34,845 nucleotides of DNA from Chitinophagaceae bacterium (GTDB taxonomy: Bacteria > Bacteroidota > Bacteroidia > Chitinophagales > Chitinophagaceae): positions 1 to 34,845 of the forward strand of contig CANGGD010000011.1 of NCBI GenBank assembly GCA_947453295.1. The letters run 5' to 3'. Of the stretch, positions 1 through 34,845 are shown in pieces (the stretch's first letter is position 1; the number at the start of each line of letters is the position of its first letter). Below the pieces are notes generated by a model. The model was not told the origin of the DNA. It ran no database searches and saw only the letters and a program-made list of their open reading frames with translations. The position numbers and the translations under genes were made by a program.

Positions 1-50
1 ATGTTGGAAATCAAGGAAGGGAATTCTTTACGAGTATGAGATTTATTTGA
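1..50 (+). CDS. Possible 3' end of an outer-membrane beta-barrel gene (cut by the window)
   Basis: One frame (codons from position 3) is open from the edge to a TGA at 48-50 and ends in GREFFTSMRFI. Alternating aromatic and basic residues at the C-terminus are typical of TonB-dependent or SusC-like barrels, although these usually end in F rather than I. A hairpin terminator starts at base 51, immediately after the stop, which fits a plus-strand gene ending here. Only about 15 codons are visible and the other two forward frames also lack early stops, so frame and function are inferences. Confidence 0.3.
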   Translation, partial: VGNQGREFFTSMRFI

Positions 51-88
51 CCTAAAAAAAGCGCAGTGTGCACTGCGCTTTTTTTAGG
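51..88. terminator. Bidirectional rho-independent terminator
   Basis: Perfect 18-bp arms (51-68 and 71-88) are separated by TG. The core GCGCAGTG/CACTGCGC is flanked by A7 on the left and T7 on the right, so either strand yields a GC stem followed by a U-tract. It sits between the clpP stop at 93 on the minus strand and a probable plus-strand gene end at 50, so it can serve both. Confidence 0.9.
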
Positions 89-92
89 TGAT

Positions 93-704
93 TTATAATT
101 TTTCTATTAGATGGTCAACTATTCCATAGGCTATGGATTCGTTTGCATCCATCCAATAATCTCTGTTAAAGTCTTTCATAACTTTTTCAAAAGTTTGCCC
201 ACAATTAGCCGCTAATAATCGAGCGCCCATTTCTTTTGTTTTTTGCATTTGTACTGCCATGATTTCTAAATCAGCGCTGGTACCTCTACCGCCGCCACTT
301 GGCTGATGTATCATTACCTCACCATGCGGAAAAATAAAACGTTTCCCTTTTTCTCCGCCACTTAATAAAATACTTCCCATACTTGCAGCCATACCCATAC
401 AAACAGTACTTACTGGGGAGCTGATCATCCTCATTGTGTCATAAATAACCATTCCACTTGTTACTACACCTCCTGGGCTATTGATATAAAAAGTAATTTC
501 TTTTCCAGGGTTGATTGCTTCCAAATAAAGTAATCTATCGGTAATCTCTTTGGCACTTTTATCTTCTACTGCACCCCATAAGAATACTTTTCTTTGCTCA
601 ATAAATTTTTTGTCGAACATCCAACCACTCATCATTTTTTCCATTGGGTTTTCTGGAGTTGCTTCTGGCTGTTCATCTTCTAATCTAATATTCTTAAAAT
701 TCAT
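93..704 (-). CDS. clpP: ClpP-family serine protease subunit, divergent paralogue
   Basis: This 203-residue protein is a ClpP/crotonase-fold peptidase. The catalytic triad is visible: Ser108 in MAASMG, His133 in MIHQPSGGG and Asp182 in NRDYWM. The family forms tetradecameric barrels that degrade proteins fed by Clp ATPases. The NSPGG oxyanion segment is at 75-79. It follows a second ClpP gene on the same strand after 108 bases and ends just before a strong terminator, so the two are probably co-transcribed. It departs from canonical ClpP in the handle and C-terminal region (LLAANCGQTFEKVMKDF), where its neighbour looks standard. It could form mixed barrels with the neighbour or a separate peptidase. 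No clpX or tig is in the window. Confidence 0.92.
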   Translation of the reverse strand: MNFKNIRLEDEQPEATPENPMEKMMSGWMFDKKFIEQRKVFLWGAVEDKSAKEITDRLLYLEAINPGKEITFYINSPGGVVTSGMVIYDTMRMISSPVSTVCMGMAASMGSILLSGGEKGKRFIFPHGEVMIHQPSGGGRGTSADLEIMAVQMQKTKEMGARLLAANCGQTFEKVMKDFNRDYWMDANESIAYGIVDHLIEKL

Positions 705-812
705 GTGTATATTTTTATTGTTTTTAGCCTTGTGTTAAGTCTTTTTACTCATCCTTAATTGGAAAGAGAAAGACACTTATGAGCATTTCAAATTTTAAAC
801 TTATAAAATTGA

Positions 813-1505
813 TTAATCTTTTTTGCTTTTTCTAGGATTCATGATTAATACTTCATCCACTAATCCATATTCCTTGGCTTCAGTAGAAGTCATCCAATAA
901 TCTCTGTCACAATCTTGTCCTACTTTATCAACTGGCTGGTTCGTGTGATGCGCAATTATTTCGTAGAGTTCTTTTTTTATTTTTCTGATTTCATTTACAG
1001 TTATTTCTATATCAGTCGCTTGTCCGCCTGCACCTGCACTTGGTTGATGCATCATTATTCTGCTATGTTTTAATGCGGTTCTTTTTCCTTTGGCGCCCGC
1101 ACACATTAATACAGCACCCATACTCGCTGCCATTCCTGTGCAAATAGTAGCAATGTCTGGTGTTATAAACTGCATTGTGTCATACATACCTAAACCTGCA
1201 TATACACTTCCTCCTGGACTATTAATATACATTTGAATATCTCTTGTACGATCGGTACTTTCCAAGAAAAGTAATTGAGCTGTTACAATATTTGCTACTT
1301 CGTCATTAATCGGATATCCCAAAAAAATAATTCTGTCCATCATTAATCTGCTGTATACATCCATCACCGCAACGTTCATTGGACGCTCTTCAATAATATT
1401 AGGTGTAAGGTTAGTTACGTTATGATTTATATATCCATGTAAAGTATTGCTACTTATACCTTGATGTTTGATAGCGTATTTCTCAAACTCTTTTCCAAAA
1501 TTCAT
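813..1505 (-). CDS. clpP: ATP-dependent Clp protease proteolytic subunit ClpP
   Basis: This 230-residue ClpP has an intact triad: Ser128 in GMAASMG, His153 in MMHQPSAG and Asp202 in DRDYWM. The C-terminal part (HHTNQPVDKV, then EAKEYGLVDEVL) matches canonical housekeeping ClpP. The N-terminus is about 35 residues longer than the usual mature start, and such extensions are often propeptides removed by autoprocessing. The ATG at 1505 is preceded by an A-rich leader. It lies 93 bases downstream of the YugP-like gene and 108 bases upstream of the second clpP. This is the better candidate for the main cytoplasmic ClpP partnering ClpX or ClpA/C encoded elsewhere. Confidence 0.95.
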   Translation of the reverse strand: MNFGKEFEKYAIKHQGISSNTLHGYINHNVTNLTPNIIEERPMNVAVMDVYSRLMMDRIIFLGYPINDEVANIVTAQLLFLESTDRTRDIQMYINSPGGSVYAGLGMYDTMQFITPDIATICTGMAASMGAVLMCAGAKGKRTALKHSRIMMHQPSAGAGGQATDIEITVNEIRKIKKELYEIIAHHTNQPVDKVGQDCDRDYWMTSTEAKEYGLVDEVLIMNPRKSKKD

Positions 1506-1598
1506 GTGCTTTTATTTTATTGTTTTATTTTGCTAAGATATTGATAATGTTTTTAAAGAAACATGATATCTATATTCTAATTTGATTTTTTGTAAAAA

Positions 1599-2294
1599 TT
1601 AATCCCTACTTCTATTCATATAAATTAAAACATATTGAACCAGCATTGCTATAGAGGCCAATGCAGAAACTACATAGGTAAGTGCCGCCCATTTTAAAGC
1701 GTCTTTTGCTTTTTCTTTTTCTGATGAGGAAGTGATGTTTGCAGTTGATAGCCATTGTAGAGCTCTGGCAGAAGCATCAAACTCAACAGGCAAAGTGATA
1801 ATTGTAAATAAAGTAGTCACTGCAAAAAGAATGATACCTATTAAAAGAAAAGTAGAATTACCACCACCAAATCCCATGAAACCAATACCCGCCATAATTA
1901 TCCATTGAGATAAAGTACTGCTAATTTGAACAGCTGGTACAATTTTACTTCTCAACATTAGCATTGAATAAGCAGTTGCGTGTTGCACAGCATGACCACA
2001 TTCGTGAGCTGCAACTGCAGCCGCGGCAATGCTTCTGCCTTCATACACTTCCTTACTAAGATTTACAGTTTTGTCCATTGGATTATAATGATCGGTCAAA
2101 CTCCCCTCAACAGAAACCACTTGAACATCATAAATACCATTGTCTTTTAGCATTTTTTGAGCAATCTCTTGGCCACTCATCTGACTTGTTGTGGCAAGAT
2201 TTCCATACTTAGTAAACTTTGATTTTAATTTTGATTGTACTGCCATTCCAATGATCATGAAAATTGCAGAAATAAAAATGATTCCAATTGTCAT
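1599..2294 (-). CDS. YugP-like membrane zinc metallopeptidase
   Basis: The 231-residue protein belongs to the neutral zinc metallopeptidase family of B. subtilis YugP. An N-terminal membrane helix is followed by the zinc motif HECGHAVQH at about 97-105, then three hydrophobic segments near the C-terminus (from IIMAGIGFMGFGG, through FLLIGIILFAVTTLF, to YVVSALASIAMLV). The frame extends to a TTG at 2318, but the ATG at 2294 starts directly before the signal-anchor helix (MTIGIIFISAIF), as is usual for the family, so I chose it. It lies 63 bases downstream of the metallo-beta-lactamase gene and upstream of clpP, probably in one transcript. Its substrate is unknown. Confidence 0.88.
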   Translation of the reverse strand: MTIGIIFISAIFMIIGMAVQSKLKSKFTKYGNLATTSQMSGQEIAQKMLKDNGIYDVQVVSVEGSLTDHYNPMDKTVNLSKEVYEGRSIAAAAVAAHECGHAVQHATAYSMLMLRSKIVPAVQISSTLSQWIIMAGIGFMGFGGGNSTFLLIGIILFAVTTLFTIITLPVEFDASARALQWLSTANITSSSEKEKAKDALKWAALTYVVSALASIAMLVQYVLIYMNRSRD

Positions 2295-2357
2295 AAAAAT
2301 TTTCTTTACTATTCTCAAAAACTGTTCCTAAGAGAAAAACTGACAAAATAACAATGA

Positions 2358-3761
2358 TTAACCTAATCCGATTTGCTGATGTAAGGAAGGAATTTCAACA
2401 TCTAAGAATCCCTTTTTAATTAATTTCTTTTGAAAATCACATTGCACTTCGTATTCTCCATGCACTAAGAAAAGTTTTTTTACCTGTTTTGCATGTTGAC
2501 AAGATAGGAATTGAGATAAATCATCATAGTCTCCATGAGCGCTCATACTTCTCATTTCAGCAATTTCTGCGTTTACCTCATGATGTTGTCCAAAAATATT
2601 TACTTCTTTAGGATGATGCATTAACCTTCCTCCCAAAGAATGTGGTTCGCAATATCCAGTTAATAAAATTGTGTTTCTACTGTTTTCTATGTTATTGCTA
2701 ATATGATGTTTTACCCTTCCGGCTTCCGCCATACCGCTGGCTGATATTATAACACATGGATTTTTGTAATAATTCAGCATTTTTGATTCATCAACCGACT
2801 TAACAAATTTTAAGCCTTTAAAATTAAAGGGATCATCGTCCTTCTCCAATATTTTTTGAATTCGATTATTGAAATATTGAGGGTAGCTTTTGATAACAGA
2901 GGTAGCTTTTAAACTTAAAGGACTATCAACAAAATATTCTAATGCTGGAAGCTTATTTTCTATTTCTAATTGATTAAGATAGTATAATATTTCTTGCGTT
3001 CTTCCAACGCTAAAAGCCGGAATAATAAGTTTGCCTTTTTTATTCAAACAGGTATGTTCTATCCACTTTAATAATGTATCAATTGAAGGTTGATGTTTGT
3101 CGTGTATACTATTTCCATAAGTTGATTCAAGTAAGATTATGTCTGCTTGTGGAAATACATCAGGAGATTTTAATATTACATCTCTGTATCTTCCAACATC
3201 TCCACTAAATGTAATAGTTGTTGTTTTGCCATTCTCTTGTATTTTTAAATGAACGGCTGCGCTTCCAATAATATGTCCTACATCAGTAAAACAAAATGAA
3301 ATATCTTCATCAATGGTAAACCAATGATTGTATTCTACTGATTGAAAATGAGGTGCAACTGCTAAGGCGTCTTCAATGGTGTAAAGTGGTTTTAAATATG
3401 GAAGTCCTAATAATCCTCTTTTTTTATTTTCATATTTAATATCCATTTCCTGAATAGCGGCAGAATCTTCTAATAAAATGGTTGCTAAATCTTTTGTGGC
3501 GGGAGTAGCATATACTTTTCCGTTATACCCTTCCTTTATTAGTTTTGGCAATAAGCCACAATGATCAATATGAGCATGAGACAAAATCATGTAATTAACC
3601 GAAGATGCATCAAAACCAAAATCAGCATTCAAATCATTAGTCTTTGGTCCCATCCCCTGAAACATTCCACAATCCAATAAAATTTTTTTTCCGTTAGATA
3701 AACGAATGAGGTGCTTTGAACCAGTTACTGTTCTTGCTGCACCATGGAATGATATTTTCAT
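2358..3761 (-). CDS. Beta-CASP metallo-beta-lactamase-fold nuclease (CPSF/Ysh1 type)
   Basis: This 467-residue protein has the metallo-beta-lactamase zinc motif HAHIDH at 62-67, a beta-CASP insertion (ILLESTYGNS and later the ISASGMAEAGR segment) and a C-terminal RMMBL region with SMSAHGDYDDL and LVHGE. This is the layout of the exonuclease family related to CPSF73/Ysh1, which processes or degrades RNA. It starts at an ATG at 3761. It sits 23 bases downstream of the M20 amidohydrolase gene and 63 bases upstream of the YugP-like gene. No signal peptide is visible, so a cytoplasmic location is expected. It lacks the extra C-terminal domain of RNase J, and the exact RNA substrate cannot be inferred. 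Confidence 0.9.
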   Translation of the reverse strand: MKISFHGAARTVTGSKHLIRLSNGKKILLDCGMFQGMGPKTNDLNADFGFDASSVNYMILSHAHIDHCGLLPKLIKEGYNGKVYATPATKDLATILLEDSAAIQEMDIKYENKKRGLLGLPYLKPLYTIEDALAVAPHFQSVEYNHWFTIDEDISFCFTDVGHIIGSAAVHLKIQENGKTTTITFSGDVGRYRDVILKSPDVFPQADIILLESTYGNSIHDKHQPSIDTLLKWIEHTCLNKKGKLIIPAFSVGRTQEILYYLNQLEIENKLPALEYFVDSPLSLKATSVIKSYPQYFNNRIQKILEKDDDPFNFKGLKFVKSVDESKMLNYYKNPCVIISASGMAEAGRVKHHISNNIENSRNTILLTGYCEPHSLGGRLMHHPKEVNIFGQHHEVNAEIAEMRSMSAHGDYDDLSQFLSCQHAKQVKKLFLVHGEYEVQCDFQKKLIKKGFLDVEIPSLHQQIGLG

Positions 3762-3784
3762 CTTAATTAATTTAGTTGCTTACC

Positions 3785-4957
3785 CTAAGCATTTACTGCT
3801 ATCCAGCATAACATTCCTATGCCGTGTTTTATGGCATCTTCGTCAATATCAAAAGTTGGGGTATGAACATTACTGGTTATTCCTTTTGATTTATTACCAG
3901 CTCCTAACCTAAAAAAGCAACCTGGTATTTTATGTGAGTAGTAAGCAAAATCTTCAGCGCCCATTCTTAATTCTGTTTCAGAAACATTTTCTTTTCCTGC
4001 ATACTCTTCAGCAATTGAACGTGTTTTGGTTGAGAGTTCTTCATTATTAAAAACAAAAGGATAGCCCACATCTATTTTAATGGAAGCGGTTGCGCCCATT
4101 GTTTCTACTAAATTATGTGTGTGTTTGCTGATCAATTCGTGGGCTTTAAATCTCCACTCTTCATTCATTGCCCTGAATGTACCCATGAGTTTTACTTCTG
4201 ACGGAATGACGTTTGTTGTATTTCCTGCATTTATTGCAGTTATTGAAAGTACAGATGGGTTAAAAGGATTATTATTTCTGCTGATGATTTGTTGCAGACA
4301 GATAATTAAATGTGAAGCGATTAAAATAGGATCGGCAGTTAAGTGAGGTGCTGCGGCATGTCCGCCTTTGCAATTAATGGTGATGTAGATTTCGTCGGCA
4401 CTTGCCATAACCATACCACCTCTAAAACTAAAAGTTCCTGTTTCCATACCTGGATGAACATGTAAGGCAAATATTTTTTCTGGTGCCGGATTTTCTAATA
4501 CCCCCTCTTGTATTAAGATGCTTGCTCCGCCAGGATTTTTTTCTTCTCCGGGCTGAAAAATTAATTTAATAGTTCCTTCCCATTCGTCCTTTGTTTCATT
4601 TAATATTTTTGCGGCTCCTAACAAACAAGTGGTATGTACATCATGACCACAGGCATGCATAACACCCGGTATTGTTGATTTATAGCTTACCTCGTTCTCT
4701 TCTATGATAGGCAATGCATCCATATCGGCCCTTAAGGCTATTACTGATTTTTCTGGATTTTTTCCCTTTATCAATCCTATAACGCCGGTTGTGGCTTTCA
4801 CATCAAATGGAATACCCCACTCCGTTAGTTTATCTTGAATAAATGCTGATGTGTTAAATTCCTCAAAACTCAATTCAGGATGAGCATGCAGATGATGACG
4901 AATATCAATAAAATAAGCATTATTTTTTTCTACTAAACTTTGTATTTTTTGAAGCAT
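3785..4957 (-). CDS. M20 family amidohydrolase (M20D)
   Basis: This 390-residue protein is an N-acyl amino acid or IAA-amino acid type amidohydrolase. Metal ligands are visible in HACGHDVHT (101-109), PGEEKNPGG (137-144) and ALHVHPGME (about 161-170). The dimerisation domain lies around 185-295 and the catalytic domain resumes with RMGAEDFAYY near the end. The family hydrolyses N-acetyl or other N-acyl amino acids, sometimes small peptides. The substrate is not predictable here. It is the first gene of the minus-strand row leading to clpP, with a TAnnTTTG element about 40 bases upstream of its ATG. Confidence 0.92.
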   Translation of the reverse strand: MLQKIQSLVEKNNAYFIDIRHHLHAHPELSFEEFNTSAFIQDKLTEWGIPFDVKATTGVIGLIKGKNPEKSVIALRADMDALPIIEENEVSYKSTIPGVMHACGHDVHTTCLLGAAKILNETKDEWEGTIKLIFQPGEEKNPGGASILIQEGVLENPAPEKIFALHVHPGMETGTFSFRGGMVMASADEIYITINCKGGHAAAPHLTADPILIASHLIICLQQIISRNNNPFNPSVLSITAINAGNTTNVIPSEVKLMGTFRAMNEEWRFKAHELISKHTHNLVETMGATASIKIDVGYPFVFNNEELSTKTRSIAEEYAGKENVSETELRMGAEDFAYYSHKIPGCFFRLGAGNKSKGITSNVHTPTFDIDEDAIKHGIGMLCWIAVNA

Positions 4958-4996
4958 TGAACGAGGGATTAAAAATAGAAATCAGATTTATGTATT

Positions 4997-5004
4997 CAAA
5001 TTTA
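4997..5004 (-). promoter_or_regulatory. Bacteroidota -7 promoter element for the M20 gene
   Basis: The minus strand reads TAAATTTG, an exact match to the TAnnTTTG element used by the primary sigma factor of Bacteroidota. It lies about 40 bases upstream of the ATG at 4957, which would give a leader of roughly 30-35 bases. I see no convincing -33 TTTG. A match of this length is not rare in AT-rich DNA. Confidence 0.45.
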
Positions 5005-5037
5005 TGGCATAAAATGAGTAATTGTATACGTTCATAA

Positions 5038-5069
5038 AAAAAGGTCGTTTTTTTCAAAACGACCTTTTT
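5038..5069 (-). terminator. Rho-independent terminator of the large T9SS gene
   Basis: Perfect 14-bp arms (5038-5051 and 5056-5069) enclose a TTTC loop. The GC core is GGTCG/CGACC, and on the minus strand the stem is followed by T7. It lies 18 bases beyond the TAA at 5088. The near-symmetrical A/T tracts would also allow termination in the other direction, but no plus-strand gene ends here. Confidence 0.88.
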
Positions 5070-5087
5070 AATATTCAAAACGATTGC

Positions 5088-8000
5088 TTATTGAATCATT
5101 AATTTTCTAGTTTGTAAACTTGTATTAGAAGCATCTTTCAACTCCAAGAAATAAACTCCTTTTGGTTGACTAGAAATATCCACTTTCATAGCTTGGAAAG
5201 CTTTAGAAATAGTGAAAGACTTCAAGTATACAGTAGAACCTTTTGAATCATAAATCTTAATGGTTAATGGATTATCTACTCCATTGTATTTATCATTGAA
5301 TCTGATTTCAAAAGCTCCTTTGTTAGGATTTGGATAAACGAAAGCAATAGTTGATAATGAATCATCAATTGCTACAATATTACTAGTTGGACCTGCACAA
5401 CCATGACCATCTTTTAGTTTTACAGAATATTCTCCTAATCCATCGATATTAACTGAAATAGCAGAATCTGTTGCGCCATTAATATCTACTCCATTGAATT
5501 GCCATTGGTAGGTAACATTTGGAGTGCTAGCATGAACAGTTGTATTTATAGTTGTAGTTAAACCAGGATACAATCTTGTATATGGTGCTGCTTTAATTAC
5601 TGCATAAGGATCTGGATATACAGTTACAGGAACCACTACTGGGTTAGAACTACATCCAGGTGTTTGTGCTACAAGTGAATAATTTGTTGAAGCACTTGGC
5701 GCTGCAAAAACATTATGTGCTAACGTTCCTGATACATACGGAGTAGTTAAAGCAGAATCTGTAAACAATCCTGTTGCTGGTGACCAAATTCCGTAACTTC
5801 TAACTGCAGTAGAATAAGTAATTTCTATACTCCAACTATCAAATGTGTTGATTGGTTGAGGAGTTGGATATGGGAAAGTTACTGAGTATACTGAATCAGC
5901 CCAATAATCATACATTGCTAAAGTCCAAGGACCATTTGGCACAGTATATAAATTACTGAAATTAGTTACATCAGGAATAAAACCATCAGGACCTGATTGA
6001 ATGTTAGTAAGAGTATATACAGGATTATTTGCTGCGTCATTAGCAACTTCTCTTGCTGGTAAATAAGCATCTGGCTTAAATGTTCCAGTAAAGAAAGAAG
6101 TATCTGGAGAAGTTTTTATAAATGCAGTTCCATCAGAAGAGAAAACTGTATTTGCTAAACCACTTGTTCCAGTAGCATTTGTACCTGTAGTTCCAGTTAA
6201 AACATAATCAAGACTTAATACTTTATTATTAGGCGCTTTTACTACAGCTACTAAATCTCCCACCCAAGTGTGCGTTGCATTTAATTTTACTTTCATGCCT
6301 GTAATAGTTACTCCTGCAGGAATACCACTAACATCAATTGTATGATTTACACCTGAAGTTAAACCATTATCCGGAATAGTTAGGCCTAATGCGCTTGAAC
6401 TAAAGGTAACGGTAGTGGATACACCAGCAGCATCTCCACTAATTTCTATCGGAGTAGAACCACCGCGACAAAAAGCAGCAGTTGTTGGTGTTACAGCAGC
6501 AGGAATTCTTGTTACTGATAATCTTGCAGAATCTGATACACCTGTTGCGCCACAATTTGTTGCCAATGCTCTGAATAAATATCCATTCATTGCGTCAGCA
6601 ACCGGATTGATTGATAAAGTATCAGTGGTTGCGCCACTATATTCCCCACCATTGATAACATTTGCCCAAGGGCTTGTTGCAGAAGTTTTTACTTGCCATT
6701 GGAATTCTTGAACACCTCCTCCAGCATGAGCATAAAGGTTTACTCCACGACCACAAACTGTTGTTGTTGCCGAAGGTTGAACTAAAAATGCAGGTGCACC
6801 ACAAGAAATCACAACTTTATAATCTTCTGTTTCTCCATAAGTATAACCCAAACAAGCATCCGCACCAGTTAGTGCAGTTGCAAATCTTACTCTTACTCTC
6901 ATTTTAGTAACACCCAATAAAGATGTTGCAGGAATTGCAATATTTCCTATTACTGCATTGCCCGTACCGCTTCCCAAATTTGTAAATTCGTTAGTATCAA
7001 ATACACCATTTTGATTGTAGTCAATCCATACTCCCACAAATTCTGTACCGCCAGTTCCAACTGAAACGCTCATTGGATATCTTGCAGATTGCGATAAATT
7101 TACCGCAGCTACTGAAGAAGAATAATTAGTGTACCCAGTTGTTCCTCCACAAGTAGAAGTGTTATTTAAATTTGAAATAGTTACGTTAGTAATATTATCA
7201 TTCAAAGAACAATTGGTAGATGGTGGTAAACAATAACAATCTGTAATTGGATTCATTGCAACACGAATTGGAGTTGATGTTGCAGAGTCATTTCCTGTAG
7301 CACATACTGCCAACATTCTATACCAAGTAGTATCCGTTTGTGTAGTTGTATATGTACGACTTGTTGCCCCAGCAATATCAGTGTATGTTATACCATCAGC
7401 AGAAGACTGCCATTGATATGACATTCCCAAACTATTGATATTATTAGCAGTTGATAATGTAAATTCAACACCAGGACAAGCTCTTGAATTTGTAGATACA
7501 GTAGCTCCAGGATTTGGTGTTCCTACACATGGTACAGGATTTACAATACTTATCGCATAATCTTCTGTTTCACCATAAGTGTAACCAATACATGCATCAG
7601 CACCTGTTAATGCAGTTACAAATCTTAATCTAACACGCATTTTTGTAGTGCCAGCCAAAGCATCTGTTGGTACAGATATTGTGCTATTGATAACAGCTCC
7701 ATTCGCACTTCCAATAGCTGTAAATTCTGCGTCGTCAAACACACCATTTTGATTGTAATCGATCCAAACACCTACATATTCTGTTCCGCCGGCTCCAACG
7801 GTTACGCTTATTGGATAGGTTTCACCACTAGTAAGTTGAGCTGCAGGCAAAGAGTCTGAGTAATTGCTATATCCTGCAGTTGAACAAGTAGTAGTGTTAT
7901 CTATTCCCTCAAATGTTACGTTTGTTATTACATCACTCAAAGTACAACTTGTACTTGGTGGTGTACAAAAACATGCTGATGGTGGGTTTAAATTTACTTT

Positions 8001-9752
8001 TACTGAATTTGAATATCCTGCAGAAGATAAATTACAAAACGCTGCTTGTCTAAACCATAGACTAGTTGTAGACAATGATGTTGTAAATGTAGAAGCAGTT
8101 GCTCCAGAAATATCTGTCCAAGTTAAACTATCTGTTGATGATTGCCATTGATAAGTGATACCGATACTATTTACATCAAGTGATGTAGATAAGTCAAATG
8201 TTGTAGCAGGACAAGCATTTGTTAATGTTGAAATGGTATTTCCAGGATTTGGTGTACCTGAACATGAAGGCGGCGCAACTAAGTTTACAAGATAATCTTC
8301 TGTTTCTCCAAAGCCAAGGTTTAAATCTGCACAAGCATCAGCACCTGTAAAGTCTAAGTTATATTGAACTCTTACTCTCATTCTTGTAAATCCAACCGTA
8401 GCAGTAGATGGCATTAACCAATTACCTCCGTTGATTACAACTCCGTTTCCACTTCCTACATTTTTAAATTCTGATGCATCAAATGTGCCATCCTGATTGA
8501 AGTCGATCCAAGCACCTACATACTCTGTGCCTCCGTTTCCAACTGTTACATTAATCTTATATTGAGCTCCTAGTGTTAAGTCTGGAGCTGTAACAGTTGC
8601 TGTGTAATCCTCATATCCATTTGCTGAACATGTAGAGTTATTATTGATGGTTGAAAATTTCACTTTTGTAATAACGTCATTCAAACTGCAATCAGATGTT
8701 GTTGGTGTGCAGTAGCAAGCAGAACCACTGTTTTGAGTTACTTGAACAGGTGTTGAAAATGCGGTAGAACCAGAACATGTAGCGGATAATCTATACCAAG
8801 TAGATGAAGATTGCGTAGTAGAATAAGTTGGATTGGTTGCTCCTGTTATATCAGACCACGTTGAATTATCTGGTGATGATTGCCATTGGAAATTGATACC
8901 TGCTCCGTTAAACGAACCAGAAACCGACAAATTAAAACTAACATTTGAACATACAGATGTTAAGGTTGATACTGTGTTTCCTGGTACAGGTGTTCCTGTA
9001 CAATTTGGTGATGTATAATCAATGATAAAATTAAAATCTTGTGCTTCTAAACCGCCAGCATCTGCAACATTAGTCCATGTTGCTCCCCAAATATTATGTT
9101 GCTTAGCATTGTTTCCAGGCTGTGTGGTAGTACCCACTACTGTGCTTGGAGGTGTAAAATTACTAGTCACTCCAGTAGTTACACCAGTCTGCCACTCAAT
9201 CCAATAAGTTCCAGCAGGTAATGAAATAGGTGTAATAGCTGCTTCCAATTTCCATATTTGTCTGGTAGTACCAGGTGTTGCATTGCTTATACGATACATA
9301 TTAGCGCTGGAAGAAGCTGTTAATCTATTAGTCAATGTATCTCCAAAAACCGGAGTTGGATTTCCTACAGATGGATCTGTGTTGTAAATTTTAATTCTTA
9401 AGGTAGTAAACGGTGAAGTTGCACCAGTATATCCAGTTGAATATGCAAAAAATGTTAATTTACTAATGGTCCAGCTGCCAGCTGCTATGGTGAAATCATC
9501 AGCCAATGATAACCCTGCAGAAATAGGTGCGCCAAGTCCAAATGAAGTATTCCCTGCTTGAATTTCACTCCAAGTGAAACCAGTAGGAGCCGCAGTAGAA
9601 GCCGCATCAGATGCAGTAGCACCAGTAGATAAGTTACCATTTACATACTGCTGTGCAGTTGATGAATTCAAATTCAAGCATAAAAATCCAATAATCAACA
9701 ATGTGTTAACCAAGAATTTTCTGAATTGTAATTGAGTAAAATTAATTTGCAT
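5088..9752 (-). CDS. Large T9SS-secreted protein with three Ig-like/GEVED units, P-domain and type A sorting domain
   Basis: This 1554-residue protein starts with a signal peptide (about 1-33; the hydrophobic run LLIIGFLCLNL is followed by STAQQ). A jelly-roll-like N-terminal region (35-250) precedes three tandem units of about 245 residues. Each unit is an Ig-like part with WQSS plus a GEVED domain carrying D(F/Y)NQ(D/N)G and FGETEDY or YGETEDY. GEVED domains are near 380-492, 625-737 and 870-983. Another Ig-like region follows, then a P/proprotein-convertase-like domain at about 1115-1290 (THTWVGDLVAVVKAP), a further Ig-like part, and a T9SS type A sorting domain in the last 85 residues (YPNPNKGAFEI, GVYFLELKD). 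The protein is probably exported by T9SS and attached to the surface or released. Adhesion is plausible, and no catalytic motif is seen. Confidence 0.93.
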   Translation of the reverse strand: MQINFTQLQFRKFLVNTLLIIGFLCLNLNSSTAQQYVNGNLSTGATASDAASTAAPTGFTWSEIQAGNTSFGLGAPISAGLSLADDFTIAAGSWTISKLTFFAYSTGYTGATSPFTTLRIKIYNTDPSVGNPTPVFGDTLTNRLTASSSANMYRISNATPGTTRQIWKLEAAITPISLPAGTYWIEWQTGVTTGVTSNFTPPSTVVGTTTQPGNNAKQHNIWGATWTNVADAGGLEAQDFNFIIDYTSPNCTGTPVPGNTVSTLTSVCSNVSFNLSVSGSFNGAGINFQWQSSPDNSTWSDITGATNPTYSTTQSSSTWYRLSATCSGSTAFSTPVQVTQNSGSACYCTPTTSDCSLNDVITKVKFSTINNNSTCSANGYEDYTATVTAPDLTLGAQYKINVTVGNGGTEYVGAWIDFNQDGTFDASEFKNVGSGNGVVINGGNWLMPSTATVGFTRMRVRVQYNLDFTGADACADLNLGFGETEDYLVNLVAPPSCSGTPNPGNTISTLTNACPATTFDLSTSLDVNSIGITYQWQSSTDSLTWTDISGATASTFTTSLSTTSLWFRQAAFCNLSSAGYSNSVKVNLNPPSACFCTPPSTSCTLSDVITNVTFEGIDNTTTCSTAGYSNYSDSLPAAQLTSGETYPISVTVGAGGTEYVGVWIDYNQNGVFDDAEFTAIGSANGAVINSTISVPTDALAGTTKMRVRLRFVTALTGADACIGYTYGETEDYAISIVNPVPCVGTPNPGATVSTNSRACPGVEFTLSTANNINSLGMSYQWQSSADGITYTDIAGATSRTYTTTQTDTTWYRMLAVCATGNDSATSTPIRVAMNPITDCYCLPPSTNCSLNDNITNVTISNLNNTSTCGGTTGYTNYSSSVAAVNLSQSARYPMSVSVGTGGTEFVGVWIDYNQNGVFDTNEFTNLGSGTGNAVIGNIAIPATSLLGVTKMRVRVRFATALTGADACLGYTYGETEDYKVVISCGAPAFLVQPSATTTVCGRGVNLYAHAGGGVQEFQWQVKTSATSPWANVINGGEYSGATTDTLSINPVADAMNGYLFRALATNCGATGVSDSARLSVTRIPAAVTPTTAAFCRGGSTPIEISGDAAGVSTTVTFSSSALGLTIPDNGLTSGVNHTIDVSGIPAGVTITGMKVKLNATHTWVGDLVAVVKAPNNKVLSLDYVLTGTTGTNATGTSGLANTVFSSDGTAFIKTSPDTSFFTGTFKPDAYLPAREVANDAANNPVYTLTNIQSGPDGFIPDVTNFSNLYTVPNGPWTLAMYDYWADSVYSVTFPYPTPQPINTFDSWSIEITYSTAVRSYGIWSPATGLFTDSALTTPYVSGTLAHNVFAAPSASTNYSLVAQTPGCSSNPVVVPVTVYPDPYAVIKAAPYTRLYPGLTTTINTTVHASTPNVTYQWQFNGVDINGATDSAISVNIDGLGEYSVKLKDGHGCAGPTSNIVAIDDSLSTIAFVYPNPNKGAFEIRFNDKYNGVDNPLTIKIYDSKGSTVYLKSFTISKAFQAMKVDISSQPKGVYFLELKDASNTSLQTRKLMIQ
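6798..9002 (-). repeat. Intragenic tandem repeat: three units of about 735 bp (Ig-like + GEVED)
   Basis: Unit boundaries fall at the recurring CxGTPxPG motif at residues 251, 497 and 742. This gives units at about 9002-8265, 8264-7530 and 7529-6798. The spacing is 246 and 245 codons, so the units are nearly equal in length. Similarity is visible in the DNA, for example the segment encoding GETEDY recurs near 8295, 7560 and 6822. Units two and three are the closest pair (WIDYNQNGVFD and TALTGADAC in both), suggesting the more recent duplication. Confidence 0.85.
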
Positions 9753-9901
9753 AGAAAAGTTTTATGTTTTGTAAAAAATCGATTGCCTAAATTAGACAAT
9801 ATAAATTAAAACTTGCGTAAATTACTTCATATCTTTTACATGACAAATATTTTTTTTCAGCGCTTTTTACTCATAGTTTTAAAAAATTGGGAGCAAAAAA
9901 T

Positions 9902-9909
9902 TAAATTTG
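9902..9909 (+). promoter_or_regulatory. Bacteroidota -7 promoter element for the acyltransferase gene
   Basis: TAAATTTG is an exact TAnnTTTG match. Transcription would begin near 9914-9917, so the message would start at or within a few bases of the ATGs at 9913 and 9919. Either the transcript is almost leaderless and begins at the second ATG, or this is a chance match. No clear -33 element is visible. Confidence 0.4.
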
Positions 9910-9912
9910 CCG

Positions 9913-10647
9913 ATGAATATGTTTAACAGAAAAAAAATTGGCTCTTACATATTAAAAAAAATATTGTTCAGTTTAATAGGAATTGTCACATATCCACTCA
10001 TCAATATTTTCAATAAACTTACGATCAAAGGGTTATCTCAACTAAAGAAACTCCCTCAAAAAAATGTACTTTTTGTAAGCAACCATCAAACCTATTTTTT
10101 AGATGTAATCACCTTTAATCATATTTGTTGTGCAGCTAAATGGGGCAAGAAAAAAGGGCTTGGCATTCCATATTATTTACTAAATCCATTTGTAAACATA
10201 TATTATGTAGCGGCAACTATCACCATGCAAAGCAATTGGATGACAAAAATCTTCACCTTTGCCGGAGGTATTACTGTAAAAAGAGCCTGGAATGAAAAAT
10301 CGGGTGAAAAGCAAACAGGATTGGGCATTGGAGATACTCGTAATATTACAAGAGCCCTTGAAAATAGTTGGGTTATCACCTTTCCACAGGGAACTACTAC
10401 CCCTTTCGCACCGGGAAGAAAAGGAACTGCTTTAATTATCAAACAAAATAAACCTATTGTGGTTCCACTTGTTATTAGTGGTTTTTCTGAAGCGTTTAGT
10501 AAAGATGGATTGAAATTAAAAAAGAAAGGCGTAAAGCTACATGTTGAAATCAAGGAACCCTTACCGATTGATTATGACGCACCCACAGATGTTATTCATG
10601 AACAGATTATGGATGCCATAGAACAAAGCGAAAAATTTGCTCAATAA
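9913..10647 (+). CDS. PlsC-like lysophospholipid acyltransferase
   Basis: This protein of about 244 residues belongs to the 1-acyl-glycerol-3-phosphate acyltransferase (PlsC) family. Motif I is SNHQTYFLD, with five residues between His and Asp rather than the usual four. The third motif appears as FPQGTT instead of FPEGT, and the PIVVPLVISGF segment matches motif IV. An N-terminal hydrophobic stretch (ILFSLIGIVTYPLINIF) suggests membrane attachment. The frame extends to a TTG at 9907, but that codon lies in a -7 promoter element, so I use the ATG at 9913; 9919 is also possible. It is followed after 75 bases by an ABC exporter. A role in acyl transfer to a phospholipid or other membrane lipid is likely, but the acceptor is unknown. 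Confidence 0.85.
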   Translation: MNMFNRKKIGSYILKKILFSLIGIVTYPLINIFNKLTIKGLSQLKKLPQKNVLFVSNHQTYFLDVITFNHICCAAKWGKKKGLGIPYYLLNPFVNIYYVAATITMQSNWMTKIFTFAGGITVKRAWNEKSGEKQTGLGIGDTRNITRALENSWVITFPQGTTTPFAPGRKGTALIIKQNKPIVVPLVISGFSEAFSKDGLKLKKKGVKLHVEIKEPLPIDYDAPTDVIHEQIMDAIEQSEKFAQ

Positions 10648-10722
10648 ATATTAATTGAACACCTATCTCCTAAAAATTAACGAACTTGCGGCTTCTTTAC
10701 TTATAATTATTAATTTATACCC

Positions 10723-12543
10723 ATGAAGATTTTATTTCACTACCTTAAACCTCTTAAATGGTTGGTAGTTTTTACTTTATTGATGGCTGCCATAAATATT
10801 GGATTTTCTTTGATTGATCCTATACTTCTTGGTAAGTTGGTGAATCTTGCAAGTGAATTTCAAAACAAAACGAATACATCAGGATCCATAGATTTTTTCT
10901 GGAATTATGAACATGTAATTAGAAAAGGTAAGCCTTATTTACAATTGGGTGTTTTTTATATTTTATTTTTCTCTATTTCTGTGGCAATGGTAAGTAGGAT
11001 TGCAAAGGCTTTTCAGGATTATTTTCTAAATCTTATCATTCAAAAATTTGGGGCAAAGGTTTTTACAGATGGGTTACAACATGCCATGAAACTTCCTTAT
11101 CAAGAATTTGAAGATCAAAGAAGCGGAGAAACTTTATCTATATTAACTAAAGTTCGTTCTGATGTTGAAAAATTCATGATCAATTTCATCAATATACTTT
11201 TCGGTATTATTATTGGAATCGTTTTTGTTTTTGTTTATGCAGCAATATTTATTAACTGGAGAATACCGATTGCTTATTTAATTGGAATTGGTTTACTCAG
11301 TTTTATTACCAACAAGCTTTCTAAAAAAATTAAACTAATTCAAAAAAATATTGTGAGTGAAACAACCTCACTCGCAGGTTCTACTACCGAATCTTTAAGG
11401 AACATTGAGTTGGTAAAAAGTTTGGGTTTAACCAATCAAGAGGTATCTCGACTAAATAAAAACACTTATAAAATTTTAGGACTAGAATTAACCAAAGTAA
11501 AAAGAGTAAGAAGTATAAGTTTTGTACAGGGAACATTGGTTAATACATTACGCCAGGTAATTTTATTTATTTTGATGTGGCTAATTTTTCATAATCAGAT
11601 GGATGCCGGTCAATTAGTAACCATGCAAATTTTTTCATTTTTTGTATTCGGACCTTTGCAAGAAATTGGCAATATTTTACTATCGTACAGAGAGGCAGAA
11701 GCATCATTAAATAATTTTGAGAAATTAATGAATAAAGCTCCAGAGTCTATTCCTGCTAATCCCGATCATTTGGGTTTAGTAGAAGAGCTGGAATTTTTAC
11801 AAGTTGGGTTTAAACATCAATCCGCTCTTCACAAAGCGATTGATGGTATTAGTTTTGCTGCCAAAAAAGGAGAAACCATTGCATTCGTAGGACCAAGCGG
11901 TAGCGGCAAATCTACTTTAATGAAATTATTGGTGGGATTGTATCGTCCGCAAGAAGGAAATATTGTTTATAACGGAATAGATGAAACGAAAATAAATTTT
12001 GATGATTTAAGAAATCAAATCGGATTTGTTACGCAAGACACAAACTTGTTTAGTGGTACCATAAAAGAAAATTTATTGTTTGTTAATCCGGACGCTTCAG
12101 AATTTGAATTAAATGAAGCTTTAGAAAAAGCTGCGTGCAAAACTTTGTTAAGCAGGGCAGAAAAAGGATTGGATACTTTAATTGGGGAAGGCGGATTAAA
12201 ATTAAGTGGAGGTGAAAAGCAAAGAATCTCTATTGCTCGGGCGTTGCTTCGCAAGCCCAGAGTTTTAATTTTTGATGAGGCTACTTCAGCTTTAGATTCC
12301 ATCACTGAAGAAGAAATCACAAACACAATTATCAACATATCAAAAGCAAAAGAACAAATAACCATCTTAATTGCACATCGCTTAAGTACCATTATGCATG
12401 CTGATAGAATATATGTGCTCGAAAGAGGTAATGTTATTGAAACCGGCACTCACCAAGAACTGGTAGAAGAAAAAGGTTTGTATTATGCTATGTGGCGCCA
12501 ACAAATTGGTGAAAGAAAAAGAATGGATAGTTTTTCAAAATAA
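10723..12543 (+). CDS. ABC exporter half-transporter (MsbA/multidrug type)
   Basis: This 606-residue protein fuses a six-helix type IV ABC exporter transmembrane domain (about 1-330) to an ATPase domain. The Walker A motif GPSGSGKST is at 390-398, the signature LSGGEKQR at 494-501, Walker B and its glutamate in VLIFDEATSALD, and the H-loop in IAHRLST. It should act as a homodimer, or with another half, to export lipids, drugs or peptides. There is no peptidase C39 domain. It lies between a PlsC-like gene and a DUF983 gene (13 bases from stop to start), so a lipid or envelope substrate is plausible, but this is inference from context. Confidence 0.93.
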   Translation: MKILFHYLKPLKWLVVFTLLMAAINIGFSLIDPILLGKLVNLASEFQNKTNTSGSIDFFWNYEHVIRKGKPYLQLGVFYILFFSISVAMVSRIAKAFQDYFLNLIIQKFGAKVFTDGLQHAMKLPYQEFEDQRSGETLSILTKVRSDVEKFMINFINILFGIIIGIVFVFVYAAIFINWRIPIAYLIGIGLLSFITNKLSKKIKLIQKNIVSETTSLAGSTTESLRNIELVKSLGLTNQEVSRLNKNTYKILGLELTKVKRVRSISFVQGTLVNTLRQVILFILMWLIFHNQMDAGQLVTMQIFSFFVFGPLQEIGNILLSYREAEASLNNFEKLMNKAPESIPANPDHLGLVEELEFLQVGFKHQSALHKAIDGISFAAKKGETIAFVGPSGSGKSTLMKLLVGLYRPQEGNIVYNGIDETKINFDDLRNQIGFVTQDTNLFSGTIKENLLFVNPDASEFELNEALEKAACKTLLSRAEKGLDTLIGEGGLKLSGGEKQRISIARALLRKPRVLIFDEATSALDSITEEEITNTIINISKAKEQITILIAHRLSTIMHADRIYVLERGNVIETGTHQELVEEKGLYYAMWRQQIGERKRMDSFSK

Positions 12544-12556
12544 TAATAATTCTAAA

Positions 12557-12991
12557 ATGGCTACTTCAAACAAAATTCCCAATTACTATCTCAGCATCTT
12601 CAAAATGAATTGCCCCAGATGCAGAAAAGGGAAAATGTTTAAAGATGCAAATCCATATAAGAAATTATCTTTAAAACATATTTTTGATATGTATGAAAAC
12701 TGTTCGGAATGCAATCAAAAATATGATATGGAGCCAGGATTTTGGTATGGCACAGGCTATGTTAGTTATGCATTAGCTGTAGCCGTATCCGTTAGCACAT
12801 TTGTAGCCTGGTGGGTTTTGATTGGGGTGTCTACAGAAGACAATAGAATCTTTTATTGGTTAATTCTAAACACGATAACATTAATAGTATTACAACCTTG
12901 GATGATGCGGTTGAGTAGAGTAATTTATATGCGTTTTTTTGTTTTTTATGACAAAGACTACAAACAACATCAACCCAAATTATTTGAATAA
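12557..12991 (+). CDS. DUF983 family membrane protein
   Basis: This 144-residue protein has two CxxC pairs (CPRC at 19-22, CSEC at 49-52), likely a small zinc ribbon. It is followed by the family segment YDMEPGFWYGTGYVSY and two transmembrane helices (about 66-92 and 98-118). An upstream in-frame ATG at 12485 lies inside the ABC gene. The ATG at 12557 comes right after the ABC stop and gives a protein of normal family length. DUF983 proteins are widespread in Bacteroidota and Alphaproteobacteria and have no established function. It probably belongs to the ABC transcript and converges on the TonB receptor gene with 14 bases between the stops. Confidence 0.9.
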   Translation: MATSNKIPNYYLSIFKMNCPRCRKGKMFKDANPYKKLSLKHIFDMYENCSECNQKYDMEPGFWYGTGYVSYALAVAVSVSTFVAWWVLIGVSTEDNRIFYWLILNTITLIVLQPWMMRLSRVIYMRFFVFYDKDYKQHQPKLFE

Positions 12992-13005
12992 AATATTTCT
13001 ATTGA

Positions 13006-15402
13006 TTACAATTTCCATTCTAAAGGAAGGTTAAGCTTAATGCCGAAATTTCTCCCCAAATTATATACTCCTGTTCTACCGGTAGCTTTGTTTTCGGATG
13101 CATACTTTAATCTACTCACATGACTTTGATAGGCCACATCAAAAATGTTGGATGCTGTTAAATAAACACCAGCAATTTGTTTGTTTTTATTATTGAAAAA
13201 ATCTGATCCAATTCCTACATTAACAAGTGTGTACCCTTTTGTAGTTGTTTCTGTATTGTACGCTAGAAATACATGGTTTTGTTGGAATGTGTTTTCAACT
13301 TCAACCTTTACATACATATTTTTAACTGACTTGTTTTTGCTGTTGATGTCTGCTCTTAATTCTGTTTGTAATCTTGGAGCGGGTATAAAAGGTAAATTTT
13401 TGGATCCCTCAATTGGCAATTGAAACCAACCTCTTACAAACGAAAAGCTATTTTCAATATGCAACCAATCTAACGGATGCGGATGTATGTCTATAGTGAT
13501 TTCAAGTCCTGCAAGTGTTGCTTTTTGTTGATCAAATGCAAAGGCCGTTAACTTTTTTTCTTCAACATTAATAATCGAATCTTCTCCATTTGCATTTTGC
13601 AGTTTTCTGTAAAAAATAAAATTGTTGAATTGATTTAAGTAACCAGCAATATTTAAAGAAAAATGTTCTTGATTCCATTCAAAGGCTCCATCTGTTTGTA
13701 CACTAATTTCACTCTTTAAGTTTTTATCACCATATTCATACCGAGTAGTTCCTTCGTGAGCCCCATTGGAACAAAGTTCCGAAATACCAGGTGCTCTAAA
13801 TGCTTTTGCTATATTGAATTTGAAGGTACTATGTTTGTTGAAAGGAACTGATAAACCAATGCTTCCGGAAAAATTTGAAAATGTTTTTTTTATCGCATCC
13901 CCTTTTTCTATTTGTTGTTCTAATAGTTTTTTGGTTTCTATAGCCCTGTTATCTATTCTTAATCCGCCACTAAAATTAATTTTTTTAACCTCTTTTTGAG
14001 AAAATACAAAAACTCCTGCATCAAATAACTGATAGTCTGGAATAAGCTGTTCAAGACCAAGATTTTGATTTGTTTGATTCATTCCATTTATGCCTATTGC
14101 ATTTTTCCAACCATTGTATTCCTTAAAATGAAATTGAGATGAATAAGTAAACGTTTTCATGTTGAAAAATAATGATCTAGTATTTTCATTTTCTGGATAA
14201 CCAAATTCTTCTCTTCTATTTTGTTGCCATCCCAAATTTAAAGTCATTAAATTTTCTCCAATTTTTAAATTATTATCTGATGCAACTTTAAAATGTCTGA
14301 TGTGCTGATAGGGAATGGAAGGTTCAGTACTTTTAAAATCTTCATTTGTAGCTCGTGTACTTATTCCTGATGAAAGTGTTTTTACAAAATAGCCTTCATC
14401 ATCTCTTTCGCCTTCAATTAATCCTGCCTTTAAATCAAAATTGCTAAGTAATAAATGACTATACCCCCAGCTACTATTATATCCTATGTGTCCGCCAAAA
14501 TTATGTTCATTAAAGTTCGAATTAAAAACATATCCGTCATATTTGTTTTGATACGCTCCTGCTCCTTTATACGTTCCATAAGCACTGTAATTAAATCCAT
14601 TTTTATTTACTGAAATATTGCCGTTTAAACTTCTTAAATGATTATTAGTTTGATAGTTAGAACCAAAATTTATTTTGCTTGTATTTAAAGGAGCTGGCAC
14701 ATTTGAAATGATATTAATCACTCCTGCCACAGCATCACTTCCATACATAAAAGAAGCTGGGCCTTTTAAGACCTCTATTTTATTTACACTTGCTTCGTCA
14801 ATTTCTATTCCATGCTCATCGCCCCATTGTTGACCTTCCTGACGAACGCCATCATTTACAGTAAGTACCCTGTTGTATCCTAGCCCTCTGATTAATGGTT
14901 TTGAAATGGCTGGTCCAGTTGATAACGAGGAAACGCCTGCTTTTTTTGTAATGCTTTCAATAATGTTCATAGAAGAAGATTGCAGTAAATCTTGTTTTCT
15001 CATTATTGAAACTTGAAAAGGAATTGTTTTTAGAGTGGCGGCTTTACTTGTACCCATAACCACAACAGCATTATTTTCAATAACCGACTGAACAAGTGAA
15101 AAGTCATGTTTTGTTTCACCATTAATTTCTATTTCAATTGCAATTGTACTATAACCAATATGAGATACTTCTATCAAATGTTTTCCATTCTTTATGTTTG
15201 AAATATAATATTCACCCAATGAATTAGTACTACCACCAATTTTACTATCTACTATAAATACTGACACCCCTTCAATACTATTATTGGTTTTTGAATCTTT
15301 AATTATTCCTTGCAAAGAACCAATATTGTTTTGTAAGGCAAATAATTTGGGAGAGGATATTGATAATAATAGAAAAAATATCAGCTGAGTAAAAGATTTC
15401 AT
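13006..15402 (-). CDS. TonB-dependent outer-membrane receptor
   Basis: The 798-residue protein has a signal peptide (about 1-22), a carboxypeptidase-regulatory-like beta-sandwich (27-110; GSLQGIIKDSKTNNSIEGVSV), a plug domain (about 120-235; IRGLGYNRVLTVNDGVRQEG, then VLKGPASFMYGSDAVAGVINI) and a 22-strand-type barrel to the C-terminus. Such receptors import metal complexes, vitamins or oligosaccharides using TonB energy. The plug loop GQQWGDEHGIEIDE is rich in possible metal ligands and recalls metal-uptake receptors such as ZnuD, but I cannot assign the substrate. No SusD partner is adjacent, which argues against a glycan system. The C-terminus ends in WKL rather than the usual terminal aromatic residue. 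Confidence 0.92.
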   Translation of the reverse strand: MKSFTQLIFFLLLSISSPKLFALQNNIGSLQGIIKDSKTNNSIEGVSVFIVDSKIGGSTNSLGEYYISNIKNGKHLIEVSHIGYSTIAIEIEINGETKHDFSLVQSVIENNAVVVMGTSKAATLKTIPFQVSIMRKQDLLQSSSMNIIESITKKAGVSSLSTGPAISKPLIRGLGYNRVLTVNDGVRQEGQQWGDEHGIEIDEASVNKIEVLKGPASFMYGSDAVAGVINIISNVPAPLNTSKINFGSNYQTNNHLRSLNGNISVNKNGFNYSAYGTYKGAGAYQNKYDGYVFNSNFNEHNFGGHIGYNSSWGYSHLLLSNFDLKAGLIEGERDDEGYFVKTLSSGISTRATNEDFKSTEPSIPYQHIRHFKVASDNNLKIGENLMTLNLGWQQNRREEFGYPENENTRSLFFNMKTFTYSSQFHFKEYNGWKNAIGINGMNQTNQNLGLEQLIPDYQLFDAGVFVFSQKEVKKINFSGGLRIDNRAIETKKLLEQQIEKGDAIKKTFSNFSGSIGLSVPFNKHSTFKFNIAKAFRAPGISELCSNGAHEGTTRYEYGDKNLKSEISVQTDGAFEWNQEHFSLNIAGYLNQFNNFIFYRKLQNANGEDSIINVEEKKLTAFAFDQQKATLAGLEITIDIHPHPLDWLHIENSFSFVRGWFQLPIEGSKNLPFIPAPRLQTELRADINSKNKSVKNMYVKVEVENTFQQNHVFLAYNTETTTKGYTLVNVGIGSDFFNNKNKQIAGVYLTASNIFDVAYQSHVSRLKYASENKATGRTGVYNLGRNFGIKLNLPLEWKL

Positions 15403-15426
15403 TTTTTATTTTTTGTTACGTCGTTG

Positions 15427-15467
15427 CAAATATATATAATTCTTTTGCACCTATTTATGTGCGAAAA
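15427..15467 (-). promoter_or_regulatory. Promoter and candidate operator of the TonB receptor gene
   Basis: On the minus strand TATATTTG (15434-15427) matches TAnnTTTG, 25 bases before the ATG at 15402. Just upstream of it lies an imperfect inverted repeat: TTTTGCAC at 15443-15450 and GTGCGAAA at 15459-15466, with 8 bases between (7 of 8 pairs match). This position overlaps the expected -33 region and suits a repressor, for example a metal-responsive one. The regulator is not identified. Confidence 0.45.
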
Positions 15468-15547
15468 TTTAAATAGTAATAATAATGTTAAATATAAAAA
15501 AGGGAAAGTTCCTTTTATAAAGTTTTCTGATTTAATTTCGTGTGTAT

Positions 15548-16579
15548 ATGTACCAAATTATTAGAAGAATTCTCTTTCTGTTTGAACCCGAAAAGGCTCA
15601 TTACTTTTCGATGAATTTGATGAAATATTTTTGTGCAATACCTCCCATTAAATGGCTTATAAAAAGCATTTATAAAACAAATTACCCGGTAAGTTTTTTA
15701 GGATTGAAGTTTATAAATCCAGTTGGGTTAGGCGCGGGTTTTGACAAAAATGCAAAATATCTCAACACATTAGAATCTCTTGGTTTTGGTTTTGTAGAAA
15801 TTGGAACAGTTACTCCTAAAGCACAAGATGGTAATGAAAAACCAAGATTGTTTCGGCTTCCTCAAGACAAAGCCCTGATCAACCGAATGGGTTTTAATAA
15901 TGAGGGGGTGAATAAGATTTCTGAAAGACTAAAAGAATGGCGTTCTAAAAATCCAAATACATCATTAATCATTGGAGGAAATATTGGAAAAAACAAACTC
16001 ACTCCAAACGAAGATGCTTGGAAAGATTATGAAATTTGTTTTAAGAAATTATATGATGAGGTTGATTATTTTGTAGTTAATGTAAGTAGCCCTAACACAC
16101 CTGGATTGAGGGCCCTTCAAGAAAAAGATAGTTTAATAAAAATATTTTCTGTTTTACAATTACACAATCAAAAACAAAACAAAGCCAAACCAATTTTATT
16201 AAAAATTGCTCCGGATTTATCAGTTGAACAAGTAGATGAAATTATTTCTTTAACGGATGAAATAAAATTAGATGGATTAATAGTTTCTAATACAACAATA
16301 GAAAGAAGCAACTTACGTACACACTCAAACGCTATAGATAGTATTGGTGCTGGTGGATTAAGCGGATTACCTGTAAAAGAAAAAAGTACCCAGCTTATAG
16401 ATTACATTCATACTAATACGGCTGGCAAATTGTTTATAATAGGCAGTGGGGGAATTTTTACTTTTGAGGATGCTAATGAAAAAATAAAAGCAGGGGCATC
16501 GTTAATACAAGTATGGACAGGCTTCATTTATGAAGGACCGTTAATTATTAAAAATATAGTTCGTCATTTAAAAAAATAA
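15548..16579 (+). CDS. pyrD: Dihydroorotate dehydrogenase (quinone), class 2
   Basis: This 343-residue FMN enzyme oxidises dihydroorotate to orotate with quinone in pyrimidine synthesis, at the inner face of the cytoplasmic membrane. Landmarks are GAGFDKNA at 62-69, NRMGFNNEG and NVSSPNTPG at 178-186, in which Ser181 corresponds to the catalytic base of class 2 enzymes. SNTTI and GSGGIF follow for orotate and FMN binding. The N-terminal helices (MYQIIRRILFLFEPEKAHYF) are the class 2 membrane-association segment. A GTG at 15542 is in frame, but the ATG at 15548 gives the normal family start. The next gene begins after 1 base, so the two are co-transcribed. Confidence 0.95.
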   Translation: MYQIIRRILFLFEPEKAHYFSMNLMKYFCAIPPIKWLIKSIYKTNYPVSFLGLKFINPVGLGAGFDKNAKYLNTLESLGFGFVEIGTVTPKAQDGNEKPRLFRLPQDKALINRMGFNNEGVNKISERLKEWRSKNPNTSLIIGGNIGKNKLTPNEDAWKDYEICFKKLYDEVDYFVVNVSSPNTPGLRALQEKDSLIKIFSVLQLHNQKQNKAKPILLKIAPDLSVEQVDEIISLTDEIKLDGLIVSNTTIERSNLRTHSNAIDSIGAGGLSGLPVKEKSTQLIDYIHTNTAGKLFIIGSGGIFTFEDANEKIKAGASLIQVWTGFIYEGPLIIKNIVRHLKK

Positions 16580-16580
16580 T

Positions 16581-17366
16581 ATGAATCCACTTTTTTCATC
16601 AGAGAGTATTATAAGTTTTGTAATTCTGGTTGTTTTAGAAATTATCTTAGGTATTGATAATGTTATTTTTGTTAGCATCATCATGAACAGATTAAAAGAT
16701 CCAAAAGATGAGATCATTGCAAGAAGAAGCTGGATGATTTTAGGGATGATTACAAGAAGTGTTTTATTATTTGGACTAAGTTGGCTGCTTCATCAAAAAG
16801 GAAAAATAATCATAAGTCTATTTGACAAGGGTTTCGATTTGGCTAGTATAATTATGTTGCTCGGTGGTTTGTTTTTAATTTTCAAATCAGTAAAAGAGAT
16901 TCATGAAAAACTGGAGGGAGAAAATCCAAATATTACAACTAAAAACAAGCCTTCTATTAAATTAGGAAATGCTATTGGACAAATATTGTTAATTGATGCT
17001 GTGTTTTCATTTGATAGTATTTTAACTGCAGGCGGAACTGCTAACCATTTAGAAATTATGATTAGTGCTGTAGTCGTTGCAATGATAGTAATGTTTTTAT
17101 TCAGTCCAAAGATTTCATATTTTATTCACCAACATCCAACTATCAAAATGTTGGCGCTTTCTTTTTTAGTGATGATTGGTTTAAGTTTAGTTATAGAAGG
17201 ATGGGATGCCGAAAAATCAGAGGCTTTGCACTTGAAGAATTATATTTATTTTGGAATGGCATTTTCTTTCGGTGTAGAAATATTAAATATGATCATGAGA
17301 AAAAGAAATAAGAAAGACCATCTTGTTGAATTAAATGAACCAGTAATTTCAGAGACAGAAAAATAA
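16581..17366 (+). CDS. TerC family integral membrane protein
   Basis: This 261-residue protein has about seven membrane helices and the two TerC signature segments: EIILGIDN (20-27) in the first half and DAVFSFDS (139-146) in the second. Their acidic residues in membrane helices are thought to handle divalent cations. Family members (TerC, Alx, YceF/MeeY types) have been linked to metal-ion export, especially manganese, and to tellurite resistance. The start overlaps nothing and is 1 base after pyrD. It converges on the next gene with 7 bases between the stops. The true substrate is not visible, and the tellurite label should not be taken literally without other ter genes. Confidence 0.9.
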   Translation: MNPLFSSESIISFVILVVLEIILGIDNVIFVSIIMNRLKDPKDEIIARRSWMILGMITRSVLLFGLSWLLHQKGKIIISLFDKGFDLASIIMLLGGLFLIFKSVKEIHEKLEGENPNITTKNKPSIKLGNAIGQILLIDAVFSFDSILTAGGTANHLEIMISAVVVAMIVMFLFSPKISYFIHQHPTIKMLALSFLVMIGLSLVIEGWDAEKSEALHLKNYIYFGMAFSFGVEILNMIMRKRNKKDHLVELNEPVISETEK

Positions 17367-17373
17367 ATGCAGT

Positions 17374-18342
17374 TTATTCTTCTCTGCCAATTATACTATT
17401 CGCTTTTCTCCAGGTTTCATTTAACACTTCAAAATCTAGTAATTCCTGTTGATTAAAATGTTGAGCTGTCAATTTTTGTAAATCAGGTTGACCAGCATTA
17501 ACCCAAGCTGTGTACCAAAAAGAAGCAATAGTTAATATAGATTGACGCATTCTTCTTTCAATCATTCCATTTAGTTTTAAACTATATCTCTTTGTAAAAT
17601 TAGAAGAGTATTGTTTTATTATTTTTCCGTTTCTGTTTTCAAATGAAAATTTAAATGGCTCTGCGATTTCATTTGTTAAAGCCTTTTCAAAATACAATAC
17701 ACTATCTATGGCTTGGTTGCTTTCTTTAATCACTTTCCAAATGTATGATGTAGGATCTTTGATAAAAGAGGCCTTTCCAATAAAAAAATTAAACTCATTT
17801 TCTGCTAACAATTCCGGAACTCTACTTTCCCAGAACCCGTGAATGCCATTTTGATTTGTTTTTTGACCATTGTAATTGCTGGTTGTATGTAAGGGCACAT
17901 GAGCATCTGCAATATAATGGCCTATTTCCGCGCTGTTTTTCATAATTGAAGAATAGTTGTTTTGCTTAAACGCTTCTGTTAATCTCGTAAGCATAAGTTG
18001 AATATGCCAGGGAACAATTCCATGTCTATTCAAACTATCCAATGTAAATGCATCAACTGCTTTAGACCAGTTTCTAGGTAAAGAATCAACAGAACGTTCT
18101 CCATAGAAATCCAAATCAATATAATGCCTTGGAGCCTCCGCTTCGACAGCATATCTTCTTTTATCTGGATCAGTTGCGTGCTCAGTTAGATATTGAATGT
18201 TGGGCTTGTATAAAATCATCATCTCCGGTGGAAGTAAAAAAACTGCACAATAGTTGATTTTACTATGGCCGTAAAAGCCCCAACAATAGGCTTTTTCAAA
18301 ACATAGCATTAAAAAAGATAAAAGTATTAGGCAGAATTTCAA
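17374..18342 (-). CDS. Secreted S1/P1-nuclease / phospholipase C-like zinc hydrolase
   Basis: The predicted protein of 322 residues has a short signal peptide (MKFCLILLSFLMLCF), and cleavage after AYC would expose Trp21 of WGFYGH. In the S1/P1 nuclease and zinc phospholipase C superfamily the mature N-terminal Trp is a zinc ligand. Further expected ligands are in TDPDKRR, APRHYIDLD, IGHYIADAHVPLHT and GIHGFWESR. The frame continues to a TTG at 18411, but that adds a second hydrophobic stretch. The TTG at 18342 places Met-Lys directly before the signal core, so I prefer it. No ATG is available upstream of the signal core. It is likely periplasmic or secreted, and nuclease versus phospholipase activity cannot be decided. 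Confidence 0.82.
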   Translation of the reverse strand: MKFCLILLSFLMLCFEKAYCWGFYGHSKINYCAVFLLPPEMMILYKPNIQYLTEHATDPDKRRYAVEAEAPRHYIDLDFYGERSVDSLPRNWSKAVDAFTLDSLNRHGIVPWHIQLMLTRLTEAFKQNNYSSIMKNSAEIGHYIADAHVPLHTTSNYNGQKTNQNGIHGFWESRVPELLAENEFNFFIGKASFIKDPTSYIWKVIKESNQAIDSVLYFEKALTNEIAEPFKFSFENRNGKIIKQYSSNFTKRYSLKLNGMIERRMRQSILTIASFWYTAWVNAGQPDLQKLTAQHFNQQELLDFEVLNETWRKANSIIGREE

Positions 18343-18450
18343 ATGATATTTTTGAAGTAATAAAATTAAAAATATCAATGAATAATTATTGGTAGCTGTG
18401 GTTTTAACCAATGTTTTGTTAGAAAATAAAGGTTAATTTGGAAGAAAATC

Positions 18451-19068
18451 TTACTTCTCTTTTTCTTCTTCTTCTAATGAAGTAATTCCTCCACTTACAG
18501 CAAATTTCATGAATTGAGCACTATTGAGTTGTGGTAAATATTTTATTCTTGCTTTAGGTACAATAACCACATTCCCTGCTACAGAATAAGAAGATGGAAT
18601 ATAAACTGCAACATAATCTATTAAGTCAAATTCACTCATATCTTCTTTAGTGATAAAACCAATTCTCCAAACATCTGTTTCATCTATATTCACTAAAACA
18701 TTTTTAGTGAATTTCTTTTTTTCTCCAGCAAATGCTTCAAAAAACTCTCTTGTTGTTGAATAAATATGTTTTAATCCCGGAACCCGTTGCATCATTTTAT
18801 CGAAAAACAATATGATTTTATTTGAGATAAAAAAATAACTGAAATATCCTATAATTGATACAAACAAGATTACAACTAAAAATCCTAACCCATAATTTTG
18901 AACTCTTACATTACCCGATTCATCTTTTATTGTGAAAAATGGAATAAGACTGTCTATTGATGAAACCACTACAAAAATTACATAAAAAGTTACGAGTACA
19001 GGTGCCATTATTAACAAGCCTTGTAAAAAATACTGCGGCAGCGATTTAAATTTGAATTCGTTTTGCAT
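18451..19068 (-). CDS. DUF502 family membrane protein
   Basis: The 205-residue protein has two membrane helices (about 13-38 and 56-77), then the DUF502 core: VPGLKHIYSTTREFFEAF, the segment with TKEDMSEFDLIDYVAVYIPSS, and VVIVPKARI. Family members are widespread and uncharacterised in function. The ATG at 19068 is preceded by a promoter-like region shared with the divergent tetR gene. It lies upstream of the S1/P1-like gene on the same strand, about 100 bases away. The C-terminus is a run of Glu and Lys (EEEEKEK). Confidence 0.9.
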   Translation of the reverse strand: MQNEFKFKSLPQYFLQGLLIMAPVLVTFYVIFVVVSSIDSLIPFFTIKDESGNVRVQNYGLGFLVVILFVSIIGYFSYFFISNKIILFFDKMMQRVPGLKHIYSTTREFFEAFAGEKKKFTKNVLVNIDETDVWRIGFITKEDMSEFDLIDYVAVYIPSSYSVAGNVVIVPKARIKYLPQLNSAQFMKFAVSGGITSLEEEEKEK

Positions 19069-19085
19069 TTTATATAATTATATAA

Positions 19086-19132
19086 CAAATGTAGCTTTTA
19101 ATCTTTTCTAGATAATCATATAGACAAATATA
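19086..19132 (-). promoter_or_regulatory. Candidate promoters of the DUF502 gene
   Basis: Two exact TAnnTTTG matches occur on the minus strand: TACATTTG (19093-19086) and TATATTTG (19132-19125). The nearer one would give a leader of about 10-15 bases before the ATG at 19068. Neither has a clear -33 partner, so which one is used cannot be told. Confidence 0.35.
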
Positions 19133-19153
19133 TATCATCAAAAATATTGACAT

Positions 19154-19190
19154 GGAAACTTTTTTTACAACATAAGTTTCCTTAGTTTTG
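19154..19190 (+). promoter_or_regulatory. tetR operon promoter with candidate TetR operator
   Basis: A perfect 8-bp inverted repeat (GGAAACTT at 19154-19161, AAGTTTCC at 19174-19181, 12-base spacer) is directly followed by TAGTTTTG (19183-19190), an exact TAnnTTTG element, and by the tetR ATG at 19199. A TetR dimer bound here would cover the region between the -33 and -7 elements. This is the expected arrangement for autorepression of the efflux operon. Confidence 0.6.
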
Positions 19191-19198
19191 CTGCAATT

Positions 19199-19831
19199 AT
19201 GAATTTGAATACTGAAGTACAATCAAGAATATTTAATCAAGCCCATGATTTGTTTATGCAATTTGGATTGAAAAGTGTGAGTATGGATGATATTGCTTCA
19301 AAAATGGGAATAAGCAAAAAAACGATTTATCAATACTTTGAGGATAAAGAAGAATTGGTAAGTGCTGTTGTGAAGGCTATTACTTCTCAAAATGAAGAGG
19401 TTTGTAATCACGATATAATCCGCTCCGAAAATGCAGTGCATGAAGTTTTTTTGGCAATGGAGCAAATGTCCACCCTGTTTCATAAAATGAACCCTTCCAT
19501 TCTCTTTGATTTGCATAAATATTATCCCAATGCTTTCAAGATATTTTTTACTCACAAAAATGAATTTGTATATAAAAAAATTAAAGACAACTTAAACAGA
19601 GGCATAAAAGAAGATTTATACAAAAATGATATTGACATAGAAATTTTATCCAGATTTAGAGTTGAATCCATTGTAATGCCTTTTAATCCTGATTTTCAAT
19701 CTGTAATGAAAAAAAATTTGGTAGAATTATCTTACGTATTATCAACACATTTTTTATTTGGAATTGCTACTACTAAAGGAGAAAAGCAAATCAATAAATA
19801 CATTAAAAATCAAACTAAATATTCAATTTAA
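19199..19831 (+). CDS. TetR/AcrR family transcriptional regulator
   Basis: The 210-residue protein has an N-terminal TetR helix-turn-helix at about 28-49 (MDDIASKMGISKKTIYQYF) and a helical C-terminal ligand and dimer domain without a clear subfamily match. It is the first gene of a transcript that continues into tolC-like, adaptor and RND pump genes. Its TAA shares one base with the next ATG (TAATG). The likely role is repression of the efflux operon until an effector binds, supported by the inverted repeat in front of its start. The inducing compound is unknown. Confidence 0.92.
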   Translation: MNLNTEVQSRIFNQAHDLFMQFGLKSVSMDDIASKMGISKKTIYQYFEDKEELVSAVVKAITSQNEEVCNHDIIRSENAVHEVFLAMEQMSTLFHKMNPSILFDLHKYYPNAFKIFFTHKNEFVYKKIKDNLNRGIKEDLYKNDIDIEILSRFRVESIVMPFNPDFQSVMKKNLVELSYVLSTHFLFGIATTKGEKQINKYIKNQTKYSI

Positions 19832-21228
19832 TGAAGACACAACTAATTATTGTTTCTCTTTTTTCATTCCTGATTGTAAATACTGGTTATGCGCAAAAAG
19901 AAAATCTGTTTTCTTTACAGCAAACTATTGATTACGGAATGAAAAATGCAACAGAAGTTAAAAACGCTTTGATTGATATTCAAATTCAAAAACAAACAAA
20001 TAATGAGGTGACTTCCTTCGCCTTGCCGCAAATAAACAGTAGCATAAATGCAACTCATTATTTTGATATTCCTACTACAACTTTACCTGATTTTATTTCT
20101 CCCAGTGTTTATAATGTTTTAGTAAACAATAATGTAAAAGATGGGAATGGAAATCCAATTAAATTTCCTGTAAGTGGCTTTGGTTCAGTACCCGCAAAAT
20201 TTGGTACTAACTGGAATGGCTCTTTGGGTGTTGATTTTTCTCAAATTTTATTTGATGGTCAAATTTTTATTGGACTTAAAGCTCGCGCTGCAACATTAAA
20301 TCTAGCCACTCAAGCTGCTGCAGTAACTAAAGAACAAGTAAAAGTGAATGTTTACAAAATTTACTACCAATTGATTGTTGGTAAAAAACAATCTACAAGC
20401 ATAGATGCCAATATAGAAAGATTTGAAAAGCTCTTAAACGATACAAAAGAAATTTTCAAAAATGGTTTTGCAGAAAAATTAGATGTTGATAAAGTAGAAG
20501 TAGTATTAAACAATCTTAAAACAGAAAAAGATAAAATTAATGCGCAATTAGAAATGGGAAACGCCGCTTTGAAATTTTTAATCAACATGCCTCAGAGTGA
20601 AAAACTTATTCTCACAGACACACTAAATGAAGAAGAAATAAACTCTTTAGCTGTTTCAGATAGTGTAGATAAAACTAAACGAAAAGAATATCAGCAATTA
20701 AAAACAGCTATACAATTAAACGGACTAAACGTGAAAAGATATCAATTGAGCAAGTATCCTTCATTAGTTGCGTTTGGCACTTACTCTAAAAATGCACAAA
20801 GAAACAGTTTTAGTTTTTTTGATAAAGGGGATTGGTTTTCAACTTCATTGATTGGGGTAAAATTATCAATGCCTCTATTTGATGGTATGGGTAGAAATGC
20901 AAAAATTGAAAAAGCTAAATATGAATTAGCTAAAACAAAAAACATTATGTCAAGGCTCGAACAGGGTATTGATTTTGAAATCTTTGATGCTCGCTTAAAA
21001 ATAAAGACTGCTTTAAAAACACTCGAAAATCAAAAACAAAATAGCCTATTAGCGGAAAAAGTGTATAACAATACTAAATTAAAATACGATCAAGGAGTAG
21101 GAAGTAATAATGAAATATATACGGCCCAAACAGAATTAAAAATCGCTCAAAATAATTACTATGGTGCTTTATATGATGCTATGGTTGCCAAAGTTGACTA
21201 TTTAAAAGCAACTGGAAATCTTCCTTAA
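19831..21228 (+). CDS. TolC family outer-membrane efflux protein
   Basis: This 465-residue protein has a signal peptide (about 1-21, ending NTGYAQ) and two repeated OEP halves: long helices with LNLATQAAAVTKEQVKVNVYKIYYQL in the first and KYELAKTKNIMSRLEQGIDFEIFDARLKI in the second. Trimers form the outer-membrane channel and periplasmic tunnel of tripartite pumps. It overlaps tetR by one base and is followed after 40 bases by the adaptor gene. The order tetR-OEP-adaptor-pump is common in Bacteroidota. Confidence 0.93.
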   Translation: MKTQLIIVSLFSFLIVNTGYAQKENLFSLQQTIDYGMKNATEVKNALIDIQIQKQTNNEVTSFALPQINSSINATHYFDIPTTTLPDFISPSVYNVLVNNNVKDGNGNPIKFPVSGFGSVPAKFGTNWNGSLGVDFSQILFDGQIFIGLKARAATLNLATQAAAVTKEQVKVNVYKIYYQLIVGKKQSTSIDANIERFEKLLNDTKEIFKNGFAEKLDVDKVEVVLNNLKTEKDKINAQLEMGNAALKFLINMPQSEKLILTDTLNEEEINSLAVSDSVDKTKRKEYQQLKTAIQLNGLNVKRYQLSKYPSLVAFGTYSKNAQRNSFSFFDKGDWFSTSLIGVKLSMPLFDGMGRNAKIEKAKYELAKTKNIMSRLEQGIDFEIFDARLKIKTALKTLENQKQNSLLAEKVYNNTKLKYDQGVGSNNEIYTAQTELKIAQNNYYGALYDAMVAKVDYLKATGNLP

Positions 21229-21268
21229 TTTATATTAATATTTAAATAAAAAAAGCAAAACCAATTAT

Positions 21269-22468
21269 ATGCAAAAAATCAAATTAATAGCTGCACTAGG
21301 ACTTCTTATTATTTTCTCATCTTGTGGTGACAAAAAAAATGAAAGTGATAAAGTAATAGCTGAAAAAAAAGCAAAGCTTGAAAAATTAATAACTCAACAA
21401 AGCAATCTTCAAGTTGAAATAGACAAATTACAATCTGAAATCAAAAGTTTATCTGGAAATAGTGATAATGCTGCTCAAGCAAAATTGGTTGCTATTACAC
21501 CGGTAGCGGTTCAGAAATTTAGTCATTTCATTGATTTAAGGGGAAGAGTAGATGCGGAAGACATTTCTTATATCTCTCCCAGAGGAATGGGCGGACAAGT
21601 AAAAGAGCTTTTTATTAAAGAAGGGGATGCTGTTAAAAAAGGGCAATTGCTTTTACGATTAGACGATGCCGTTATGCGCCAGTCATTAGTTGCTGCTCGT
21701 CAACAAATTGAAGGCATCAAAACTCAATTAAAATTCTCTAAAGACGTTTTTGAACGTCAAAATAATCTTTGGAAAAAAGGAATTGGTACTGAAATACAAT
21801 TATTGAATTCTAAAACCAATATGGAAACATTGGAGAATCAGTTAAAGTCTGCCAATGAACAAATTAATGTTGTACAGGAACAATTAAATACAACAGCTGT
21901 ATACAGTGATGTAGATGGTGTAGCAGAAACTGTAATGGTAAAAGTTGGAGAGTTGTTTGGTGGTATGGGGCAAATCAAAATTGTAAATACCGACAAATTA
22001 AAAGTCGTTTCTAATGTGCCTGAAAATTACATCAATAAAGTACACAAAGGAATTCCTGTTGTGATAAGTATTCCAGATGCAAATGAAACAATTAATTCTA
22101 CTATTTCTTTAATTGGTCAAACTATTGAAAATACACAAAGAGGTTTTATTGCTGAAGCTAAAATTCCAACTTCAAATTTTTTAAAGCCGAACCAATCTGT
22201 GATAATGAAAATCTTAGATTATACAAACGAAAAAGCTGTTGTGATTTCAATCAATACTGTTCAAAGTGATGAAAAAGGCAAATATGTTTATGTGTTGGAG
22301 AAGAATGGTAAAGGTGAATCAGTAGCTGTAAAAAAAATAATTGTTTTGGGTGAAACCTATGCTGATCTAGTAGAAATTAAATCAGGATTATCAGGGGGAG
22401 AACAATTGATAACAGCCGGATATCAAAATTTATATGAAGGTCAATCAATCAATACCTCAGTAAAATAA
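21269..22468 (+). CDS. RND efflux periplasmic adaptor (HlyD/AcrA type), probable lipoprotein
   Basis: The 399-residue protein has a lipoprotein-like signal (Cys19 in FSSCGDKK; Phe at -3 is less usual for a lipobox). A short coiled coil (about 33-67, KLEKLITQQSNLQVEIDKLQ) comes before the adaptor proper, which is an extra element compared with E. coli AcrA. Then come the barrel-sandwich lipoyl half (GQVKELFIKEGDAVKKGQLL), an alpha-hairpin (about 145-210), the second lipoyl half and a beta-barrel domain. It links the RND pump to the TolC-like channel. The pump gene follows after 36 bases. Confidence 0.93.
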   Translation: MQKIKLIAALGLLIIFSSCGDKKNESDKVIAEKKAKLEKLITQQSNLQVEIDKLQSEIKSLSGNSDNAAQAKLVAITPVAVQKFSHFIDLRGRVDAEDISYISPRGMGGQVKELFIKEGDAVKKGQLLLRLDDAVMRQSLVAARQQIEGIKTQLKFSKDVFERQNNLWKKGIGTEIQLLNSKTNMETLENQLKSANEQINVVQEQLNTTAVYSDVDGVAETVMVKVGELFGGMGQIKIVNTDKLKVVSNVPENYINKVHKGIPVVISIPDANETINSTISLIGQTIENTQRGFIAEAKIPTSNFLKPNQSVIMKILDYTNEKAVVISINTVQSDEKGKYVYVLEKNGKGESVAVKKIIVLGETYADLVEIKSGLSGGEQLITAGYQNLYEGQSINTSVK

Positions 22469-22504
22469 TTAACCCACACAACAATTTCTGTTAAAAATAA
22501 ATTT

Positions 22505-25500
22505 ATGAATATTCCAGAAGGTATTAAAGAAAAATTCAAAGAGTTTAAACCAACAAGTTGGGCTGTTGATAATAGAACAGCCATCTATATTATTGCAATA
22601 TTAATTTCATGCTTTGGTTTGTATAAATTCAATACGCTACCTAAAGAACAGTTTCCGGATATCGTTGTACCAACCATTAGTGTTACCACAGTATACGTAG
22701 GTAATTCACCAAAAGATATAGAGAATTTGGTTACGCGACCAATTGAAAAACAATTGAAAGGGATAAGCGGAGCCAAGGTGAAAAAAATTACCAGCACCTC
22801 TCAAACTGACTATAGTCTTATTATTGTAGAGTTTGATACAGATGTAAAAACGGAATTAGCAAAACAAAAAGTAAAGGATGCAATTGATAAGTCTAAATCA
22901 GATTTACCTAACAACTTAACACAGCAACCAAATGTGCAGGAATTTGCGTTTAGTGAAATGCCCATCATGTTTGTAAATGTTAGTGGAGATTTTGACGGTG
23001 TGAAGTTGAAACAATTTGCAGATAAGCTTCAAGATAAATTTGAAGAACTTCCTGAAATTACAAGAGCAGAAATTGTGGGCGCTCCTGAAAGAGAAATACA
23101 AGTAAATGTTGACCCCTATAAAATGCAAGCAGCGCGTATCAGTTTTATGGATATTGAAAATGCAATATCACGCGAAAACAATGATATTACTGGCGGCTTG
23201 ATTGCGGTTGGCGATATGAAAAGAACTTTAAAAGTAAAAGGTCAATTTAATTCTGTAAATGACTTACAAAATATTGTAGTAAGAAGTAGCGCTCAAGGTT
23301 CTACAGTTTATTTAAAAGATATTGCTGCACTAAAAGATACCATAAAGGAAAAAGAAAGTTATGCGCGATTGGATGGCAAAAATGTAGTAACCATTAATAT
23401 AGTAAAGAGAGCCGGTGAAAACTTAATTAATGCAGCTGGTAAAGTAAAGGATATTGTTGCTAACATGCAAGCAAGTGAAGAACTTCCTCCGAATTTAAAA
23501 GTAGTAATTACAGGAGACCAAAGTACTGCAACAGCCACTTCATTTAATGATTTAGTAAACACGATCATTATCGGTTTTATTTTGGTGTTGATTATTTTGA
23601 TGTTTTTCATGGGTGTAACTAATGCCTTCTTTGTTGCATTAAGTGTTCCGTTAAGTGTGTTTGTGGCATTTATGTTCTTACCTATTGCTGATTCAATTGT
23701 AGGAACACCCGTAACACTCAATTTCATTGTGTTATTTGCTTTATTATTTGGTCTAGGAATTATTGTAGATGATGCTATTGTAGTAATTGAAAATACACAT
23801 AGAATTTACAATAATGGAAAAGTAAAAATTATCAAAAGTGCAAAAGAGGCTGCTGGAGAGGTTTTCATTCCTGTATTAGCCGGAACCGCAACCACTTTAG
23901 CTCCATTCTTTCCATTGCTTTTCTGGAAAGGAATCATTGGTAAATTCATGATTTACTTACCTACCATGTTGATATTAACATTGGCTGCATCTTTAATTGT
24001 TGCCTTTATTTTCAATCCTGTGTTTGCCGTTAGTTTTATGAAGCCAGAAGGTGAAGAGCATGAAGAAGATAAAAAGTTATTGTTTAAAAAATGGTGGTTC
24101 TGGACAGGAATCATAACTGGTATTATTCTTCATTTATTAGGATCACATGGTTTTGGAAATTTCTTATTAATAATGATGTTGTTGGCAGTAATGAACAGAT
24201 ATATTTTTAGAATAGTGATTCATAAATTTCAAAATAGTTTGTTGCCCTCGTTGATGAATAGATACGAAAAATTATTGAGATGGATATTAAAAGGGAAAAG
24301 ACCCGTTTGGGCAGTTGTAAGTTTATTTCTATTGTTTCCTTTATCTATCTTTTTGTTAGTGGCAAGAGGAAATAAAGCCACCTTCTTCCCTAGCGGTGAT
24401 CCAAAATTTATTTATGTTTATTTAAAAATGCCTGTAGGTACGAATGTAACTACAACGGATAGTGTAACACATATTTTAGAAAATCGCGTATTTAAAATTC
24501 TTGAAAAAGAAAAACCAGGCACAGAAGGAAGTATTGTAGAAAGTGTAATTGCCAACGTAGCCAATAGTGCCAACAATCCTAGAAGTAACAACAGAAGTAT
24601 TCAACCTAATTTAGGAAGGATTCAAGTGTCATTTGTAGAGTTTGAAAAAAGAAATGGCAAACTTACTAAACCTTATCTTGATGAAATCAGAGCCAATATG
24701 GGTGGCATTCCTGGCGCTAGTATTGAAGTATCGCAAGAAGATGCCGGCCCTCCCACAGACCCTCCAGTTAACATTGAAATAACAGGCGATAAATTTGAAG
24801 ATATAGCCGATATAGCCACCAAACTAAACAATTATCTCGATACAAATAAAATTGATGGCGTTGAAAATTTAAAATTAGATGTTGATTTAAATAGTCCGGA
24901 AATTACTGTAAAAGTAGATCGCGAAAAAGCAATGATGGAAGGTTTAAGTACCGGCCAAATAGGAATGGAAATTAGAACAGCTGTTTTTGGAAAAGAAGTA
25001 AGCAAACTAAAAGAAGGGGAAGATGAATATAAAATTCAATTGCGTTACACCGACTTGATGAGAAACAACATCACCGATTTGATGAATATGCGTATCACCT
25101 TTATGGATATGAATACTATGCGAATAAAATCAGTTCCAATTAGTGCGGTTGCCTCAGTTGACTATACTAATACTTCTGGCGCTATTGCTCGTAAAAATGT
25201 AAAACGCACCATTCAATTGCAATCAAATGTATTGGATCCATCAATGACTGCAAAAGTGAACAAGCAATTAGCTGAAAAAATAAAACTATTTAAAACTAAA
25301 GTGAATATCCCAGCTGATGTTACAATAAAACAAACTGGACAGGGCGAACAAGAAGCTGAAACAAACAGCTTTTTAGGAATGGCGTTATCTATTGCTTTAG
25401 GATTAATCTTTTTAATCTTGGTATTACAATTCAATTCTTTAAGTAAACCATTTATTGTTTTAACAGAAATATTCTTTTCCATCATTGGTGTTTTCTTAGG

Positions 25501-26053
25501 TTATGCAATTACCGGAATGACAGTCGCAAGTATCATGTTAGGCGTTGGAATTATTGGTTTGGCAGGTATTGTAATTAAAAATGGAATTCTATTGATAGAG
25601 TTTACTGATGAATTAAGAGGAAGGGGAATGAAAACAAAAGAGGCAGCAATTATGGCTGGAAAAATCAGAATCATTCCTGTAATGCTTACCGCTATTGCTA
25701 CTATATTAGGTTTGCTGCCATTAGCAGTAGGTTTCAATATTAATTTCATTTCCTTTTTTCAACATTTAAATCCGCACATTTTCTTTGGTGGAGATAGTGT
25801 TGTTTTCTGGGGGCCATTAAGTTGGACAATCATTTTCGGATTGATTTTTGCGTTTTTCTTAACCCTGATAATGGTGCCAAGTATGTATATTATTTCAGAA
25901 AGATTAAGAAGACCAATGGAAAATTTCTATGGAACTAAATATGTTGCTTTGTTTGGATTTACTGGTCCTATATTCTTCCTCTTTGTTTTGATAATGTATG
26001 TAGGAAGAAGAATTCAAGGTAAGAAAGTATGGAATGGCAAATTATCGAAATAA
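22505..26053 (+). CDS. RND efflux pump, AcrB/hydrophobe-amphiphile type
   Basis: The 1182-residue inner-membrane pump is longer than AcrB (about 1050). The proton-relay residues are intact: Asp422 and Asp423 in GIIVDDAIVVIEN and Lys1025 in GIVIKNGILLIEF. Extra length comes from a segment at about 515-575 with two additional hydrophobic stretches (WWFWTGIITGIILHLLG and FGNFLLIMMLLAVMN) between the two halves, and from a C-terminal hydrophobic tail (GPIFFLFVLIMYVGRR). It exports hydrophobic or amphiphilic compounds by proton antiport together with the adaptor and channel encoded upstream. Similar long RND pumps are familiar in Bacteroidota. The substrate is unknown. Confidence 0.94.
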   Translation: MNIPEGIKEKFKEFKPTSWAVDNRTAIYIIAILISCFGLYKFNTLPKEQFPDIVVPTISVTTVYVGNSPKDIENLVTRPIEKQLKGISGAKVKKITSTSQTDYSLIIVEFDTDVKTELAKQKVKDAIDKSKSDLPNNLTQQPNVQEFAFSEMPIMFVNVSGDFDGVKLKQFADKLQDKFEELPEITRAEIVGAPEREIQVNVDPYKMQAARISFMDIENAISRENNDITGGLIAVGDMKRTLKVKGQFNSVNDLQNIVVRSSAQGSTVYLKDIAALKDTIKEKESYARLDGKNVVTINIVKRAGENLINAAGKVKDIVANMQASEELPPNLKVVITGDQSTATATSFNDLVNTIIIGFILVLIILMFFMGVTNAFFVALSVPLSVFVAFMFLPIADSIVGTPVTLNFIVLFALLFGLGIIVDDAIVVIENTHRIYNNGKVKIIKSAKEAAGEVFIPVLAGTATTLAPFFPLLFWKGIIGKFMIYLPTMLILTLAASLIVAFIFNPVFAVSFMKPEGEEHEEDKKLLFKKWWFWTGIITGIILHLLGSHGFGNFLLIMMLLAVMNRYIFRIVIHKFQNSLLPSLMNRYEKLLRWILKGKRPVWAVVSLFLLFPLSIFLLVARGNKATFFPSGDPKFIYVYLKMPVGTNVTTTDSVTHILENRVFKILEKEKPGTEGSIVESVIANVANSANNPRSNNRSIQPNLGRIQVSFVEFEKRNGKLTKPYLDEIRANMGGIPGASIEVSQEDAGPPTDPPVNIEITGDKFEDIADIATKLNNYLDTNKIDGVENLKLDVDLNSPEITVKVDREKAMMEGLSTGQIGMEIRTAVFGKEVSKLKEGEDEYKIQLRYTDLMRNNITDLMNMRITFMDMNTMRIKSVPISAVASVDYTNTSGAIARKNVKRTIQLQSNVLDPSMTAKVNKQLAEKIKLFKTKVNIPADVTIKQTGQGEQEAETNSFLGMALSIALGLIFLILVLQFNSLSKPFIVLTEIFFSIIGVFLGYAITGMTVASIMLGVGIIGLAGIVIKNGILLIEFTDELRGRGMKTKEAAIMAGKIRIIPVMLTAIATILGLLPLAVGFNINFISFFQHLNPHIFFGGDSVVFWGPLSWTIIFGLIFAFFLTLIMVPSMYIISERLRRPMENFYGTKYVALFGFTGPIFFLFVLIMYVGRRIQGKKVWNGKLSK

Positions 26054-26060
26054 TTATTTC

Positions 26061-26864
26061 ATGAATAATCAGATCGACTATATAGAAATAAATAAAAAAT
26101 CATGGAATGCAAAAACAGATATTCATATCGAGTCTGCATTCTATGATGTAGATGGATTTTTGAAAGGAAAGAATTCTCTTAAAGAAATTGAGTTAAATCT
26201 ATTGGGAGATGTAAAAGGGAAAAGCATTCTTCATTTACAATGTCATTTTGGACAAGACTCTATTTCTTTAAGCAGAATGGGGGCAAAAGTTACCGGAGTA
26301 GATTTTTCTGATGTTGCATTAGAAAAAGCAAAAGGTTTTGCAGAAAAAACAAAAACTGATACTACATTTATTTGTTGTGATTTATATGATTTACCCAATC
26401 AATTTGAACAAGAATTTGACATTGTATTTACTACATATGGAACAATAGGCTGGTTGCCTGATTTAGACAAATGGGCCGATATTGTTTCAAGATTTTTGAA
26501 ACCAGGTGGTGAATTTATTTTTGTAGAATTTCATCCTGCAGTTTGGATGTTTGATGACGATTTTCAAAAAATTGGTTATAATTATTTTAATACTGGTCCT
26601 ATTGTTGAAACATACAATGGAACTTACGCCGAAAAATCTGCTAATCTCTCACAGCAATATGTTATGTGGAATCATGGAATAGGAGAAGTATTGAATTCTT
26701 TGATAAAAAATAAGCTACAACTTCAATCTTTCGATGAATTTAATTATTCACCTTACGATTGTTTTAGACACACCTACGAATTTGAACCAGGAAAATTCAG
26801 AATAAAATATTTTGAAGATAAAGTTCCAATGGTGTATGCATTGAAGGCAATTAAAGAGAATTAG
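26061..26864 (+). CDS. Class I SAM-dependent methyltransferase
   Basis: This 267-residue protein has SAM motif I as ILHLQCHFGQDS (about 56-67), the acidic ribose-binding Asp in VTGVDFSD, and later motifs EFDIVFTTYGTIGWLPD and FLKPGGEFIFVEF. An ATG at 26034 would overlap the pump gene. The ATG at 26061 lies 7 bases after the pump stop and starts a normal family N-terminus (MNNQIDYIEINKKSWNAK), so I chose it. It is the last gene of the efflux transcript. Modification of a pump substrate is possible but unproven, and chance association is equally possible. It converges on the lycopene cyclase gene with 42 bases between. Confidence 0.88.
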   Translation: MNNQIDYIEINKKSWNAKTDIHIESAFYDVDGFLKGKNSLKEIELNLLGDVKGKSILHLQCHFGQDSISLSRMGAKVTGVDFSDVALEKAKGFAEKTKTDTTFICCDLYDLPNQFEQEFDIVFTTYGTIGWLPDLDKWADIVSRFLKPGGEFIFVEFHPAVWMFDDDFQKIGYNYFNTGPIVETYNGTYAEKSANLSQQYVMWNHGIGEVLNSLIKNKLQLQSFDEFNYSPYDCFRHTYEFEPGKFRIKYFEDKVPMVYALKAIKEN

Positions 26865-26906
26865 GAAAATTAGTTTTGGGGGTTCGGATTCTTTTTGTCT
26901 TAAATA

Positions 26907-27596
26907 TTAAATGCTTTTATTCTTATAGAATTCATATCCTGCAATATTCATCATAATCAATAGCATGCCATAAAATATATCCTCAAAAGGAATGCTATAA
27001 ATTCTATAATCAAGATTTTCATTATTGTTGTAAAGTACCACTGGTATTGAAGTTAGAAAACCGTTAACAATCAAAAAAGGTATAAGTATGATTAAATAAG
27101 AAATCAAAAAAGCGTTTACGTTAAAGGAATAAAAATACTTTTTTGCAGATGCCAGAATAAAAATAAAGAGTCCATTGAAGAAGAAAGTAAAGAAAGTATA
27201 ATCTTTATTGTGATTGAGCAATGCAAGAAGTAACAAAATAAAGCCTAGCAATTTCAATACAAATAAACCAGACTGAGTTTGTTGAATTTTTGGAAAATAA
27301 ATTCTTACACATTCATAAATAAAAACGCAACAATAAGGAACCACAAAAAAGAACAGTACTTCTTCAATAGGTAAATTATATATTTTTATCCCTGTTATAT
27401 AGTTTTCATTAAAACTCCAAACGCCTTGTTTAGTAAATACCATATCCCAAATGATATAAAACAAAGCAGGCGCAAGCATTCCAATAAATAAATGTTTCCA
27501 GCTTTTATAAAAGGCTACTTTTTTATCGAAACTCAATATTAGCGGTCCAATTAATGAACCTGCAAGAATTAGAAAGTATGTGTAGTGTGGATTCAA
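26907..27596 (-). CDS. crtYcd: Lycopene beta-cyclase, fused CrtYc-CrtYd type
   Basis: The 229-residue membrane protein has six or more helices and two copies of the cyclase signature: PIEEVLFFFVVPY (76-88) and PFEDIFYGMLL (203-213). In actinobacteria these halves are separate subunits (CrtYc, CrtYd); here they are fused, as known in Bacteroidota and archaea. The enzyme closes beta-ionone rings on lycopene-type ends. The start is a TTG at 27596, because the in-frame TAA is just upstream and the next Met lies past the first helix. It is separated from crtZ by a 394-base repeat array, although all other crt genes are tightly packed, so it may be expressed separately or at a lower level. Confidence 0.9.
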   Translation of the reverse strand: MNPHYTYFLILAGSLIGPLILSFDKKVAFYKSWKHLFIGMLAPALFYIIWDMVFTKQGVWSFNENYITGIKIYNLPIEEVLFFFVVPYCCVFIYECVRIYFPKIQQTQSGLFVLKLLGFILLLLALLNHNKDYTFFTFFFNGLFIFILASAKKYFYSFNVNAFLISYLIILIPFLIVNGFLTSIPVVLYNNNENLDYRIYSIPFEDIFYGMLLIMMNIAGYEFYKNKSI

Positions 27597-27637
27597 TAAA
27601 AATTAATTCAAAATTTAAAATATTTTCTCTTTTTTAC

Positions 27638-27990
27638 TTTTTTCATTTACAAAATTCATCATTGCCCCCTTGCGTTCCTTGCGTGAAAACAATTTTTCAC
27701 TTTTTACTTTTTACTTTTTACTTTTTTCATTTTTCATTTTTCATTTACAAAATTCATCCTTGCCCCTTTGCGTTCCTTGCGTGAAAACAATTATTTACTT
27801 TTTACTTTTTACTTTTTACTTTTTTCATTTACAAAATTCATCCTTGCCCCTTTGCGTTCCTTGCGTGAAAACAATTATTTACTTTTTACTTTTTACTTTT
27901 TACTTTTTACTTTTTTCATTTTTCATTTACAAAATTCATCCTTGCCCCTTTGCGTTCCTTGCGTGAAAACAATTATTTACTTTTCCATTC
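27638..27990. repeat. Four 51-bp repeats separated by (ACTTTTT)n-type heptamer tracts
   Basis: A 51-bp sequence starting CATTTACAAAATTCATC and ending GCGTGAAAACAATT occurs at 27644-27694, 27742-27792, 27826-27876 and 27924-27974. The last three copies are identical and the first differs at two bases. Spacers of 47, 33 and 47 bases consist of ACTTTTT and CATTTTT heptamers. Start-to-start distances are 98, 84 and 98, all multiples of seven. Inside the core TTGCG occurs twice (TTGCGTTCCTTGCG). The array fills the gap between crtZ and crtYcd and reaches the crtZ stop codon. Long plus-strand frames here arise from the repeats. No IS ends or transposase are seen. Confidence 0.9.
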
Positions 27991-28470
27991 TCACTTTTTA
28001 CTTTTCAATTCATTATCTCTCCTCACTTTATCCCAGTATTTTTTTGCAACAAGCAACATCCCAAAACTTTCACCATCTTCTTTTCCTAAATTTTTGTGAT
28101 GCATTTTGTGTGCCCAACGAATTGTTTTTACATAGGTGTTATTGCTTCTTGTAAACCATTTAAATCTTTGGTGTATAATAACTTCATGAACTATAAAATA
28201 CCCAAGCCCATACATTAAAATTCCAAAGCCAATTGCAGCTACCCAATAAACATGATGTTGTAATCCTAACATAATACATAACCAACTAGGCACAGCGAAT
28301 ATCAAAAAGAAGGCGTCATTTTTTTCAAAAAAACCCGGGCTAGGCTGGTGATGATCTTCATGTAAATACCATAAAAAACCATGCATAACATATTTGTGTG
28401 TAAGCCATGTAATACCTTCCATGATAAAGAAAGTAAGTAAAACAATTCCAATAAAAATTAGCATATTCAT
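27991..28470 (-). CDS. crtZ: Beta-carotene hydroxylase
   Basis: This 159-residue di-iron membrane hydroxylase carries all four histidine clusters: HKYVMH (25-30), HEDHH (37-41), HEVIIH (95-100) and HKMHH (121-125). CrtZ adds 3-hydroxyl groups to beta-ionone rings. Its ATG overlaps the end of the cruF-like gene by 4 bases, implying translational coupling. The last codons (KSKK then TGA) are built of AAAAGT-type sequence resembling the adjacent repeat array, so the repeat may have altered the extreme C-terminus. Confidence 0.95.
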   Translation of the reverse strand: MNMLIFIGIVLLTFFIMEGITWLTHKYVMHGFLWYLHEDHHQPSPGFFEKNDAFFLIFAVPSWLCIMLGLQHHVYWVAAIGFGILMYGLGYFIVHEVIIHQRFKWFTRSNNTYVKTIRWAHKMHHKNLGKEDGESFGMLLVAKKYWDKVRRDNELKSKK

Positions 28471-29171
28471 ATTAAAGTTCTTAGTAACAAAAAAAACATC
28501 ACTTGAATCATCAACAAATGTAACGCGAATTTATTTCGTTTATCAAATTTGAGTTGATGGAAAATAAAAAGTAAAAATAAACTTACAAGAAACCAGCAGA
28601 CATAATTAAAAAAAGGTACTGCCCCATCTCCTCCCCATTTCCAATAGCCTAATTTAATAGCAATCGGTTCCATTATCCAATCAAAAAAAACAGCCAATGT
28701 GGCGCCGTCTATAACTAGAGACAATAGTTTAATAATTGGTTTTTTATTATTTGTTATTGTATTTATTTGATCAACCATTTTATGTAGAAGAATATTCATG
28801 CTGATTCCTGCACAATAAATTATCATAAACCAATTAAGGCCTATAATATAAGGCACATTCATAAAGGTGGGGCCTAATACTGTTCCATATGAATAATTGC
28901 CAAATAAAATGCCCGTTTTTGTTCCAATAATTTCAACTAGTATGCCTGTTACAAAGCAGCTTATGATAAAAAACAAGAAACTTTTATTAATACTGTTTTG
29001 TGTAAACAGAATCAATAAAAACATTAGCAATAGATTCAAAGAAGTTGTTTGAGCAAAAAAAGATTTATCAAAAAACAATATCCCTATCAATCCAATTACA
29101 TGAAAAAGTATGGCTATAAAAGTTGCAATTTGAATTCTTGTAACACTAAATCCTAATACTTTATTTTCCAT
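28467..29171 (-). CDS. cruF: CruF-like carotenoid 1,2-hydratase (DUF422)
   Basis: The 234-residue protein has about seven membrane helices and the family segments EIIGTKTGILFGNYSYG, NVPYIIGLNWF and DWIMEPIAIKLGYWKW. The family includes CruF and the bisanhydrobacterioruberin hydratase, which add water across the terminal double bond of an acyclic (psi) end to give a 1'-hydroxyl. It overlaps the upstream desaturase gene by 11 bases and crtZ by 4 bases. In this context it would act on the uncyclised end of a monocyclic carotenoid. The assignment as hydratase rests on family and neighbours. Confidence 0.85.
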   Translation of the reverse strand: MENKVLGFSVTRIQIATFIAILFHVIGLIGILFFDKSFFAQTTSLNLLLMFLLILFTQNSINKSFLFFIISCFVTGILVEIIGTKTGILFGNYSYGTVLGPTFMNVPYIIGLNWFMIIYCAGISMNILLHKMVDQINTITNNKKPIIKLLSLVIDGATLAVFFDWIMEPIAIKLGYWKWGGDGAVPFFNYVCWFLVSLFLLFIFHQLKFDKRNKFALHLLMIQVMFFLLLRTLI

Positions 29172-30645
29172 ATTCAGCTTTTATAATTTCAGAAGCGATT
29201 GATGCACTTTTCAAACAAAGAGGAATTCCTCCGCCTGGATGAACAGTTCCACCACAAAAATAAAGACCTTTTAGTTTTGATGTAAAATTTGCTGGTCTAA
29301 AAAATGCTGCAAACTTTGAGTTAGAGCTGGTTCCATAAAGTGATCCTTTAAAGGTTCCTGTTTTATTTTCAATGGTAATTGGATCCATGATCGTTTCTGT
29401 GACAATATATTTTTCAATATCAGTATTTAAAATCCTGTTTATTTTTTTTATAACTGATTCACGGATTGCTCTTACAATAGCATTCCAGTCTTGACCAACA
29501 TTTGCGGGCGCATTTATCATTACAAACCAATTTTCGCATCCCTCTGGTGCTTGATTGGATTCCATTTTGGAAGTGATGTTGATATAGATTGTTGGATCAT
29601 TATAAATTGTTTGACGCTCAAATAAATGTTCAAATTCTTTTTTATAATCTTGAGTAAATAAAATATTATGTAAGTCTAGTTGTGGGAATGATGTATTAAT
29701 TCCCCAGTAAAATATTAAAGCACTGCTACTTCTTTCGAGATGTAAAAGTTTTTTTGTTTTTGTGGTGTCATTCAATAAGTTTTTATACGTGTAAAAAACA
29801 TCTCCGTTACTAACAACAAGTGTCGCATTAATAACTTTTGAATTTGTTACAATGCCTGTTACTTTTTTATTATGATGATTTATTTTTTCTACTTTATGAT
29901 TAAAATGAAAACACACTCCTTTTTTTAATGCAAGTTGGTAGAGTGCATTAGTAATACTAATCATTCCACCATATGGATAAAAAGTGCCTTCATTCTGTTC
30001 TAAATGAGGAATCAAGCTTAACATGCCTGGCGCTTTATAAGGGTTGCTGCCATTATATGTAGCGTATCTATTGAAAATTTGAATAGCTTCTTCAGATTGA
30101 AATGAACTTTTGTTGTGTTGATGTAAACTACCAAATAGATAAGAATACTTTACAGTGGTAAGCGCCTTGAATATTCTTTTATGAAACCAGGTTGATTTTT
30201 TGTGTAATGAATTGTTTAAAAATATTGTACCTACATTTTTATAAAGTATGGCTGCTTTGTTCAAATAGTTTGTTATTGATTCAGTGTTTTCGTTTAATTG
30301 AGTCTTAAATTCCTGAATTAATTTTTCTCTGTTTGTATAAGCATTTATTTTTTTACCATTTTCAAAAAAATAATTACAAGCAATATCTACAGGTTTATAT
30401 TTAAAATAATCGTCAATGTGTTCCTCAGCAAGATCGAAAAGCTCTTCAATGTTTTTGGGTTGAGTAAAGAGCGACGGGCCGGCATCAAATTTATACCCAT
30501 CATTTTCAAAAAATGACAATTTGCCTCCAGGATAATCATTCGCTTCGTATACATCCACATTAAAGCCTTGAATAGCCAATCTGATTGCGCAAGCCATACC
30601 AGCAATGCCGCTTCCAATTATAATTGCTTTTTGATCTTGCATCAT
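29161..30645 (-). CDS. crtD: CrtI-family carotenoid desaturase, probable CrtD (3',4'-desaturase)
   Basis: The 494-residue flavoprotein has an N-terminal dinucleotide-binding motif (IIIGSGIAGMACAIRLA), PGGKLSFFENDGYKFDAGPS, and the C-terminal segment GGTVHPGGGIPLCLKSA, which is typical of CrtD and second CrtI paralogues. The true phytoene desaturase downstream of the sigma gene instead has TVPGPGVPP. With CruF present, the expected reaction is 3',4'-desaturation of a 1'-hydroxy psi end, as in myxol and saproxanthin synthesis. It begins ATG ATG 46 bases after crtB. Another substrate in the desaturase series cannot be excluded from sequence alone. Confidence 0.85.
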   Translation of the reverse strand: MMQDQKAIIIGSGIAGMACAIRLAIQGFNVDVYEANDYPGGKLSFFENDGYKFDAGPSLFTQPKNIEELFDLAEEHIDDYFKYKPVDIACNYFFENGKKINAYTNREKLIQEFKTQLNENTESITNYLNKAAILYKNVGTIFLNNSLHKKSTWFHKRIFKALTTVKYSYLFGSLHQHNKSSFQSEEAIQIFNRYATYNGSNPYKAPGMLSLIPHLEQNEGTFYPYGGMISITNALYQLALKKGVCFHFNHKVEKINHHNKKVTGIVTNSKVINATLVVSNGDVFYTYKNLLNDTTKTKKLLHLERSSSALIFYWGINTSFPQLDLHNILFTQDYKKEFEHLFERQTIYNDPTIYINITSKMESNQAPEGCENWFVMINAPANVGQDWNAIVRAIRESVIKKINRILNTDIEKYIVTETIMDPITIENKTGTFKGSLYGTSSNSKFAAFFRPANFTSKLKGLYFCGGTVHPGGGIPLCLKSASIASEIIKAEYGK

Positions 30646-30691
30646 TTTATACCGATAAAATACATTTGAATCGAAGCAGTTTCTAGATGAA

Positions 30692-31531
30692 TTAATTTAA
30701 AATACTAAGCTTACTTTTTATTCTTGCATTAAAAACAATAACAGCTTTTAATAAATCTGGGATTCTTATTCTTTGTTCTAATATTTCAGCAGGTTTTAAT
30801 TTTGTTATCTTTTGAAATAATTTTAAATAATAGCAGTAAGCAACATAAACACCCAATCTTGCTTTTATGGGAAGTTGTTTAATCCCTTCTAAAGCATTTT
30901 TAAAATCACTTTCAATATCTTCTTCAATTTGCTTTTTTTGTTTGTCTGAAAAATCATTAAAATCAATTCCAGGAAAATAAGTTCTTTTCAATATTTCAGA
31001 ATCTGCTTTTACGTCTCTTAAGAAGTTTACTTTTTGAAATGCAGCTCCTAACGATTTTGCATAGGGTTTTAAATGTTGATATTCTTTTTCGTTACCATTA
31101 CAAAAAACATATAAACACATGAGTCCTACTACTTCTGCGCTACCATAAATATATTTTTTGTATTCGTCTTCATCGTAGGTTTTTTTATTCAAGTCGAAAG
31201 ACATGCTTGCAAAAAATGCATCTACTAATTCGATATCAATATTATATTCATTCACCACTAGTTGAAAACTATTCAAAATTGGGTTTAAACTAATTTTATT
31301 GTTGAATGATTCATAGGTTTCATTTTTGAATTTTTCGAGCAATTCATATTTATCATGCGAGTGAAAACTGTCAACAATTTCATCTGCAAATCTTACAAAA
31401 CCATAAATATTATAAATAGGCGTATGAAGATCTTTATGGAGCATACGAATGGAGCTACTAAAAGAAGTACTGTATCTTTCTGTAGTTAATTTGCTGCATT
31501 CGGCAGAAACTTGATTAAATAGAGATGACAT
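30692..31531 (-). CDS. crtB: Phytoene synthase
   Basis: This 279-residue squalene/phytoene synthase condenses two GGPP to phytoene. Both Mg-diphosphate motifs are visible: DEIVD at 50-54 and DVKAD at 173-177, together with FLRDVKADSEILKRTYFP and the YGSAEVVGLM segment. It starts one base after the crtI stop, so the pair is translationally linked. No GGPP synthase (crtE) is in the window and it must be supplied elsewhere. Confidence 0.95.
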   Translation of the reverse strand: MSSLFNQVSAECSKLTTERYSTSFSSSIRMLHKDLHTPIYNIYGFVRFADEIVDSFHSHDKYELLEKFKNETYESFNNKISLNPILNSFQLVVNEYNIDIELVDAFFASMSFDLNKKTYDEDEYKKYIYGSAEVVGLMCLYVFCNGNEKEYQHLKPYAKSLGAAFQKVNFLRDVKADSEILKRTYFPGIDFNDFSDKQKKQIEEDIESDFKNALEGIKQLPIKARLGVYVAYCYYLKLFQKITKLKPAEILEQRIRIPDLLKAVIVFNARIKSKLSILN

Positions 31532-31532
31532 T

Positions 31533-33014
31533 TTATTTGAATCTTTTTAAAATTTCTTTGGAAACAACCTCTCCGCTAATTAAAGACGGAGGCACTCCTG
31601 GTCCGGGTACAGTTAATTGACCGGTATAATACAAATTACTGATTTTTTTGCTTTTCAAGGAAGGTTTTAAAATTGAAGTTTGCATCAAAGTATTTGCTAA
31701 GCCATATGCATTGCCTTTAAAAGCATTGTAGTCATTTTTAAAATCTTGAGTTGCGTACGATTTTTTGTAAATGATATGATCAGTTACATTTTGTCCAATC
31801 TTTATTTCGTAGCGTTGTATGATTTTCTGAAAATACTTTTCTCTTAAAGCCTCGTCATCTCCATCAAGTCCGGCGGCCACAGGTATTAAGAAAAATAAAT
31901 TTTCGCAACCAGAAGGAGCCGCTGAATCGTCAGTTACAGAAGTGGCACTAACGTAAAACAAAGGCTCTGATGGCCACTGAGGATTGTCGTAAATTTCTTC
32001 ACCATGAAGTTGAAAATCCACATCAAAAAATAAGGAATGATGTGTTATGTTTTCAAGTTTTTTATTTAGTCCTACATAAAACAGAATGCAAGACGGAGCC
32101 ATTACTCTGCTTTGCCAATAATTATTGGAATAAGATTGATATTTTTTTTCTATTAAATTAGTCTCTATAAAATGATAATCAGCTCCTCCTATTATAATAT
32201 CTGCATCGTAATTGATTAATTCATTGTTATGAATAGCTGTAACATTTTTTGCCAAACCATTTTCAATATTGATTTTTTTTACATCGGTATCAAACTGAAA
32301 CTTCACTCCTAATTCTACTGCCAATTGATGCATTGCATCAACAATTTGATACATGCCTCCTTGAGGGTACCATGTACCTAATTTAATATCTGCGTAATTC
32401 ATTAAACTATATAATGCAGGAATTTTACTAGGTAAGGCTCCCAAAAACAAAACTGGAAATTCTATCAACTCAATCAACTTTGGATTCGAAAAATATTTTC
32501 TTACATGTTTTTTCATGGAAGTAAATACATCCAACTTAAGTAGTCCTTTTGCTAAATCAATATCTAAAAACTCAGATAACTGTTGGCCAGGTTTATGTAC
32601 CAATTTATTGATGCCAATTTCATATTTATAATGTGCTTCTTGTAAAAATAAATCAAGCTGATTAGCGCTTCCTTTTTCTATGGATTCAAATAAAGTTTTT
32701 AATGCAGAATAATCAGCAGGGATATCCATTGGCGCATCTGGATAATAGACTCTATAAGAAGGATCAAGTCTTATTAAGTTATAATAATCTGATACTTTCT
32801 TGCCAAAGCAATTAAAATATCGCTCAAACACATCGGGCATCCAATACCAGCTTGGGCCCATATCAAAAGTAAAACCTTCAGCTGAAAATTGACGTGCTCT
32901 ACCACCAGGCATAGAATGTTTTTCAAGAACAGTAACTTCACAATTTTGTTTAGCTAAAAAACTTGCGGCAGACATACCAGCAAAACCACTACCAATAACA
33001 ATTATTTTTTTCAC
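31533..33014 (-). CDS. crtI: Phytoene desaturase
   Basis: The 493-residue FAD enzyme has the Rossmann motif IVIGSGFAGMSAASFLA near the N-terminus, MPGGRARQF, GFTFDMGPSWYWMP, and the C-terminal signature TVPGPGVPPSLISG. This is the bacterial CrtI type that converts phytoene to lycopene in four steps. The start is a GTG at 33014; no ATG is available before the essential GSG motif. It lies 39 bases after the ECF sigma gene and is immediately followed by crtB. I see no strong separate promoter in the short gap, so it may be read from the sigma promoter. Confidence 0.94.
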   Translation of the reverse strand: MKKIIVIGSGFAGMSAASFLAKQNCEVTVLEKHSMPGGRARQFSAEGFTFDMGPSWYWMPDVFERYFNCFGKKVSDYYNLIRLDPSYRVYYPDAPMDIPADYSALKTLFESIEKGSANQLDLFLQEAHYKYEIGINKLVHKPGQQLSEFLDIDLAKGLLKLDVFTSMKKHVRKYFSNPKLIELIEFPVLFLGALPSKIPALYSLMNYADIKLGTWYPQGGMYQIVDAMHQLAVELGVKFQFDTDVKKINIENGLAKNVTAIHNNELINYDADIIIGGADYHFIETNLIEKKYQSYSNNYWQSRVMAPSCILFYVGLNKKLENITHHSLFFDVDFQLHGEEIYDNPQWPSEPLFYVSATSVTDDSAAPSGCENLFFLIPVAAGLDGDDEALREKYFQKIIQRYEIKIGQNVTDHIIYKKSYATQDFKNDYNAFKGNAYGLANTLMQTSILKPSLKSKKISNLYYTGQLTVPGPGVPPSLISGEVVSKEILKRFK

Positions 33015-33053
33015 AGTTGAAAGATATATAATTTTCAGGAAGTTGGGCTGCTA

Positions 33054-33548
33054 TTAATAACGATTGATTGATTCTTTCAATAATTTTCGTGCGAAATGGA
33101 TTCTACTTTTTACCGTACCGAGAGGCTCTTGTAAATAATCAGCAATCTCATTGTATTTATAGCCTTCATAAAATAGTATAAAAGGGTGCTTGAAAATATC
33201 GGGGAGCTTAGTTATTACATCATGAATTTCTTTCAATCTAATTTTTGATTCGGCTTCATTTTTTACAGCAGATTGATTATGATCCAAGAAAAAATCATTG
33301 CTTGTGTGATCTAACACAACATTTTGTCTAGCTTTTTTTCTGTAATCATTAATAAAAATATTTCGCATGATGGTGTACATCCATGCTTTAAGATTGGTGC
33401 CTACGTTATATTTTTCCTTATTGGCTAAGGCTCTGTAAAGTGTTTCTTGAGTAAGATCTTTTGCAGATTCGTAATCTTTTGTAAGAGTTAAAGCAAAAGG
33501 CTTTAAAAATTCAACATTTGAAACAAGCATTTTTTCAAATTCTTTCAT
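33054..33548 (-). CDS. ECF-type RNA polymerase sigma factor of the carotenoid cluster
   Basis: The 164-residue protein has sigma region 2 (about 10-75; LTKDYESAKDLTQETLYRA, then NLKAWMYTIMRNIFINDYRK) and region 4 (about 105-160; LPDIFKHPFILFYEGYKYNEIADYL, then GTVKSRIHFARKLL). The frame can be extended to a TTG at 33578, but that codon lies in a TAnnTTTG promoter element and adds an unconserved stretch. The ATG at 33548 begins a normal ECF N-terminus. No anti-sigma gene is adjacent. The gene between a cobalamin-binding MerR regulator and crtI recalls LitS with LitR in Streptomyces and CarQ in Myxococcus, so it is probably the activator of the crt genes. Confidence 0.92.
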   Translation of the reverse strand: MKEFEKMLVSNVEFLKPFALTLTKDYESAKDLTQETLYRALANKEKYNVGTNLKAWMYTIMRNIFINDYRKKARQNVVLDHTSNDFFLDHNQSAVKNEAESKIRLKEIHDVITKLPDIFKHPFILFYEGYKYNEIADYLQEPLGTVKSRIHFARKLLKESINRY

Positions 33549-33550
33549 AA

Positions 33551-33619
33551 TATTATTGTTTAACTTTTGATTGCCCAAAGCTAAACAATAATAATGTAAT
33601 TGTCGGTATTTTTGTTTAA
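33551..33619 (-). promoter_or_regulatory. Sigma-gene promoter with inverted and direct operator-like repeats
   Basis: On the minus strand TAGCTTTG (33583-33576) is an exact TAnnTTTG element, 27 bases before the ATG at 33548. It is bracketed by a perfect 12-bp inverted repeat: TATTATTGTTTA at 33551-33562 and TAAACAATAATA at 33582-33593, with 19 bases between. One arm overlaps the TA of the -7 element and the other ends two bases from the start codon. A third copy, TTAAACAAAAAT on the minus strand (33619-33608), lies upstream. This is a candidate operator for the MerR-type regulator encoded next door. Confidence 0.6.
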
Positions 33620-33637
33620 TTTTTTTTGAAAAAGATT

Positions 33638-34516
33638 CTACAATTCAGCTATAAAGCTCATTACTTCAGATATATTCTTTTTAATTACAACAGGACTTTG
33701 AATTTTTTTCTCATAATTATGGGTAATTAGCCCAGAAATTATACAAGGGGTATCAGACAGATTTTTAGATATATTCCCCATAAATTTTTCAAAATTAAAA
33801 TTAGTGGCGGGCCGAGTTATATGGCAATATAAATAATCTGGCTTCTTCACTTTAACGACATATCCAACATCTGCTAAAGGCACATTACAACCTAAATAAA
33901 TAACATTTATACCTCTATTCTTTAAAAGATAGTACATGAACAACAATCCTAATTCGTGATATTCTGCCTCTGGTAAAAAAAGGAGTACTGTTTTATTTAT
34001 TTTTAGTGGAGTGGTAAGATTGTCTATACCTACTATTAATTTTTGTCTAATAATATTTGTAACTAGATGTTCTTGAGCTGGATTAATATGATTGGTAAGC
34101 CATAAAATTCCAATTTTTTCCATGTATTGAAAGATGACTTGTGTAATTGTTTTTTCTATGCCTTTGGAAGAAATATAGTCGGTGATGGTGTTTTCAAAGC
34201 CTTCAACATTCAAATCAATCATATATTGAACCAGTTCATTTACGATTCTTTCGAGCTGTGCTTCATTTTGACTAAGAGAAAAAACTTTTTCTGCGATTTC
34301 TGGTTCAGACATTTTATCAATATGAGAAATCTTGAAACCGTATTTATTTAATAATGCAATGTTTAGAATTGTTTTAAGTTCCTCATTAGTGTAATATCTA
34401 ATATTTGTGAAAGTTCTTTTGGGTTTGAGAAAATTATAACGTTGTTCCCAAATTCTTAAGGTATGGGCTTTAATGCCGGATAAATTTTCGAGGTCTTTGA
34501 TGGTAAATGAGTTCAT
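33638..34516 (-). CDS. MerR-family regulator with cobalamin-binding domain (CarH/LitR-like)
   Basis: The 292-residue protein has a MerR winged helix (about 4-70; IKDLENLSGIKAHTLRIWEQ, RYY), a helical-bundle domain and a C-terminal B12-binding fold. Trp139 is followed after nine residues by Glu149-His150, the W-x9-EH motif with which CarH covers the upper face of adenosylcobalamin. EYHELG (185-190) supplies His187 as the lower axial ligand, and GINVIYLGCNVP continues the B12 fold. CarH-type proteins bind DNA as tetramers in the dark and dissociate when light breaks the Co-C bond. Position ahead of the sigma and crt genes fits a light-responsive repressor. The gap to the sigma gene is 89 bases. 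Light sensing is inference from motifs. Confidence 0.9.
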   Translation of the reverse strand: MNSFTIKDLENLSGIKAHTLRIWEQRYNFLKPKRTFTNIRYYTNEELKTILNIALLNKYGFKISHIDKMSEPEIAEKVFSLSQNEAQLERIVNELVQYMIDLNVEGFENTITDYISSKGIEKTITQVIFQYMEKIGILWLTNHINPAQEHLVTNIIRQKLIVGIDNLTTPLKINKTVLLFLPEAEYHELGLLFMYYLLKNRGINVIYLGCNVPLADVGYVVKVKKPDYLYCHITRPATNFNFEKFMGNISKNLSDTPCIISGLITHNYEKKIQSPVVIKKNISEVMSFIAEL

Positions 34517-34536
34517 AATAATGCTATTACCTTTAA

Positions 34537-34563
34537 AAACAAATGTTTTATCAATTTGTTTAA
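34537..34563 (-). promoter_or_regulatory. Inverted repeat upstream of the merR gene
   Basis: AAACAAAT (34537-34544) and ATTTGTTT (34554-34561) form a perfect 8-bp inverted repeat with a 9-base spacer, 21 bases before the ATG at 34516. It contains the same TTAAACAA core (minus strand, 34563-34556) as the repeats at the sigma promoter. On the minus strand AACATTTG (34547-34540) is a one-mismatch -7 element inside it. This suggests autoregulation but is short for AT-rich DNA. Confidence 0.45.
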
Positions 34564-34604
34564 GAGAATAATAATATTATTATAAAAAAGTAAATCATTA
34601 ACAA

Positions 34605-34634
34605 AACAGCCCACCATTTAAATGGTGGGCTGTT
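34605..34634 (-). terminator. Rho-independent terminator between the T9SS cargo gene and merR
   Basis: A 30-bp perfect palindrome with arms AACAGCCCACCATTT and its complement forms a stem with a GCCCACC core. On the minus strand it is followed by a T-rich stretch. It lies about 20 bases beyond the stop at 34656, so it ends the upstream T9SS gene and insulates the carotenoid regulatory region. Confidence 0.85.
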
Positions 34635-34655
34635 GATATAGAAATCTTTTAAAGT

Positions 34656-34845
34656 TTAGTACTTAACTATTTTAGATACTTTCACTTCTTTACCTTGTCT
34701 AACTTCAATAAAGTAGGTTCCTGCTTTCAATTCTGATCCCAAACTAATGGTTTGATTTGCATTCACACTCATTGTTTTGATGAATCTTCCTTGTGCATCC
34801 ATTACATTCACTCTTGCTTGAGCATTGTCTGATGACAATAACTGC
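34656..34845 (-). CDS. C-terminal end of a T9SS-secreted protein (cut by the window)
   Basis: The frame is open to the window edge and ends at a TAA at 34656. The visible 62 residues match the second half of a T9SS type A sorting domain: RVNVMDAQGRFIKTM, then LKAGTYFIEVRQG and KIVKY at the end. The rest of the protein lies beyond the window, so its role is unknown. The sorting domain implies Sec export and T9SS passage across the outer membrane. A TTG at 34838 can be read as a start, but this is surely an internal codon. Confidence 0.85.
   Translation of the reverse strand, partial: QLLSSDNAQARVNVMDAQGRFIKTMSVNANQTISLGSELKAGTYFIEVRQGKEVKVSKIVKY

Follow-up and report, generated by a model that had tools for sequence, protein, structure and literature searches.

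The window, the 34,845 nt stretch of DNA analysed here, is contig C11 of a 2.08 Mb genome in 173 contigs, and carries on its minus strand, in this order, genes for a MerR-type regulator, an ECF sigma factor, CrtI, CrtB, CrtD, CruF, a CrtZ-like hydroxylase and a lycopene cyclase (Table 1). The earlier note had described the ECF sigma factor as adjoining merR and as being followed by crtI and crtB, and the matches to Sigma70_r2 and r4, CrtID and SQS_PSY agree with this order. The sigma factor probably starts at the ATG at 33548, since the alternative TTG at 33578 sits within the operator and -7 box described below. No gene lies between sigma and crtI in the window, and this gap is short at the 97 loci where it was measured (median 47 bp, maximum 336 bp), so that an anti-sigma gene would scarcely fit there. 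By eye, a GC-rich hairpin with TTAAACAA in its loop, resembling a terminator or attenuator, can be seen between sigma and crtI at five loci (L054, L055, L062, L079 and L088). The interval from the lycopene cyclase gene to the hydroxylase gene of the window holds tandem repeats (27623-28005) with units of approximately 84, 98 and 182 bp, which give rise to spurious-looking open reading frames on the plus strand.

Table 1. Features of the carotenoid locus in the window.
Feature	Position	Strand	Remarks
merR, CarH/LitR-like regulator, 292 aa	33638..34516	-	winged HTH and B12-binding subdomains
ECF sigma factor, 164 aa from ATG 33548	33054..33548	-	Pfam Sigma70_r2 and r4
crtI, phytoene/3,4-desaturase type	31533..33014	-	NCBIfam CrtID 730 bits, cut-off 640
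crtB, phytoene synthase family	30692..31531	-	Pfam SQS_PSY
crtD, 1-hydroxycarotenoid 3,4-desaturase	29161..30645	-	625 bits, cut-off 500
cruF-like carotenoid hydratase	28467..29171	-	Caroten_synth; NCBIfam CruF models below cut-off
CrtZ-like hydroxylase	27991..28470	-	name inferred from position and sequence; 0 family matches
Lycopene cyclase	26907..27596	-	Lycopene_cyc, CarR-type domains
Operator TGTTTA-N19-TAAACA before sigma	33557..33587	-	ends 8 bp before sigma ATG
TAGCTTTG, presumed Bacteroidota-type -7 box	33576..33583	-	overlaps 5' half of operator
Single upstream half-site TTAAACAA	33612..33619	-	merR-sigma gap
TTAAACAA-N13-TTGTTTTTA before merR, degenerate copy of conserved element	34534..34563	-	resembles ECF promoter
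Intrinsic-terminator hairpin between merR and its upstream gene	34605..34634	-	

Relatives of the locus were drawn from one order and compared in two sets. The first consists of the best 80 of 308 confirmed places, 29 further loci and the window itself, giving 110 rows and 105 distinct proteins with a bias toward near relatives; L001, a duplicate of the window copy, was excluded. As nine of these loci lack a merR-sigma gap with the two genes co-oriented, 101 gaps were counted. The second set comprises 72 usable rows, excluding the partial L221, which were hand-picked for other families and paralogues, and the proportions within it are not those of a random sample. The nearest named relatives among the matches listed are mostly Chitinophagaceae metagenome-assembled genomes, then Ferruginibacter and Sediminibacterium records, and on this basis we assign the window to Chitinophagaceae. 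One record titled as a Streptomyces griseus metagenome-assembled genome (L003), with a MerR protein 80% identical to that of the window, is probably mislabelled.

Residues 3-217 of the MerR protein align with Thermus thermophilus CarH (3whp, E 6.8e-18; 5c8d, E 8e-18), and the alignment and predicted fold contain the full domain set of class I CarH/LitR proteins: a MerR helix-turn-helix followed by four-helix and Rossmann B12-binding subdomains. Pfam MerR_1 and B12-binding_2 exceed their cut-offs, with the Pfam B12-binding (Rossmann) model at 20.4 bits, below its cut-off of 32.1, and the NCBIfam CarH equivalog NF052513 at 101.5 bits, short of its cut-off of 400. All the residues named in the earlier note (W139, E149, H150, E185, H187 and G190) and the W-x9-EH spacing are found in the translation as stated, and the first five align, as claimed, with W131, E141, H142, E175 and H177 of Thermus CarH. 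These five are invariant in the 110 aligned sequences of the first set, window included. Hence the Wx9EH motif of class I is present in 110/110, whilst the lower-ligand motif D/ExHx2G/P takes the form E185-x-H187-x-x-G190, position 190 being glycine in 103/110. The light-responsive signature of SignatureFinder is present in its GxxW, EH and GxxxP parts; GxxH reads AxxH in the window, the glycine being found in 76 of the 110 sequences. Near-invariant in the same alignment is an R-x-W-E-x-R-Y recognition stretch, and the positions that we take to be those of the Arg and Asp of the CarH dimer salt bridge are, in contrast to the Thermus protein, Tyr and Asn. Judged from these residues, the window protein is likely to bind adenosylcobalamin (AdoCbl).

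The description of the photochemical residues as intact nevertheless fails at one position. The residue following the tryptophan is leucine (L140), whereas Thermus CarH has His132, the upper ligand of cobalt in the light state. This position is occupied in the first set by leucine (54), isoleucine (19), methionine (13), valine (12), glutamine (11) or serine (1), and histidine was found in none of 182 aligned sequences (0/110 and 0/72 in the two sets). The sequence indicates that a protein with L140 cannot form the bis-His light state of Thermus CarH, and any light state would have to be held otherwise. Light sensing may still be possible without this histidine, because responses to light have been reported for proteins in which residue 132 is Arg, Gln or Tyr (PMC11796333), and histidine is described as present in many CarH homologues, not all (PMC9304148).

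An inverted repeat, TGTTTA-N14-22-TAAACA, is found in 96 of the 101 merR-sigma gaps, compared to 0.19 expected from first-order Markov shuffles of the same gaps; the exact operator is absent from the other five. Including the 300 bp before merR, it is present at 99 of the 110 loci and absent from 11. Its spacing preference is the strongest control: across the 110 loci, 79 sites have a spacing of 18 and 75 a spacing of 19, with all other spacings from 10 to 30 together accounting for 14. Of the 154 sites with these two spacings, 131 are in the merR-sigma gap, 22 precede merR and one precedes sigma. The -7 consensus of Bacteroidota is TAnnTTTG, by which we read TAGCTTTG in the window as a -7 box, and in 97/101 gaps a -7-like box is merged with the operator's 5' half. 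The end of the operator is 2-9 bp ahead of the first sigma ATG in 90/96 gaps, and 35/101 gaps contain a second full operator, which in all but one of them (34/35) is 55-57 bp upstream.

The window genome has a single exact copy of the operator, at the sigma promoter; however, a reversed control pattern matches three places in this genome, so uniqueness alone proves nothing. Whole-genome totals against the reversed control are 80 vs 48 in the 23 regulator-bearing genomes, a modest excess, and 15 vs 9 in eight genomes that lack the regulator. The argument for the operator hence rests on position and conservation. In two genomes, the exact pattern was also observed in intergenic sequence beside a gene named from sequence as primary-sigma-like (L202:1790-1820 and L205:1595-1624).

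The exact site adjoins merR or sigma in ten of 20 loci from more distant Bacteroidota, and is 1.2 kb off in one more. At L145, where no sigma gene was found, merR directly joins crtB; at L149, merR and crtI flank the site, and the only nearby sigma match is one of 25% on the opposite strand. Four others (L144, L148, L151 and L152) have merR immediately before crtI, without a sigma match, and a site with one mismatch. At several of these distant loci merR joins crtB or crtI without a sigma gene, which suggests that sigma is an added relay. The operator stands beside merR in all three arrangements, with sigma, crtI or merR itself as the adjoining gene, and the simplest reading of this arrangement is that it would be bound by MerR proteins of the window type. 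The half-site TAAACA is compatible with the TnnACA half-site of CarH operators (PMC9304148), although the inverted repeat with an 18 or 19 nt spacer in the window and its relatives differs from the 11 bp direct repeats of CarH, nnnnTnnACAn (consensus by eye).

Another conserved element, approximately TTAAACAA-N13/14-TTGTwwTA, is found before merR at 32/110 loci using a strict pattern, with 0.02 expected, and the same pattern has no further match in the 2.7 Mb searched (both strands counted). The window copy is degenerate and does not match the strict pattern. A stricter version gave four matches in 24 whole genomes, three of them before merR, compared to eight for its reversed control. Across the 110 loci the element precedes merR, not crtI. 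Its -35 region looks to be of the AAC type, and we presume the element to be ECF promoter-like; because of this resemblance, feedback from the sigma factor onto merR is possible, and the sigma factor may act on this putative promoter before merR.

Genes that relate to B12 supply are present in the genome. A gene for a PduO-type adenosyltransferase is on contig C106, such a gene being found in 58 of the 60 family genomes searched, window genome included, and one cobalamin riboswitch stands ahead of a TonB-dependent receptor-like gene, as read from the sequence. In one other genome, the exact operator is 8 bp before the cobalamin adenosyltransferase gene (L191:1447-1477); allowing one mismatch, it is absent from nine of ten adenosyltransferase regions, that of the window genome being shortened by the contig end.

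In the second set, the B12 residues were compared with linkage to carotenoid genes, defined as a crt gene within 2.5 kb; copies keeping the tryptophan, EH and lower histidine were classed as intact. All 25 crt-linked copies are intact, as are 34 of the 47 unlinked copies, the other 13 being changed at one or more of these positions. The Fisher value of 0.003 overstates independence, as ten of the 13 changed copies are related. These ten (L239-L248) belong to one family, f18, and have H150 replaced by Asn or Ser and H187 by Gln; they retain the tryptophan and a similar DNA-binding wing, have neither an exact operator nearby nor a crt neighbour, and in two cases have a sigma match nearby. All ten genomes still have CrtID elsewhere. 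With the intact copy at L140 (the locus of that number), ten of the 11 f18 copies in this set are changed, and L239-L248 are a possible B12-independent branch. The remaining changed copies are L216, L220 and L236. Within the family of the window, CrtID exceeds its cut-off in 25/27 genomes with a MerR match and 3/8 without; amongst the 27, G159 and G189 have weak MerR matches, and G191 and G152 lack CrtID.

A second lineage of CarH-like MerR proteins was also observed (L212-L219, merR near 3.2-4.4 kb in each), with W-x9-EH in 8/8, ExHxxP in 6/8, a different wing (RKESKHRYY type), no exact operators and no crt neighbour. In six of the eight (L214-L219), merR adjoins genes named from sequence as signal-peptidase-like and deaminase-like.

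The layout is therefore real and conserved, and the system of the window falls within the CarH/LitR kind as a variant, not as a new kind. Its closest known systems include Thermus CarH (LitR; PDB 5C8D, 5C8E and 3WHP), with which it shares domain order, predicted fold, W-x9-EH, ExHxxG, the TnnACA half-site and a carotenoid target, and from which it differs in having an ECF sigma factor between the regulator and the enzyme genes, as well as in the residues and operator already described. Others are Chloracidobacterium CtMerR (PDB 8JBS and 8JBT) and Myxococcus xanthus CarA, a CarH-like repressor of carotenoid genes. Amongst the open-literature matches listed, no paper describes a CarH/LitR photoreceptor in Bacteroidota in its title or the start of its abstract, and the string 'Bacteroid' is absent from the main texts of PMC11796333, PMC9304148, PMC8156234, PMC9758184 and PMC6739363. 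The 1561 signature-bearing sequences mined in the first of these may include Bacteroidota, and the MerR gene of the cluster is mentioned for Nonlabens in PMC11855829.

We consider that, with a probability of roughly 0.6, the MerR protein is an AdoCbl-dependent dark repressor of the sigma-crt operon, released by light. In the dark, the AdoCbl-bound protein would occupy TGTTTA-N18/19-TAAACA, masking the -7 box together with the region where sigma begins, so that neither sigma nor the crt genes running in the same direction are transcribed; light would break the Co-C bond and remove MerR from the DNA, allowing the operon to be transcribed, and the sigma factor might then read a promoter before merR, resulting in negative feedback. 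Light control of the crt genes in the window is likely on this evidence. Weighing against this reading are the leucine in place of His132, the scores below cut-off for the NCBIfam CarH and Pfam Rossmann models, AxxH in place of GxxH, the Tyr and Asn at the presumed salt-bridge positions, an operator unlike the direct repeats of CarH, the five gaps and 11 loci with no exact operator, its modest whole-genome excess, and the three regulator-free family genomes that have CrtID. The earlier note had argued for derepression of the sigma factor from the layout shared with Streptomyces LitR/LitS. The shared components (MerR-B12 regulator, ECF sigma factor and crt genes) stand, as do the CarH-type domains and fold and the conserved contact residues, but the layout alone is not proof of derepression; what fits derepression, as a probable mode of action, is an operator placed in the style of a repressor at the sigma promoter.

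Indeed, the placement of the operator over the -7 box, ending 8 bp before the sigma ATG, is the position of a repressor; classic MerR activators bind between the two promoter boxes. It is thus very improbable that the protein activates the sigma gene in light, even though this is how Streptomyces LitR is described: activated LitR promotes litS transcription in light, having both repressor and activator roles (PMC12705666), and for this reason the layout is not itself derepression. The window site, by comparison, overlaps the core of the sigma promoter. A less remote alternative, though still an unlikely one, is that MerR binds cobalamin and represses the sigma-crt operon but senses the supply of AdoCbl or B12 rather than light, the AdoCbl being photolysed in the absence of His132 yet the oligomer being kept and the DNA still bound. 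The complete lack of the upper histidine in the aligned sequences fits such a regulator, as does the operator before the adenosyltransferase gene in one genome, and the H132A variant of Thermus CarH is reported as still mostly tetrameric after light, in disagreement with an earlier report (PMC10442372). However, the tryptophan and glutamate that contact the light-labile adenosyl group are invariant (110/110), a light response is reported for proteins that have Arg, Gln or Tyr in place of His132, carotenoids are an output suited to light protection, and nine of the ten adenosyltransferase regions lack the operator.

It is more doubtful again that the protein is a B12-independent repressor resembling CarA, with the B12 domain kept as a structural remnant and the light or oxidative signal reaching the system by another route. 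The changed f18 copies demonstrate that residues can be lost in this MerR family, and Chryseobacterium lacus is reported to produce zeaxanthin in a light-induced manner, its authors having found no car or lit genes in that account (PMC7064467). Against this, none of the 25 crt-linked copies of the second set has lost the tryptophan, EH or lower histidine, and the five contacts are invariant in the first set; furthermore, CarA is reported to lack the tryptophan and to be B12-independent (PMC9304148), whereas the window protein has the tryptophan. Repression relieved by light is the reading we prefer.

Taken more broadly, these loci may represent a branch of B12 photoreceptors specific to Bacteroidota, without the bis-His switch, with an inverted-repeat operator, with ECF sigma feedback in several families and with loss of B12 in copies freed from crt genes; we hold this wider proposal tentatively, at slightly under even odds. 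If true, control of pigmentation by B12-based light sensing would reach a large bacterial group whose members abound in water and soil, and these organisms would provide natural proteins with a defined operator in which CarH-type release from DNA could be tested without the histidine to which release is attributed in Thermus.
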